In this document: positions 1-64,000 of the stretch, one piece after another
How the letters are laid out: the number at the start of each line of letters is the position of its first letter
Numbering within the stretch: position 1 is the stretch's first letter
Assembly: GCF_007954405.1 (NCBI RefSeq)
Contig: NZ_CP042344.1
Location: forward strand, 1 to 64,000
From: Comamonas flocculans
GTDB lineage: Bacteria > Pseudomonadota > Gammaproteobacteria > Burkholderiales > Burkholderiaceae_C
Direction: 5' to 3'
DNA length: 64,000 nt
Program-made: the position numbers and the translations under genes
The notes under the pieces: generated by a model
Told to the model about the DNA's origin: nothing
The model's input: only the letters and a program-made list of their open reading frames with translations
Databases searched by the model: none

Positions 1-524
1 GTCCCGCGCCGGCCAGCGACCGCGCCTGGCGCCGCCTGGACGCCGAAACCACGTTGCGGGCGGCGCGCCGCCACGCCAGCCGCCTGAGCGTGCTGCGCGT
101 GCCCGGCATCTACGCACCCGACCGCGCGGGCACCCCCCCGCGCGAGCGCGTGCGGCAGGGCGCGCCCACGCTGCGCCCCGAGGACGACGTGTTCATCAAC
201 CACGTGCACGCCGACGACCTGGCACGCGCCTGCGTGCGCGCGCTGTGGCAGGGCGGGGCGCAGCGCATCTACCACGTCGCTGACGAGAGCCGCCTGCACA
301 TGGGCGAATACCTGGACCTGGTGGCCGGGCTCTACGGCCTGCCGCCGGTGCCCCGCATCGGCCGCGCACAGGCCGCCAGGCAGCTGTCGCCGGCGCTGCT
401 GGACTTCCTGTCGCAATCGCGGCGGCTCGACACCCGGCGCCTGCGGGGCGAGCTGGGCCTGCTGCTGCGCTACCCCACGGTGCGCGAGGGCCTGCAGGCC
501 GACGCCGCGCGTCAGCGCGGGTAG
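1..524 (+). CDS. SDR-type NAD(P)-dependent epimerase, C-terminal part
   Basis: The reading frame is open from the left edge (codons from base 3), so the true start lies outside the window. The visible part contains a basic stretch, then LRVPGIYAPDR and FINHVHADDLARAC, which match the substrate-domain part of extended short-chain dehydrogenases of the YeeZ/nucleoside-diphosphate-sugar epimerase type. The Rossmann glycine motif and the YxxxK active site would lie upstream and cannot be checked. The stop overlaps the convergent DUF4124 gene by 13 bases. The family call is fairly safe, but the substrate is unknown. Confidence 0.7.
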   Translation, partial: PAPASDRAWRRLDAETTLRAARRHASRLSVLRVPGIYAPDRAGTPPRERVRQGAPTLRPEDDVFINHVHADDLARACVRALWQGGAQRIYHVADESRLHMGEYLDLVAGLYGLPPVPRIGRAQAARQLSPALLDFLSQSRRLDTRRLRGELGLLLRYPTVREGLQADAARQRG

Positions 525-1150
525 GTCTTGCCCTGCTGGTCGTAGCAGCGGAATACGTCGCAGCGCAGCATCTTCGGGCGCGGCGCCTGCTGGTGTGGAC
601 GGTGCGGGCGCGCAGGCGGCACGACGACGAGCGGCGGCACGTAGCCCGGCATGTCGTACACGGACTGGCTGCCCTGGCGTGCCTGGGTGCGCGCGTATTC
701 ATCGGGCGTGAGGCAGGCCAGCTCCATCGCCTGGCGCGCCTGGGCGATGCGGGTATTCGTGTCGTAGAGCGTGATGTCGCGCGCCAGCGCCGCCTGCAGT
801 CCGGCCCGGGCCTGTGCGCATTGCAGCGACTGCGCGGGCTCGGGCGCCGTGGCCGCGGGTGCCTGCGCCCCAGAGGCGGGCGTCGCGGCGCTTTCGCTGG
901 CCTGTTGGGCGCGGCGCAGGCGCAAGGCCTCTTCGGCCTGGGCGTTCTGGCGCGCCAGCTCTTCCTCACTCAGCTTGGGGGCCACCTCCTTGCGCGCCTG
1001 GCCGGGGTCGCAGCTGCCGTCGGTGTAGCTGATCTTGCCGCTCACCGGGTCGGTGCAGCGCACCACCTGGGAAAGGCCCGCGAGCGGCAGCGGTGCCAGC
1101 ACCGCCCAGCAAAGCAGGGCGCGTGAGCCCCAGCCGCAAGGCCAGCGCAT
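512..1150 (-). CDS. DUF4124-domain secreted protein
   Basis: This 212-residue protein has an N-terminal hydrophobic signal segment (residues about 8-27, ending near PLAGLS). A short DUF4124 module follows (VVRCTDPVSGKISYTDGSC), a pattern common in periplasmic proteins of betaproteobacteria. Next come a charged helical stretch rich in Glu, Ala and Arg (about 45-75), an Ala/Pro linker, and a C-terminal domain with paired cysteines (LRCDVFRCYDQQG). The ATG at 1150 is preferred over a longer upstream frame because the signal peptide starts there; the upstream part is low-complexity and overlaps the next gene. Function is unknown. It is probably cotranscribed with the lipoprotein gene 10 bases upstream. 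Confidence 0.75.
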   Translation of the reverse strand: MRWPCGWGSRALLCWAVLAPLPLAGLSQVVRCTDPVSGKISYTDGSCDPGQARKEVAPKLSEEELARQNAQAEEALRLRRAQQASESAATPASGAQAPAATAPEPAQSLQCAQARAGLQAALARDITLYDTNTRIAQARQAMELACLTPDEYARTQARQGSQSVYDMPGYVPPLVVVPPARPHRPHQQAPRPKMLRCDVFRCYDQQGKTYPR

Positions 1151-1160
1151 GGGGTCCCTC

Positions 1161-1670
1161 TCAGGGCATCTCGCGCATGATGCTGCCGGGGGCGCGCGGG
1201 CCGTCGCCCCTGTGGCCTTCCTGGCGATCCTGCCTGTCCTGGCGGGGTTCGGGTCTCCAGGTGGGGCGCTGCGGCGCCGGGCGCACATGCCCGCGGTCAG
1301 CATGCCCACGGTCATTGCGGCCTGCCTCGTGGCCCCGCTGGCCGCGGTCCGGGCCGCGCCGGCCGCTGCTGTGGCCGTCGCGATCCCTCCAGCCATCGCG
1401 CTGCCAGCGGTTGTCGCGCCGCTCGCTCGAACTCAGCCAGATCTGGCTGCCAAACATCACCGAGGGCGTGCTGCCATAGACCACCGTTGGGCCGGCGTCG
1501 TACACCGTCGATGGATAAGGCGTTGCGTAGCCGCCGTAGGGGTCATAGCCGTAGCCATAACCGTAGCCGTCGTTGACGGGAACCGCGCAACCGCTCGCCA
1601 GCAGGGCCAGGCCCAGCGCGGCGGACAAGGGCAGGGGGCGACGTAAAAGGGTGCGGACAGAATATTGCAT
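1161..1670 (-). CDS. Gly/Tyr-rich lipoprotein of unknown function
   Basis: The 169-residue product begins with a basic N-terminus, a hydrophobic stretch and a lipobox (LALLASGC, Cys about residue 28), so it should be lipidated and held in a membrane. The mature part opens with a run of alternating Gly-Tyr (residues about 35-50) and a Pro/Tyr-rich segment. The second half is very rich in Arg, Asp, Gly and His (about 85-160) and looks disordered and strongly basic. I do not recognise a catalytic domain. It may bind an anionic surface or polymer, but that is only a guess from composition. It is followed 10 bases later by the DUF4124 gene. Confidence 0.7.
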   Translation of the reverse strand: MQYSVRTLLRRPLPLSAALGLALLASGCAVPVNDGYGYGYGYDPYGGYATPYPSTVYDAGPTVVYGSTPSVMFGSQIWLSSSERRDNRWQRDGWRDRDGHSSGRRGPDRGQRGHEAGRNDRGHADRGHVRPAPQRPTWRPEPRQDRQDRQEGHRGDGPRAPGSIMREMP

Positions 1671-1757
1671 GGCTGTGTGACGGGGCTTCAGCGCGAAAGT
1701 TGAGCTGCGTAGCCGGGTTTTACCAGTTCTTTACCTCGGCGGGGGCGGCCTGGTCAT

Positions 1758-3017
1758 TCAGATTGCCCCTTCGGCCCGCAGGCTGGCCCGTTCCGCTGGC
1801 CCCACGCCCCATTCGGCCAGCACCTCGTCGGTGTGCTGTCCGAGCACCGGCGGCGCGCCGTGGTAGCGCACCGGCGTGCGCGACAGCCGCAGGGGACTTG
1901 CCACCGTAGAGACCACGGGGACTGCATCGCCCGGCGCCTGGCGTGGCAGGTCCACGCGCAGCCCGCGGTGGCGCACCTGCGGATCGGCAAAGGCCCGCGC
2001 GACAGTATTGATCGGACCACAGGGCACGGCCTTGTCCTGCAGCAGCGCAATCCATTCGTCGCTGGTGCGCGTGCGCATCAGGGGTTGCAGCAGCGCCAGC
2101 AGCTCGGCGCGGTTGCGCACCCGTGCGGTGTTGGTGGCAAACCGTTCGTCCTGCGCCCAGGCGGGCTGCCCTGCGGCCTGGCAAAAGCGCGCAAACTGCC
2201 CGTCGTTGCCTATGGCCAGCAGCACCCGCGCGTCGCGCGTCGCGAAATCCTGGTAGGGCGCGAGGCTGGGGTGGACGTTGCCCGCGCGCCCCGGCGATTC
2301 ACCCGTGGCGAGAAAGCCCGCCGCCTGGTTCGCAAGCATGGCCACGCCCACGTCCAGCAAGGCGGTATCGATGTGCTGGCCCAGCCCGCTGCGCTCGCGC
2401 GCATGCAGCGCCGCAAGGATGGCGTTGCTGGCATACAGCCCGGTGAACAGGTCCACCACCGCCACGCCCGCTTTCAGCGGCCCGCCGCCGGGCGCGCCAT
2501 CGGGCTGGCCGGTGATGTCCATCAGGCCGCAGGCGGCCTGCACCATCAGGTCGTAGCCGGCGCGCCGGGCGTAGGGCCCGTCCTGGCCGAAACCGGTAAT
2601 GGAGCAGTAGATCAGCCGCGGGTTCAGCGCCTTGAGGCTGTCGTAATCCAGCCCGTAGCGCGCCAACCCGCCGACCTTGAAGTTTTCCACCAGCACGTCG
2701 GCCGTGGCCGCAAAGTCGCGCAGCAGCTGCTGCGCCCGCGTCCGGGTGATGTCCAGCGTGACCGAGCGCTTGTTGCGGTTGCAGGCGGTGTAGTAACTCG
2801 CCTGCTCGGTGGCTTGGCCGCCTGCGTCGCGCAGGAAGGGCGGACCCCAGTGGCGGGTGTCGTCGCCCACGCCAGGGCGCTCGATCTTGACCACGTCCGC
2901 CCCCAGGTCGGCCAGCAGCTGCGTGCACCAGGGTCCGGCCAGCACGCGCGACAAGTCCAGCACCTTGATGCCCGCAAGCGCCCCGGGGGCGGAATTTTGA
3001 GAAAAATCGGGCTCCAT
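1758..3017 (-). CDS. CaiB/BaiF (class III) CoA-transferase
   Basis: The 419-residue protein has the hallmarks of family III CoA-transferases: the opening LAGIKVLDLSRVLAGPW, the LADLGADVVKIERPG motif near residue 36, NKRSVTLDI near 82, and GVAVVDLFTG where Asp189 fits the catalytic aspartate that forms the acyl-anhydride intermediate. Such enzymes move CoA between carboxylic acids in the cytoplasm. The sequence does not fix the substrate; formyl/oxalyl, succinyl/hydroxymethylglutaryl and carnitine types all share these motifs. It stands alone on the minus strand, downstream of tRNA-Leu and its terminator, with no pathway partner beside it. Confidence 0.9.
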   Translation of the reverse strand: MEPDFSQNSAPGALAGIKVLDLSRVLAGPWCTQLLADLGADVVKIERPGVGDDTRHWGPPFLRDAGGQATEQASYYTACNRNKRSVTLDITRTRAQQLLRDFAATADVLVENFKVGGLARYGLDYDSLKALNPRLIYCSITGFGQDGPYARRAGYDLMVQAACGLMDITGQPDGAPGGGPLKAGVAVVDLFTGLYASNAILAALHARERSGLGQHIDTALLDVGVAMLANQAAGFLATGESPGRAGNVHPSLAPYQDFATRDARVLLAIGNDGQFARFCQAAGQPAWAQDERFATNTARVRNRAELLALLQPLMRTRTSDEWIALLQDKAVPCGPINTVARAFADPQVRHRGLRVDLPRQAPGDAVPVVSTVASPLRLSRTPVRYHGAPPVLGQHTDEVLAEWGVGPAERASLRAEGAI

Positions 3018-3092
3018 CGATGATCCAGCTTGCGGAGATAGCTACATTTTACGCAGCAACCGCCTGCCCGCGCAGGCCGGAGCGTCAGGCAC

Positions 3093-3126
3093 AAAAAAAC
3101 TGCACGTGCGCATGCGCAGGTGCAGT
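3093..3126 (-). terminator. intrinsic terminator after tRNA-Leu
   Basis: Read on the minus strand this is a GC-rich hairpin (CTGCAC paired with GTGCAG, with an inner CTGCGC/GCGCAC arm containing one mismatch) followed by seven T. It lies 13 bases beyond the CCA end of the tRNA and before the CoA-transferase start, so it should end the tRNA transcript. Confidence 0.8.
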
Positions 3127-3138
3127 CTCAAGAGGTCC

Positions 3139-3223
3139 TGGTGCCCGGGGCCGGACTCGAACCGGCACGCCTCGCGGCGGGGGATTTTGAGTCCCCTGCG
3201 TCTACCAATTTCACCACCCGGGC
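3139..3223 (-). tRNA. tRNA-Leu(CAA)
   Basis: This 85-base class II tRNA carries an encoded CCA end. The acceptor arms GCCCGGG and CCCGGGC pair. The anticodon stem GGGGA/TCCCC encloses the loop CTCAAAA, which gives anticodon CAA (reads UUG). There is a long variable arm and the T-loop GTTCGAGTC. The long variable arm fits leucine. Confidence 0.97.
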
Positions 3224-3263
3224 CATTTTCGGGAAGCCGCAAATTATGGCACAGTAAGCACAT

Positions 3264-4169
3264 ATGACAGCCTATCCCACCATAGAAAGCACCATCGGCC
3301 ACACGCCCCTGGTGGCGCTGACGCGCCTGGGCGCGCCGGCCTGCCGAGAGCGCGGCAACACGCTGCTGGCCAAGCTCGAAGGCAACAACCCCGCCGGCTC
3401 GGTCAAGGACCGCGCGGCCTTCGCGATGATCGACGGCGCGCAGCAGCGCGGCGAGATCCGGCCGGGCGACACCCTGATCGAAGCCACCTCGGGCAATACC
3501 GGCATCGCGCTGGCCATGGTCGCGGCGGTCAAGGGTTACCGCATGGTGCTGGTGATGCCCGAAGACCTGTCGGTGGAACGCGCCCAGACCATGAAGGCCT
3601 ACGGCGCCGAGCTGGTGCTCACGCCCAAGAGCGGCGGCATGGAGTACGCGCGCGACCTGGCCCAGCAGATGGCCGAACAGGGCAAGGGCAGGGTGCTCGA
3701 CCAGTTCGCCAACGAGGACAACCCGCGCGCCCACTACGAAACCACCGGCCCCGAGATCTGGCAGCAGAGCGCCGGGCGCGTCACCCATTTCGTCAGCGCC
3801 ATGGGCACCACCGGCACCATCACCGGCGTCGGGCGTTATCTGCGCGAGAAAAACCCCGCAGTGCGCATCATCGGCGCCGAACCCACCGAGGGCTCGCGCA
3901 TTCCCGGCATACGCAAGTGGCCCGCGGAATACCTGCCCAGAATCTACCGCCCCGAGCTGGTCGACGAGCTGGTGCCGGTATCGCAGAGCGACGCCGAAGA
4001 CATGGCGCGCCAGATGGCGGCGCAAGAGGGCATCTTCGCCGGCATCTCCTCGGCGGGCGCCGCCTGGGTGGCGCAGCAGATCGCTGCGCGCGTAGAGAAC
4101 GCCACCATCGTCTTCATCGTCTGCGACCGGGGTGACCGCTACCTGTCCACCGGCGTCTTTCCCGCCTGA
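3264..4169 (+). CDS. cysM: cysteine synthase B (O-acetylserine/O-phosphoserine sulfhydrylase)
   Basis: This PLP enzyme of 301 residues makes cysteine from O-acetylserine with sulfide or thiosulfate. Visible motifs are NNPAGSVKDR with the PLP lysine at residue 48, SGNTG (76-80), which holds the substrate carboxylate, and GTTGT (181-185), which binds the PLP phosphate. The C-terminal DRGDRYLSTGVF is typical of CysM rather than CysK. The length suits the CysM subgroup. Its ATG lies within an NdeI-like CATATG with no strong ribosome site just upstream. It begins a tight operon with a Nudix gene and a TusA-like sulfur carrier, so it may serve general sulfur handling. Confidence 0.95.
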   Translation: MTAYPTIESTIGHTPLVALTRLGAPACRERGNTLLAKLEGNNPAGSVKDRAAFAMIDGAQQRGEIRPGDTLIEATSGNTGIALAMVAAVKGYRMVLVMPEDLSVERAQTMKAYGAELVLTPKSGGMEYARDLAQQMAEQGKGRVLDQFANEDNPRAHYETTGPEIWQQSAGRVTHFVSAMGTTGTITGVGRYLREKNPAVRIIGAEPTEGSRIPGIRKWPAEYLPRIYRPELVDELVPVSQSDAEDMARQMAAQEGIFAGISSAGAAWVAQQIAARVENATIVFIVCDRGDRYLSTGVFPA

Positions 4170-4174
4170 AGCCC

Positions 4175-4726
4175 ATGCCTGACGAAATGCGCTTTTGCCC
4201 GCAGTGCGCGGGGCCGCTGGCGCCGATTGCGCAGCTGGAAGACAGCGGTGAAAAGGTCCGTCTGCGCTGCGCCGCCTGCGGCTGGACCCATTGGAACAAC
4301 CCGGTGCCGGTGCTGGCCGCGATCGTGCAGGTGGGCGACAAGATCCTGCTGGCGCGCAACGCCGCCTGGCCGCCCAAGATGTTCGCGCTGATCACCGGGT
4401 TCATGGAGGCTGGCGAAAGCCCCGAACAGGGCATCGCGCGCGAGCTCAAGGAAGAAACCAACCTGGACGCGCTGCAGACGCGGCTGGTGGGCGTCTATGA
4501 ATTCCTGCGCATGAACCAGGTCATCATTGCCTACCATGTGCGCGCGCAGGGCGAAGTCCGCCTTTCGCCGGAGCTGCTGGACTACCGGCTGATGGAGCCG
4601 CGCGAGCTCAAGTGCTGGCCGGCGGGCACCGGCTATGCGCTGGCCGACTGGCTGCGCAGCCAGGGCCACGAACCGGTGTTTTTCACCGCCGAGGAAAACG
4701 CCGAACGCCGGCGTGGCCTGGACTGA
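4175..4726 (+). CDS. Nudix hydrolase with N-terminal zinc ribbon
   Basis: The 183-residue protein starts with a zinc ribbon (FCPQCAGPL, then RCAACGW, residues 8-40). A Nudix domain follows, with its box at about 78-100 (GFMEAGESP, then RELKEET), which supplies the magnesium-binding glutamates. This layout resembles NudC-like pyrophosphatases that cut NADH or NAD-capped RNA, but the protein is shorter than NudC and lacks its N-terminal domain. A general nucleotide-diphosphate substrate is therefore the safe reading. It starts 5 bases after cysM and ends 14 bases before the TusA gene, so the three are almost surely cotranscribed. Confidence 0.9.
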   Translation: MPDEMRFCPQCAGPLAPIAQLEDSGEKVRLRCAACGWTHWNNPVPVLAAIVQVGDKILLARNAAWPPKMFALITGFMEAGESPEQGIARELKEETNLDALQTRLVGVYEFLRMNQVIIAYHVRAQGEVRLSPELLDYRLMEPRELKCWPAGTGYALADWLRSQGHEPVFFTAEENAERRRGLD

Positions 4727-4740
4727 ACCAAGGAAGCAAG

Positions 4741-4968
4741 ATGAACATAGACAGCGAACTCGATGCGCGCGGCCTGAACTGCCCGCTGCCCATCCTCAAG
4801 GCCAAGAAGGCGCTGACCCAGATGTTCAGCGGCCAGATCCTCAAGGTGGTGGCCACCGACCCCGGGTCGCTGCGCGACTTCCAGGCCTTCGCGCGACAGA
4901 CCGGCAACGAACTCGTCGAGCAGAAAACCGAGGGTGAGGAATTCATCCACATCCTGCGCCGGCGCTGA
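4741..4968 (+). CDS. TusA-family sulfur carrier protein
   Basis: This 75-residue protein carries the SirA/TusA signature LDARGLNCPLPILKAKKAL with the sulfur-accepting Cys14. Members relay persulfide sulfur, for example from a cysteine desulfurase to tRNA thiolation or to other sulfur pathways. A good ribosome site (AAGGAAG) precedes the ATG by about 5 bases, which fixes this start. Being the last gene of the cysM operon suggests a link to cysteine or sulfur trafficking. Several TusA paralogues can exist in one genome, so I do not assign it as the tRNA-specific TusA. Confidence 0.9.
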   Translation: MNIDSELDARGLNCPLPILKAKKALTQMFSGQILKVVATDPGSLRDFQAFARQTGNELVEQKTEGEEFIHILRRR

Positions 4969-5060
4969 GCGCGACCCTCCCGGCGTGCAGGCACGACGGC
5001 TCTTGAACACCCCGGTACGGCCCGAACGCGCGGCGTTGCGACGCAGTTGCATGGATGCAG

Positions 5061-5088
5061 TTGACCGCCTGGGATGCTTTATACAATG
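5061..5088 (+). promoter_or_regulatory. sigma-70-type promoter for the HDOD gene
   Basis: TTGACC (5061-5066) and TACAAT (5083-5088) are separated by 16 bases and lie in an AT-rich patch that stands out from the GC-rich background. The downstream leader to the HDOD ATG would be about 117 bases. It lies in the 243-base gap after tusA, and no gene is seen in that gap. Confidence 0.65.
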
Positions 5089-5211
5089 TATATTATGTTA
5101 AATAATAGATATGGCATCGCCGGCAACCATTCTTGAGGTCACCCGCCCCGAGTCTGGGGATAATGCCCTCCGACCAATGCCCGCAAGGGATCAGCGCCTC
5201 GGATTGCCCGG

Positions 5212-6036
5212 ATGGACTTGAACGACGTACTGCAGACCGAATGCACGCTGCCGAGCCTGCCGCGGGCGGTGGCCTTGCTGACGACGGAGCTGGCGCGGCC
5301 CGAGCCGAGTCTGCGGCGCATCAACCAGTTTTTCCTGACCGATCCAGCGCTGGCGGCGCGGCTGCTGCGCGAAGCGAACGTGCGCTCGCACCCGCTGTCG
5401 GGCACGGTGGGCAGCGTACCCGAAGCGATCGTGCTGCTCGATCTGCCGCAGCTGCGCGCCTTCGTGGCGCAGGCCTTCCTCGGGACCACGTCGGGGTCGG
5501 TGCCGGGCATCAACCTGCAGCATTTCTGGCGCTACAGCCGCAACACCGCGCGGCTGGCGCGCTCGCTCGCGGGCATCGTGCACCGCAACCAGACGCTGGC
5601 CTACAGCGCGGGACTTCTGCACGGCCTGGGGGAACTGGTGCTGCACCTGCGCAACCCCGCACAAAGCCATGAGCTCAGCCGCACCGTGGCGCCGCTGGAT
5701 TTGCGCCGCGCGCGGCATGAAAACCGCGTCTGGGGCTACAGCTATGCCGCGGTAAGCGCACGCTTGGCCCGGCAATGGCGCTTGCCCGCCGTGCTGGTCG
5801 ATGCGCTGCGCTACCACTGCGCGCCGTTCGACGAAGAGGTCTATGAGCCGCTGGCAGCCATCCTGCACCTGGCGGCCTGGCGCGCCCGCGCACGCGAGGG
5901 GGGTCTGGGCGAGCGCGAACTGGCCGCGACCTTCCCCGGTGAAGTCGGCGTGGTGCTGGACATGGACATCGACACCGTGCTGCAGCAGGACCCGATCGAC
6001 TGGAAGGCGCAGCCGAACGCCGACGACATGGTCTGA
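5212..6036 (+). CDS. HDOD-domain signalling protein
   Basis: The 274-residue product matches the HDOD fold, an HD-like domain without the full metal site: LPSLPRAVALLTTELARP at 13-30, TDPALAARLLREAN near 43-56, and YSAGLLHGLGELVL near 130-143. These proteins are cytoplasmic and act in signalling or regulation in many proteobacteria, but they have no settled biochemical activity. No receiver, GGDEF or EAL domain is attached. It has its own promoter and is convergent with lpdA, so it is probably a single-gene unit. Confidence 0.85.
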   Translation: MDLNDVLQTECTLPSLPRAVALLTTELARPEPSLRRINQFFLTDPALAARLLREANVRSHPLSGTVGSVPEAIVLLDLPQLRAFVAQAFLGTTSGSVPGINLQHFWRYSRNTARLARSLAGIVHRNQTLAYSAGLLHGLGELVLHLRNPAQSHELSRTVAPLDLRRARHENRVWGYSYAAVSARLARQWRLPAVLVDALRYHCAPFDEEVYEPLAAILHLAAWRARAREGGLGERELAATFPGEVGVVLDMDIDTVLQQDPIDWKAQPNADDMV

Positions 6037-6122
6037 CGCCCGCCCGGGGCAGGCGCCGCCCTGCCCTTGCACCCGGGGCCATGCCCGCGGCGGGGCGGGC
6101 CTGGCGCGGGTGGACGCGCTGC

Positions 6123-7952
6123 TCAGCGCCGCTGCGGCGGCAGATCGGTGCAGGCGCCGTGCGCCGCTTCCGCCGCCATGCCTATGCTCTCGCCCAGCGT
6201 GGGGTGCGGATGGATGGTGGCGCCGATGTCCACGCTGTCCGCGCCCATCTCGATGGCCAGCGCCACCTCGCCGATCATGTCGCCCGCATGCGTGCCGACG
6301 ATGCCGCCGCCCAGGATGCGGTGGGTTTCGGCGTCGAACAGCAGCTTGGTAAAGCCTTCGTCGCGCCCGTTGGCGATCGCCCGCCCCGATGCTGCCCAGG
6401 GGAAGAGGCCCTTGGTCACCTTGATGCCTTCGGCCTTGGCCTGGTCTTCGGTCAGGCCGACCCAGGCCACTTCGGGGTCGGTGTAGGCCACGCTCGGGAT
6501 GACCCGGGCGTTGAAGGCGGCCTTGGCGAGCTTTTCATCACCCAGCAGTTCGCCGGCGATGACCTCGGCGGCCACGTGCGCCTCGTGCACCGCCTTGTGC
6601 GCCAGCATGGGCTGGCCGACGATGTCGCCGATGGCAAAGATGTGCGCCACGTTGGTGCGCATCTGGATGTCGACGGGGATGAAGCCGCGGTCGCTCACCG
6701 CCACGCCGGCCTGCTCCGCGCCTATCTTCCTGCCGTTGGGGCTGCGACCCACGGCCTGCAGCACCAGGTCGTAGGTCTGCGGCTCGGGGGCGCTGCCGCC
6801 CTCCTCGGCCGGCGCGAACGTGACCTTGATGCCTTCAGGCGTGGCCTCGGCGGCCACGGTCTTGGTCTTGAGCATGACGTGGTCAAAGCGCGGCGCGTTC
6901 ATCTTCTGCCAGACCTTGACCAGGTCGCGGTCGGCGCCCTGCATCAGGCCGTCGAGCATCTCGACCACATCCAGGCGTGCGCCCAGCGTGGAATAGACCG
7001 TGCCCATCTCCAGACCGATGATGCCGCCGCCCAGGATCAGCATGCGCTTCGGAACACCCGCCAGCGCCAGCGCACCGGTGGAATCGACCACGCGCGGGTC
7101 CTTGGGCATGAAGGGCAGATGCACCGCCTCGCTGCCGGCGGCGATGATGGCGCGCTTGAACTGCACCACCTGCTGCTTGCCGGTTTTTTCCTGCCCCGCC
7201 CCGCCGGTTTCTTCCACCCGCAGATGCTTGGCACCCACGAAGCTGCCCAGGCCACGCAGTACGGTGACCTTGCGCATCTTGGCCATCTGGGCCAGGCCGC
7301 CGGTGAGCTTGCCCACCACCTTGTCCTTGTGGCCGCGCAGCTGGTCGATGTGGATCTGGGGTGCGCCAAAGTCGATGCCGGCGCTCTTGAGGTGGCTCAC
7401 TTCGTCCATGACGGCGGCCACGTGCAGCAGCGCCTTGGACGGGATGCAGCCCACGTTCAGGCACACGCCGCCCAGGGTGGCGTAGCGCTCGACCAGCACC
7501 ACCTTCAGGCCCAGGTCGGCCGCGCGGAAGGCCGCACTGTAGCCGCCGGGGCCGCCGCCCAGCACCAGCACGTCGCAATCCACGTCGGCGCTGCCAGCGT
7601 AGCTGGATGCTGCAGAAGCAGGAGCTGCCTGCGCTTGACTGGCGGGCGCTGGAGCGGGTTTTGATGCTGAAGTTTCGGCGGGGACCGGTGCTGGTGCCGG
7701 GGCCGGCGCGGCGTCGGCCACCTCCAGCATGAGCAGCACACTGCCCTGACTGACCTTGTCGCCCAGCTTGACCTTCAGCTGCTTGACCACGCCGGCGTGG
7801 CTGGACGGGATCTCCATGGAAGCCTTGTCCGACTCGACGGTGACCAGGCTTTGCTCCGCGCGGATGTGCTCGCCCTCGGCCACCAGCACTTCGATCACGC
7901 CCACGTCCTGGAAGTCGCCCAGGTCTGGCACCTTGATGTCCATCACTGCCAT
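6123..7952 (-). CDS. lpdA: dihydrolipoyl dehydrogenase (E3) with N-terminal lipoyl domain
   Basis: This 609-residue E3 subunit reoxidises dihydrolipoamide in the pyruvate dehydrogenase complex. It opens with a lipoyl domain (Lys43 in [12 protein letters not shown]), then an Ala/Pro linker (about 80-120). The flavoprotein follows: GGGPGGYSA FAD motif near 132, redox pair Cys164/Cys169 in GGVCLNVGCIPSK, and the C-terminal HPHPTLGE with the catalytic histidine. A normal E3 is about 475 residues, and the extra lipoyl domain explains the difference. A strong ribosome site (AAAGGGG) precedes the ATG. It is the last gene of aceE-aceF-lpdA, 12 bases after aceF. Confidence 0.97.
   Translation of the reverse strand: MAVMDIKVPDLGDFQDVGVIEVLVAEGEHIRAEQSLVTVESDKASMEIPSSHAGVVKQLKVKLGDKVSQGSVLLMLEVADAAPAPAPAPVPAETSASKPAPAPASQAQAAPASAASSYAGSADVDCDVLVLGGGPGGYSAAFRAADLGLKVVLVERYATLGGVCLNVGCIPSKALLHVAAVMDEVSHLKSAGIDFGAPQIHIDQLRGHKDKVVGKLTGGLAQMAKMRKVTVLRGLGSFVGAKHLRVEETGGAGQEKTGKQQVVQFKRAIIAAGSEAVHLPFMPKDPRVVDSTGALALAGVPKRMLILGGGIIGLEMGTVYSTLGARLDVVEMLDGLMQGADRDLVKVWQKMNAPRFDHVMLKTKTVAAEATPEGIKVTFAPAEEGGSAPEPQTYDLVLQAVGRSPNGRKIGAEQAGVAVSDRGFIPVDIQMRTNVAHIFAIGDIVGQPMLAHKAVHEAHVAAEVIAGELLGDEKLAKAAFNARVIPSVAYTDPEVAWVGLTEDQAKAEGIKVTKGLFPWAASGRAIANGRDEGFTKLLFDAETHRILGGGIVGTHAGDMIGEVALAIEMGADSVDIGATIHPHPTLGESIGMAAEAAHGACTDLPPQRR
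7619..7670. repeat. possible copy of a dispersed palindromic repeat inside the lpdA linker
   Basis: The plus strand reads AGCTGCCTGCGCTTG, then a short centre, then GGCGCTGGAGCG. This resembles the core of the better copies at 18.7, 34.1, 42.4 and 46.4 kb. It encodes part of the flexible Ala/Pro linker (about residues 95-112), where extra residues should do little harm. Ala/Pro/Ser codons are GC-rich, so chance similarity is possible. Confidence 0.4.
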
Positions 7953-7964
7953 CTCAAGCCCCTT

Positions 7965-9641
7965 TCACAGCAGGATGCGGCGGTAGTCCGCCAGCACCTG
8001 GCCCAGATAGGCGTTGAAGCGCGCGGCGGCCGCCCCGTCGATCACGCGGTGGTCGTAGGACAGCGACAGCGGCAGGATGAGGCGCGGCGTGAATACCTTG
8101 CCGTCCCACACCGGCTTCATCGCGCTGCGCGAGAGGCCCAGAATGGCCACCTCGGGCGCATTGATGATGGGCGTGAAGTGCGTGCCGCCGATGCCGCCCA
8201 GCGAGGAGATGGAGAAGCACCCGCCCTGCATGTCGGCAATGCCCAGCTTGCCGCCCCGCGCCTTGGCGGCGAGTTCGGACATTTCCTGGCTGATTTGCAG
8301 GATGCCCTTCTGGTCGGCGTCCTTGAGCACCGGGACGACGAGGCCGTTGGGCGTGTCCGCCGCAAAACCGATGTGGTAGTACTGCTTGTAGACGAGGTTG
8401 TCGCCATCCAGGCTGGTGTTGAACTCGGGGAACTTCTTGAGCGCCGCGACCACCGCCTTGATGACGAAGGCGAGCATGGTCACCTTGACCTCGCTCCTGG
8501 CCTTTTCCGCCTCCTTGTTGGTCTGCACGCGGAAGGCTTCGAGCTCGGTGATGTCCGCCTCGTCGTTGTTGGTGACGTGGGGGATCATCACCCAGTTGCG
8601 CGCCAGGTTGGCGCCGCTGATCTTCTTGATGCGGCTCAAGGGCTTGGCTTCGATGGCGCCGAACTTGGCAAAGTCCACCTTGGGCCAGGGCAGCAGGTCA
8701 AGGCCCACGCCCGAACCGGCGCCCACGCCGGCTGCGGCCTGCGCCGCCGTGCGCGTGCTGCCTTGCATGACGGCGCGGGTGAAGGCCTGCACGTCTTCCA
8801 GCGTGATGCGGCCCTTGGGGCCGCTGCCCTTGACCTCGGCCAGCGGCACGCCGAGCTCGCGCGCAGCCTTGCGCACCGAAGGCGAGGCATGCGGCAAACC
8901 GGCGGGGGAGCCGCCCGGCTGGTGTGCGGGGGCGCCGGGAGCGGGCGTGGCAGTGGTTGCAGGTGCGGGCGAAGCACTGGATGAAGACGCCGCCGCGGGC
9001 GCAGGGGCCGGCGCGGCAGGCGCCGGCGCGCTGGCGGGTGCGGGCGCCGCAGCGGCCGCGCCTTCCAGCACCACGATCGGGTCCCCGACGTTGACCTTGT
9101 CACCAAGCCCCACCTTGAGCTCCTTGACCACGCCCGAGGCGGACGAAGGGATTTCCATCGAGGCCTTGTCCGATTCGACGGTGATCAGCGACTGCTCGGC
9201 CTTGACCGTGTCACCCACGGCCACCAGCAGCTCGATCACGCCCACGTCCTTGAAGTCGCCGATGTCGGGCACGCGCACCTCTATGCGCTCCGTGCCTGCC
9301 GGCGCGGGCGCGGGCTGGGCGGCGGCCGGGGCCGGCGCTGCTGCAGATTCAGGAGCTGCAGGCGCAGGCGCAGCGGGCGTTTGGGCCTGTTTTTGCCCTG
9401 CATCTTCCACCTCCAGCAGCAGGATGACCGAACCCTGGTCCACCTTGTCGCCCAGCTTGACCTTGAGTTCCTTGACCACCCCGGCGTCGCTGGAGGGGAT
9501 TTCCATCGTCGCCTTGTCCGACTCCACGGTGATCAGGCTCTGTTCGGCCTTGATGGTGTCGCCCGGCTGCACCAGCAGCTCGATCACGCCAACCCCGGAA
9601 AAATCGCCGAGGTCAGGGACTTTGACTTCCTTGAGTGCCAT
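7965..9641 (-). CDS. aceF: dihydrolipoamide acetyltransferase (E2) of pyruvate dehydrogenase
   Basis: The 558-residue E2 core subunit moves the acetyl group to CoA. It has two lipoyl domains with lysines at about 43 and 159 (both in ESDKA-MEIPSS), separated by Ala/Pro-rich linkers. A peripheral-subunit-binding domain follows ([13 protein letters not shown], about 252-290), then the catalytic domain ending in SYDHRVIDG with the active-site histidine near 530. The ribosome site AAGGAGG is strong. It begins 15 bases after aceE. Together with the lipoyl domain on E3, the complex encoded here has three lipoyl domains per E2/E3 set. Confidence 0.97.
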
Positions 9642-9656
9642 GGTCGTGTCCCTCCT

Positions 9657-12356
<2,700 letters not shown>

Positions 12357-12518
12357 CTCTGGTCTCCTTTACGCAGTGAATGTCAGGATAGATGGCGCAG
12401 TGTCGCACAAATCCCATATTTTTCAAATAGCACAATTCAATTTCATATTATGATATTTATTGTGGAAAACCCTGAAATAGGCCGGCATCGGCGGGGTCGC
12501 TGTCCTTAAACTCCACAG
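12357..12518. promoter_or_regulatory. divergent promoter region, aceE and sensor kinase
   Basis: This 162-base gap between divergent starts is AT-rich in its middle (about 12410-12475), unlike its neighbours, and must hold the aceE promoter. On the kinase side TAAACT (12507-12512) lies only 6 bases before the ATG, as expected for a leaderless transcript. I could not pick a confident -35/-10 pair for aceE and see no clear regulator palindrome. Confidence 0.45.
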
Positions 12519-15041
12519 ATGGTTTCATCCGGGTCCCGAGCCTCTGCGTTGCCGCTGTCGGTGCAGTCGCCGTCGCGCCACTGGCGCCGGTGGTGGCGGG
12601 GCCTGGCGCCGCACCGCCAGGACCGGTTCGCGGCGCTGGCGCCGCTGGTGGCGGTGCTGTTGTTCTTCCTGGCCATCGTCGCCTCGTTCTGGTATTTGCA
12701 CACCGAGGAGATCGGACGCGAGCGCGAGGCGCTGCAGCGCGACGTGGAATACGCCCAGCAGCGCCTGCGCCTGCGCCTGTCCGAGCGCCAGGAGCAGGTC
12801 ATGCGCATCGCGCGCGATCTCCCGGGCCAAGGCCTGAACGAGACCGACTTCGCCACGCTCGCCGACCTCCTGATCACCCAATACCCCGAGGTGCAGGCGC
12901 TCAGCTGGATCGACGAGACCGGGCGGGTGCGCGCCAGCCAGTCGGCGCCCACGCTCACCAGCGGCCAGATACGCCTGGCTGGTGAAATCCTGCGTCCCGG
13001 GCCGACGCTCGAGGGCTTTCACCAGGTGCAGCAGCTCGAGCAGGCCAGCTACCAGCAGGCCGCGCCGCGCGCCGAAGGTCCGGCGCCGCTGCTGCAGCTG
13101 CTGGTGCCCCTGGGCGGCGACGAGCGCTTTGCCGGCGTGCTGCTGGCCGAATATTCCACCGACAGCCTGCTGCGCTACGGCACGCCCAACGAGGTGCTGT
13201 CGCGCTACGCCGTCACGCTGCTCAACGTGCGCCACCAGCTGCTGGCCGGCACGGCGCTGCAGCCGCGCGCGCGCCCGTTGCTGCCCTGGGCGCGCGCGAG
13301 CAACGCCTACGACGCACCCATCGTGCTGCCGGGCCTCACGCTGGTGCTGCGCGCGCAGGCCTACCGCACCTCGCTCGGGGTGGTAGGCAGCGGGCTGTTC
13401 TGGCTCGTGGGCGCGCTCTCCATCATGACCGCCTGGCTGCTGCTGGGCACCTGGCGCCATACGCGCAAGCGCATGCAGGCGCAGGAAGCGCTGGTGGCGG
13501 AAACCAACTTTCGCCGCGCGATGGAAAACTCCATCCTCACCGGCATGCGCGCGCTCGACCTGGAGGGGCGCATCACCTACGTGAACGCCGCCTTCTGCCA
13601 GATGACCGGCTGGTCGGCCGAAGAGCTCGTGGGCCAGACCCCGCCCTACAGCTACTGGCCCGAGGCCGAGCGCAACTCCCAGCAGAGCAAGCTGCACGAA
13701 GAGCTCTCGGGCCGCGCACTGCCCGGCGGCCTGCAGGTGCGCGTGCAGCGCAAAAGCGGCACGGTGTTTGACGCGCGCCTGTACGTCTCGCCGCTGATCG
13801 ACGGGCATGGACGGCACACCGGCTGGATGACCTCGATGACCGACATCACCGAGCCCAACCGCGTGCGCGAACAGCTCGTCGCCTCGCACGAGCGCTTCAC
13901 CATCGTCATGGAGTCGCTCGACGCTTCCGTCTCGGTCGCGCCGCTGGGCAGCAAGGAGCTGCTGTTTGCCAACCGGCTGTACCGCCAGTGGTTCGGCTCG
14001 CAGACCGATGGCCACCTGCAGCTGGTGATGCAGGCCGGCGTGGTGCACGCGCCCGAGGAGGACGACGAGGACGGCCTGATGGGTCTGCCCAGCCACGCCA
14101 TGACGCAGGCCAACTCCGACAACGTGGAGATCTACCAGAGCGAGCTGGGCCGCTGGCTGGAGGTGCGATCGCGCTACCTGCACTGGGTGGACGGGCGCCT
14201 GGCGCAGATGGTGATTGCCACCGACATCACCGCCCGGCGCAACGCCCAGGAGCTGGCCGCGCACCAGGCCGAGCGCACCCAGTCGGTCAGCCGCCTGATC
14301 ACCATGGGAGAGATGGCCTCCAGCGTGGCGCACGAACTCAACCAGCCGCTGACGGCCATCAGCAACTACTGCAGCGGCATGATCTCGCGCGTGCAGAGTG
14401 GGCAGATCAGCGAGGACGCCCTGCTGGGCGCGCTGGGCAAGACGGCGCACCAGGCGCAGCGCGCGGGGCAGATCATCCAGCGCATCCGCGCCTTCGTGAA
14501 GAAGAGCGAACCCAACCGTCAGCTGGCCAAGGTGACCGAGATGGTGGCCGAGGCGGTGGAGCTGGCCACCATAGAGCTGCGCCGCCACAACGTGCGCCTG
14601 ACGCACTACGTGGCCGCGCGCCTGCCGCCGGTGATGGCCGACCGCATCCTGATCGAGCAGGTGCTGATCAACCTGATGAAGAACGGCGCCGAGGCGATTG
14701 CCCACGCCGGCTGCGCGCCCGCGCGGCGCAGCGTGGAGCTGCGCGTGGTGCCGCGCCAGGTAGACGGCGTGGACGTGATCCAGTTCAGCGTGGAAGACAG
14801 CGGCCCGGGCCTGCCCCGGGAGGTGCTGGAGCACCTCTTCGAAGCCTTCTATTCCACCAAGAGCGAAGGCATGGGCATGGGCCTGAACCTGTGCCGCAGC
14901 ATCGTCGAATCGCACCAGGGCAGGCTGCAGGCACAGAACCTCTACAATGGAAAAGAGGTCACGGGGTGTCTGTTCACTTTCTGGTTGCCGCTGGCCGGCG
15001 CTGAGAATGCCACTAGCAATTTCGAAGCAATAACGACGTGA
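12519..15041 (+). CDS. membrane PAS-domain sensor histidine kinase (FixL/DctB-like)
   Basis: The 840-residue kinase has a first membrane helix (about 46-65), a periplasmic sensor region to about 280, and a second helix (about 290-312). A PAS domain follows (NSILTGMRALDLEGRITYVN, about 330-450), then a further PAS-like region. The HisKA motif SVAHELNQPLTAI carries the phosphorylated histidine (about 606). The ATPase motifs are NLMKNGAEAI, DSGPGLP and GMGMGLNLC. This H-box type pairs with FixJ-like regulators, and such a gene follows at once. Being divergent from the pyruvate dehydrogenase operon suggests, but does not show, a role in carbon or redox control. The signal is unknown. Confidence 0.9.
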   Translation: MVSSGSRASALPLSVQSPSRHWRRWWRGLAPHRQDRFAALAPLVAVLLFFLAIVASFWYLHTEEIGREREALQRDVEYAQQRLRLRLSERQEQVMRIARDLPGQGLNETDFATLADLLITQYPEVQALSWIDETGRVRASQSAPTLTSGQIRLAGEILRPGPTLEGFHQVQQLEQASYQQAAPRAEGPAPLLQLLVPLGGDERFAGVLLAEYSTDSLLRYGTPNEVLSRYAVTLLNVRHQLLAGTALQPRARPLLPWARASNAYDAPIVLPGLTLVLRAQAYRTSLGVVGSGLFWLVGALSIMTAWLLLGTWRHTRKRMQAQEALVAETNFRRAMENSILTGMRALDLEGRITYVNAAFCQMTGWSAEELVGQTPPYSYWPEAERNSQQSKLHEELSGRALPGGLQVRVQRKSGTVFDARLYVSPLIDGHGRHTGWMTSMTDITEPNRVREQLVASHERFTIVMESLDASVSVAPLGSKELLFANRLYRQWFGSQTDGHLQLVMQAGVVHAPEEDDEDGLMGLPSHAMTQANSDNVEIYQSELGRWLEVRSRYLHWVDGRLAQMVIATDITARRNAQELAAHQAERTQSVSRLITMGEMASSVAHELNQPLTAISNYCSGMISRVQSGQISEDALLGALGKTAHQAQRAGQIIQRIRAFVKKSEPNRQLAKVTEMVAEAVELATIELRRHNVRLTHYVAARLPPVMADRILIEQVLINLMKNGAEAIAHAGCAPARRSVELRVVPRQVDGVDVIQFSVEDSGPGLPREVLEHLFEAFYSTKSEGMGMGLNLCRSIVESHQGRLQAQNLYNGKEVTGCLFTFWLPLAGAENATSNFEAITT

Positions 15042-15052
15042 AAGGCATGTGC

Positions 15053-15682
15053 ATGAATCTGATGTCTCCGAAAAAAGGCACCGTCTATGTCGTCGATGAC
15101 GACGAGGCGGTGCGCGATTCGCTGCAGTGGCTGCTGGAGGGCAAGGGCTACCGGGTGCGCTGCTTCGAGTCGGCCGAGACCTTTCTTTCGCGCTACGACC
15201 CGCGCGAGGTGGCCTGCCTGATCATCGACGTGCGCATGGCCGGCATGACCGGGCTGGAGCTGCAGGACCGCCTGATCGAGCGCAAGTCGCCGCTGCCCAT
15301 CGTCTTCATCACCGGCCACGGCGACGTGCCCATGGCGGTGGACACCATGAAGAAGGGTGCGCTCGACTTCATCCAGAAGCCGTTCAACGAGAAGGAGCTG
15401 TCCGAGCTCGTCGAGCGCATGCTAGTGCACGCGCGCGAGAGCTTTGCCGACCACCAGCTCGCGGCCAGCCACGAGGCGCTGATGGCCAAGCTCACCGGGC
15501 GCGAATCGCAGGTGCTCGAACGCATCGTCGCGGGTCGGCTGAACAAGCAGATCGCCGACGACCTGGGCATCAGCATCAAGACCGTGGAGGCGCACCGCGC
15601 CAATATCATGGAAAAGCTCGGCGCCAACACCGTAGCCGACCTGCTCAAGATTGCCCTGGGCTCCACGCCCGCCAAGATTTGA
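15053..15682 (+). CDS. FixJ-family response regulator
   Basis: The 209-residue regulator has a receiver domain (YVVDDDEAVRDSL; phosphorylated Asp in LIIDVRMAG; Lys in QKPFNEKEL) and a LuxR-type helix-turn-helix (LTGRESQVLERIVAG, then KQIADDLGISIKTVEAHR). The start is uncertain. GTG at 15038 overlaps the kinase stop, and ATGs lie at 15047 and 15053. I chose 15053 because GAAAGG sits about 7 bases before it. The tight or overlapping junction shows coupled expression with the kinase, so they are almost surely a cognate pair. Target genes cannot be read from the sequence. Confidence 0.92.
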   Translation: MNLMSPKKGTVYVVDDDEAVRDSLQWLLEGKGYRVRCFESAETFLSRYDPREVACLIIDVRMAGMTGLELQDRLIERKSPLPIVFITGHGDVPMAVDTMKKGALDFIQKPFNEKELSELVERMLVHARESFADHQLAASHEALMAKLTGRESQVLERIVAGRLNKQIADDLGISIKTVEAHRANIMEKLGANTVADLLKIALGSTPAKI

Positions 15683-15732
15683 ATTTTTGATAGCTGTCAG
15701 CGCCCGCATGCAGGGCGTTTGCGGCATATTTC
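15683..15732 (+). repeat. dispersed palindromic repeat, copy after the response regulator
   Basis: The copy reads TTTTTGATAGCTGTCAGCG, a small inverted repeat (CGCCC/GGGCG), then GCGGCATATTTC, and fills the gap before folD. It shares the TTGATAGCTG head and the ATATTT tail with the copy at 42351-42401. Confidence 0.7.
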
Positions 15733-15743
15733 ACCACTGATCC

Positions 15744-16598
15744 ATGACTGCCACCCTCATCGACGGCAATGCCCTGGCGCGCCAGATCCGCGCCCAGGTG
15801 GGCCACCGCACCGCCGCGCTCAAGGCGCGCGGCGTGCAGCCGCGGCTGCACATCATCCTGGTGGGCGAGGACCCGGCCAGCCAGGTCTATACGCGCCACA
15901 AGGTCAACGACAGCACCGAAACCGGCCTTGCCGCCACGCTGGAGCGCTACCCGGCCGACATGGCCGAGGCGGACCTGCTCGCGCGCATTGCGCAGCTGAA
16001 CGCCGACCCCGCGGTGCACGGCATCCTGGTGCAGCTGCCCCTGCCCGGGCACATGGACGCGCACCAGGTCATCCGCGCCATCGACCCGGCCAAGGACGTG
16101 GACGGCTTTCACCTGCAAAGCGCCGGCGCGCTGATGACCGGGCTGGCGGGCTTCTGGCCCTGCACGCCGCATGGCTGCATGAAGATGCTCGAATCGATCG
16201 GCTACGAACTGCGGGGCAGGCATGCCGTGGTCATCGGGCGCTCCAACATCGTGGGCAAGCCCATGGCGCTGATGCTGCTGCAAAAGGACGCCACGGTCAC
16301 CATCTGCCATTCGCGCACGCAGGGCCTGAAGGCGCTGACGCTGCAGGCCGACGTCATCGTCGCCGCCGTGGGCAAGCGCAATGTGCTCACGGCCGACATG
16401 GTCAAGCCCGGCGCGGTGGTCATCGACGTGGGCATGAACCGCGACGACGCGGGCAAGCTCTGCGGCGACGTGGACTACGAAGGCGTGAAGGAAGTGGCCG
16501 GCTGGATCACGCCGGTGCCCGGCGGCGTGGGCCCGATGACGCGCGCCATGCTGCTGGTCAACACCATAGAGGCGGCCGAGCGCGCCAGCGGCGCTTGA
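15744..16598 (+). CDS. folD: methylenetetrahydrofolate dehydrogenase/cyclohydrolase
   Basis: This bifunctional cytoplasmic enzyme of 284 residues interconverts 5,10-methylene-, methenyl- and 10-formyl-tetrahydrofolate using NADP. The family motifs are intact: the substrate-site YTRHKVNDS with its lysine near residue 53, [13 protein letters not shown] near 94, PCTPHGC, the NADP-binding [13 protein letters not shown] near 163, and the C-terminal [14 protein letters not shown]. The length is normal. It is a stand-alone gene, separated from the response regulator by a repeat copy and from the oligopeptidase by 31 bases. Confidence 0.97.
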
Positions 16599-16629
16599 AC
16601 TTCGCGCCCGCGGCGCCATTCTGAGCACC

Positions 16630-18660
16630 ATGAACAATCCCCTGCTCGACTTTTCCGGTGCCATCGCCTTCGATCGCATCACCCCCGAGGACGTGCAGCC
16701 GGCCATCGCCGAGCTGCTGCAGCGCTGCGAGGCGGCGCTGGCCGAAGTCACCGCCGACGCCTTCCCCGCCGACTGGAGCGCCATCTCGCGCGTGCTGGAC
16801 GTGGCGACCGAACGGCTCACCCGCGCCTTCGGCACCGTGAGCCACCTCAACAGCGTGATGGACACGCCCGCGCTGCGCGCCGCCTATAACGCCGCGCTGC
16901 CGCTGGTCACCGCCTTCCTCACGCGCCTGGGGGCGGACGAGCGCCTGTACGCCAAGTACAAGGCCATGGACCCGGCGGCCCTCAACGCCGAGCAGCGCCA
17001 GGCGCTCGCCAACGCGCTGCGCGGCTTTCGCCTCTCGGGCGCCGAACTCACTGGCGCCGCGCGCGAGCGCTTCGCCCAGCTGCAGGAGCGCCTGGCCCAG
17101 GTGCAGCAGAAGTACAGCGAGAACGTGCTCGACGCGACCGACGCCTTCAGCTACCTGGCCCGCCGCGAAGAGCTTGCCGGCCTGCCCGAAGACCTCGTCC
17201 AGGCCTGCCGCGCCGACGCTCAGGCATGCGGGCTCGACGGCTACCGCCTGACGCTGCAGATGCCCTGCTACCTGCCGGTGATGCAGTTCGCGCAGGACCG
17301 CGCGCTGCGCCAGCGGCTGTACACCGCCTACGCCACGCGCGCCTCGGACCAGGCCGGGAGCGCGGGCGCGCAGTTCGACAACGCGCCGCTGATGCGCGAG
17401 ATCCTGGCGCTGCGCGAGGAAGAAGCGGCGCTGCTGGGCTACGCCAACTTCGGCGAGGTCTCGCTCGTGCCCAAGATGGCCGATTCGCCCGCGCAGGTGC
17501 TGCACTTTTTGCGCGACCTGGCCGCGCGCGCGCGGCCCTACGCCGAAAAAGACCTGGCCGACCTGCGCGCCTTTGCCGCCGCCGAGCTGGGCTTGGCCGA
17601 CCCCCAGGCCTGGGACTGGCCCTACGTGTCGGAAAAGCTCAAGGAGGCGCGCTACGCCTACAACGAGCAGGAGGTCAAGCAGTACTTCCCAGCGCCCAAG
17701 GTGCTGGCCGGACTGTTTCGCATCGTCGAGACGCTGTTCGAGGTGCGCATCGCGCCCGACCAGGCCCCCGTCTGGCACCCCGCGGTGCAGTTCTACCGCA
17801 TCGAGCGCGAGGGCCGGCTGCTCGGCCAGTTCTACCTGGACCAGCCCGCGCGCGCGGGCAAGCGCGGCGGCGCCTGGATGGACGACGCGCGCAGCCGCTG
17901 GCTGCGCCCGGACAGCGGCACGCTGCAGACGCCCGTGGCCTATCTGGTGTGCAACTTCGCCGACGGCGTCGATGGCAAGCCGGCGCTGCTCACGCACGAC
18001 GACGCGATCACGCTGTTCCATGAATTCGGCCACGGGCTGCAGCACATGCTCACCCAGGTCGATGAATACGACGTCTCGGGCATCAGCGGCGTCGAGTGGG
18101 ACGCGGTCGAGCTGCCCAGCCAGTTCATGGAGAACTTCTGCTGGGAATGGGAGGTGCTCCGGCACATGACGGCCCATGTGGACACGGGCGAGCCCCTGCC
18201 GCGCGCGCTGTTCGACAAGATGCTGGCGGCCAAGAATTTCCAGGCCGGCATGCAAACCCTGCGCCAGATCGAATTCGCCCTCTTCGACATGCTCGCGCAC
18301 ACCCGCAGCGAGGCGCGCGAAGACATCCAGGCGCTGCTGCGCGAGGTGCGCTCCGAAGTGGCCGTGCTGCAGCCGCCCGCCTTCAACCGCTTTGCCAACA
18401 GCTTCAGCCACGTGTTCAGCGGCGGCTATGCGGCCGGCTACTACAGCTACAAATGGGCCGAGGTGCTCTCGGCCGACGCCTACGCCGCCTTCGAGGAAAC
18501 CCGCGGCCCCGACGGCATGCCCAGCGCCCAGACCGGGCGGCGCTACCGCCAGGCCATCCTGGAGAGCGGCGGCAGCCGTCCGGCGATCGAATCCTTCAAG
18601 GCCTTCCGCGGGCGTGAACCACAGCTCGACGCCTTACTGCGCCACCAGGGCATGGCATGA
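16630..18660 (+). CDS. prlC: M3-family oligopeptidase A (zinc metallopeptidase)
   Basis: The 676-residue protein matches oligopeptidase A/thimet-type peptidases, which clear short peptides, including signal-peptide fragments, in the cytoplasm. The zinc site LFHEFGHGLQHML is near residue 465, and the third ligand region lies downstream in GVEWDAVELPSQFMENF. The C-terminal half also has the conserved FSHVFSGGYAAGYYSYKW. Length and layout are normal. No signal peptide is seen. It follows folD closely on the same strand and may be cotranscribed. Confidence 0.95.
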   Translation: MNNPLLDFSGAIAFDRITPEDVQPAIAELLQRCEAALAEVTADAFPADWSAISRVLDVATERLTRAFGTVSHLNSVMDTPALRAAYNAALPLVTAFLTRLGADERLYAKYKAMDPAALNAEQRQALANALRGFRLSGAELTGAARERFAQLQERLAQVQQKYSENVLDATDAFSYLARREELAGLPEDLVQACRADAQACGLDGYRLTLQMPCYLPVMQFAQDRALRQRLYTAYATRASDQAGSAGAQFDNAPLMREILALREEEAALLGYANFGEVSLVPKMADSPAQVLHFLRDLAARARPYAEKDLADLRAFAAAELGLADPQAWDWPYVSEKLKEARYAYNEQEVKQYFPAPKVLAGLFRIVETLFEVRIAPDQAPVWHPAVQFYRIEREGRLLGQFYLDQPARAGKRGGAWMDDARSRWLRPDSGTLQTPVAYLVCNFADGVDGKPALLTHDDAITLFHEFGHGLQHMLTQVDEYDVSGISGVEWDAVELPSQFMENFCWEWEVLRHMTAHVDTGEPLPRALFDKMLAAKNFQAGMQTLRQIEFALFDMLAHTRSEAREDIQALLREVRSEVAVLQPPAFNRFANSFSHVFSGGYAAGYYSYKWAEVLSADAYAAFEETRGPDGMPSAQTGRRYRQAILESGGSRPAIESFKAFRGREPQLDALLRHQGMA

Positions 18661-18711
18661 AAAAGTGAGCTGCCAGCGATTGTGCAGCAACAGTTTCAAA
18701 GTGTTTTATAT

Positions 18712-18760
18712 CTGAAAACCTTGTACATCAAGCGCTAGCAGCTACCATTTTGATGGGAAA
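18712..18760 (-). repeat. dispersed palindromic repeat, minus-strand copy
   Basis: On the minus strand the segment reads ATCAAAATGGTAGCTGCTAG, then CGCTTGATGTACAAGG and a T/A-rich tail. TAGCTGCTAGCGCTTG matches the core shared by the copies at 34.1, 42.4 and 46.4 kb. It ends about 15 bases before the next gene, beside that gene's AGGAGA ribosome site. Confidence 0.7.
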
Positions 18761-18775
18761 CTAGGAGAGCATCCG

Positions 18776-19453
18776 ATGAAACCCGCGCACACCATCGCCC
18801 TGGCCGCTACCGTGGCCGCCCTGCTTGCCGGCGCGGCGCAGGCGCAGACGGTGTATCGCATCGTCGGGCCCGACGGGCGCGTGACCTTCAGCGACCGCCC
18901 GCCCGAGGCCGCCGCAAAGGGCAGCAGCGTCGGCCACGCGGGCAGCGCAGCCGCCGCTGGCCGCTCCGCCGGCAATCAGCTGGGCGCCCTGCCCTACGCG
19001 CTGCGCCAGGCCGCCACGCGCTACCCGGTGGTGCTCTACAGCGGTGACAACTGCGGCCCCTGCGTGAACGGGCGCAACCTGCTGATCAACCGCGGCATTC
19101 CGTTCACCGAGCGCACGGTGACGACACAGGAAGACCTGCAGGCCTACCAGCGCCTGGCGGGCGAGGCCACGCTGCCGCTGCTCACCATAGGCAGCCAGCA
19201 GCTCAAGGGCTTTTCCGATGGCGAATGGAGCCAGTACCTGGACGCCGCCGGCTACCCCGGGGCGACGCAGCTGCCGCCCGGCTACCAGCGCCCCGCGCCC
19301 AGCCCTCTGGTGGAGCCCCGCGCGCCGGTGCCGAGCGAGGCGCAGCCAGCCGAAGCCGCTCCCGCCGCCACCCCCCGCGCCGCGCCCCCGGCGCCGCCGG
19401 CGCCCGCTCCAGGCACGCCCAGCCCATCGAACCCGGCCGGCATCATTTTTTAG
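18776..19453 (+). CDS. secreted glutaredoxin-like protein with DUF4124 module
   Basis: The 225-residue product has a signal peptide (about 1-23, cut after AQA), a DUF4124 module (VYRIVGPDGRVTFSDRPP) and a glutaredoxin/thioredoxin-like fold (VVLYSGDNCGPCVNGRNLL) with a CGPC redox pair near residue 94-97. A later TLPLLTIG fits the cis-proline region of the fold. The tail (about 175-225) is Pro/Ala-rich and probably disordered. It should act as a periplasmic thiol-disulfide protein; the partner is unknown. The ATG has an AGGAGA site 7 bases upstream. Its end overlaps the convergent membrane-protein gene by 11 bases. Confidence 0.8.
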   Translation: MKPAHTIALAATVAALLAGAAQAQTVYRIVGPDGRVTFSDRPPEAAAKGSSVGHAGSAAAAGRSAGNQLGALPYALRQAATRYPVVLYSGDNCGPCVNGRNLLINRGIPFTERTVTTQEDLQAYQRLAGEATLPLLTIGSQQLKGFSDGEWSQYLDAAGYPGATQLPPGYQRPAPSPLVEPRAPVPSEAQPAEAAPAATPRAAPPAPPAPAPGTPSPSNPAGIIF

Positions 19454-20078
19454 CCGTCTGCTTGCGCGCCTTGCGCGGCTTGCTGCCCGGCAGTTCCTCG
19501 GGGTCGGCCTCGTCGGCCACCGCGGCGCCAAAACCGCGCGCCAGCTTCACCTGGGCCCAATCGGCCAGCAGCGGGCCCAGCCAGTGCGCCTCCTCCTCGC
19601 TGCCCATGCCGGTCAAGGCCAAAGTGGCGCTTTCGCCGTCCGGCCTTTGGTATTCGAGCAAGGTCGCCCATCTGCCGGGGTCGCCCGTGGCGGCATCCTC
19701 GCGCGGCGGCGTGTAAGCCAGTTCCACGCCGCGCACCAGGCTGCGCGCGATCTCGCTCTCGCGGCGAAAGAACAGCGAGCGCTCCGCCACGCGCAGCATG
19801 CTGGCGTCAAAGGTGTAACTGTGCTGGCGCCAGAACAGCACGTCCAGCACATAAACGCCGGCGAGCACCGCGCCGCCCGGCGCCACGATGAAGAGCACCC
19901 AGCCCGCCACGGTCAGGTCCGCGCCCCAGCCAAGCGCGCCTGCACCCCACACCCCTGCGCCGATCAGCCCCGCGCCCAGGACCAGCAACGGCAGAAAGGC
20001 GCGCCCACCGCGCACCGCGTAGATCAGCCGCTCGCTGCCGGATGCGGTGGTTTCGCTGCGCCAGAATTCGGGCAGCAT
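19443..20078 (-). CDS. inner-membrane protein of unknown function
   Basis: The 211-residue protein begins MLPEFWRSET and has two closely spaced hydrophobic segments (about residues 25-50 and 55-80), followed by a soluble C-terminal domain and a basic Lys/Arg tail. The soluble part (YTFDASMLRVAERSLFFRR, then IARSLVRGVELAYTPP) has the look of a PH-like domain seen in two-helix membrane proteins, but I cannot confirm that by eye. A longer upstream frame exists but overlaps rpiA, so I use the ATG at 20078, which lies 2 bases past the rpiA stop. It is probably cotranscribed with rpiA. Confidence 0.65.
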   Translation of the reverse strand: MLPEFWRSETTASGSERLIYAVRGGRAFLPLLVLGAGLIGAGVWGAGALGWGADLTVAGWVLFIVAPGGAVLAGVYVLDVLFWRQHSYTFDASMLRVAERSLFFRRESEIARSLVRGVELAYTPPREDAATGDPGRWATLLEYQRPDGESATLALTGMGSEEEAHWLGPLLADWAQVKLARGFGAAVADEADPEELPGSKPRKARKQTAKK

Positions 20079-20080
20079 GC

Positions 20081-20776
20081 TCAGGCAGCAAAGCTCAGGG
20101 TCTGCACGCCGCTGGCGCTGCCCAGCAGGCAGACGCTGGCGCGCTGGTGGGCAAACACCCCCACGGTGACCACGCCCGGCCATTGGCTGACCTCGTTTTC
20201 AAAGGCCAGCGGCGCGCCGATCTGCAGGCCGTGCACGTCCAGGATGTGCTGGCCGTTGTCGGTCACCAGCGGCACGCCGTCCTTGAGCCGCAGCCGCGCC
20301 TGCCCGCCCAGCGCCGCAAAGCGCCGGCCGAGCTGCGCCGCCGCCATCGGGATGACCTCCACCGGCAGCGGAAAGCGCCCGAGCACCTGCACGCGCTTGC
20401 TGGCGTCGGCGATGCAGACGAAGCGCTCGGCCAGCGCCGCGACGATCTTCTCGCGCGTGAGCGCCGCGCCGCCGCCCTTGATCATGCAGCCCTGGCCGTC
20501 GATCTCGTCGGCGCCGTCCACATAGACCGAAAGCCGCTGCACCGCGGCCGCCTCCAGCACCGGTATGCCCAGCGCGCGCAGGCGCTGCGTGCTGGCCTCG
20601 GAGCTGGACACCGCGCCGGGAATCTGCGCCTTGATCTGCGCCAGCGCATCGATGAAGCAATTGACCGTGGAGCCCGTGCCCACACCCAGAATCTCGCCCG
20701 GCACCACGTACTGCAGCGCGGCGCGGCCGACGAGTTGCTTGAGTTCATCCTGGCTGAGCGCAGCGGCTTGGTTCAT
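20081..20776 (-). CDS. rpiA: ribose-5-phosphate isomerase A
   Basis: This enzyme of 231 residues interconverts ribose-5-phosphate and ribulose-5-phosphate in the pentose phosphate pathway. The conserved motifs are present: [14 protein letters not shown] near 29-42, [14 protein letters not shown], the active-site [20 protein letters not shown] near 85-104, and a basic [15 protein letters not shown]. The ATG at 20776 gives the usual RpiA length; a longer frame to 20815 would run into the divergent pyrD start. The genes face away from each other across 37 bases. Confidence 0.97.
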
Positions 20777-20813
20777 GGCGGAAAATCCAGCGAGTTTTTT
20801 CCGGATTATCCGC

Positions 20814-21863
20814 ATGCCGCTGCCCTACCTGCTCGCCCGCCCCCTACTCTTTCGCATGGATGCCGAAACCGCGCACGAGCGCACGCTGGCGCTGCTGGCC
20901 AGGACCGCTGGCACGCCGCTGGCGCGCACCTGGGCCTGCCCGCGCGTGAGCGATCCGATCACGCTGGCCGGGCTGCAATTTCCCAACCGCGTGGGCTTGG
21001 CCGCGGGGCTGGACAAGAACGCGCGCTGCATCGACGCCTTCGCCGAGATGGGCTTCGGCTTTGTCGAAGTGGGCACCGTCACGCCGCTGGCGCAACCGGG
21101 CAACCCCAGGCCGCGCATGTTCCGCCTGCCCGAGGGCCAGGCGCTCATCAACCGCATGGGTTTCAACAACGACGGGCTGCAGGCCTTCGTCGCCAACGTG
21201 CAGCGCTCGCGCGTGCGCCAGCGCGGCGACGCCATGCTGCTGGGCCTGAACATCGGCAAGAACGCCGCCACGCCGATCGAAGAGGCCACCAGCGACTACC
21301 TGCTGGGGCTCGAAGGCGTGTACGCGCATGCGGACTACATCACCATCAACATCAGCTCGCCCAACACCCAGAACCTGCGCAGCCTGCAAAGCGACGCAGC
21401 GCTCGATGCGCTGCTGTCCGCGCTGGCGCGCCGGCGCGACGAACTGGCCGCGCAGCACGGCAAGCGCCGGCCCATCTTCGTGAAGATCGCGCCCGACCTG
21501 GAGCACAGCCAGATCACGCTGATCGCCGACGCGCTGCAGCGCCACGGCATGGACGGAGTGATCGCCACCAACACCACCACCGCGCGCACCGGCGTGCATG
21601 GCCTGCCCCACGCCCAGGAGACGGGCGGACTGAGCGGCGCGCCACTGCGCCAGGGCTCCAACGCCGTCATCCATCAACTGCGCGCGCGCCTGGGCGCGGG
21701 TTTCCCCATCATCGGCGTGGGCGGCATCCTGCGCGCCAGGGACGCGCTGGAAAAAATCCGCGCCGGCGCCGACGCGGTGCAGATCTACACCGGGCTGATC
21801 TACCGCGGCCCTTCGCTGGTGCTGCAGACCGCGCGGGCGCTGCGCGCCGACCGCCGCAGCTAG
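20814..21863 (+). CDS. pyrD: dihydroorotate dehydrogenase (quinone), class 2
   Basis: The 349-residue flavoenzyme oxidises dihydroorotate to orotate in pyrimidine synthesis and passes electrons to the quinone pool. The N-terminal helical part ([17 protein letters not shown]) is the membrane-associating extension of class 2 enzymes. FMN and substrate motifs include [33 protein letters not shown] (catalytic Ser region) and IGVGGI near the C-terminus. An upstream extension of the frame is rejected because it overlaps rpiA antisense and the family starts with this helix. Confidence 0.97.
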
Positions 21864-21896
21864 AAGCGCCGGCTGCGCCGCCGCCGGGCGGCCCGC

Positions 21897-22637
<741 letters not shown>

Positions 22638-22670
22638 GGAGGCAAACCGTGCGTGGGTCCAGCGCGCCCT

Positions 22671-23768
22671 TCAGCGCTGCTGCCCCTGGTTGAGCCGCCG
22701 CTCCAGCGCCAGGCTGTAGCGCGACATGGAAAAACAGAACACGAAGTAGATCACCGCGATGAAGATGTAGGAATCGATGCTGAAACCCTGCCAGGCCGAA
22801 TCCAGCACCGCGGCCCGGGCCGCCTGCATCAGGTCGAAAATGCCGATGATCACCACGAGGGACGTGTCCTTGAACAGCGAAATGAAGGTGCTGACCAGCG
22901 TAGGGATGGAGATGCGCAGCGCCTGCGGCAGGACCACCAGACGCATCTGCTGCCAGTAGGACAGGCCCAGCGAATCCGCACCCTCCACCTGCCCCCGGGG
23001 TATGGCCTGCAGGCCGCCGCGCACCACCTCGGCAATGTAGGCCGCGGTGAACAGAATCAGCGCAATCTGCGCGCGCAGCAGCTTGTCGATGGAAAAGCCT
23101 TCGGGCAGGAACAGCGGCAGCATCACCGAAGACATGAACAGCAGGCTGATGAGCGGCACGCCGCGGATCAGCTCAATGTAGATGATGCACACCGCCCTGA
23201 CCGCCGGCATGTTCGAGCGCCTGCCCAGCGCCAGCAGTACGCCAAAGGGGAACGCGATGCCTATGCCGAAGGTGGCCAGAATCAGCGTCAGCGGCAGGCC
23301 GCCCCAGCGCGCGTCCTCCACGTAGCTGAGCCCGAACACGCCGCCCCACATCAGCACGCCCACCGCCACCAGCGCCACCACCCAGGCCAGGCCCAGCGCG
23401 GGGCGCCAGAAGCGCCGCATCGCACTGCAGACGATGATGCCGAGCAGAATCACCGACGCCAGCAGCGGGCGCCACTGCTCGTCGTAGGGGTAGAGGCCAA
23501 ACAGGATCAACCGGTGCTTCTCGCGCACCAGCGCCCAGCAATAGCCGCCCGCTTCACGGCAACCGGCCGCGGTGGTGGCGGCAAAGTCCGGCTTGATGAA
23601 AAAATAGTCCACCAGCGCCGGCAGCGCCATCAACAGCACCCAGACCACCAGCACGGTGAGCAAGGCATTGAGCGGCGAGGAAAACAGCTGGCTGCGCAGC
23701 CAGCCCAGCGCGCCCGCGCTGCGGCCTGGCGGCGCACGGCCGACGCTGGAGAGTTGCGCTTGCGTCAT
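22671..23768 (-). CDS. aapM: general amino-acid ABC transporter permease, AapM type
   Basis: This inner-membrane permease of 365 residues has several hydrophobic helices and the cytoplasmic EAA-type loop (IPRGQVEGADSLGLSYWQQM) that docks the ATPase. An N-terminal extension with added helices is typical of AapM and not of the short GlnP/HisM permeases. It begins 3 bases after the AapQ stop, so translation is probably coupled. Cysteines and a polar insert (about 60-90, CREAGGYCWAL) lie between early helices. The heterodimer partner is AapQ. Confidence 0.93.
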   Translation of the reverse strand: MTQAQLSSVGRAPPGRSAGALGWLRSQLFSSPLNALLTVLVVWVLLMALPALVDYFFIKPDFAATTAAGCREAGGYCWALVREKHRLILFGLYPYDEQWRPLLASVILLGIIVCSAMRRFWRPALGLAWVVALVAVGVLMWGGVFGLSYVEDARWGGLPLTLILATFGIGIAFPFGVLLALGRRSNMPAVRAVCIIYIELIRGVPLISLLFMSSVMLPLFLPEGFSIDKLLRAQIALILFTAAYIAEVVRGGLQAIPRGQVEGADSLGLSYWQQMRLVVLPQALRISIPTLVSTFISLFKDTSLVVIIGIFDLMQAARAAVLDSAWQGFSIDSYIFIAVIYFVFCFSMSRYSLALERRLNQGQQR

Positions 23769-23771
23769 CGC

Positions 23772-24974
23772 TCAGCGCTCCACCAGCGCCATGCGCTTGT
23801 TGTACCAGTTCATGAACAGCGAAATCGACAGGCTCACCACCAGATAGGCCGCCATGATGATGGCGATGCCCTCGATCGCCTGCCCCGTCTGGTTCAGGAT
23901 GGTGTTGGTCACCGCCACGATGTCCGGATAGCCTATGGCCACCGCCAGCGAGCTGTTCTTGACCAGGTTCAGGTACTGGCTGGTCATCGGCGGTATCACG
24001 ACGCGCATGGTCTGCGGCAGGATGACGAAGCGCAGCACCCGCGCCCGCGACAGCCCGATGGACGCGGCCGCCTCCCACTGCCCCTTGTTTACCGCCTGGA
24101 TGCCCGAGCGCACCACTTCGGCGATGTAGGCCGCCGTATAGGTCACGAGGCCCGCGAGCAAGGCAAACATCTCGGGCGTTACGGTAAAGCCGCCCTGGAA
24201 ATTGAAGCCCTTGAGCACCGGGCGGTCCACGACGAAGCCCGCCCCGCTGATCCACCAGCCCAGCGCCGGCAGCGCCAGCAGCAGCGCCACGCAGGCCGGC
24301 AGCAGCGCGAAGCTGCGCCCGCTCGCCTCCTGACGGCGGCGCGACCAATGGCTGAGCAGCAGGCAGGCGGCTATCGCCAGGGCCAGACCACCGAGCATCC
24401 ACTCGATCGCATTGCCCTGCAGCCAGGGCAGGCGCAGCCCGCGGTTGGAGATGAAGACGCTGGGCAGCGGCGAGAAGGCCTTGCGCGCGCTGGGCATCAC
24501 CTCGGTCACCAGCGCATACCAGAAATACAGCTGCAGCAGCAGCGGGATGTTGCGCATCACCTCGATGTAGATGCCGCACAGGCCCGACACCAGCGAATTC
24601 CTGGCCAGGCGCCCTATGCCGAGCAAGGTGCCCAGCACGGTGGCGGCAACGATGCCCACGACGGACACCATCAAGGTATTGAGCAGGCCGACGAGCACCG
24701 CGCGGCCGTAGCTGTCGGTCGGGGAATACTCGATCGCGCTCTCGCCGATCGAAAAACCCGCCCGCTGCTGCAGGAAGTCGAAACCCGTGGTGATATTGCG
24801 CGCCGCCAGGTTGCGCAGCGTGTTGTGCGCCAGATACCAGATCAGCAAGCCGACCAGCAGCAGCAGCCCGACCTGGTAGATGATGGCGCGGGTCGTCGGG
24901 TCGTTCCACGACCAGCGCCTTGCACGCCGCGCCCCTGTGGCCCGCGGCGACGGTGCTAAATCTTGTCCAGCCAT
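23772..24974 (-). CDS. aapQ: general amino-acid ABC transporter permease, AapQ type
   Basis: This 400-residue inner-membrane subunit has hydrophobic helices from about residue 25 on and a long insert between early helices, as in AapQ. The EAA loop reads VNKGQWEAAASIGLSRARVL and meets the ATPase. The chosen ATG at 24974 starts MAGQDLAPSP. A GTG at 25007 would add 11 residues, and neither start has a strong ribosome site. It lies 60 bases after the binding-protein gene and 3 bases before aapM. Confidence 0.92.
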   Translation of the reverse strand: MAGQDLAPSPRATGARRARRWSWNDPTTRAIIYQVGLLLLVGLLIWYLAHNTLRNLAARNITTGFDFLQQRAGFSIGESAIEYSPTDSYGRAVLVGLLNTLMVSVVGIVAATVLGTLLGIGRLARNSLVSGLCGIYIEVMRNIPLLLQLYFWYALVTEVMPSARKAFSPLPSVFISNRGLRLPWLQGNAIEWMLGGLALAIAACLLLSHWSRRRQEASGRSFALLPACVALLLALPALGWWISGAGFVVDRPVLKGFNFQGGFTVTPEMFALLAGLVTYTAAYIAEVVRSGIQAVNKGQWEAAASIGLSRARVLRFVILPQTMRVVIPPMTSQYLNLVKNSSLAVAIGYPDIVAVTNTILNQTGQAIEGIAIIMAAYLVVSLSISLFMNWYNKRMALVER

Positions 24975-25034
24975 ACCGGCAACCGGAGCGCCACCGTTGC
25001 GCGGCACCCCGGTCTTCAGCTCAGAGGCCTGCGA

Positions 25035-26054
25035 TCAGCGGATGGGCCAGGCGTACATCACGCCGCCCTTGGTCCACTGGGCATTGAGGCCGCGGTCAAG
25101 CTTGAGCGGGGAATCCTTGCCGACGTTGCGATCGAAGGATTCGCCGTAATTGCCCACCTGCTTGACGATGTTGTAGGCCCAGCGGTTGTCCACACCCAGG
25201 CCCTTGCCCATCTCGCCGTTCACCCCCAGGATGCGCTGCACATTGGGGTTGTCGCTCTTGAGCATCTGCTCGACGTTCTTGGAGGTGATGCCGTACTCCT
25301 CGGCTTCCAGCATGGCGTTGAGCGTCCAGCGCACCACCATGAACCATTCGTCGTCCCCCTGGCGCACCATCGGGCCGAGCGGCTCCTTGGAGAAGTCTTC
25401 CGGCAGGATGACGAAGTCGTCGGGCGCGGACGAGGACGCGCGCAGCGCCGCCAGTTGCGACTTGTCGCTGGTGGTGGCGTCGCAGCGGCCGGCCTCGAAG
25501 GTGCGAAAGCCCCCTTCGGACGTCTCGATCACCACCGGCTTGTAGGTGATCTTGTGCGAGCGGAACCAGTCGGCCAGGTTCAGCTCGGTGGTCGTGCCCT
25601 GCAGCACGCAGACCGACGCGCCATCGAGCTCGCTTGCACTCTTCACGCCCAGGCTCTTCTTGACGATCACGCCCTGGCTGTCGTAGTAGTTGGTGCCAGT
25701 GCTCATCAGCCCGAGGGTGGTGTCGCGCGCGATGGTGGCCGTGGAGTTGCGCGTCAGCACGTCCACCTCGCCCGACTGCAGCGCGGTGAAGCGCTGCTGC
25801 GTGGTCAGCGGCGTCACCTTGAACTTGGACGCGTCACCGAAGACCGTGGCCGCAATCGCGCGGCACATGTCGATGTCCAGGCCCTTCCAGACCCCCTTGC
25901 TGTCGGCCAGCGAAAACCCCGGCAGGCCCGGGTTGATGCCGCACTGCACGAACCCCTTCTTCTTGACCGCGTTGTAGGTGTCCCCCGCCTGGGCGGCCGT
26001 GCTGGCGAATGCCAGGGCCACGCCCGCGGCCAGCAGAGTCAGTGCCTTGTTCAT
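25035..26054 (-). CDS. aapJ: amino-acid ABC transporter periplasmic binding protein, AapJ type
   Basis: The 339-residue protein has a clear signal peptide (MNKALTLLAAGVALAFAS, cut after AQA at about 23). The binding fold opens with VKKKGFVQCGINPGLPGFS and includes WKGLDIDMCRAIAATVFGD, the solute-binding type 3 signature. AapJ proteins bind a wide range of amino acids and feed AapQ/AapM. The ribosome site AAGGAGA sits 5 bases before the ATG. It is the first gene of the minus-strand operon. The 226 bases upstream to the terminator at 26281 should hold its promoter; I could not choose one with confidence. Confidence 0.95.
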   Translation of the reverse strand: MNKALTLLAAGVALAFASTAAQAGDTYNAVKKKGFVQCGINPGLPGFSLADSKGVWKGLDIDMCRAIAATVFGDASKFKVTPLTTQQRFTALQSGEVDVLTRNSTATIARDTTLGLMSTGTNYYDSQGVIVKKSLGVKSASELDGASVCVLQGTTTELNLADWFRSHKITYKPVVIETSEGGFRTFEAGRCDATTSDKSQLAALRASSSAPDDFVILPEDFSKEPLGPMVRQGDDEWFMVVRWTLNAMLEAEEYGITSKNVEQMLKSDNPNVQRILGVNGEMGKGLGVDNRWAYNIVKQVGNYGESFDRNVGKDSPLKLDRGLNAQWTKGGVMYAWPIR

Positions 26055-26280
26055 TGTGTCTCCTTGAAATCGTTGCTGTGGGACAGGATCGCTGGGTGGA
26101 CCCCTGAACGGGCATTGTGGGTGGCCTTGCTTGCCACTGTCAAGGCAAAGTCCGGCCATGAAAACCCTAGCTTTTGCAGCGGCCACGCGGTTTTGTCGCT
26201 GCAAGCTTTGCACGGTTGGGCAGGCCGCTGCCGCGCCGTCCTCGCAAGGCCATTGGCCACCGCCCGGGCCCTGCAGCCAC

Positions 26281-26313
26281 AAAAAACGCCTTGGCACTTT
26301 TAATGCCAAGGCG
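26281..26313 (-). terminator. intrinsic terminator after tRNA-Val
   Basis: On the minus strand a perfect 10-base stem (CGCCTTGGCA/TGCCAAGGCG) with a 7-base loop is followed by six T. It begins 12 bases beyond the tRNA CCA end and shields aapJ from tRNA read-through. Confidence 0.9.
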
Positions 26314-26325
26314 CTGCGTAGTCCG

Positions 26326-26400
26326 TGGTGGGTGATAGTGGGATCGAACCACTGACCCCTGCCGTGTGAAGGCAGTGCTCTACCGCTGAGCTAATCACCC
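26326..26400 (-). tRNA. tRNA-Val(CAC)
   Basis: This 75-base tRNA has an encoded CCA. The acceptor arm GGGTGAT pairs with ATCACCC. The anticodon stem CTGCC/GGCAG holds the loop TTCACAC, giving anticodon CAC (reads GUG). The T-arm loop is GTTCGATCC. It lies between dnaQ and the aap operon on the minus strand. Confidence 0.97.
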
Positions 26401-26425
26401 GTATCGCATTTTGCGAAGAGCGAGA

Positions 26426-27166
26426 TTATGGCACAGCTTGCGTCACGTTCCGAGCAGGTTTCCACACCCCCCGGCCTGCGCTTGTCTTGTCGATCTCCAG
26501 CAGCACGGCCTCGTGAGCGGCGAGCTCGCGGACGTCGGCCAGCAGGACCGGCAGATCGAAGCCGCTCAGATCCAGTGTCGCGGCAGCGCTCGCCTGCGGG
26601 CTGTCCACGGCACCCGGGGCGACCAGCAGCGATTCCTGGCCGCGCGTCATCTGGATGTAGACGCTCGCCAGCAGCTCCGCATCCAGCAATGCGCCGTGCA
26701 GGGTCCGGCCAGAGCGGTCCACTTCCAGGCGGTCGCACAGCGCATCGAGCGTGTTGCGCTTGCCCGGGTAGAGGTCACGCGCCAGCATCAGGGTGTCGAG
26801 CACGCCTGCCAGGGTCGCAGCCAGCGGAGGGCGCTTCAGGCGAGCGAATTCCATCTCCAGAAAGCCCATGTCGAAGGCGGCGTTGTGGATGATGAGCTCC
26901 GCGCCCTTGAGATAGTCAAAAATCTGCTCGGCGCATTCGGCGAACTTCGGCTTGTCGCGCAGGAACTCACTGCTCAGGCCATGTACGCGCAGCGCGCCCT
27001 CCTCGCTCTCGCGCTCGGGGTTGAAGTACAGGTGCAGGTTGTTGCCCGTCAGGCGCCGCCCCACCAGCTCCACGCAGCCAAGCTCGACGACGCGGTCGCC
27101 CTGTTCGGCCGACAGGCCGGTGGTTTCCGTATCCAGCACGATTTGCCGCAACGCGGTACCCGTCAT
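26426..27166 (-). CDS. dnaQ: DNA polymerase III epsilon subunit (proofreading 3'-5' exonuclease)
   Basis: The 246-residue protein holds the DEDDh exonuclease motifs: VLDTETTGL (Asp12, Glu14), IIHNAAFDMGFL near 94-105, and the H...D motif near LHGALLDAELLA (His about 157, Asp about 162). The last 60 residues fit the tail that binds the alpha polymerase subunit. It removes mispaired bases during replication. Its start overlaps the stop of the IscU-like gene by 4 bases (ATGA). It is thus the last gene of an iscR-iscS-iscU-like unit, an unusual home for a replication gene. Confidence 0.95.
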   Translation of the reverse strand: MTGTALRQIVLDTETTGLSAEQGDRVVELGCVELVGRRLTGNNLHLYFNPERESEEGALRVHGLSSEFLRDKPKFAECAEQIFDYLKGAELIIHNAAFDMGFLEMEFARLKRPPLAATLAGVLDTLMLARDLYPGKRNTLDALCDRLEVDRSGRTLHGALLDAELLASVYIQMTRGQESLLVAPGAVDSPQASAAATLDLSGFDLPVLLADVRELAAHEAVLLEIDKTSAGRGVWKPARNVTQAVP

Positions 27167-27567
27167 GGTTTGCTGTCCTCCTTCTGTGCCGGGCCGCCAG
27201 CCAATGCGGCCACCGCGGCCCGAACCGCCTCCTGGGCCAGGATGGCGCTGTGCAGTTGCGACGGCTGCAGCCCCAGGGCCTGCGCCACGTCGGCGTGGCC
27301 CAGTGCCAGGGCTTGCTCCAGGCTCTTGCCACCCAGCCAGTGGGCGACAAAGGAAGCGGCGGCAATGGCCGGCGCCGCGCCGTAGGCCTTGAAGCGCGCC
27401 TCCTCGATGCGCGCCCCGTCCGGATGCACGCGAATCTGCAGCCGTATCACCTCGCCCGCCCGAGGCGAACCTACCATGGCCGTGCCGACCCCCGGTTCGG
27501 CGTCGTCGAACGACCCGCAGTTGCGCGGGTTCTGGAAATGGTCCGTGACCTGCTGCGAATACGCCAT
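27163..27567 (-). CDS. IscU-like scaffold paralogue lacking all cluster-ligand cysteines
   Basis: This 134-residue protein aligns by eye along the whole of IscU: MAYSQQVTDHFQNPRN at the start, MVGSPRAGEVIRLQIRV, ARFKAYGAAPAIAAAS and SQLHSAILAQEAVRAA. In canonical IscU the same places read PACGD, YGCGSAI and HCSIL. All three ligand cysteines are therefore replaced (Ala, Ala, Ser) and the following Asp is Glu, while the neighbouring His is kept. The only cysteine is residue 17. The frame is clean and the fold residues are kept, so it looks like a selected paralogue, not a decayed gene. It sits 21 bases after iscS and overlaps dnaQ by 4 bases. It probably cannot build clusters in the known way; a role in binding IscS is inference. 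Confidence 0.85.
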   Translation of the reverse strand: MAYSQQVTDHFQNPRNCGSFDDAEPGVGTAMVGSPRAGEVIRLQIRVHPDGARIEEARFKAYGAAPAIAAASFVAHWLGGKSLEQALALGHADVAQALGLQPSQLHSAILAQEAVRAAVAALAGGPAQKEDSKP

Positions 27568-27588
27568 TGCGGCGAGTTTAGCGGCGGC

Positions 27589-28806
27589 TCAGGGCGCCGG
27601 CGCCCATTGCAGTGCCTCGATATCCACGCCCTGCTGGTGCATCTCCCACAAGGGGCTGATTTCCCGCAGGCGCGACACCGCTTCGCGTATCGCCTGCACG
27701 GCCTGATCGATCTCGCGCTCGGTGGTAAAGCGTCCGGTGGTGATGCGCAGGCTGCTGTGGGCAAGCTCGTCGCTGCGCCCCAGCGCACGCAGCACATGGC
27801 TGGGTTCGGCGCTGGCCGAGGTGCAGGCCGAACCCGAGGACAGCGCCACGCCGCGGATGGCGCTCATCAAGGCCTCGCCTTCGACACAAGGCACGCTCAG
27901 GTTCAGGTTCTGCGGCACGCGCCGCTGCAGGCTGCCATTGACCAGTATCTCACCCAGCGGCAACAGCCCCGCCAGCAGCCGCTGCTGGAATGCCTGCGCG
28001 TGCTCGTTGTCCTCATGCATCTCGCGCCCCGCGATGCGAAAGGCCTCGCCCATGCCGACAATCTGGTGCGTGGGCAGCGTGCCCGAGCGCAGCCCGCGCT
28101 CATGCCCGCCACCGTGGATCTGTGCATTCAGCCGCACCCTGGGCTTGCGCCGCACATAGAGCGCGCCCACGCCCTTGGGACCATAGGTTTTGTGCGCCGT
28201 CATGCTCATCAAGTCCACCGGCAGGCTGGCGAGGTCGATGTCCACCCGCCCCGTGGCCTGGGCCGCGTCCACGTGCAGCAGCACGCCCCGCTCGCGGCAC
28301 AAGGCGCCGATCGCGGCAATGTCCTGCACCACGCCGATTTCATTGTTCACGAAGAGCACGCTGACCAGCACGGTGTCCTCGCGCAGCGCATCGGCAAGAC
28401 GCTGCAGGTCGAGCAAGCCGTCGGGCTGCACGTCCAGGCAGGTGACTTCGCAGCCGCGCTGCTGCAGCTCGTGCATGGTGTCGAGCACCGCCTTGTGCTC
28501 GGTCTTGAGCGTGATGAAATGCCTGCCCTTGTGCTGGTAGCTCTCGGCCACGCCCTTGAGCGCCAGGTTGATCGACTCGGTCGCGCCACTGGTCCAGACG
28601 ATCTCGCGTGCATCGGCGCCGATCAGCTCGGCCACCTGTTCGCGCGCGCGCTGCACCGCTTCCTGCGCCTCCCAGCCCCAGGCGTGGGAACTGGACGCCG
28701 GATTGCCAAAGTGCGTGCGCAGCCAGGGAAGCATGGCGTCGACCACCCGTGTGTCGCACGGGGTGGTCGCGCCGTAATCGAGATAGATGGGGAGAGAATC
28801 AGCCAT
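27589..28806 (-). CDS. iscS: cysteine desulfurase IscS
   Basis: The 405-residue PLP enzyme takes sulfur from cysteine as a persulfide for Fe-S clusters and tRNA thiolation. Seen are [11 protein letters not shown] at the start, TEHKAVLDT (His104), the PLP lysine in [10 protein letters not shown] (Lys206) and the mobile active-site cysteine in [10 protein letters not shown] (Cys328). The C-terminal [12 protein letters not shown] keeps the IscS tail known to contact IscU, so this is housekeeping IscS and not NifS or SufS. The ATG at 28806 matches the IscS start; the upstream frame overlaps iscR. It follows iscR by 29 bases. Confidence 0.96.
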
Positions 28807-28835
28807 GGATGCGGCTGATTCTCGAACTTGCTCCG

Positions 28836-29369
28836 CTATTTGGCAAACGCCGCGCTGCCCAGTGCAAACACCGAATTGGGCGCGTTGACGCGGATGGGCT
28901 TGACCACCGGCACGGTGGAAATCGCCCGCCGCGTGGCGGGGCGGTCTTCGATGCGGATGCCGCGCGCCAGTTGCTCGTCGACGAGCTTTTGCAGCGTGAC
29001 CGAGTCGAGGAACTCGACCACGCGCTGATTCAGCGCGGTCCACAGGTCGTGCGTCATGCATTTGCCGCCGCCCATGCAGTTCTCGCTGCCACCGCACTGC
29101 GTCGCGTCGATAGGTTCGTCCACCGAGACGATGATGTCGGCCACGGTAATGGAGCCCGCCTTGCGCGCCAGCGTATAGCCGCCGCCAGGGCCGCGTGTGG
29201 ATTCGACCAGTTCGTGGCGGCGCAGCTTGCCAAAGAGCTGTTCCAGATAGGACAGCGAGATCTGCTGACGCTGGCTGATCGCTGCCAGCGTCACCGGACC
29301 ACTGTTCTGGCGCAAGGCCAGATCGATCATGGCGGTGACGGCAAAACGGCCCTTGGTAGTGAGGCGCAT
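28836..29369 (-). CDS. iscR: Fe-S cluster regulator IscR (Rrf2 family)
   Basis: This 177-residue regulator has an N-terminal winged helix ([19 protein letters not shown], with [13 protein letters not shown] as the wing). Its cluster ligands Cys92, Cys98, Cys104 and His107 ([16 protein letters not shown]) have the same spacing as E. coli IscR, where a [2Fe-2S] cluster lets it repress isc genes. It heads iscR-iscS-iscU-like-dnaQ. The upstream region has a 25-base type 1-like IscR site and a perfect FNR-type box, so autoregulation plus oxygen control is likely. Confidence 0.96.
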
Positions 29370-29455
29370 GAACGGCTCCTGTAAAAAAGCACCAGACAAA
29401 CAGCCAACAGCAATCCGGGAGGGAAGGCGGCAGAGCGACTGCCTGAATGCCCGCA

Positions 29456-29480
29456 TTACCCGACTGATTTGTACGACTAT
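29456..29480 (-). promoter_or_regulatory. type 1-like IscR binding site
   Basis: Read on the minus strand this 25-base element starts ATAGTCGTAC and ends CAGTCGGGTAA. It keeps the ATA...GAC...GTC-GGGTA pattern of type 1 IscR sites. It overlaps a good -10 (TATAGT, 29481-29476), so bound holo-IscR would block the iscR promoter. Confidence 0.65.
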
Positions 29481-29523
29481 ATCATTAATCTCTAGTGTTT
29501 TTATCGGGTAATTTGCACAGGAC

Positions 29524-29537
29524 TTGATTTTTATCAA
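29524..29537. promoter_or_regulatory. perfect FNR/ANR-type box upstream of iscR
   Basis: TTGATTTTTATCAA is an exact match to the FNR consensus TTGAT-N4-ATCAA, and the palindrome extends one base on each side. It overlaps the uvrB stop codon. If the -10 at 29481-29476 is used, transcription starts near 29469 and the box is centred near -61, the class I activator position. Confidence 0.65.
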
Positions 29538-31597
29538 GAGCCAAACAAGGCGCCTCGCAGTAGCGCCAGCTCGTCGCGCGCCTGCGCCGCCTGCTCGAAC
29601 TCCAGATTGCGCGCGTGCTCATACATGGCCTGCTCCAGACGCTTGATCTCGCGCGCCAGGTCTTTCTGGCTCATGTCTTCCACGCGCGCGCGCTGCATCT
29701 GCGCTTGCGCCGCCTTTTGCGCATCGCGCCCGGCCTTTTCGCTGTAGACGCCATCGATCAGGTCGCGCACCTGCTTGACGATGGCGCGCGGCTCGATGCC
29801 GCGGGCCTGGTTGTAGGCAGTCTGCCTGGCGCGCCGGCGCTCGGTCTCGTCCATCGCCTTCTTCATCGAATCGGTGATGCGGTCGGCATACAGAATTGCC
29901 TTGCCGTGCAGGTTGCGCGCCGCGCGCCCTATGGTCTGGATCAGGCTGCGCTCGGCGCGCAGAAAGCCCTCCTTGTCGGCGTCCAGGATCGCCACCAGCG
30001 AGACCTCTGGAATATCCAGGCCCTCGCGCAGCAGGTTGATGCCGACGAGCACGTCAAACGCCCCCAGGCGCAGGTCGCGGATGATCTCCACGCGCTCCAC
30101 GGTATCGACGTCCGAGTGCAGATAGCGCACCGCCACACCGTTTTCCGCCAGGTATTCGGTGAGCTGCTCGGCCATGCGCTTCGTCAAAGTGGTGATCAGC
30201 ACCCGCTCGTGCGCCTGCACGCGCAGGCGGATTTCCTGCAGCACGTCGTCCACCTGGGTGGTTGCGGGACGCACCTCGATCTCGGGATCGACCAGGCCCG
30301 TGGGGCGCACCACCTGGTCGACGATCTGGCCCGAGTGCTCTTTCTCGTAATCCGCCGGCGTGGCCGAGACGAAGATCACCTGGCGCATGCGCCGCTCGAA
30401 TTCCTCGAACTTGAGCGGCCGGTTGTCCAGCGCCGACGGCAGGCGAAAGCCGTATTCCACCAGCGTGGTCTTGCGCGAGCGGTCGCCGTTGTACATGGCG
30501 TTCAGTTGCCCGATCATCTGGTGGCTCTCGTCGAGGAACATCACCGTGTCGCGCGGCAGGTAGTCGGTGAGCGTGGACGGCGGCTCACCCGGTGCCGCGC
30601 CAGAGAGGTGGCGGGTGTAGTTCTCGATGCCCTTGCAGTGCCCCACTTCGCTGAGCATCTCGATGTCGAAGCGCGTGCGCTGCTCCAGGCGCTGCGCCTC
30701 CACGAGCTTGCCCTGGTCGACAAAGAATTTCACGCGCTCCACAAGCTCCTGCTTGATGGTTTCCACCGCCGACAGCACCACGTCGCGCGGCGTCACGTAG
30801 TGGCTGCGCGGATACACGGTAAAGCGCGGGATGCGCTGCGCCACCTGGCCGGTGAGCGGATCGAAAAGCTGCAGGCTCTCGACCTCGTCGTCGAACAGTT
30901 CGATGCGGATCGCCAGCTCGGAGTGCTCGGCCGGAAAGACGTCGATGGTGTCGCCGCGCACGCGGAACTGCCCGCGCGCGAAGTCCATGTCGCTTCGCTG
31001 GTACTGCATGCGCACCAGTTGGGCAATCACGTCGCGCTGGCCCATGGGGTCGCCTTGGCGCACGGTCATCACCATGCGGTGGTAGCTCTCGGGGTTGCCG
31101 ATGCCGTAGATGGCCGAGACGGTGCCGACGATGACCACGTCGCGGCGCTCCAGCAGGCTTTTGGTGGCGGACAGGCGCATCTGCTCGATGTGCTCGTTGA
31201 TTGCGCTGTCCTTTTCGATGAACAGGTCGCGCTGGGGCACGTAGGCCTCGGGCTGGTAGTAGTCGTAGTAGCTGACGAAATACTCCACCGCGTTCTTCGG
31301 GAAGAACTCGCGGAATTCGGAATACAGCTGCGCCGCCAGCGTCTTGTTCGGCGCAAACACCATCGCCGGGCGCCCCAGGCGCGCGATCACGTTGGCCATG
31401 GTGAAGGTCTTGCCCGAGCCGGTCACGCCCAGCAGCGTCTGGAAGGCCTCGCCGTCGCGCACGCCCTCCACCAGCTTGTCTATCGCCTCGGGCTGGTCGC
31501 CGGCGGGCGGATAGGGCTGGAAGAGCTGGAAGGGCGAATCGGGAAACTGCACGAATTCGCCCTGGGCGACGGGTGCAGGGGCGACAAGGTCTTGCAT
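29534..31597 (-). CDS. uvrB: excinuclease ABC subunit B
   Basis: This DNA-damage verifying helicase of nucleotide excision repair is 687 residues from the chosen start. Motifs include Walker [11 protein letters not shown] near 40, the DNA-clamping beta-hairpin region [12 protein letters not shown], the DESH box [20 protein letters not shown], helicase motif [11 protein letters not shown], and a C-terminal UVR coiled-coil that binds UvrC. I choose ATG 31597 (MQDLVAPAP). A frame from 31651 adds 18 residues, but that ATG lies beyond the -10-like TAAAAT of the divergent aminotransferase gene. The stop overlaps the FNR-type box of iscR. Confidence 0.97.
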
Positions 31598-31697
31598 GCG
31601 GTGGGTCAACGGCGGCGCGCGGGCGCTCGTTAAAATTTGCTGTTCCGCCATCCTAGCTGGTGACGGTGTCCACCCTGTTCAACTCCCAGGACGCATC

Positions 31698-32894
31698 ATG
31701 TCTTTGTTTTCCGCCGTGCAAATGGCACCGCGCGACCCGATCTTCGGCCTCAACGACCAGTTCACCCAGGACGCCAACCCGAACAAGGTCAACCTGGGCG
31801 TCGGGGTCTACCTTACCGATGAAGGCAAGCTGCCCCTGCTCGAATGCGTGCGCCTGGCGGAACAGGCCATGCTGGAATCGCCCCAGGCGCGCAATTACCT
31901 GCCGATGGACGGGATTGCCGCCTACGACGCGGCGGTGAAAGCCCTGGTGTTCGGTGCGCAGTCCGATGTGGTGACCTCGGGGCGCGTGGCCACCGTGCAA
32001 AGCCTGGGCGGCACGGGCGGACTGAAGATAGGTGCGGACTTCCTGCACCAGCTCAACCCCGGCGCCAAGGCACTGGTCTCCAACCCCACCTGGGCCAACC
32101 ACAACGCCATTTTCAAGAACGCGGGCTTCGAGGTGGGCAGCTACACCTATTACGACGCTGCCGGCCGCAAGGTGGACTTCGACGGCATGCTGGCCGACCT
32201 GCGCGCCGCCGCGCCCGGCACCGTGGTGGTGCTGCACGCCTGCTGCCACAACCCGACGGGCTACGACCTGACGGCCGCGCAGTGGGACCGGGTGGTGGAC
32301 CTGGTGCGTGAAAAGCAGCTCGTCGCCTTCCTGGACATGGCCTACCAGGGCTTTGGCCAGGGCATCAAGGAAGACGCCACCGCCATCGAAAAATTCACCG
32401 CCTCGGGCCTGAGCTTCTTCGTCTCGACCTCGTTTTCCAAGAGCTTCAGCCTGTACGGCGAGCGCGTGGGCGCGGTCTCGGTCGTCACGCAGGACAAGAG
32501 CGAGACCGAGCGCGTGCTCTCGCAACTGAAGATCACCGTGCGCACCAACTATTCCAACCCGCCCACGCATGGCGCGAGCATCGTCGCCAGCGTGCTGCAA
32601 AACACCGAGCTGCGCGCACTGTGGGAAAAAGAGCTGGGCGAGATGCGCATCCGCATCCAGAGCATGCGCCACGCGCTGGTCGCGGGCCTGACGGCCGCGG
32701 GTGTGACGCAGGACATGTCCTTCATCACCACGCAGGCGGGGATGTTCAGCTATTCGGGCCTCTCCAAGGATCAGATGGTGCGCCTGAGAAGCGAATTCGG
32801 CGTCTATGGCACCGACAGCGGGCGCATGTGCGTGGCCGCGCTGAACACGCACAACGTCGGCTACGTGGCCAAGGCGATTGCGGCGGTGCTGTAA
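31698..32894 (+). CDS. aspartate/aromatic aminotransferase (class I, AspC/TyrB type)
   Basis: The 398-residue PLP enzyme matches the AspC/TyrB subgroup: [17 protein letters not shown] at the start, [26 protein letters not shown], the PLP lysine in [16 protein letters not shown], and a C-terminal arginine in GRMCVAALN. These enzymes transaminate aspartate, phenylalanine and tyrosine with 2-oxoglutarate. Since pheA and tyrA are in this window, it could supply the last step of Phe/Tyr synthesis, but AspC and TyrB cannot be told apart by eye. The CCAGGA ribosome site fixes the ATG at 31698. It is followed by an intrinsic terminator. Confidence 0.93.
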
Positions 32895-32914
32895 CCTCAG
32901 CCGCTGCCGAACCG

Positions 32915-32938
32915 AAAACCGCCTTCGGGCGGTTTTTT
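32915..32938 (+). terminator. intrinsic terminator after the aminotransferase gene
   Basis: The stem CCGCC/GGCGG closes a TTCG tetraloop and is followed by six T, with four A before it. It begins 20 bases past the stop codon and ends 32 bases before the mutS ATG. Confidence 0.9.
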
Positions 32939-32970
32939 CATCGCCGCACACCCTCGCCCGCCTGTCGTTC

Positions 32971-35571
32971 ATGGAAAAAGCCGATTCCCCGCCGCATACG
33001 CCCGTCATGGCGCAGTACCTCGCGCTCAAGGCCGAGCACCCCCAGACGCTGCTGCTCTACCGCATGGGCGATTTCTACGAGTTGTTCTACGCCGACGCGG
33101 AAAAGGCCGCGCGGCTGCTGGACATCACGCTGACGCAGCGCGGGCAGTCGGCCGGCCAGCCGGTGGTGATGGCGGGCGTGCCGTTTCATGCGCTGGAAAA
33201 CTACCTCTCGCGCCTCATCAAGCTGGGCGAATCGGTGGCGATCGCCGAGCAGGTGGGCGACGTGGCCGCGGCCAAGGGGCCGGTGGAGCGCAAGGTGGTG
33301 CGCGTGGTCACGCCCGGCACCATCACCGACAGCGAACTGCTCAGCGACAAGGCCGAGGCGCTGCTGCTGGCACTGCACCAGGGCAAGCGCGCGCGCTGCG
33401 GCCTGGCCTGGCTGTCGGTGACGCAGGGGCGGGTCTTCCTGGCCGAATGCGCGCTCGATGAACTCGCGGCCTGGCTCACGCGCATCGCGCCCAGCGAATT
33501 GATCTACAGCGCCGGCGTCACCCAGCGCTTTGAGCAGCAATTGCAGCAGCTGCAACACCAGGGCGCACTGGCCTGCCCGCTCAGCCCGCGCCCGGACTGG
33601 CAGTTTGACGGCCCCCTGGGCGAACGCAGCCTGTGCCAGCACCTGGGTGCCGCCAGCCTTGCCGCCTGGCAGGCGGAAAGCCTGCACGAGGCCCATGCCG
33701 CCGCCAGCGCCCTGCTGCACTATGCCGAGCACACCCAGGGGCGCGCGCTCACCCATTTGCACAGCGTGCAGGTGCAGCGCGACGACGCGCTGATCACGCT
33801 GCCCGCCAGCACGGTGCGCAATCTGGAGCTGGTGCAGACCCTGCACGGCGAAAGCAGCCCTACCCTGCTTTCACTGCTGGACAGCTGCATGACCGGCATG
33901 GGCAGCCGCCTGCTGCGCACCTGGCTGCTGGAGCCCGAGCGCGAGCGCAGCGCCGCACGCCAGCGCCTTGCCGCCACCCAGGCGCTGCGCGGCGGTGCCT
34001 GGCAGGTGCTGCGCGAACAGCTCAAGGGCGTGAGCGATGTAGAGCGCATCACGGCCCGCATCGCCTTGCGGCAGGTGCGTCCGCGTGAATTGCTGGCCTT
34101 GGCGCAAACACTACAAAAAACAGAGCCCTTGGCGCTTGCTGGACAAGCGCCAGAGCCCTATTTGACTGATATTTTTGCACAGCTGCAACCGCCTGCCACG
34201 GCACTTGCCTTGCTGCAATCGGCCATAGCGTCCGAGCCCGCCGCCCTGGTGCGCGACGGTGGCGTGATCGCCAGCGGCTTTGACGCCGAGCTGGACGAGC
34301 TGCGCGCCATCCAGAGCAATTGCGACGGTTTTCTGCTCGACCTGGAAGCGCGTGAGAAAGAGCGCAGCGGCATCCCCAACCTGCGCGTGCAGTTCAACAA
34401 GGTGCATGGCTTCTACATCGAAGTCACCACCAGCCATCTGGACAAGGTGCCGGGCGACTACCGCCGCCGCCAGACGCTGAAGAACGCCGAGCGCTTCATC
34501 ACCCCCGAACTCAAAGCCTTCGAGGACAAGGCCTTGTCCGCCCAGGAGCGCGCACTGCAGCGCGAAAAATGGCTGTACGAACAAGTGCTTGACCGACTGC
34601 AGCCCGAGGTGCCGCGGCTCACCCGCGTCGCCCAGGCGCTGGCGCAACTCGACGTGCTCTGCTGCCTGGCCGAACGCTCGCTGACGCTGAACTGGTGCGC
34701 GCCCAGCTTTGCCAACGAACCCTGCATCGACATCGAGGCCGGCCGCCACCCGGTGGTGGAGGCGCGCCTGGCCGAGGCCTCCAGCGGGGCCTTCATCCCC
34801 AACCACACGCGCATGCATGCAAGGCAGCGCATGCAGATCATCACCGGGCCCAACATGGGCGGCAAATCCACCTATATGCGCCAGGTGGCCATCATCGTGC
34901 TGCTGGCCAGCATGGGCAGCCATGTGCCGGCCAGCAGCTGCCGCCTCGGGCCGATAGACGCCATCCACACCCGCATCGGCGCGGCCGACGACCTGGCCAA
35001 TGCGCAGTCCACCTTCATGCTGGAGATGGTGGAAGCCGCGCAAATCCTGCATGCGGCCACGCCCGAGAGCCTGGTGTTGATGGACGAGATCGGCCGCGGC
35101 ACCAGCACGTTTGACGGGCTGGCGCTGGCATCGAGCATCGCCAGCCACCTGCACGACAAGAGCCGTGCCTTCACGCTGTTTGCCACGCACTACTTCGAAC
35201 TGACCGAACTGCCCGCCAGCGCGCGCCATGCCATCAACCTGCATGTGAGCGCGGTGGAAAACGGCCAGGACATCGCCTTTCTGCACGAGATCCAGCCCGG
35301 CCCGGCCAGCCGCAGCTACGGCATCCAGGTGGCCAGGCTGGCCGGCATGCCCGCCAGCGTGCTGCACCATGCGCGCCACGCACTGGACGCGCTGGAGGCG
35401 CGCGCGCAGGAGGCGCAAAGGCAGGTCGATCTGTTCGCCGCCCCACCCGCCCCGGCGCAAGCCACCCCGAGCGCCGCCGAGGCGGCGCTGGCGCAGATCA
35501 ATCCCGACCAGCTCAGCCCGCGCGAGGCGCTGGATGCGCTGTACCAGCTCAAGGGCTTGCTCCGGCCTTAG
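32971..35571 (+). CDS. mutS: DNA mismatch repair protein MutS
   Basis: The 866-residue mismatch sensor starts with the clamp domain, in which Phe35 and Glu37 (GDFYELFY) contact the mispair. Connector, lever ([17 protein letters not shown]) and ATPase domains follow: Walker [14 protein letters not shown] near 626, Walker [17 protein letters not shown], and [11 protein letters not shown]. The C-terminal part ends in the helix-turn-helix dimer region ([19 protein letters not shown]). ATG 32971 is used because the upstream frame runs through the terminator. A dispersed repeat is inserted in frame near residues 381-402. The stop overlaps convergent recR by 4 bases. Confidence 0.97.
34112..34177. 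repeat. dispersed palindromic repeat inside mutS
   Basis: The core is a perfect 8-base stem (GGCGCTTG/CAAGCGCC) around CTGGA, flanked by AGAGCCC on the right and by CAGAGCCC on the left, with ACAAAAAA before and a T-rich end after. It is read in frame within MutS as about 22 residues ([20 protein letters not shown]) between the connector and lever regions. The same core motif occurs at 42.4 kb and in degraded form elsewhere. Confidence 0.75.
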
Positions 35572-36158
35572 CGCCGGTCGGCCAGCGCGTGGGCGATGGT
35601 GCCCAGGTCGACATATTCGAGTTCGCTGCCCACGGGCACGCCGCGCGCCAGCCGCGTCACGCGCACGCCCGCGCGCCGCAAGGCCTGCGAGAGCGCATGC
35701 GCCGTCGCCTCGCCTTCGGCGGTGAAGCTGGTGGCCAGAATCACCTCCTGCACCACGCCGTCGGCGGCGCGTTGCAGCAGCTGCTGCATGCCGATGTCGG
35801 CCGGCCCCACGCCATCGAGTGGCGACAACCTGCCCATGAGCACGAAGTACAGGCCGCTGAAGGCGCCGGTGCGCTCCATCGCGGCCTGATCGGCCGGGGT
35901 TTCCACCACGCACAGGCGGGTGGCGTCGCGCTCGCCGTCGCGGCAGATGGCACACAGCGCCTGCTCGGAAAAGGTATGGCAACGCTCGCAGTGGCCCAGG
36001 TGCTCGCAGGCCTGCTGCAGCGCCTGCGCCAGCACCTGCGCGCCCGGCCGGTCGTGCTGCAGCAGGTGGTAGGCCATGCGCTGGGCAGATTTCACGCCCA
36101 CCCCGGGCAGGCGGCGCAGCGCCTGGACCAGCGCCTGCAGGCTGCCAGCATCGGACAC
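35568..36158 (-). CDS. recR: recombination mediator RecR
   Basis: This 196-residue protein works with RecF/RecO to load RecA on gapped DNA. It has an N-terminal helix-hairpin-helix ([20 protein letters not shown]), a C4 zinc finger ([16 protein letters not shown], about 57-72), a Toprim domain ([17 protein letters not shown]) and a C-terminal Walker B-like part. Length and order are standard. It lies 16 bases after ybaB in the common dnaX-ybaB-recR order, and its stop overlaps that of mutS. Confidence 0.97.
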
Positions 36159-36174
36159 GGACGCAGCCCCCGCC

Positions 36175-36507
36175 TCAGAACGGGAACTTCATGCCGCCGG
36201 GCAGGCCCGGCATGCCGGCGGTGATCTTGCCCATCTTCTCCTGCGAGGTCTCCTCGGCCTTGCGCACGGCCGCATTGAAGGCCGCGGCCACGAGGTCTTC
36301 AAGCATGTCCTTGTCCTCGGCCAGCAGGCTGGGGTCGATGGTGACGCGCTTGACGTCGTGCTTGCAGGTCATCAGCACCTTCACGAGGCCCGCACCCGAT
36401 TCGCCCTCCACCTCGATGCGCTCGAGCTCGTCCTGCGCCTTCTTGAGGTTGTCCTGCATGGTCTGGGCCTGCTTCATGAGGCCGGCAAGCTGTCCTTTGT
36501 TGAACAT
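36175..36507 (-). CDS. YbaB/EbfC nucleoid-associated protein
   Basis: The 110-residue protein matches the YbaB/EbfC family: [19 protein letters not shown] at the start, a charged coiled-coil helix ([17 protein letters not shown]), [10 protein letters not shown] in the middle, and a Gly/Pro-rich end ([12 protein letters not shown]). These small dimers bind DNA and coat the nucleoid. The ATG at 36507 matches the family start; the longer frame upstream has no family similarity. It lies between dnaX and recR, its usual place. The 202-base gap to dnaX holds nothing I recognise. Confidence 0.95.
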
Positions 36508-36709
36508 CAATGTTTCCTTGTGGTCCTGAAAATGTTTACGGGGCGCTCTTCTCGCCGGGGCAGGCGGCATGCGCATTGCGGCGCCCCGGCCGATGCACGG
36601 CGCGATACATGGCGCTGTCCGCCTGCGATGGTGAGGCCAGCGGCCGGAAAAGCAAGACCGCCAGCGCATCGCACTGGCGCGTTTCGCCACCTTCGATGCC
36701 AGACTTCAC

Positions 36710-38617
36710 TCATGCCAGCCTGATGCTGCCAGGGACGATTCTCGCCCCGAACTCGCGCACCAGCCGCTGCACCTGCGGATCGCCGTGCACGATGGCCTCG
36801 GCGCGCTGCTGGCGCGCCACCTCGGCCGCCGCCTTGCGCCGCGCCGGGCTGTCGCTCACGGTGCCGACTTCGACGCTGATCTGGCTCGCCTGTCCCGCCT
36901 CCTGCAGCGCCTGACGCAAGCGCTCGCGCGTCGTCGCCTGGTTCAGCGAGGCGTTTTCCACCCGCAGATGCCAATGGCCGCCATCGCGCGCCACGAGCTG
37001 CGACTGCAGCGCCAGCTCGCGCACCAGCGCGCCTATCTTCTGCTGCGCCACGAGTTGCTGCACCAGCGCATGCCAGGCATCGCCCTCGGGCGTGGGAGCG
37101 AGCCCCGCAGCCCCCGCGGCAGGCTCGTCGCCCTGCGGCAAATCGCGCACCGGGACGCTCATGGTTTGGGTAGCGGCTTGCGCAGGCTGCACAAGGGTTT
37201 GTGCCGGTTTTTCCATCAAATCCTCGGGTGCGCGCACCGGCAGGCGCAGATCGCCCGGTGCCGGGGCGTGCGATGCTTCTGGCGCCCTCGCGGCGTCGCG
37301 CACGGGCGGCGCGGGCCGGGTGGGTGCCGGCGCAGAGGATGGCGCCGGCGAAGGAGAGGATGTGTGCTCCGGCGCCGGCGCCGGTGCCGCATGCGCGGCC
37401 GGCTCGGACGCCCTGGTCCGTGGGGGCTGGAGTGAAGGCGACGGCGCCTCGGGTGTGCAAGCTTCGACAACCTCAGCCGGCTTCAGCTTTTTTTTTTCCG
37501 CGCCGGCGGCCGCCGGCTTGAAGGCCAGCAGCCTGAGCAGCACCATGGTCAGCGCCGCGTATTCATCGGGCGCGAGGCCAAGCTCCTCGATGCCGTGCAG
37601 GCAGATGCTGTAGAGCAACTGCACCTCGTCGGCCGGCATGGCCTGCGCCAGGCGCAGCATCTCCGTCGCATCCGGCTCGCTCTGGCCTGCCAGCAGCGCC
37701 GCGTCGGGCGCCACCTGGGCGGTCGCCACGCCCTGGAGCACCGCCACCATGTCCTGCAGGGTGGCGGCGGCAGACAAGCCCTGCACACGCAGGGCTTCGG
37801 TGGTCTGCACCACGCGCTGGCCATCGCCCTGCACAAGCGCGTCGACCAACGCAAACACGTGGGCCCGGTCGGCGCTGCCCAGCATCTGGCGCACCGCCTC
37901 TTCCTGCAAGGCGCCGCCACCAAAGGCGATGGCCTGGTCCGTGAGGCTGAGCGCATCGCGCATGGAGCCGCGCGCTGCATGCGCGATCAAGCGCAAGGCC
38001 TGAGCCTCGGCGGCAATCGATTCGACGGCAAGCACCTGGGCAAGGTGCTGCCCGATCACTTCGGGCGCCATCGGGCGCAGGTTGAACTGCAGGCAGCGCG
38101 AGAGCACCGTCACCGGTACCTTCTGCGGGTCGGTCGTGGCCAGCACGAACTTGAGGTATTCGGGCGGCTCCTCCAGCGTCTTGAGCATCGCGTTGAACGC
38201 GGTGTTCGTCAGCATGTGCACTTCGTCGATCATGAAGACCTTGAAGCGCCCCTGCACCGGCTTGTACACCGCCTGCTCCAGCAGGCCCTGCACTTCGTCC
38301 ACGCCGCGGTTGGAGGCGGCATCGAGTTCCACGTAATCGGCAAAGCGCCCCGCGTCGATGGCCGTGCAGGCCGGGCAGACGTCGCAGGGCGTGGCGGTGA
38401 TGCCGCCCTGCCCGTCCGCCCCCACGCAATTGAGCGACTTGGCCAGGATGCGCGAGACCGTCGTCTTGCCTATGCCGCGCGTGCCCGTGAACAAGTAGGC
38501 GTGGTGCAGGCGCTGCTGGGTCAGCGCATTGGCCAGCGCCTTGACCACGTGCTCCTGCCCCACCATCTGCGAAAAATTGCGGGGGCGGTATTTGCGGGCG
38601 AGCACGAGATAGGACAT
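36710..38617 (-). CDS. dnaX: DNA polymerase III subunits tau/gamma
   Basis: The 635-residue clamp-loader ATPase opens MSYLVLARKYRPRNFSQMVG. Walker A GTRGIGKTTVSRIL lies near 46-59, the zinc cysteines in CDVCPAC, Walker B VFMIDEVHML and the SRC arginine finger in VTVLSRCLQFNL. A long Pro/Ala-rich linker (about 390-500) precedes the tau-specific part that joins polymerase and helicase. At codons 373-376 the gene has a run of ten A (Glu-Lys-Lys-Lys) with stops close by in both other frames. A gamma-like short form is therefore likely. The ATG at 38617 is set by the family N-terminus. Confidence 0.96.
   Translation of the reverse strand: MSYLVLARKYRPRNFSQMVGQEHVVKALANALTQQRLHHAYLFTGTRGIGKTTVSRILAKSLNCVGADGQGGITATPCDVCPACTAIDAGRFADYVELDAASNRGVDEVQGLLEQAVYKPVQGRFKVFMIDEVHMLTNTAFNAMLKTLEEPPEYLKFVLATTDPQKVPVTVLSRCLQFNLRPMAPEVIGQHLAQVLAVESIAAEAQALRLIAHAARGSMRDALSLTDQAIAFGGGALQEEAVRQMLGSADRAHVFALVDALVQGDGQRVVQTTEALRVQGLSAAATLQDMVAVLQGVATAQVAPDAALLAGQSEPDATEMLRLAQAMPADEVQLLYSICLHGIEELGLAPDEYAALTMVLLRLLAFKPAAAGAEKKKLKPAEVVEACTPEAPSPSLQPPRTRASEPAAHAAPAPAPEHTSSPSPAPSSAPAPTRPAPPVRDAARAPEASHAPAPGDLRLPVRAPEDLMEKPAQTLVQPAQAATQTMSVPVRDLPQGDEPAAGAAGLAPTPEGDAWHALVQQLVAQQKIGALVRELALQSQLVARDGGHWHLRVENASLNQATTRERLRQALQEAGQASQISVEVGTVSDSPARRKAAAEVARQQRAEAIVHGDPQVQRLVREFGARIVPGSIRLA
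37488..37497 (-). other. dnaX: A10 slippage site in dnaX (tau/gamma)
   Basis: The minus strand reads G-A10-G within GAA AAA AAA AAG. One extra A (or a -1 ribosomal shift) gives Ala-Glu-Ala-Gly then TGA. One A fewer (or +1) gives Ser then TGA. Either way a product of about 376-380 residues ends just after the clamp-loader domains. A 16-base perfect GC palindrome (GCCGGCGGCCGCCGGC) lies a few bases 5' of the run. Confidence 0.7.
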
Positions 38618-38680
38618 GGTGGTGGATTCTATGTGGCCAGTGCGCGCTCGCCGATGCGCCGGGCCGCTTACAATGCAAGG

Positions 38681-38777
38681 CGACGGGCCTCCCCGCATGG
38701 TGAAGCAGCCAATCGGGTCAGGTGGGGAACCAAGCAGCCCCAACTGTGGAGCCAGTGCCGGGGGTAAGGCTCGTCAC
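38681..38777 (+). ncRNA. ffs: small signal recognition particle RNA (4.5S)
   Basis: The conserved SRP apical hairpin is present: GGGTCAGGTGGGGAACC followed by AAGCAGCC. The ends pair (GACGGGCCT near 38682 with AAGGCTCGTC ending at 38775), giving an RNA of about 97 bases. A -10 element TACAAT (38669-38674) sits 6 bases before the proposed 5' end. The RNA joins Ffh to target membrane proteins. It lies divergent to dnaX, a common place in betaproteobacteria. Confidence 0.93.
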
Positions 38778-38800
38778 CCGTTTCCCCTTTAGACAGACGT

Positions 38801-38827
38801 AAAAAAAGCCCCGCAAGCGGGGCTTTT
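38801..38827. terminator. bidirectional intrinsic terminator between ffs and the OmpA-family gene
   Basis: A perfect stem AGCCCCGC/GCGGGGCT with a 2-base centre is flanked by seven A on the left and five T on the right, so it can act on both strands. It serves ffs from the left and the outer-membrane protein gene from the right. Confidence 0.9.
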
Positions 38828-38846
38828 TGAATGGCACTGCAAGTGC

Positions 38847-39506
38847 TCAGTTGGCGCGGGTACCGACCACTTCGATCTCGACGCGGCGGTTCTTGGCGCG
38901 ACCTTCCTTGGTCTTGTTGGAGGCGATGGGCTGGGTTTCGCCCTTGCCTTCGGTGTAGATGCGGTTCTTTTCGATGCCCTTGGACACCAGGTAAGCCTTG
39001 ACGGACTCGGCGCGGCGCACCGACAGCTTCTGGTTGTAGGCGTTGGTGCCGATCGAGTCGGTGTGGCCGACGGCGACCACGACTTCGAGGTTGATGCCCT
39101 TGATCTTGGAGACCAGATCGTCGAGCTTGGCCTTGCCTTCGGGCTTCAGCACGGACTTGTCGAAGTCGAAGAAGGCGTCGGCGCCGTAGGTGACCTTGCT
39201 GGCCACGGCGGGTGCGGGTGCGGGGGCGGGTGCCGGAGCAGCGGCGGGCGCGGGTGCGGCGGCGGGTGCCGGAGCAGCCGCGGTCTTTTGCAGGGCGCCA
39301 TCGCAGCCTTCGGCGGCGGTGGCGGGCGTCCAGGACGCGTCGCGCCAGCACAGTTCGTTGGTGCCGTTCTTCCAGACCAGCTCGCCCGTGCCATTCACCC
39401 AGTTGTCGATGGTTTTGCCGCCATCGGCCGCTTTTACCTGGGCAGTGGCCGAAGCAGCCAGCACGGCAGAGGCCAACAGCACTGCCACTTGGTTCAGTTT
39501 TTTCAT
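38847..39506 (-). CDS. OmpA-family outer-membrane/peptidoglycan-binding protein
   Basis: The 219-residue protein has a signal peptide (cut after ATA or KAA, about 22-27), a small N-terminal part with two cysteines (CWRD, then GCDG), an Ala-Pro repeat hinge (about 75-100) and a C-terminal OmpA domain. The OmpA domain shows FFDFDKSVLKPEGKAKLDD, VAVGHTDSIGTNAYNQKLS and the peptidoglycan-binding NRRVEIEV. It lacks the eight-strand barrel of full OmpA, so it is a short periplasmic anchor type common in Comamonadaceae. A strong AGAGGAG ribosome site and its own terminator suggest high single-gene expression. Confidence 0.93.
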   Translation of the reverse strand: MKKLNQVAVLLASAVLAASATAQVKAADGGKTIDNWVNGTGELVWKNGTNELCWRDASWTPATAAEGCDGALQKTAAAPAPAAAPAPAAAPAPAPAPAPAVASKVTYGADAFFDFDKSVLKPEGKAKLDDLVSKIKGINLEVVVAVGHTDSIGTNAYNQKLSVRRAESVKAYLVSKGIEKNRIYTEGKGETQPIASNKTKEGRAKNRRVEIEVVGTRAN

Positions 39507-39526
39507 GGTTCTCCTCTTGGGAAATT

Positions 39527-39548
39527 TAAAAACCGCAGCCGCGCTGCG
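39527..39548 (-). promoter_or_regulatory. terminator-like hairpin in the leader of the OmpA-family gene
   Basis: Read on the minus strand, CGCAGC-GCG-GCTGCG is followed by GTTTTT, 21 bases before the start codon and just ahead of the ribosome site. No gene lies upstream on this strand, so it should be in the 5' leader. It could stabilise the mRNA, as a 5' hairpin does in E. coli ompA, or attenuate it. Confidence 0.45.
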
Positions 39549-39671
39549 AAAACAAGACGTCGTCAGTGAACCGCACTAAAAACGTTGATCAGATTGTGCC
39601 ACAGGCGCTACCAATAGTGTGGCAATCGGTGCGCGCCGGCGGTGCATGCCACCCTGATGGGAGCCAAGCTG

Positions 39672-39685
39672 TTGCCATATGGCAA
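39672..39685. promoter_or_regulatory. 14-base palindrome in the gyrA upstream region
   Basis: TTGCCATATGGCAA is a perfect palindrome 52 bases before the gyrA ATG, and TAAAAT (39700-39705) follows as a possible -10. An imperfect GCCACA/TGTGGC inverted repeat lies about 50 bases further left. It may be an operator for gyrA or for the divergent OmpA-family gene; I cannot name a factor. Confidence 0.35.
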
Positions 39686-39737
39686 CAAACCCTTGCACCT
39701 AAAATGGCCCTTCTTTCCCGTGTCCGGATCGTACGAA

Positions 39738-42350
39738 ATGCCTGAGTTCGCCAAGGAAACCCTGCCCATCGGCCTGGAAGAGGAGATGCGCCGCAGCTAC
39801 CTCGATTACGCGATGAGCGTGATCGTCGGACGCGCCCTGCCCGATGCGCGCGATGGCTTGAAGCCGGTGCACCGGCGCGTCCTCTATGCGATGCATGAGC
39901 TCAACAACGACTGGAACCGCCCCTACAAGAAGTCGGCGCGCATCGTCGGCGACGTGATCGGCAAGTACCACCCCCACGGCGACAGCGCGGTGTACGACAC
40001 CATCGTGCGCATGGCGCAGGATTTTTCCCTGCGCCACATGCTGGTGGACGGCCAGGGCAACTTCGGCAGCGTGGACGGCGACAACGCCGCAGCCATGCGC
40101 TACACCGAGATTCGCCTTTCGAAAATCGCCCATGAAATGCTGGCCGACATCGACAAGGAAACCGTCGATTACGGCCCGAATTACGACGGCAGCGAGAAAG
40201 AGCCGCTGGTATTGCCCGCGCGCCTGCCCAATCTGCTGGTCAATGGCAGCGCCGGCATTGCGGTGGGCATGGCCACCAATATCGCGCCGCACAATCTGAA
40301 TGAAGTCGTTGACGCTTGTTTGCATTTGCTGCGCAGCCCGGACGCCACGGTCGATGATTTGATGGAAATCGTGCCGGCGCCCGACTTTCCCACGGCCGGC
40401 ATCATCTACGGCATCCAGGGCGTCAAGGACGGCTACCGCACCGGCCGCGGGCGCGTGGTGATGCGCGCCAAGGTGCACTTCGAGGACATCGACCGCGGCC
40501 AGCGCCAGGCGATCATCGTCGACGAGCTGCCCTACCAGGTGAACAAGAAGACGCTGCAGGAGCGCATGGCCGAGCTGGTGCACGAGAAGAAGCTCGAGGG
40601 CATCAGCCACATCCAGGACGAGTCGGACAAGTCCGGCATGCGCCTGGTGATCGAGCTCAAGCGCGGCGAAGTGCCCGAGGTGGTGCTCAACAACCTGTAC
40701 AAGCAGACGCAGCTGCAGGACACCTTCGGCATGAACATGGTGGCGCTGGTGGACGGCCAGCCCAAGCTGTGCAACCTGAAGGACTTGATCGAGGTCTTCA
40801 TCGGCCACCGCCGCGAGGTGGTGACGCGGCGCACGGTGTTCGAGCTGCGCCGCGCGCGCGAGCGCGGCCACGTGCTCGAAGGCCTGGCGGTGGCGCTGGC
40901 CAACATCGACGAATTCATCCGCATCATTCGCGAGTCGCCCACGCCGCCCGTGGCCAGGGCCGAGCTGATGAACCGCTCCTGGGACAGCGCACTGGTGCGC
41001 GAGATGCTCACGCGCACGCGGGCGGACGGCGCGGTGGTGAGCGCCGACGACTACCGCCCCGAGGGGCTGGAGCGCCACTACGGCCTGCAGGCGGACGGCC
41101 TGTACCGGCTGTCGGAAACACAGGCGCAGGAAATCCTGCAGATGCGCCTGCAGCGCCTCACCGGGCTGGAGCAGGACAAGATCGTCGCCGAGTACAAGGA
41201 CATCATGGCGGTGATCGAGGACCTGCTGGACATCCTCGCCAGGCCCGAGCGCGTTTCCACCATCATCGGCGAAGAGCTCACCGCGCTGAAGAACGAGTTC
41301 GGCCAGACCAGGCTGGGCGCGCGCCGCTCCACCATCGAGTACAGCGCGCAAGACCTCTCCACCGAAGACCTGATCACGCCCACCGACATGGTGGTCACGC
41401 TCAGCCACACCGGCTACATCAAGAGCCAGCCACTGTCCGAATACCGCGCACAAAAGCGCGGCGGGCGCGGCAAGCAGGCCACCGCCACCAAGGAAGACGA
41501 CTGGATCGACCAGCTCTTCATCGCCAACACGCACGACTGGATCCTGTGCTTTTCCAACCGTGGACGGCTGTACTGGCTCAAGGTCTGGGAGGTGCCCGCC
41601 GGTTCGCGCAACTCACGCGGACGCCCCATCGTCAACATGTTCCCGCTGCAGGACGGCGAGAAGATCAACGTGGTGCTGCCGCTCACCGGCGAGATGCGCC
41701 ACTTCCCCGCGGACCACTACGTCTTCATGGCCACGAGCATGGGCACGGTGAAGAAGACCGCGCTGTCCGAATTTTCCAACCCGCGCAAGGTCGGCATCAT
41801 CGCCGTCGGCCTGGACGAGGGCGACTACCTGATCGGCGCGGCGCTGACCGATGGCCAGCACGACGTGATGCTGTTCAGCGACGGCGGCAAGGCGGTGCGC
41901 TTTGACGAGAACGACGTGCGCCCCATGGGGCGCAACGCCCGCGGCGTGCGCGGCATGGCGCTGGAAGACGGCCAGAGCGTGATCGCCATGCTGGTGGCCG
42001 AAGACGAATCGCAGAGCGTGCTCACCGCCACCGAAAACGGCTACGGCAAACGCACCAACATCACCGAATACACGCGCCACGGCCGCGGCACCAAGGGCAT
42101 GATCGCGATCCAGCAGAGCGAGCGCAACGGCCGCGTGGTCGCCGCCACGCTGGTGCATGTCGACGACGAGATCATGCTGATCACCGACACCGGCGTGCTG
42201 GTGCGCACGCGCGTGGCCGAGATCCGCGAGCTCGGCCGCGCCACGCAAGGCGTGACGCTGATCAATCTGGATGAGGGCGCACGCCTGTCGGGCCTGCAGC
42301 GCATCGTGGAAAACGACGCGGGCGATGAGGCCGCCGACGATATTTCCTGA
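39738..42350 (+). CDS. gyrA: DNA gyrase subunit A
   Basis: The 870-residue topoisomerase subunit cuts and rejoins DNA. Its catalytic tyrosine is Tyr122 (AMRYTEIRL). The quinolone region reads [11 protein letters not shown] with Ser83 and Asp87, the sensitive-type residues. The C-terminal half has beta-pinwheel blades, including the GyrA-box QKRGGRGK that wraps DNA. The ATG at 39738 ([10 protein letters not shown]) fits the family; the upstream extension covers the promoter. It is followed by a repeat and serC. Confidence 0.98.
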
Positions 42351-42401
42351 TTTGATAGCTGCCAGCGCTTGCTGGCAAAGCGTTTGAGCCATATTTTATT
42401 C
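42351..42401 (+). repeat. dispersed palindromic repeat between gyrA and serC
   Basis: It reads TTTGATAGCT, then the perfect stem-loop GCCAGCGCTTGCTGGC, then AAAGCGTTTGAGCC and ATATTTTATT. It fills the whole 53-base gap and ends 2 bases before the serC ATG, so it replaces or forms the serC ribosome-site region. Confidence 0.8.
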
Positions 42402-42403
42402 AA

Positions 42404-43513
42404 ATGAATCGCCCCTACAATTTTTCCGCCGGCCCGGCCGCCATCCCCGAGGAAGTCCTGCAAACCGCTGCCGCCGAGATGCTCGACTGGCATGGCAGCG
42501 GCATGAGCGTGATGGAGATGAGCCACCGCGGCAAGGAATTCATCGCGATCTGCGAGCAGGCCGAGACCGATCTGCGCGAGCTGCTGGCCATTCCCGGTGA
42601 ATTCAAAGTCCTGTTCATGCAGGGCGGCGGCGTGGCCGAGAACGCCATCGTGCCGTTGAACCTCTCGCGCGCGGGCACGGTGGACTTCGTCCTCACCGGC
42701 AGCTGGAGCCAGAAGTCGCGCAAGGAGGCGCTCAAGTACGCGGCCGAGGTGCACGTCGCCGCCAGCGCCGAGGCTTCGGGCTTCACCACCGTACCCGACC
42801 CCGCAAGCTGGCAGCTCTCGCGCGGCGCGAGCTATGTGCACATCTGCAGCAACGAGACCATCCACGGCGTCGAATTCCATGAGCTGCCCGACCTCAAGAG
42901 TCTGGGCAGCGACGCGCCGCTGGTGGTGGATTTTTCCTCGCACGTGGCCTCGCGCACCGTCGACTGGAGCCGTGTCGGCCTGGCCTTTGGCGGCGCGCAG
43001 AAGAACCTGGGCCCCGCGGGCGTGACCCTGGTCGTGGTGCGCGAAGACCTGATCGGTCACGCCCTGCCGATCTGCCCCAGCGCCTTCGACTACAAGAACG
43101 TGGCCGAGGCCGACTCGCGCTACAACACGCCGCCCACCTGGGGGATCTACGTCGCCGGGCTCACCTTCCAGTGGCTCAAGCGCCAGCGCGAGGGGCAGCT
43201 TGCCGGCATCGCCGCCGTCGAGGCGCGCAACACGGCGAAGGCGCGGCTGCTCTACGACTTCATCGACGCCTCGGGCTTTTACCTGAACAAGGTCGCGCCC
43301 CACTGCCGCTCACGCATGAACGTTCCCTTTCTGCTGGCCGACGACGCGCTGAACGAGGCCTTTCTCGCCGGCGCCCGGGAGCGCGGCCTGCTGCAGCTCA
43401 AGGGCCACAAGTCCGTCGGCGGCATGCGCGCGAGCATCTACAACGCCATGCCGACTGCCGGCGTGCAGGCGCTGGTCGACTACATGGCGGCGTTCGAGCG
43501 CGAGCGCGCATGA
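42404..43513 (+). CDS. serC: phosphoserine aminotransferase
   Basis: The 369-residue PLP enzyme makes O-phosphoserine for serine synthesis and also serves pyridoxal-phosphate synthesis. It starts [19 protein letters not shown] and has FMQGGG near residue 75, the PLP lysine in [12 protein letters not shown] near 200, and a C-terminal [11 protein letters not shown]. Length and motifs are standard. No usual ribosome site precedes it because the gap after gyrA is a repeat copy. It leads the serC-pheA-tyrA-aroA/cmk block. Confidence 0.97.
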
Positions 43514-43585
43514 TCCGCTGCCCGGCACGCCGGCCGCGCCACGCGCGAGGCAGCGGCACGGCAACCACCACCCACGACGAGGCCC

Positions 43586-44683
43586 ATGTCTGAACCCCGG
43601 TCATCCCCAATCCTGGCGCAACTGCGCCAGCAGATCGACGAGATCGATCGCCAGCTGCTCGTCCAGCTCAACCAACGCGCGCGCCTGGCCGAACAGGTGG
43701 GCGAGGTCAAGAAGCGCGAAGGCAGCCCGCTGTTTCGCCCCGACCGCGTGGCGCAGGTCATAGATAGCGTGCAGGCGGCCAACCCGGGGCCGCTCAAGAG
43801 CCAGCACGTGGCGGCCATCTGGCGCGAGCTGATGTCCGCCTGCCTGGCGCTGGAAGCCCCGCAGCGCGTGGCGCTGCTGGGCCCGGAAGGCACCTTCTGC
43901 GAACAGGCTGCCGTCGAATATTTCGGCAGCAGCGCCGACTTCGTCTACTGTGGCAACTTCGACGAGGTGTTCCACGCGGTGGCGGCGGGCACGGCGGAAT
44001 TCGGCGTGGTGGGCATGGAAAACTCCAGCGAAGGTGCGGTGACGCGCTCGCTCGACATGTTCCTGCGTACGCCCTGCCACATCATCGGCGAGATCAGCCT
44101 GCTGGTGCGCCACCACCTGCTGCGCGCGACCGAGGGCCTGGACGGGATAGAAGCGGTGCTGGCCCACCCGCAGGCGCTGGCCCAGTGCCAGGGCTGGCTG
44201 TCGCGCCACCTGCCGCATGCCGAACGCCGGCCGGTCTCGAGCAACGCCGAGGGCGCGCGCCTGGCGGCGACCAACCCGGCCTGGGCCGGCATCTCCAGCG
44301 AGCGCTCGGCCCAGAAGTACGGCCTGCACGTGCTGGCCCACGCGATCCAGGACGACGCGCACAACCGCACCCGTTTCGCCGTCATCTGCCTGCCTCAGAC
44401 CATGCCCACGCCCCAGCCCAGCGCTCGCGACTGCACCAGCATGGTGGTTTCGGTGCCCAACCGCCCGGGCGCGGTGCACGACCTGCTGGTGCCGCTCAAG
44501 CAGCATGCGGTGTCCATGACCCGCATCGAGTCGCGCCCCGCGCGCAACGGCCAGTGGGACTATTATTTTTATATCGACATCGAAGGGCATCCGGCCGAGC
44601 CGCACGTGGCGGCGGCGCTCGCCGAGCTGGGGCGGCTGTGCGCCTTCTACAAGGTGCTGGGCACCTACCCCGTCGCGCAATAA
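43586..44683 (+). CDS. pheA: bifunctional chorismate mutase/prephenate dehydratase (P-protein)
   Basis: The 365-residue enzyme makes phenylpyruvate from chorismate. An AroQ chorismate mutase (about 1-95: LRQQIDEIDRQLLVQLNQRA) is followed by the dehydratase (LLGPEGTFCEQAAVEYFG, about 93-275, with the catalytic TRF motif in HNRTRFAVI). A C-terminal ACT domain (VSVPNRPGAVHDLL; ESRPARNGQWDY) should give phenylalanine feedback control. It starts 72 bases after serC and ends 9 bases before tyrA. Confidence 0.97.
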   Translation: MSEPRSSPILAQLRQQIDEIDRQLLVQLNQRARLAEQVGEVKKREGSPLFRPDRVAQVIDSVQAANPGPLKSQHVAAIWRELMSACLALEAPQRVALLGPEGTFCEQAAVEYFGSSADFVYCGNFDEVFHAVAAGTAEFGVVGMENSSEGAVTRSLDMFLRTPCHIIGEISLLVRHHLLRATEGLDGIEAVLAHPQALAQCQGWLSRHLPHAERRPVSSNAEGARLAATNPAWAGISSERSAQKYGLHVLAHAIQDDAHNRTRFAVICLPQTMPTPQPSARDCTSMVVSVPNRPGAVHDLLVPLKQHAVSMTRIESRPARNGQWDYYFYIDIEGHPAEPHVAAALAELGRLCAFYKVLGTYPVAQ

Positions 44684-44692
44684 GGGCAATGC

Positions 44693-45577
44693 ATGTTTGA
44701 ACAACTCGGACTCATCGGCTGCGGTCTGATGGGCGGCTCCTTCGCACTGGCCATGAAGCGCGCCGGCCTGGTCAAGCGCGTGGTCGGCTACAGCAAGTCG
44801 CCCACCACCACCGAACGCGCCCAGCAGCTGGGCGTGATCGACGCGCAGGCGCCGTCGGCGCTGATGGCCGTCTCCAACTCCGACCTGGTGCTGCTCGCCG
44901 TGCCGGTGGCCGCCACCGAAGCCTCGCTCAAGGCGGTGCGCCACCTCATCACGCCCAACATGCTGGTGATGGACGTGGGCTCGACCAAATCCGACGTGGT
45001 GGCCGCCGCTCAGCGCACCCTGCGCGAACACATCAGCAACTTCGTGCCCGCCCACCCCATCACCGGTCGCGAGGTCTCTGGCGTGGAACACGCCGAAGCC
45101 GAGCTCTACAGCGGCCGGCAGATCATCCTGACCCCCACCGACGCGACCGATCTGAACCAGCTCGAACGCGCCGAAGCGCTGTGGAAGGCGCTGGGCTGCC
45201 GCGTCAAGCGCATGAGCCCGCAGGCGCACGATTCGGCCTTTGCCGCGGTCAGCCACCTGCCGCACCTTCTCGCCTTCGCGATGATGCAAAGCATCTCCAT
45301 GCAGCCCGAGGCGGACGACTACCTCTCTCTGGCCGGCCCGGGCTTTCGCGACTTCACCCGCATCGCCGCAAGCGACCCCAAGATGTGGCGCGACGTACTG
45401 CGCTCCAACCACGAGGAGATCCTCGGCCAGGCCGCGCTCTTTCGTGAAGCCCTGCGGGAACTGGAGCAGGCCATGCAGGCAGACAATGACCAGCCGCTGG
45501 AAAACCTGATTACCGCGGCCAGCACCCTGCGCGCCAAATGGCGCATGGGCGCGCAGCGGCGCAGCTCGGGCGGCTGA
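44693..45577 (+). CDS. tyrA: prephenate dehydrogenase
   Basis: The 294-residue NAD-dependent enzyme oxidises prephenate to 4-hydroxyphenylpyruvate for tyrosine. The Rossmann motif is [17 protein letters not shown] at 6-22. Catalytic and substrate residues appear in [25 protein letters not shown] and SHLPHLLAF. No chorismate mutase or ACT domain is attached. Its stop overlaps the aroA/cmk start (TGATG), so the two are translationally coupled. hisC, often found between pheA and tyrA in related bacteria, is absent. Confidence 0.95.
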
Positions 45578-47607
45578 TGGATTACCCCGCTTTCCTGGAC
45601 ATTCCCGCGCTGCAGGGTGTGGCGGGCCGCGTGCGCCTGCCCGGCTCCAAGAGCATCTCCAACCGCGTGCTGCTGCTGGCCGCGCTGAGCGAGGGCAGTA
45701 CCGAGATCCGCGGCCTGCTGCACAGCGACGACACCCGCGTCATGCTCGACGCGCTGCGCCGGCTCGGCTGCACCGTGCAAACGCCCGATGCCGACCGCCT
45801 GTGCCTGGGCGGCCTGGGCGCGAGCCCGCCGCCGCCGCACACCGGCGCGCCCGTCAAGCTCTTTCTGGGCAATGCCGGCACCGCCATGCGCCCGCTGGCC
45901 GCGGCGCTGGCCCTGCGCGGCGGGCACTATGAGCTGTCCGGCGTGGCGCGCATGCACGAACGCCCCATAGGCGACCTGGTGCAGGCGCTGCAGCAACTGG
46001 GCTGCGCCATCGAATACCTCGGCACGCCGGGCTTTCCACCGCTGCGCATCCGCCAGGATGCGGCCGCGCCGCTGGCGCTCGATCGGGCGATTCGCGTGCG
46101 CGGCGACGTGTCCAGCCAGTTCCTGACCGCCCTGCTCATGGCCCTGCCCCAGCGTGCGCAGCAGCGCGAGCTCAGCATCGAAGTGGTCGGCGAGCTCATC
46201 TCCAAGCCCTACATCGACATCACGCTGGCGCTGCTCGAACGCTTCGGCATAGCGCTGCGGCGCGATGGCTACCGGCGCTTCACCATCCTCGCAGGCAGCC
46301 GCTACCACTCGCCCGGGGTACTGCAGGTGGAGGCAGATGCCTCATCGGCTAGCTATTTCATAGCTGCTGGCGCAATAGCAGCAAGCGATACAGGCCAAAA
46401 AGGCTTGAAAATCGAAGGCGTGGGGCTCACCTCCATCCAGGGCGACATCCGCTTCATCGATGCGGCCCGCGCCATGGGTGCGAAGATCACCGGCGATGCC
46501 CACAGCCTGCAGGTGCGCCGCGGGCGCTGGCCGCTCAAGGCCATCTCGCTGGACTGCAACCACATTCCCGACGCCGCCATGACCCTGGCCGCGATGGCGC
46601 TGTATGCCGAAGGCACGACCGAACTCACCAACATCGCCAGCTGGCGCGTGAAGGAGACCGACCGCATCGCCGCCATGGCGGCCGAGCTCGGCCGGCTGGG
46701 CGCACACTGCGAAGCGGGCGAAGACTACCTGCGCATCACGCCCCCCGGCGACGCCGCGCACTGGCGCGCGGCGAGCATCCGCACCTACGACGACCACCGC
46801 ATGGCGATGTGCCTGTCGCTCGCGGCTTTCAACCCGGCCGGGCTGCCGCTGCGCATCCTGGAGCCGGGCTGCGTGGCCAAGACCTTTCCGGGTTATTTCG
46901 ATGCGCTGCTGGGCGTGGCGCAGACGGCGGCCGAGCGCATCCCGGTGATCTGCATCGACGGCCCCACGGCTTCGGGCAAGGGCACGCTCGCCGCCGCGGT
47001 CGCCGCGCGCCTGGGCTACCACCTGCTCGATTCGGGGGCGCTGTATCGGCTCACCGCGCTGTCGGCGGCGCAGCACGGCGTCGGCCCGCAGGCGGCGAAC
47101 GAGGCGGTGCTGGCAGAGCTGGCTGCAAGCCTGCCGGTGCGCTTTGACGCCACCCGCGTGTGGCTTGCCGGCCAGGACGTGAGCGAGGCGATACGCACCG
47201 AGCAGATCGGCATGCAGGCCTCGCAGGTGTCGCAACTGCCGCTGGTGCGCTCCGCCCTGGTCGCGCTGCAGCACGGTTTTCGGCGCCTGCCCGGGCTGGT
47301 GGCCGACGGGCGCGACATGGGCACGGTGATCTTCCCGCAGGCGCCGCTCAAGATCTACCTCACCGCCAGCGCCCAGTGCCGTGCCGAGCGGCGCCACAAG
47401 CAATTGATTTCCAAGGGAATTTCAACTACAATCGCCGACCTTCGGGCAGACCTTGAGGCACGCGACGCGCGCGACATGCAGCGCCAGAGCGCGCCCCTCA
47501 AACCGGCCGAAGACGCCTTGCTGCTGGACAGCTCCGAGCTCACGATCGATGAAACCGTGGACCGGGTGCTCGGCTGGTGGCAGGCACGCCAGCCCTTTGC
47601 GCACTGA
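45577..47607 (+). CDS. aroA: EPSP synthase-cytidylate kinase fusion
   Basis: A single 676-residue frame joins two enzymes. Residues about 1-445 are 3-phosphoshikimate 1-carboxyvinyltransferase of the shikimate pathway ([17 protein letters not shown] near 17; [22 protein letters not shown] near 405). Residues about 452-676 are CMP kinase ([39 protein letters not shown]). The joint ([17 protein letters not shown]) has no stop or frameshift. In many proteobacteria aroA and cmk are adjacent genes before rpsA, and fusion is known in Comamonadaceae. A dispersed repeat lies in frame near residues 258-279. The start overlaps the tyrA stop. Confidence 0.96.
46349..46412 (+). repeat. dispersed palindromic repeat inside aroA
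   Basis: The segment reads TAGCTATTTCATAGCTGCTGG, a degraded inner palindrome, then CAGGCCAAAAAGGCTTGAAA. It encodes about residues 258-279 ([20 protein letters not shown]). Other EPSP synthases have a short Gly-Pro turn here, so the repeat supplies the extra residues ASDTGQKG. The base composition is more AT-rich than its surroundings. Confidence 0.7.
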
Positions 47608-47796
47608 AACACCACGCAAGGCGGCTGGCAAACGCCCGGCAGGCTCCCTCCTCGCGCGCACTGCGCAACGGCCCGCCGGTGGTTCAACCCTCAACCCGCG
47701 GAACACATCCCTCCCGCACTAGCCCTCGCACACAACCCGCATAGGCACCGCAATCGTGCGGTCCACGGCAACCCTGTGCTGCGATCAAGGAAACCC
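47608..47796 (+). promoter_or_regulatory. rpsA upstream and leader region
   Basis: This 189-base gap before rpsA holds a short hairpin (CCGCA-ATCG-TGCGG, 47749-47762) and the CAAGGA ribosome site (47786-47791). No gene is seen. S1 represses its own mRNA in E. coli through leader structure; a similar role here is inference only. Confidence 0.4.
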
Positions 47797-49479
47797 ATGT
47801 CTGAATCTTTTGCCGAGCTGTTCGAAGAGTCCCAGAAACGCACCGAAATGCGTCCGGGCGAAGTCATCACTGCCGAAGTCGTCGCCGTCGAGCACAACTT
47901 CGTCGTCGTGAATGCCGGCCTCAAGTCCGAAGCCTACGTACCGATCGACGAGTTCAAGAACGACCAGGGCGAAATCGAGGTCCAGGTCGGCGACTTCGTC
48001 TCGGTGGCCATAGGCTCGATCGAAAACGGCTACGGCGACACCATCCTGAGCCGTGACACCGCCAAGCGCCTCGCATCCTGGCTGTCGCTGGAAAAGGCGC
48101 TCGAATCGGGCGAATTCGTCACCGGCACCACCAGCGGGCGCGTCAAGGGCGGCCTCACCGTCATGGTCAACGGCATCCGCGCCTTCCTGCCCGGCTCGCT
48201 GGTCGACACCCGCCCGGTCAAGGACCTGACCCCGTTCGAGAACAAGACCCTGGAATTCAAGGTCATCAAGCTCGACCGCAAGCGCAACAACGTGGTGCTC
48301 TCGCGCCGCGCCGTCGTGGAAGCCAGCATGGGCGAAGAGCGCGAGAAGCTGCTCGCCACGCTCAAGGAAGGCGCCATCGTGCAGGGCGTGGTCAAGAACA
48401 TCACCGAATACGGTGCCTTCGTCGACCTGGGCGGCATCGACGGTCTGCTGCACATCACCGACATGGCCTGGCGTCGCGTGCGCCACCCCTCCGAGGTGGT
48501 GCAGGCCGGCCAGGAAATCACCGCCAAGGTGCTCAAGTTCGACCCGGAAAAGCAGCGCGTCTCGCTGGGCTTGAAGCAGCTCGGCGACGACCCCTGGATG
48601 GGCGTCTCGCGCCGCTATCCGTCGGGCACGCGCCTCTTTGGCAAGGTCACCAACATCGCCGACTACGGCGCCTTCGTCGAGCTCGAGCCCGGCATCGAAG
48701 GTCTGGTGCACGTCTCCGAAATGGACTGGACCAACAAGAACGTGGCCCCGTCCAAGGTGGTCTCGCTGGGCGACGAGGTCGAGGTCATGGTGCTGGACAT
48801 CGACGAGGACAAGCGCCGCATCAGCCTGGGCATGAAGCAGTGCAAGGCCAACCCCTGGCAGGAATTCGCGCAGAACGTCAACCGCGGCGACCGCGTCACC
48901 GGCCCGATCAAGTCGATCACCGACTTCGGCGTGTTCGTCGGCCTGCCCTCGGGCATCGACGGCCTGGTGCACCTGTCCGACCTGTCCTGGAACGAGCCGG
49001 GCGAGTCGGCCGTGCGCAACTACAAGAAGGGCCAGGAAGTGGAGGCCGTGGTGCTGGCGGTGGACGTCGAGCGCGAGCGCATCTCGCTGGGCATCAAGCA
49101 GCTCGACGCCGATTCCTTCACCACCTTCGTGTCGGTCAACGACAAGGGCTCCAGCGTGACCGGCAAGGTCAAGAGCGTGGACGCGCGCGGTGCGGAAATC
49201 GATCTCGGCCAGGACATCGTCGGCCATCTGCGCGCCTCCGAGATCTCGCGTGACCGCGTGGAAGACGCGCGCAACGTGCTCAAGGAAGGCGACGAAGTGA
49301 CCGCCGTGGTGGTGAACGTGGATCGCAAGAGCCGCACCATCCACCTGTCGATCCGCGCCAAGGACCAGGCCGACCAGCAGGAAGCCATGGCCAGCCTGAG
49401 CCAGACCTCGGGCAACGCCGGCACCACCAGCCTGGGCGCGCTGCTGCGTGCCAAGCTGGACCATACGGAAGAGAAGTAA
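47797..49479 (+). CDS. rpsA: 30S ribosomal protein S1
   Basis: The 560-residue RNA-binding protein helps mRNAs dock on the 30S subunit. Six S1 (OB-fold) repeats can be seen. The first two are the ribosome-binding ones ([33 protein letters not shown]). The later four show the typical [56 protein letters not shown] and a more divergent last copy. The ATG at 47797 has CAAGGA 5 bases upstream, which rules out the in-frame ATG at 47776. It is followed by ihfB. Confidence 0.98.
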
Positions 49480-49559
49480 GCCAAGGCACGCGCCGGACGC
49501 GCCGTCGATATCCGACGACCGCGCCCGGCGCCCGCCCGCAGGCGCTTGCAGACCCGCCC

Positions 49560-49601
49560 ATGACCCGCCCATGACCCGCCCATGACCCGCCCATGACCCG
49601 C
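49560..49601 (+). repeat. 11-base tandem repeat of overlapping mini-ORFs at the ihfB start
   Basis: ATGACCCGCCC is repeated from 49560, 49571 and 49582, and a fourth unit at 49593 is the ihfB start itself (ATGACCCGCTC). A degraded half-unit precedes them. Each of the first three reads ATG-ACC-CGC-CCA-TGA (Met-Thr-Arg-Pro-stop), and its TGA overlaps the next ATG as ATGA. Confidence 0.95.
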
Positions 49602-49928
49602 TCAGACCTCGTCCAGGAACTGGCTGCCCGCTTCGGCCAGTTCACCCAGCGCGACACGGAATCGGCCGTCAAGAACATTCTTGACGCCATCGCCGACGCC
49701 CTGGTGCGGGGCCATCGCATAGAAATACGCGGCTTTGGCAGCTTTTCGGTCAACCACCGCCGGCCACGCACCGGGCGCAACCCGCGCACCGGCGAAGCCG
49801 TGCAGGTGCCAAGCAAGCGCGTCGCGCACTTCAAACCGGGCAAGGCGCTGCGCACCGCCGTGGTTGCCAGCCTGGCCGAGCCCGACACTGCCACGGCCGG
49901 CGGAGCGACACACCCGGGCGACCAATGA
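49593..49928 (+). CDS. ihfB: integration host factor subunit beta
   Basis: The 111-residue DNA-bending protein pairs with IhfA. It shows MTRSDLVQELAARFGQF, the IRGFGSFSVNHRRPRTGRNP core and the DNA-intercalating loop PRTGEAVQVPSKRVAHFKPGK. The tail after GKALR (about 85-111) is a little longer than in E. coli and looks disordered. The ATG lies in the last unit of an 11-base tandem repeat, and no clear ribosome site is seen before it. It follows rpsA by 113 bases, the common order in proteobacteria. Confidence 0.95.
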   Translation: MTRSDLVQELAARFGQFTQRDTESAVKNILDAIADALVRGHRIEIRGFGSFSVNHRRPRTGRNPRTGEAVQVPSKRVAHFKPGKALRTAVVASLAEPDTATAGGATHPGDQ

Positions 49929-50016
49929 ACCTGGCGGGCTTCCCATTACGCGGCAGGCAAGGCCCTCATCCCGCCATGCGACACCGTAGAATCGGTGCGC
50001 ATTGTTGGGAAGCTTC

Positions 50017-50289
50017 ATGAAATATTTCGCATGGCTGCTCAAGGCAGCCATTTTTTTTACCCTGTTCGCCTTCGCGCTGAACAACCAGCAGGACGTCACC
50101 GTGCATTTCTTCTTCGGCACGCAGTGGACCACCTCGCTGGTGCTGGTGGTGCTTGCGGCATTCACGCTCGGCGTGGCCGTGGGCGTGCTCGGCATGGTGC
50201 CGCACTGGTGGCGCCACCGCAGCGCCGTGCGCCAGCAGCGCAGCCAGGCCGTCCCCGCACCCACCGAGCCGAGCGTCGATGGAATTTGA
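50017..50289 (+). CDS. lapA: LapA-family inner-membrane protein
   Basis: The 90-residue protein has two membrane helices (about 5-22 and 42-66) around the short NNQQDVTVHFFFG segment typical of LapA (DUF1049, YciS). LapA works with LapB in control of lipopolysaccharide assembly. ATG 50017 follows TTGGGA and gives MKYFAWLLKAA; a longer start at 50002 adds only five residues. Its end overlaps lapB by 11 bases, showing coupling. Confidence 0.9.
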   Translation: MKYFAWLLKAAIFFTLFAFALNNQQDVTVHFFFGTQWTTSLVLVVLAAFTLGVAVGVLGMVPHWWRHRSAVRQQRSQAVPAPTEPSVDGI

Positions 50290-51442
50290 CTCAAGCTGGT
50301 TGCTACTAGGCCTGCCGCTGGCCTTCGTCCTGGGCTGGCTCGCATCGCGCCTGGACCTGCGCCAGTCGCGCGCCGACAGCAGGCGCGCTCCCAAGGCCTA
50401 CTTCAAGGGTCTGAACTACCTGCTCAATGAACAGCAAGACCAGGCCATAGACGCCTTCATCGAGGCGGTGCAGAACGACCCGGACACCACCGAGCTGCAC
50501 TTCGCCCTGGGCAACCTCTTTCGCCGCCGCGGCGAATACAACCGGGCCGTGCGCGTGCACGAGCATCTGCTCTCGCGCGACGACATCAGCCGCGGTGACC
50601 GCGAGCGCGCGCAGCACGGTCTGGCGCTGGACTACCTCAGGGCGGGCTTGCTGGACCGCGCGGAGGACGCGCTGCGACGCCTTGAAGGCACGCCGTTTGA
50701 AACCCAGGCCAGGCTGGCCCTGCTCATCATTTACGAGCGTTCGCACGACTGGCAGCAGGCCAGCGCCATAGCCCGGCGCATGCAGGACGCCCACCAGGGC
50801 GACTTCAGCGTGCGCCAGGCACACTATCTGTGCGAGCAGGCCGCCGGCCGCATCGCGCGCGCCGACCACGAAGCCGCTCTTGAGCTGCTCACCCAGGCCG
50901 TGGCGGTTGCGCCCAACGCACCGCGGGCGCGGCTGGAACTTGCGCGCCTGCAGTTGCAGCAAGGCGCGCCCACCACAGCCTTGGCAACGCTGCGCGAGCT
51001 TGCCAGCACCGCCCCTGCCGCCCTGCCGCTCGCGGCCACTCTGGTGGTGGAAGCCGCACAGGCCTGCGGCGAACAGCAGAGCGCGCGGGCGATGCTGCAG
51101 GCGCACTACCAGGCACAGGCATCACTCGATGTGCTCGACGCCATCATCGCGCTGTCTGTGGCAGATGCCGGCGGTGCCGGGCCTGCGCAGGCGCAGGACT
51201 GGTATGCCGACTACCTGGAGCGCGAGCCTTCGCTCGTGGTGGCGGGCAAGTGGCTCGCGCACGAAACGCTCAGCCACGAGGAGCGCCATCCGGCGATCCA
51301 GCGCGCGCTGGATCTGGCGGCCAAGCCCCTGCTGCGCTACCGCTGCGCAGCCTGCGGCTTCGAAGCCTTGCAGCATTTCTGGCAATGCCCGGGCTGCCAG
51401 AGCTGGGACAGCTATCCGCCGCGGCGCGTCGAAGAACTCTAG
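50279..51442 (+). CDS. lapB: lipopolysaccharide assembly protein LapB (YciM)
   Basis: The 387-residue protein has one N-terminal membrane helix (about 5-22), a run of tetratricopeptide repeats (about 45-330), and a C-terminal rubredoxin-like zinc site (YRCAACGFEALQHFWQCPGCQSW). In E. coli it brings LpxC to the FtsH protease and so limits lipid A synthesis. The start is set by the helix and by overlap with lapA. It is the last gene of ihfB-lapA-lapB. Confidence 0.94.
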   Translation: MEFDSSWLLLGLPLAFVLGWLASRLDLRQSRADSRRAPKAYFKGLNYLLNEQQDQAIDAFIEAVQNDPDTTELHFALGNLFRRRGEYNRAVRVHEHLLSRDDISRGDRERAQHGLALDYLRAGLLDRAEDALRRLEGTPFETQARLALLIIYERSHDWQQASAIARRMQDAHQGDFSVRQAHYLCEQAAGRIARADHEAALELLTQAVAVAPNAPRARLELARLQLQQGAPTTALATLRELASTAPAALPLAATLVVEAAQACGEQQSARAMLQAHYQAQASLDVLDAIIALSVADAGGAGPAQAQDWYADYLEREPSLVVAGKWLAHETLSHEERHPAIQRALDLAAKPLLRYRCAACGFEALQHFWQCPGCQSWDSYPPRRVEEL

Positions 51443-51482
51443 CGCAGCCCTTCCAGTACCGCCCTCCTAGAATCCGGCACCA

Positions 51483-54410
51483 ATGTCTTTGTGGCTCCTG
51501 CTCGTTCTGCCGTTTGCCGCCAGCGTGCTGGCGGCGCTGCTGCCGGCGAATGCACGCAACCTGGAATCCACCCTGGCCGCGGTCGTGGCGCTGTGGTGCA
51601 CGCTGCAAAGCGCCCTGCTGTTCCCCGAAATTGCCGCCGGCCAGGTGCTGCAGGCCGAGCTCGTCTGGATGCCGCAGCTGGGCCTGAACCCGAGCGTGCG
51701 GCTGGACGGCTTCGCCTGGATGTTCTGCATGCTGGTCTTCGGCATAGGCACGCTGGTCGTGCTCTATGCGCGCTACTACATGTCGCCCTCGGACCCGGTG
51801 CCACGCTTCTTTTCCTTTCTGCTTGCCTTCATGGGTGCGATGGCAGGCGTGGTGGTGTCGGGCAACACCATACAACTGGCTTTTTTCTGGGAGCTGACCA
51901 GCCTGTTTTCGTTTCTGCTGATTGGCTACTGGCACCACCGGCGCGACGCGCGGCGCGGCGCGCGCATGGCGCTCACCGTGACGGCGGCAGGGGGGCTGGC
52001 GCTGCTGGGCGCCATGTTGATGCTGGGCCACATTGTCGGCAGCTATTCGCTCGACGCGACGCTCGCAGCCGGCGAGCAGGTCCGCACGCATGCGCTGTAT
52101 CCGGCGGTCCTCGCACTGGTGCTGCTGGCCGCCTTCACCAAAAGCGCGCAATTTCCCTTCCACTTCTGGCTGCCCAACGCGATGGCCGCGCCGACGCCGG
52201 TGTCCAGCTACCTGCATTCGGCGACCATGGTCAAGGCGGGCGTGTTCCTGCTGGCGCGCCTGTGGCCAGTGCTCGGGGGTACCGAGCCATGGTTGTGGTG
52301 GGTCGGCGGCATAGGCGTTGCCACGCTGCTGCTGGGCGGCTTCATCGCCATGTTCCAGCGTGACCTCAAGGGCGTGCTCGCCTATTCGACCATCTCCCAT
52401 CTGGGCCTGATCACCCTGCTGCTCGGGCTGAACAGCGAACTGGCCACGGTGGCGGCGGTGTTTCACATCATGAACCACGCCACCTTCAAGGCTTCGCTGT
52501 TCATGGCGGCCGGCATCGTCGACCATGAAAGCGGTACACGGGACATGCAGCGGCTCTCGGGGCTGCGCCATGCCATGCCGATCACCGCCACGCTGGCGAC
52601 GGTGGCGAGCGCCGCCATGGCCGGGGTCCCTCTGCTCAACGGTTTCCTGTCCAAGGAGATGTTTTTTTCGGAGACGGTGTTTCTCGACGCCTCGCCGCTG
52701 GTGGCAATTTCGCTGCCGGTGGCGGCCACCGTCGCGGGCATGTTCAGTGTCGCCTATTCACTGCGCCTGACGGTCTCGGTGTTCTTCGGCCCTCTTGCCA
52801 GCGACCTGCCACGACAGCCTCACGAGCCCCGGCGCTGGATGCGCGTGCCGGTGGAACTGCTGGTCGCCATCTGCCTGCTGGTCGGCATGTTTCCGCAATG
52901 GGCCATAGGGCCAATACTCGCCACCGCCGCACAGCCCGTCGTCGGCGGGCACCTGCCCGCCTACAGCCTTTCGCTCTGGCACGGCCCGAACGCGGCGCTG
53001 ACCATGAGCGCGATAGCCATGGCCGGCGGCATCTTTCTCTACTGGGGCCTGCTGCGCAGCCACACGCAGCGCCACACCCGCCTCTGGCAGGATCGTCTCG
53101 ACGCGAGCCGGGTCTTCCACGCCCTGTTGACACTGGCTACCCACGGGGCACGCAGCGCCCGGCGGATGCTGAGCACCCGGCGCCTGCAATGGCAGATGCG
53201 CTGGCTGGTAGTCACGTCTTTCCTGGCCGCAGCCCTTCCGCTGTGGTCCGCGCGCACGCACTGGGGTGAGCGGGCGCTGCTGCCGCCCTCATTCACGCTC
53301 ACCGTGCTGTGGCTGGTGGGCGGCGCCTGCGCGATCGCCGCGGCATGGCAGGCCAAGTTCCACCGCCTGGCGGCACTGATCCTGGTCGGCGGCACGGGCT
53401 TGTGCGTGAGCCTGACCTTCCTGTGGTTTTCCGCGCCGGATTTGGCGCTCACCCAGTTTGCGGTGGAATTCGTCACCACCGTGCTGATACTGCTGGGCCT
53501 GCGCTGGCTGCCGCGGCGCGACGAAACCCTGCGCGCGGCGCGCGCCGAACAACTGCGCACGCGCGCACGGCGCGTGAGCGACGGCTTCATCGCCAGCATC
53601 TGCGGGCTGGGCATGGCGTGGCTTGCCTATGCGCTGATGAGCCGTGATTTCACCCACGGCACGGCGACCTATTTTCTGGAGCAGGCCCTGCCCCAGGGCG
53701 GGGGCAGCAACGTGGTCAACGTGATGCTGGTGGACTTTCGCGGTTTTGACACTTTCGGCGAAATCGTCGTGCTTGGCATCGTCGCCTGCACCGTGTATGC
53801 GCTGCTGCGCCGCTTCCGGCCCGCGCGCGAGACCATGGACCTGCCGCCCCAGCAGCGGCTGCTGCCGGCCGACCTGCAGACCGATCTGCTCAATCCGCGC
53901 CATGCCAGCGACACCGCCGTCGGCTATCTGATGGTGCCGGCGGTACTGGCGCGCCTGCTGCTGCCGTTTTCGGCGCTGATCGCCGTCCATCTCTTCCTGC
54001 GCGGCCACGACCAACCGGGCGGAGGCTTCGTTGCCGGCCTGGTGCTCTCGCTGGGCCTGATCGTGCAGTACCTGGTGTCCGGCGCGGCGTGGGTCGAGGC
54101 CCATGTACGCGTCCTGCCCGAGCGCTGGATGGCGGCGGGCCTGCTGTGCGCATTGTTCACCGGCCTCGGCGCCCTCTACTTCGGCTACCCCTTTCTCACC
54201 AGCCACATGCTGCAGTTGCAGCTGCCGTGGCTGGGCGAACTGCACCTGGCGAGCGCGCTGTTCTTCGACATCGGCGTGGCCCTGCTGGTGGTAGGCGCGA
54301 CGCTGCTGATACTGACGGCCATCGCCCACCAGTCGGTGCGCAGCCACCGCTTCCATGCCCATTTGCTGGCCGAGCGACAGCCTGCCGCAGCGCAAGGAGG
54401 ACAGGGCTGA
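51483..54410 (+). CDS. mrpA: Mrp antiporter subunit A fused to subunit B
   Basis: This 975-residue membrane protein is the largest Mrp/Pha subunit. The first part is the NuoL-like proton channel with Glu137 ([15 protein letters not shown]), Lys220 ([12 protein letters not shown]) and Lys251 ([10 protein letters not shown]). The middle has the MrpA C-terminal helices. The end (about 810-960) is an MrpB domain ([20 protein letters not shown]). This A+B fusion is known from group 2 Mrp/Pha operons. The complex exchanges sodium or potassium for protons. TAGAAT lies 10 bases before the ATG, so a leaderless start is possible. Confidence 0.95.
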
Positions 54411-54781
54411 TGGAAGTGGTACTGGCGCTGGCCATAGGGGTGCTTGCCGGCTGCGGCGTCTGGCTGACGCTGCGTCCGCGCACCTTCCAGGTCATCATGG
54501 GGCTGACGCTGCTGTCTTATGCGGTCAACCTGTTCATCTTCGCATCGGCGCGCCTGGGGCTGGTGGTCAACAAGGCGCCGGTGCTCGACCCGGCCAAGCC
54601 GCTGGACCTGCTGCACTACGCCGATCCGCTGCCCCAGGCCTTGGTGCTCACTGCCATCGTCATCGGCTTCGCCATGACGGCACTGTTCCTGGTGGTGCTG
54701 CTGGCGCTGCGCGGCATGAGCGGGACCGACCATGTCGATGGCGCCGAACCCGAACGGCGCCGGGGTGGTACCAGGCGATGA
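54410..54781 (+). CDS. mrpC: Mrp antiporter subunit C
   Basis: The 123-residue NuoK-like protein has three membrane helices: VLALAIGVLAGCGVWLTL, FQVIMGLTLLSYAVNLFIF and LVLTAIVIGFAMTALFLVV. Its start overlaps the mrpA stop (TGATG) and its stop overlaps mrpD (ATGA). It packs against subunit D in the complex. The charged tail after LLALRGMSG is a little longer than in many MrpC. Confidence 0.94.
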   Translation: MEVVLALAIGVLAGCGVWLTLRPRTFQVIMGLTLLSYAVNLFIFASARLGLVVNKAPVLDPAKPLDLLHYADPLPQALVLTAIVIGFAMTALFLVVLLALRGMSGTDHVDGAEPERRRGGTRR

Positions 54782-56433
54782 ACCCCGCCCTGCAAGCCAT
54801 CGCGGCGCTGATGCCGCACCTGATACTGGTGCCCATCGCCCTGCCCCTGTTTACTGCAGCCCTGTTGCTCGTGCTGCGCGAGGAGCGCGAGCGGCTCAAG
54901 CTGGCGATCAATCTGGGCTCGACCATGCTGGGGTTTCTGGTTTCTGTGGCCCTGCTGGCATGGACGGCGGGCGCAGAGACCCAGACCGTCGGCGTCTACC
55001 TGCCGGGGAACTGGCCGGCGCCGTTTGGCATCACGCTGGCGCTGGACCGGCTGGCGGCGCTGATGCTGCTCACGGCCAATACGGTGGCGCTCGCGTCCAT
55101 CCTTTTTGCCAGTGCACGCTGGCACCGTGCCGGCGTGCTCTACCACACGCTGTTCCAGTTCCAGCTCATGGGGCTGGCGGGCGCCTTCCTGACGGCAGAC
55201 CTGTTCAACCTGTTCGTGTTCTTCGAGATCCTGCTGGCCGCCTCCTACGGGCTGCTGCTGCATGGGTCGGGGCAGGCGCGGGTGCAATCGGGGCTGCATT
55301 ACATCGCCATCAACCTGGCTGCATCGACTCTGTTTCTCATTGGCGCCGCACTGCTCTACGGCATCACCGGAACGCTCAACATGGCCGACATTGCCCGCGC
55401 CATGAGCGACGTGCCACAGGCGCACCGCGGCTTGCTCAATGCCGGGGCAGCGACGCTGGCCATGGCCTTTCTGATCAAGGCGGGGGTGTGGCCGCTGAAC
55501 TTCTGGCTGGTGCCGGCTTACGCCGCCGCGGCCGCGCCCGTGGGCGCGCTCTTCGCGGTGCTCACCAAGGTGGGCGTGTACGCCCTGCTCAGGCTCTGGC
55601 CGCTGTGGTTCGGCGAGGCCGCAGGCTTGTCCGGGCAGTGGGGCGGCGCCTATCTGTACGGCGCCGGCATGGCCACCATGGCCTTCGGGGCTCTGGGCAT
55701 GCTGGCTTCGCAGCGCCTGAATTACCTCGCCGGCCATGCGGCCATACTGTCCTCGGGCACGCTGCTGGCGGCCATGGGCCTGGGACAGGCAGACGTGACG
55801 AGCGGGCTGATTTACTACCTGCCAGGCTCCACCCTGGCTGGCGCCAGCCTGTTCCTGCTGTCCGACCTGATCAAGCGCTGGCGCAACGATGGCGCCAGCA
55901 TCGCACCCTACGAGCGCGACGATACGCCCTTCCTCACGCCCGAACTGCTGCCCAGCGAGACCTTCAATCTCGACGATGAGCAGCAGATCCTGGTGGGCCG
56001 TGTGATCCAGGCGGCCACCGCTTTCCTGGGCCTTGCTTTCCTGCTGATCACGCTGGTGATCACGGGCCTGCCGCCGCTGTCGGGCTTCATCGGCAAGTTC
56101 GCCATGCTGACGGCCGCACTCGGGAGTGCTGCGGCGACACCCAAGGCCTGGTGGCTGCTGGCGCTGATGCTCCTCACCGGCTTCATGGCCCTGCTCGCGA
56201 TGACGCGCGTGGGCATACGCCATTTCTGGGCCGCCCACGACCGTCGGGCGCCACAGCTGCGCATGCTCGAAGGGCTGCCGATCGCCGGGCTGCTGGCGGC
56301 CTGCGTCGCGCTGGTGGTGCAAGCCGCTGCAGTCATGCACTACACCAGCCAGGCCGCGCGCGCGCTGCATGCGCCCGTGCAGTACATCGAAGAAATTCTT
56401 GCGACCCCGCCGCGGGAGGCGCCCGGGCGATGA
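54778..56433 (+). CDS. mrpD: Mrp antiporter subunit D
   Basis: The 551-residue NuoM/N-like channel subunit has about 14 helices. Key charged sites are visible in LFVFFEILLAASYGLLL (Glu) and AFLIKAGVWPLNFW (Lys). With subunit A it forms the proton-moving core. A soluble loop of about 40 residues (RWRNDGASIAPYERDD and on) precedes the last helices. It starts inside the mrpC stop and ends overlapping mrpE by 4 bases. Confidence 0.95.
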   Translation: MNPALQAIAALMPHLILVPIALPLFTAALLLVLREERERLKLAINLGSTMLGFLVSVALLAWTAGAETQTVGVYLPGNWPAPFGITLALDRLAALMLLTANTVALASILFASARWHRAGVLYHTLFQFQLMGLAGAFLTADLFNLFVFFEILLAASYGLLLHGSGQARVQSGLHYIAINLAASTLFLIGAALLYGITGTLNMADIARAMSDVPQAHRGLLNAGAATLAMAFLIKAGVWPLNFWLVPAYAAAAAPVGALFAVLTKVGVYALLRLWPLWFGEAAGLSGQWGGAYLYGAGMATMAFGALGMLASQRLNYLAGHAAILSSGTLLAAMGLGQADVTSGLIYYLPGSTLAGASLFLLSDLIKRWRNDGASIAPYERDDTPFLTPELLPSETFNLDDEQQILVGRVIQAATAFLGLAFLLITLVITGLPPLSGFIGKFAMLTAALGSAAATPKAWWLLALMLLTGFMALLAMTRVGIRHFWAAHDRRAPQLRMLEGLPIAGLLAACVALVVQAAAVMHYTSQAARALHAPVQYIEEILATPPREAPGR

Positions 56434-56921
56434 AGCGGCTGTTGCCTGCTCCCCTCGTGAGCGTCGGCCTGGCACTCGCCTGGTGGTTGCTCAATCCCGA
56501 TGGCGGTCGCGGCCAGCTCGTGCTGGCGCTGCTGCTCGCGATCGGACTGCCGCTGCTGCTGCAGGGACTGCGGCCGCAGCGGGTGCGCGTGCGCCATCCG
56601 CTGACGGTGCTGCGGCTGTGCCTCAGGGTGATGCTGGACACCACGCGCTCGAACATCGCGGTGCTGCGCTACCTGCTGCAGCCCTCGCGGCGCCCGCATC
56701 CGGCGGGCTTCGTGCATATTCCTCTGCAGGTGCGCGACCCGAATGCGCTGGCGGTGCTGGCGATGATCGTCTGCATCACCCCGGGCACGGTGTGGGCGGA
56801 GTTGTCGCTGGACCGCTCGCTGCTGATGCTGCACGTGCTCGAGGTGGCAGACGCCCAGGCCGTCGCTGCCCATGTGCAGCGCTGCTACGAAGCCCCGCTG
56901 ATGGAGATTTTCGAGTCATGA
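56430..56921 (+). CDS. mrpE: Mrp antiporter subunit E
   Basis: The 163-residue protein has two N-terminal helices and a cytoplasmic part with PAGFVHIPLQVRDPNALAVL and CITPGTVWAELS, the MrpE signature. The C-terminal part (MLHVLEVADAQAVAAHV) is soluble. It is needed for assembly of the antiporter in studied systems. ATGA overlaps at both ends show tight coupling with mrpD and mrpF. Confidence 0.94.
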   Translation: MKRLLPAPLVSVGLALAWWLLNPDGGRGQLVLALLLAIGLPLLLQGLRPQRVRVRHPLTVLRLCLRVMLDTTRSNIAVLRYLLQPSRRPHPAGFVHIPLQVRDPNALAVLAMIVCITPGTVWAELSLDRSLLMLHVLEVADAQAVAAHVQRCYEAPLMEIFES

Positions 56922-57199
56922 ACGCAAACATTCTGCCCTGGGCATTGCCGCTGGCCATGGGCATGCTGGCACTGGCCATGGCGCTGTGCCTGATGCGCAT
57001 ACTGCGCAGACCCACGGCGCAGGACCGCATCCTGGCGCTGGACGCGATGTACCTCAACGCCATGCTGCTGGTGCTGGTGCTGTGCATCTACTGGGGCAGT
57101 ACGGTGTACTTCGAGGCGGCCCTGCTCATCGCGGTGCTGGGCTTTGCCGCGAGCACGGCGCTGGCCAAATTCCTGCTGCGCGGCGAGGTCATCGAATGA
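56918..57199 (+). CDS. mrpF: Mrp antiporter subunit F
   Basis: The 93-residue protein has three helices and the short polar loop RILRRPTAQDRILALDAM typical of MrpF, which includes a conserved aspartate. It belongs to the small-subunit group E-F-G of the antiporter. Both ends overlap neighbours by 4 bases. Confidence 0.93.
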   Translation: MNANILPWALPLAMGMLALAMALCLMRILRRPTAQDRILALDAMYLNAMLLVLVLCIYWGSTVYFEAALLIAVLGFAASTALAKFLLRGEVIE

Positions 57200-57597
57200 G
57201 CGCGATGCCGCTGTGGCTGGACCTGCTGGTCTCGCTGCTGGTCGTGGCGGGCGCGGCCATCGCCCTGATCGCGTCCATGGGCCTGCTCACGCTGCCCAGC
57301 TTCTTCACCCGCACCCACCCGCCAGCCATGATTGCCACGCTGGCGTGCTGGTGCATCCTGCACGCCGCATTTGCCTACTTCTGGTGGGCCACAGGCAGTG
57401 CACCGCTGCGGCTGTATCTGATTGCATTCTTCGTCGCCATCACGGTGCCGATCACCAGTGTCTTCCTGCTGCGCGCGGCGCTGTTCCGCGCACGCCGCGC
57501 CGGAGCCGACGTGCCGCCGAATCTGAGCGGCCATGCGCGCGCACTGCCGCCGCAGGCCGGCGCGTCAGGTCAAGAGCAGCACGCGGCGCGCGACTGA
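57196..57597 (+). CDS. mrpG: Mrp antiporter subunit G
   Basis: The 133-residue protein has three helices and the MrpG motif MGLLTLPSFFTRTHPPAMI. The 40-residue hydrophilic tail (after LFRARRAGADV) is longer than in many MrpG and looks disordered. It ends the mrpA-mrpG operon. The 28-base gap to convergent nsrR holds no terminator that I can see. Confidence 0.93.
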   Translation: MSAMPLWLDLLVSLLVVAGAAIALIASMGLLTLPSFFTRTHPPAMIATLACWCILHAAFAYFWWATGSAPLRLYLIAFFVAITVPITSVFLLRAALFRARRAGADVPPNLSGHARALPPQAGASGQEQHAARD

Positions 57598-57625
57598 GGG
57601 CGCCGAGCGTGGCCCCGGTCGAGAG

Positions 57626-58093
57626 TCACGACAACATGGGCACACCCGGAATGGGCGTGCGGCGCGCACGCGTCACGCTGCTGGCGCGCATCGGCGCCAG
57701 ATCGGCAAGCGTCACCTCGTCGAGCACCGCCAGATAGCTGCGCGTGGCGCGCTCGAGCACACCTCTGAGGTTGCAGTTGTTGCTAATGCGGCAACTGCTG
57801 TGGTCGCGGCTGAAGCATTCGACCATGTCGAAGCCGGTTTCGGTGGCGCGCACGACGAAGCCGACGGAGATGTCCGCAGGCGGGCGCATCAGCCGCATGC
57901 CGCCGCCGCGCCCGCGCGTGGTGTCCAGCACGCCGATGGCCGCCAGCTGGCGCACGATCTTGGTCAGATGGCTGCGCGAGATGTCGTGCGCCTGCGCGAT
58001 TTCGCTGATGGTGACCGGCTTTTCACGGTCCTCGAAGGCTGCGCAATACATGAGCACGCGCAGCGCGTAGTCGGTCCACTGGGTCAGATGCAT
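57626..58093 (-). CDS. nsrR: nitric-oxide-sensing regulator NsrR (Rrf2 family)
   Basis: The 155-residue regulator opens MHLTQWTDYALRVLMYCA and has the wing RGRGGGMRL. Cys93, Cys101 and Cys107 (ECF, SSCRISNNCNL) fit the cluster ligands of NsrR, and LDEVTLADL matches its dimer helix. NsrR releases DNA when nitric oxide attacks its Fe-S cluster, turning on detoxification genes. No hmp or nor gene is next to it. A GAGATGCATTT half-site lies about 30 bases upstream of the start, suggesting autoregulation. The start at 58093 is set by the family N-terminus. Confidence 0.88.
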   Translation of the reverse strand: MHLTQWTDYALRVLMYCAAFEDREKPVTISEIAQAHDISRSHLTKIVRQLAAIGVLDTTRGRGGGMRLMRPPADISVGFVVRATETGFDMVECFSRDHSSCRISNNCNLRGVLERATRSYLAVLDEVTLADLAPMRASSVTRARRTPIPGVPMLS

Positions 58094-58121
58094 GCACTCG
58101 TCCGCACATAAAGTGTCATTT

Positions 58122-58132
58122 GAGATGCATTT
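58122..58132 (+). promoter_or_regulatory. possible NsrR half-site
   Basis: GAGATGCATTT matches the 11-base NsrR half-site (AAGATGCATTT) in 10 of 11 positions and lies 29 bases before the nsrR start. The second half of the full palindrome is weak. E. coli NsrR is known to use single half-sites in some promoters. Confidence 0.5.
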
Positions 58133-58167
58133 TATCGACTGCGCCCGTCTGCCCGGGCGCTGTCCTG

Positions 58168-58380
58168 TCAATAGTGCGGTGGAATCTCATCGTGCGGGTC
58201 GGGCTGCTGCGCCGGCGCCGCGCCGTCGCGCAACTGCTGGCGCAGGTGCGCCAGCTGCTGGCGCAGCCGCTCGATTTCCTGCGCCTGGCGGTAGACGCTC
58301 AGATTCAGCTGCTCGAGCAGGTCCTCGGCCCACACGGCCTTGAGCTCCAGGGCCTGCAGCCGGTCTTGCTCCCTGGACAT
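58168..58380 (-). CDS. slyX: SlyX-family coiled-coil protein
   Basis: The 70-residue protein is mostly one charged helix (ALELKAVWAEDLLEQLNLSV, then RQAQEIERLRQQLAHLRQQL) and ends with the SlyX mark PPHY. Its function is not known in any species that I can name. It starts 7 bases after the aminotransferase stop, so it is cotranscribed with it. Confidence 0.9.
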   Translation of the reverse strand: MSREQDRLQALELKAVWAEDLLEQLNLSVYRQAQEIERLRQQLAHLRQQLRDGAAPAQQPDPHDEIPPHY

Positions 58381-58387
58381 GGCGCGC

Positions 58388-59590
58388 TCAGGCGTCCAGC
58401 GCACGGCCCAGGCGCGCGACGCCTTCGCGGATCCTTGCCTCATCGGCGGTGGCAAACGACAGCCGCAGCGTCGCCGGATCCGGATGGGCGCAGTAGAAAG
58501 GCGCGCCGGGCACGAAGGCCACGCCCTGCTCGATCGCCTTGCGGGCAAACGCACTGCCGTCGGCCAGCTTGCCGCCGGCACCGGTCAGGCGTGCCCAGAT
58601 GAACAGGCCGCCATGCGGCTGCACGAAGTCGATGGCCCCGCCCAGCTCCGCGCGCAGGGCCTCGCCCATGGTGCGGGCGCGCTGCGCATAAACAGCGCGC
58701 ACGCGCTCCAGCGTCGCCGGCATGCGCCCGGCCCTGAGGTATTGCGCGGCCGTCGCCTGCGCAAAGGTGCTGGTGTGCGCATCGCTGAACTGTTTGCACA
58801 TCGTGGCCTTGGCCAGCAGCGCGGGCGGGGCAATCATCCAGCCCACGCGCAGGCCCGGCGAGAGCACCTTGCTCAAGGAGCCGCAATGCACCAGCAATTC
58901 GCGGCTGCCCGGCACCTGGGCCGACAGCGCCAGCAGGCTCGCGGGCGGCGGGGCGTCAAAGTACAGCGCGCCGTAGGGGTCGTCCTCGACGATCAGCGTC
59001 TGGTGCTCGACCGCAAGCTCCAGGATGCGCTTGCGCCGCTGCAGGCTCAGCGTCGCGCCACTGGGGTTGCCGAAGGTCGGAATCAGGTAGACGAGGCGCG
59101 GCCGGTGTTCGGCAATCAGTTGCTCCAGGCGATCGACCTGCACGCCGTCGGCGTCGATGGGAGCGCTGACAAGCTCGGCGCCGTAAAGGCGAAAGCACTG
59201 GATGGTTGCAAGAAAAGTGGGGCCTTCGACGATCACCTTGTCGCCTGGATCGATCAGCGTCTTGCCCACCAGGTCCAGCGCCTGCTGGCTGCCGGTGGTG
59301 ACGATCAGGTCTTCGGGCTGGATGCCCTGTGCACCCCGCAGCGCCATGTAGCCGGCCAGCTGTTCGCGCAGCGCCGGGTAGCCCTCGGTGGCGCCATACT
59401 GCAGGGCGCTGCCGGGCTCCTCGCTCAGCGCCCGCTGCGTGGCTTCGCGGATGCCTTCAACGTCGAACATCGCACTGTCCGGAAAGCCGCCGGCAAAGCT
59501 GATGATGCCGGGCTTGCCCAGCAGCTTGAAGAGTTCGCGGATGGCGGAGGTTTCCACCTGGTCGAGGCGGCTGGCGAAGGAAATCGGCAT
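58388..59590 (-). CDS. PLP-dependent aminotransferase (2-aminoadipate/MocR-type fold)
   Basis: The 400-residue class I/II aminotransferase opens with FASRLDQVETSAIREL. It has IISFAGGFPDSAMF, YGATEGYPALREQLA, YLIPTFGNPSGATLS, the aspartate in IVEDDPYGALYF, and the PLP lysine in CGSLSKVLSPGLRVGWM. These match the LysN/2-aminoadipate and valine-pyruvate-like group, often loosely named in databases. No helix-turn-helix domain is attached, so it is an enzyme and not a MocR regulator. It leads a two-gene unit with slyX and is divergent from nth. Confidence 0.9.
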   Translation of the reverse strand: MPISFASRLDQVETSAIRELFKLLGKPGIISFAGGFPDSAMFDVEGIREATQRALSEEPGSALQYGATEGYPALREQLAGYMALRGAQGIQPEDLIVTTGSQQALDLVGKTLIDPGDKVIVEGPTFLATIQCFRLYGAELVSAPIDADGVQVDRLEQLIAEHRPRLVYLIPTFGNPSGATLSLQRRKRILELAVEHQTLIVEDDPYGALYFDAPPPASLLALSAQVPGSRELLVHCGSLSKVLSPGLRVGWMIAPPALLAKATMCKQFSDAHTSTFAQATAAQYLRAGRMPATLERVRAVYAQRARTMGEALRAELGGAIDFVQPHGGLFIWARLTGAGGKLADGSAFARKAIEQGVAFVPGAPFYCAHPDPATLRLSFATADEARIREGVARLGRALDA

Positions 59591-59674
59591 CAAGGTGTCT
59601 CGTGGTTGTTGGAACAAGAAAACGGCGATTGTCGCCAATCGCGCGCCGGGCCGTGCGCGGCGACAATCGCGGCC

Positions 59675-60340
59675 ATGAACCAGGCATCGATACAGGCATT
59701 CTTTGCCACGCTCAAGGCGGCCAACCCCCACCCCGTGACCGAGCTGCAATACACCAACGTGTTCGAGCTGCTGGCCGCCGTGCTGCTGTCGGCGCAGGCG
59801 ACCGACGTGGGCGTGAACAAGGCCACGCGCCGGCTCTTTCCGGTGGCCAACACGCCGGCGGCCATCGTGGCGCTGGGCCTGCCGAGGCTTGAAGACTACC
59901 TGCGCACCATAGGGCTGTATCGCACCAAGGCGAAGAATTTGATGCAGACCTGCCAGCTCCTGCTCGAGCGCCATGGCGGGCGGGTGCCGCGCACGCGCGA
60001 AGCCCTGGAGGCGCTGCCGGGCGTGGGGCGCAAGACGGCCAACGTGGTGCTCAACGTGGCCTTCGGCGAGCCCACGATGGCGGTGGACACGCACATCTTT
60101 CGCGTCAGCAACCGCACCGGCCTCGCGCCCGGCAAGACGCCCCTGGCCGTGGAGCTCAAGCTGCTCAGCCGCGTGCCGCCCGAATACCTGCCCGACGCGC
60201 ACCATTGGCTGATCCTGCATGGCCGCTACGTCTGCCAGGCCCGCTTGCCGCGCTGCTGGGAATGCAGCGTCGCGCCTTGGTGCGACTACCGGCCCAAGAG
60301 CATCGCGCCACAGGCGCGGGCGAATCAGACGACAAGCTGA
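59675..60340 (+). CDS. nth: endonuclease III
   Basis: The 221-residue base-excision enzyme removes oxidised pyrimidines and nicks the abasic site. The helix-hairpin-helix LPGVGRKTANVV carries catalytic Lys120, and Asp138 is in AVDTHIFRV. The [4Fe-4S] ligands Cys187, Cys194, Cys197 and Cys203 keep the E. coli numbering. Start ATG 59675 matches the family. Its 3' end overlaps convergent gshA by 16 bases. Confidence 0.97.
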   Translation: MNQASIQAFFATLKAANPHPVTELQYTNVFELLAAVLLSAQATDVGVNKATRRLFPVANTPAAIVALGLPRLEDYLRTIGLYRTKAKNLMQTCQLLLERHGGRVPRTREALEALPGVGRKTANVVLNVAFGEPTMAVDTHIFRVSNRTGLAPGKTPLAVELKLLSRVPPEYLPDAHHWLILHGRYVCQARLPRCWECSVAPWCDYRPKSIAPQARANQTTS

Positions 60341-61860
60341 TCCTCGGCCATGTAGCGCACCAGCCAGTCCTCGAAGTTCAGCGTGTCGGCCTCTTCCATG
60401 GCGCGCTGGCGCACGAAGGAATCGCTCGCCAGCTGGCAATAGTGCTGCTCCTGCGCCCGCGTCCAGGGGCTGGAGAGCAGCATCTGGCGCGCGGTCAGCG
60501 AACGCGTGGTAGCAAAGGCGATGTAGTCGTTGTCGTGCAGACCGGTGATTTCGGCCAGCACGCGCGCCGAGGGCGTCGCTTCGGGACGCTGCAGCAGCGC
60601 ACGCGCCTCATTCAGCGCCAGGCCGTATTCGGCGGTGTCCAGCAGCGCGTCCAGGCGATCGGCGATCGGCACGCACTCGTCTAGCACCTGCGCGGCCCAG
60701 TCCACCAGCATGGGCTGTTCCTGTCCGCGGCTCAGGCGCAGGCCGGGTTCGCGCCCGCGTTCGGCCGTCAGATGCTGGTTGTGCTTGAGGGCGCTGATTT
60801 CCTCGGGCGTATCGGGCGGGCTGTCCGAGAGCAGGCAGTGCAGCAGGAACACGTCCAGCACGCGCATGGCCTGCATGCTGATGCCGGTGGGCACCAGCGG
60901 GTTGATGTCCATCAGGCGCACTTCCACGTACTCGACGCCGCGCTCACGCAGCGCATGCAGCGGACGTTCGCCGCTGCGCACCGTGCGCTTGGCGCGTATC
61001 GTGCCGTAGAACTCGTTCTCGATCTGCAGCAGGCTGGTGCCCAGCTGGTTGTAGTCGCCCCCGAGGCTGCGCACGCCCATGGCCTCATAGGCCGGATAGG
61101 GCTGGGTCAGCGCGTCGTAGAGCGACGCGGCAAAGCCCTGCAGGCCGTTGTAGCTCACCGCCAGACTCGCCTGGGCATCGCTCTGGTAGCCCAGGCGCCC
61201 CATGCGCAGCGAGGTCGCATGCGGCAGGCCCATGCCCCGCCTGCCGTCGCCCAGCGGCTGCAGGCCGTGCTCGCGCCCGCGCACGAAGCAGGGCGCAAGC
61301 GCGGGCGATGCGCCAAACAGGTACAGCAGCACGAAGGAATGGCGGCGGAAGTTGCGGATCAGGCCGAAATACTCATCCGTGCCCACACCCGGCAGCGACC
61401 AGTTGTAGTGGATGCCCGCAATGGTCTGCATGCGCCGACCGTAGCGATGGCCCAGGCCCATGCGGTAGACGCTCTTGGCGCGCCCGATGTTGGATGAGCC
61501 ATAGCGCCCCAGCGGGATGGTCTCGTCGGGCGGCAGGCGACACGGCATGCTGGCGTTCCAGAGGATTTCGGGCTCAACCTGGCGCGCCAGCACCTGCTCC
61601 ACCGCCTGGTGCAGCTCGGCCAGCTCGGCGGCGCAGTCCTGCACGCTCGCATGGGGCCGGGTGATGAGTTCCAGCAGCGATTCGCTGTAGTCCGTGGTGA
61701 TGCTCGGGTGCGTGAGCGCCGCACCCAGCGCGCCCGGGTGCGGCGTGAGCGCCAGCTGGCCGCTGGGCAGCACGCGCAGACCTTCTTTTTCTATGCCCCG
61801 GCGCATGCCGCGCAGGCGCTCGGCGCCCAGCGCCGCAATGCGCGCTTGCAATGTGCTCAT
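60325..61860 (-). CDS. gshA: glutamate-cysteine ligase
   Basis: This enzyme of 511 residues makes gamma-glutamylcysteine, the first step of glutathione synthesis, using ATP. It matches the E. coli GshA type: MRRGIEKEGLRVLPSG near 19, SITTDYSESLLELIT, ASMPCRLP, YGSSNIGRAKSVYRMGLGHR, QTIAGIHYNWSLP, LQIENEFYGTIRAKR and GVEYVEVRLMDINP. ATG 61860 is used; an ATG at 61872 would add MHQT, and neither has a clear ribosome site. It lies 98 bases after the SDR gene on the same strand. The stop overlaps nth. Confidence 0.95.
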   Translation of the reverse strand: MSTLQARIAALGAERLRGMRRGIEKEGLRVLPSGQLALTPHPGALGAALTHPSITTDYSESLLELITRPHASVQDCAAELAELHQAVEQVLARQVEPEILWNASMPCRLPPDETIPLGRYGSSNIGRAKSVYRMGLGHRYGRRMQTIAGIHYNWSLPGVGTDEYFGLIRNFRRHSFVLLYLFGASPALAPCFVRGREHGLQPLGDGRRGMGLPHATSLRMGRLGYQSDAQASLAVSYNGLQGFAASLYDALTQPYPAYEAMGVRSLGGDYNQLGTSLLQIENEFYGTIRAKRTVRSGERPLHALRERGVEYVEVRLMDINPLVPTGISMQAMRVLDVFLLHCLLSDSPPDTPEEISALKHNQHLTAERGREPGLRLSRGQEQPMLVDWAAQVLDECVPIADRLDALLDTAEYGLALNEARALLQRPEATPSARVLAEITGLHDNDYIAFATTRSLTARQMLLSSPWTRAQEQHYCQLASDSFVRQRAMEEADTLNFEDWLVRYMAEDQLVV

Positions 61861-61958
61861 GGTTTGGTGCATGCCGGTTTCAGGAAGGTGCGAAACTTAG
61901 CACGCCAGGCCAGGGCGCGAGGCCGCGGGTGGCAATCACCTGCAGGCACCCCCGGTCT

Positions 61959-62867
61959 TCAGCGCACGCCCGCGCCAGCCTTGCCCAGTTCGTGCATTGC
62001 CTGGGCCTGGCCGCTGTCCGGCACCTGCTGACCCTCGGGCGCCAGCACGGCCTGCAAGCGCTGGGCCAGTGCCTCGGGCACCTGCGCGCCGGTGCCGAGG
62101 TGGATGCCCTGGGTGAGCGTGATGTGCGCGGCCTCGAAGCTGCCGGCGCCGGCACACAGAATGGTGCGCGTGGGCGCACTCTCATGCACCAGCACCAGCA
62201 TCGCGGGCACGACGGCGGCAGGCGCCAGCTGCTGCAGCGCGCCCTCGGTCATCAGACCCTCGGTCATGCGCGTGGCAGCCGTCGGCGCCAGGGCGTTGAC
62301 GCGGATGCCGTACTTCGCGCCTTCGATGCCCAGGGTCTGCATCAGACCGACCTGCGCGAGCTTGGCCGCGCCGTAGTTGGCCTGCCCGAAGTTGCCGTAC
62401 AGCCCGGTCGACGAGGTGGTCATGAGGATGCGCCCGTACTGCTGCGCCTGCATCAGCGGCCACACCGCCTTGCAGCAGTGCGCTGCGCCCATGAGATGCA
62501 CGTCGACAACCAGGCGGAAGTCTTCCATCGACATCTTCGCAAACGACTTGTCGCGCAGGATGCCGGCGTTGTTCACCAATATGTCCACCCTGCCCCAGGC
62601 GTCGGCGGCCTGTTGCACCATGGCCTGCACCGCGGCGAAGTCCGTGACCGAGGCGCCATTGACCATGGCCTCGCCACCGGCCGCGCGGATCTGCTCGACC
62701 ACCTGCTGCGCCGCCGACACCGAATGGCCACTGCCATCGACCGCCGCCCCGAGATCGTTGACCAGCACCTTGGCGCCGCGCGCCGCCAGCGCCAGCGCAT
62801 GCTCGCGCCCCAGGCCGCCGCCGGCGCCCGTTACGATGGCCACCCGTCCCGTGAAATCCAGACCCAT
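61959..62867 (-). CDS. SDR dehydrogenase, (3R)-hydroxyacyl-CoA type
   Basis: The 302-residue short-chain dehydrogenase has the cofactor motif VTGAGGGLGREHALAL (about 13-28), LVNDLGAAVDG, NNAGILRDKSF, and the catalytic Ser and YxxxK region (STGLYGNFGQANYGAAK). The LGREHALAL and NDLG-G-SVSAAQ pattern matches the dehydrogenase part of the multifunctional beta-oxidation enzyme type 2. The tail after about 230 (AHITLTQGIHLGTGAQVPE) adds a short extra domain. A (3R)-hydroxyacyl-CoA substrate is likely but not proved. It is divergent from the Nudix gene. Confidence 0.88.
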   Translation of the reverse strand: MGLDFTGRVAIVTGAGGGLGREHALALAARGAKVLVNDLGAAVDGSGHSVSAAQQVVEQIRAAGGEAMVNGASVTDFAAVQAMVQQAADAWGRVDILVNNAGILRDKSFAKMSMEDFRLVVDVHLMGAAHCCKAVWPLMQAQQYGRILMTTSSTGLYGNFGQANYGAAKLAQVGLMQTLGIEGAKYGIRVNALAPTAATRMTEGLMTEGALQQLAPAAVVPAMLVLVHESAPTRTILCAGAGSFEAAHITLTQGIHLGTGAQVPEALAQRLQAVLAPEGQQVPDSGQAQAMHELGKAGAGVR

Positions 62868-62960
62868 GATGCACGCCTCCTTCATCAAGTTGTACGCATT
62901 GCGATCGGCGCAATGTAAGCCAGCACCGGCACGCCGGCCGTCGCGCGCAGGACGCCCGGC

Positions 62961-63839
62961 ATGACGGCGCCCGACAAGCTGGCGCAGCCGCGCCCCGCCG
63001 CCACCATCGTGCTGCTGCGCGACAGCCCCGAGGGTCTGCAGACCCTGCTGCTGCAGCGCAATGCGGCGCTGGCCAACATGGCGGGCATGTTCGTCTTCCC
63101 TGGTGGCAAGCTGGAACACAGCGACTCGGACGCGCACAGCTTCGGCCTGCTTGACGAAACCCTGCCTGCGCTGCAAGCCCGCCTGGGCGAGCCCGGCACG
63201 GACGCCGCCATGGCCGCCGGACTGCACGTGGCGGCGCTGCGCGAAGCGCTGGAAGAATGCGGCCTGCTGCTGGCCGACGCCGGCAGCACGGGCGCACAGT
63301 TCGACAACCTGCGCGCGCGCCGCCTGCTGGCCGAAGGCCTGGGCTTCGCCCAGGTGCTGACGCAATTGCAGCTGCGCATGGCCACGCGCGCGCTGGTGCC
63401 CTGGTCGCGCTGGATCACCCCCGCCACGCCGGTGCTGCGCACCCGCCGCTTTGACGCACGCTTCTTTCTTGCCCGGGCACCGGCCGGCCAGGAGGCGCTG
63501 CACGACGCCCAGGAGACCACGGCCAGCCTGTGGAGCACGCCGCAGAGCGCGCTGCAGCACTACCGCGACGGGCACATCGAGCTGGCACCGCCGCAAATCA
63601 TGAGCCTCGCTCATCTGTGCCGCTACGCCAGTGCAAGCCAGGCGCTGGCCGCCGCGCGCGAGCGCCTGGCGCCCGCCATCGCGCCGGAGATCTACCAGGA
63701 GGGCGACACCCAGGTGCTGTGCTACCCGGGCGACGCGCGCCATTCCGTCAAGGAGCGCGCCCTGCCCGGCCCCACGCGGCTGTACCGCCAGGGCCGGCTG
63801 TTTCTGCCGGCCGCAGGTTTCGACGCCTTGCTACGCTGA
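62961..63839 (+). CDS. NUDT19-like Nudix hydrolase
   Basis: The 292-residue protein has a Nudix domain with a long insert inside the Nudix box: FVFPGGKLEHSD near 45-56 is split from AALREALEECGLLL near 94-107. This split box is the mark of the NUDT7/NUDT19 coenzyme A diphosphatase group. Such enzymes cut acyl-CoA or CoA. Facing the SDR gene, which also looks acyl-CoA related, supports a fatty-acid or CoA role, but this is inference. The frame ends one base before the next, convergent gene. Confidence 0.85.
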   Translation: MTAPDKLAQPRPAATIVLLRDSPEGLQTLLLQRNAALANMAGMFVFPGGKLEHSDSDAHSFGLLDETLPALQARLGEPGTDAAMAAGLHVAALREALEECGLLLADAGSTGAQFDNLRARRLLAEGLGFAQVLTQLQLRMATRALVPWSRWITPATPVLRTRRFDARFFLARAPAGQEALHDAQETTASLWSTPQSALQHYRDGHIELAPPQIMSLAHLCRYASASQALAAARERLAPAIAPEIYQEGDTQVLCYPGDARHSVKERALPGPTRLYRQGRLFLPAAGFDALLR

Positions 63840-64000
63840 TCAGGGCGCGCCGCCGTAGTCCACCGCGCGGCTGTAGCGCGGGTCCTTGTGCCAGGCCCAG
63901 TAGGTCTCGGTGATGCGTCGGGTCAGCGGCCCGGGCGCACCGCTGCCCACGGGCTGGCCATCGAGCTCGGTCACGGGCAGCACCCCGCCGGCGGAGCTGG
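63840..64000 (-). CDS. class IV aminotransferase, C-terminal end
   Basis: This open frame runs off the right edge; only the last 53 codons are seen. They read SSAGGVLPVTELDGQPVGSG, then GPLTRRITETYWAWHKDPRY and a short end. The S-AGG-PVT pattern and the following PLTRRI match the C-terminus of branched-chain/D-amino-acid (class IV) aminotransferases, where the first motif holds the PLP phosphate. The substrate cannot be judged. The stop lies next to the Nudix gene stop. Confidence 0.8.
   Translation of the reverse strand, partial: SSAGGVLPVTELDGQPVGSGAPGPLTRRITETYWAWHKDPRYSRAVDYGGAP

Follow-up and report, generated by a model that had tools for sequence, protein, structure and literature searches.

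An IscU orthologue without cluster ligands is retained beside IscS in Comamonas flocculans and SUF-bearing relatives

IscU is regarded as the very definition of an iron-sulfur cluster scaffold, and for that reason its binding to IscS is hard to separate from its scaffolding. The window, by which we mean the whole 64,000-nucleotide stretch of Comamonas flocculans DNA analyzed here, carries on its minus strand an iscU gene (27163..27567) whose product has lost its cluster ligands (C37A, D39E, C63A and C106S). What might a scaffold protein without ligands be kept for? Genomes of this kind are a natural separation experiment, with the scaffold chemistry gone and the protein kept, and they allow a direct test of IscU's own regulatory role on IscS. 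A search of open-licence literature (titles and the starts of abstracts) found no report of a retained ligand-free IscU.

An IscU orthologue in a shortened isc operon

The original prediction described a clean reading frame encoding a protein that resembles IscU over its whole length, and both points held. The frame, running from 27567 to 27163, encodes 134 amino acids with no internal stops; Pfam NifU_N matches residues 2-122 (114.9 bits), and the alignment covers E. coli IscU residues 1-121. Comparison with canonical IscU (183 distinct sequences, drawn from 228 loci) bore out the claimed loss of all three cluster-ligating cysteines: Cys37 and Cys63 are replaced by Ala, Cys106 by Ser, and Asp39, which in IscU is required for cluster release, by Glu. 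His105 is retained, and Cys17 is the only cysteine left. The NCBIfam IscU model (TIGR01999) gave the protein 123.0 bits, below the curated equivalog cut-off of 192.4; nine of the ten cysteine-poor relatives described below (all but G095) scored 116.1-184.9, and canonical Variovorax IscU scored 220.6. An AlphaFold2 model built on a 20-row alignment had a mean pLDDT of 91.5, low in the last nine residues only. By Foldseek, this model matched human ISCU best (5wkp_H) and, second, E. coli IscU from the IscS complex (3lvl_A; TM 0.90/0.96, rmsd 0.9 A). The protein is thus predicted to keep the IscU fold, as had been proposed.

Upstream of the gene, and on the same strand, lie iscS and iscR. The IscS-type cysteine desulfurase (27589..28806) scored 644.5 bits against PRK14012 (cut-off 548) and 638.6 bits against TIGR02006, just below the cut-off of 643.2; the family scan covered 27589-28803, and the ATG sits at 28806-28804. 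Only 21 bases separate the end of iscS from iscU. The Rrf2-family regulator of the isc operon, iscR (28839..29369), scored 212 bits against TIGR02010 (cut-off 207.6), and its product is 84% identical to Variovorax IscR by tblastn. On the other side is dnaQ (26426..27166, minus strand), encoding DNA polymerase III epsilon (TIGR01406, 275.8 bits). Its first possible ATG shares bases with the iscU stop codon (ATGA), and a later start lies 11 bases past the stop. A tRNA-Val gene (cac) is found immediately past dnaQ (26326-26400, minus strand).

The window order is therefore iscR-iscS-iscU-dnaQ, while the canonical order, as in Variovorax locus L060, is iscR-iscS-iscU-iscA-hscB-hscA-fdx-dnaQ. All of the genes between iscU and dnaQ are missing in the window: the junction at 27163..27167 (minus strand) is the site of iscA-hscB-hscA-fdx in canonical relatives. 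Could this be a duplicated second isc locus? We dropped this idea, since dnaQ also closes the canonical operon. The gene has kept its place in the isc operon, directly after iscS and ahead of the dnaQ that follows fdx in canonical operons, in agreement with the original prediction. We conclude that it is the original isc-operon iscU and not a paralogue; its product is IscU by fold and place, and not by the features that define a scaffold. Elsewhere in the window (57650-58093, minus strand) there is a second Rrf2-type regulator with 26% identity to Variovorax IscR, which could control another sulfur or Fe-S pathway.

SUF, the ISC remnant and the origins of cysteine-poor IscU

The genome, a single contig of 3,333,437 bases, has two NifU_N genes: the iscU described here and one at 3,309,794, which is sufU (141.2 bits; cut-off 92.5). 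A hidden second canonical IscU was thereby rejected, and the search that had been recommended for a cysteine-bearing iscU with iscA-hscBA-fdx came back empty. The genes sufB-sufC-sufD-sufS-sufU-sufT form a single run on one strand (G000:C1:3304984-3310804; L185 6985-12804). SufB, SufC, SufU and SufT scored above their curated cut-offs, and SufD and SufS matched their own families best but fell below theirs. A tblastn search with IscR found no IscR-like gene within 15 kb around the run. Searches for the partners of an IscU scaffold gave no HscB match genome-wide and no HscA over the cut-off (best 612.9 bits versus 708.6, a DnaK-like strength), and the one A-type carrier gene is distant from the iscU locus. 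Hence, the cell has SUF plus an ISC remnant.

The window IscU is not a SufU, the zinc sulfurtransferase of SUF, with which it shares the NifU_N superfamily: it scored 37.7 bits against TIGR01994, versus the cut-off of 92.5 that the separate sufU passes, and, with Cys17 as its one cysteine, it is without the zinc-binding cysteines. With the IscU/ISCU scaffold (TIGR01999; 3lvl chain A) it shares full-length homology, the predicted fold (0.9 A rmsd), the place after iscS, Tyr3 and His105. It differs in having none of Cys37, Cys63 and Cys106, in Glu39 and in its score below the cut-off; its genome differs in that HscB was not found, no HscA passed the cut-off and neither iscA nor fdx adjoins. No normal [2Fe-2S] scaffold role is possible because all three ligand cysteines are lost, as the original prediction held, and sufBCDSUT is present as a replacement. 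"IscU present" by homology is not the same as a working ISC system; the cysteines need to be checked.

How widespread is this state? We read IscU in 125 genomes, namely, 122 from a family sample of 399 and three more of the genus. The order of reading was nonrandom, starting with the best-scoring, two-copy and HscB-lacking genomes. Cys37, Asp39, Cys63 and Cys106 were all present in 112 genomes, two partial sequences were canonical where covered, and 11 were cysteine-poor. Among these 11, Cys37 and Cys63 are retained in none, Cys106 in eight and Asp39 in one. Genome G270 encodes a protein 87% identical to the window IscU with the same three cysteine losses, and Cys37 and Cys63 are also missing in nine more genomes. 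These independent, graded losses mean that we are not looking at a sequencing artefact; we found no support for a sequencing or assembly error, and its probability is practically negligible.

Eight of the nine genomes examined from the genus itself carry an IscU lacking Cys37 and Cys63. The ninth, G391, has neither a match to this IscU nor an IscS beyond SufS-like strength. The remaining cysteine-poor proteins come from a second genus (g71; G176 and G319) and a third (g5; G355), in which the order is iscR-iscS-iscU-iscA-dnaQ; G355 has lost Cys106 too. The genes hscB, hscA and fdx are absent from the locus in all 11 genomes (in G399, G400 and G401, the absence of hscB was read at the locus only). 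iscA is retained in G400, G401, G196, G399, G176, G319 and G355 and lost in G333, G095, G270 and the window; the last two have lost Cys106 as well. We read in this a graded and repeated record of SUF takeover dismantling the ISC operon, hscBA-fdx first, then iscA and, last, the desulfurase pair.

HscB was found in 377 of the 399 family genomes. The 22 HscB-less genomes (20 as listed, with G345 and G355 assigned by elimination) comprise eight with a cysteine-poor IscU, ten without an IscU-strength match and four with canonical IscU. In the four, the contig ends inside hscB (G100) or directly after iscU (G131 and G321), or the assembly is 55% complete (G093). The ten without an IscU-strength match are G391; G083, G171 and G291, which gave no NifU_N match and are 58-85% complete; and G094, G107, G109, G273, G340 and G345, which gave only a weak NifU_N match of SufU strength, G109 being without SUF. 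The other five of these six (G094, G107, G273, G340 and G345) have SUF, no HscB and no IscU-strength match, and they have apparently lost the ISC scaffold altogether.

SUF (PF01458) is present in all 11 genomes with cysteine-poor IscU, in G391 and in all seven sister genomes, compared with two of 45 HscB-bearing genomes (one per genus, taken in handle order). The sisters in the second and third genera (G070, G254 and G377; G004, G142, G226 and G295) combine SUF with a full canonical operon and all cysteines. Since these SUF-bearing sisters still have canonical IscU, SUF came first. Mapped onto a tree built from IscR, IscS and DnaQ, the cysteine-less state requires three changes, two of which are forced by the starred branches. 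A single clade for all 11 genomes was rejected (p-AU 2.8e-5), whereas grouping the genus with G355 stayed acceptable (p 0.155). Hence, cysteine-less IscU has arisen at least twice, and three origins are likely. The genus forms one branch, which is weakly supported (49/72), and G399 sits on a long branch of the tree.

Wider searches added no further examples among the sequences read. In a contig scan of 590 relatives, the best 80 all had the three cysteines, and none was of the cysteine-poor type. A plasmid search gave 32 records, and among the 20 matches listed, identity did not exceed 52%. Twenty second or low-scoring copies were fetched as well; two were the cysteine-poor IscU of G176 and G355, and 18 were canonical where covered, two of them partial. 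Many family genomes have a second isc-type operon, arranged iscS-iscU-(A-type carrier about 36% identical to IscA)-IscA-hscA-fdx. In the examples read (L196, L197, L198, L199, L200, L201, L202, L203, L204, L207 and L208), its IscU has the canonical cysteines, and no HscB match was found within the operon.

Selection on iscU and parallel change in its pocket

Perhaps the gene is simply decaying? A slowly decaying relic would have had its constraint relaxed under SUF, with the fold kept for a time only because misfolding of IscU would be damaging to IscS or to the cell; it would have no positive role and would be heading for loss. Between the window and G270, the iscU genes have 48 nucleotide differences, 30 of them in third positions, that cause 18 amino acid changes. 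When the 48 changes were scattered neutrally, the mean was 32.7 amino acid changes and the minimum was 22; none of 1,000 scatters gave 18 or fewer. The same test gave 0/1000 for each of the pairs G400-G401, G196-G400 and G176-G319; the fifth pair, G333-G095, has only five differences and was not significant (117/1000). The recommended comparison of substitution rates across relatives pointed the same way, with a dN/dS for window-G270 of 0.18 (NG86) or 0.15 (YN00). Hence, selection maintains the gene, as the original prediction had supposed: it is under purifying selection, and it fails the expectations of a pseudogene in having an intact frame and a deficit of amino acid changes. Constraint is nonetheless weaker than on working IscU. 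The protein evolves faster than canonical IscU (dN/dS of 0.04-0.17 in six pairs) and than its neighbors IscS (0.083) and DnaQ (0.090) in the same window-G270 comparison; the values for G319 and G176, whose IscU was extended to an upstream start, include a doubtful N terminus. Between the window and G333, dN/dS reaches 0.49 at only 50% identity, so change between sublineages has been fast.

This rapid evolution speaks for a relic, as do the five HscB-less, SUF-bearing genomes in which IscU is gone and only a SufU-type match remains. Frames are, however, intact in 11 of 11 genomes, the amino acid deficit is strong in four of the five pairs, and separate lineages have acquired identical replacements rather than random ones. 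We consider a decaying relic unlikely. Nor do we put much weight on a second proposal, that the frame is kept solely so that dnaQ, with a start codon that may overlap the iscU stop, can be translated. The ATGA overlap in the window recurs in an identical junction in G270. But translational coupling of this sort would preserve the frame and not the amino acids, iscA intervenes between iscU and dnaQ in seven of the 11 genomes, and there is no overlap in G333 and G095 with the starts used. This explanation is very improbable.

Cys63 has become Ser in nine of the 11 genomes and Ala in two; Asp39 is Glu in ten; Ser65 is Pro or Ala in all 11; Ser69 has given way to Ala in nine and to Thr in one; and Ser107 is Ala in seven. 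In ten of 101 near-invariant IscU columns (one of them the start residue), an identical new residue is shared by two or more of the three lineages, compared with 0 of 134 for IscR and 1 of 147 for DnaQ. The parallel pocket changes are not like random decay.

The rebuilt pocket might instead serve as a sulfur or metal carrier, in which Glu39, His105 and Cys106 would form a reduced site for the IscS persulfide or a single metal ion; in the window, the task would fall to Cys17. In favor of a carrier, His105 (11/11), Glu39 (10/11) and Cys106 (8/11) are well kept. Against this, the window, G270 and G355 lack Cys106, Cys17 occurs in only two of the 11 proteins, and the changes of pocket Cys, Ser65 and Ser69 to Ser, Ala or Pro would favor packing over metal binding. 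We regard a carrier function as quite unlikely. In E. coli IscU, Ala mutants at sites 107, 90 and 111 favor the structured state, according to the excerpt of PMC13423590. A stabilized fold could not be read from the present proteins, where Ala appears at 107 only and Asn90 and Glu111 change otherwise; it remains a lead.

IscS and its IscU-docking surface

The original prediction offered three roles for the protein: modulation of IscS, binding of frataxin or HscA, or a new role. HscA and HscB were not found in the genome, which argues against the HscA role. From sequence, modulation of IscS is the best supported of the three, and IscS binding is predicted. The catalytic residues of IscS (His104, Lys206 and Cys328) are retained in 11 of 11 genomes with cysteine-poor IscU. 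One of these genomes, G399, whose assembly has 5% contamination, also carries a further IscS-like fragment that shares 73% identity with window IscS and lies at the edge of a contig (C103 3-710).

IscU contacts E. coli IscS at 309-316, 347 and 379-391, in the portion of Shi et al. (PMC2854127) that we drew on. The IscU-binding tail had been called intact; this was mostly so, and not wholly, as the window differs from RLRDLSPLWEMYK at E. coli positions 379-391. Parallel changes fell at four of 19 near-invariant docking positions (312, 314, 379 and 383) versus four of the other 272 (odds ratio 17.9; Fisher p 0.0008, in a test run after the pattern had been seen), and two of the latter four, 397 and 399, belong to the same C-terminal tail. 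Counting positions changed in at least one lineage, the figures were 5/19 for docking and 33/272 for the rest (p 0.085). We take the parallel changes as probable co-evolution of a retained contact with the cysteine-poor IscU. Relaxation of an unused surface could be the alternative, and the lower conservation of the docking surface than of the rest of IscS (8.2 versus 9.75 of 11) fits equally.

On the IscU side, Tyr3, Gly38, Val40, Lys59 and Gly62, which contact IscS (contacts as given in the same portion of PMC2854127), are retained in 11 of 11 genomes. As a set, however, contact positions show no better retention than the remaining invariant positions (mean 8.2 versus 7.7 of 11); we therefore rejected the count of contact residues as proof of IscS binding. 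Tyr11 is changed in eight of the 11 proteins, and the window and G270 have Gln in place of Lys103; charge reversal of Lys103 in E. coli IscU abolishes IscS binding, as the excerpt of PMC2854127 states.

On balance, we think it probable, by a small measure, that the iscU product has been kept as a "pseudo-scaffold," a non-scaffold partner of IscS, SUF having taken over. As synteny and sequence show, SUF (sufBCDSUT) assumed cluster building in the lineage, the operon lost hscB, hscA and fdx first and then iscA, and the cluster pocket was rebuilt without cysteines. IscS would remain for other sulfur routes, e.g., tRNA thiolation; its supply of tRNA thiolation and similar routes is established for E. 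coli. The retained IscU would be kept because it continues to dock on IscS. Occupying or tuning the IscU site of the desulfurase, it may set the activity or stability of IscS or how much of the persulfide reaches other acceptors, such as TusA, while itself accepting no sulfur for a cluster. In E. coli, TusA and IscU are competitors for IscS, and the desulfurase activity of IscS-TusA is reduced by IscU (excerpt of PMC11302665); a ligand-free IscU could go on performing this part of the work of IscU. We count in favor of the pseudo-scaffold reading that G391, the sole member of the genus without IscS, is also without IscU, although this assembly is 95% complete and the joint absence may reflect that.

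Does this extend beyond one genus? More tentatively, and at somewhat less than even chances, IscU may have become, more than once and in independent lineages, a dedicated non-scaffold subunit of IscS after SUF takeover and loss of HscAB-Fdx, with similar rebuilding of the pocket, with IscS co-evolving and with the pair serving the other sulfur routes of IscS. If this is true, tuning of IscS was always a role of IscU in its own right, one that can be separated from scaffolding.

Two known situations come close. CyaY/frataxin and IscX bind IscS and tune it without being scaffolds, going by the excerpt of PMC2854127; if the pseudo-scaffold reading is right, the ligand-free IscU would likewise be an IscS partner without its own cluster, but those proteins are unrelated to it in fold and use a different site of IscS. 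In Mycobacterium tuberculosis, a SUF organism, iscS is the single ISC gene left (excerpt of PMC10848736). Reduction of the isc operon after SUF takeover with retention of IscS is shared with that case; there, iscS stands alone, whereas here an intact, ligand-free IscU is retained with IscS.
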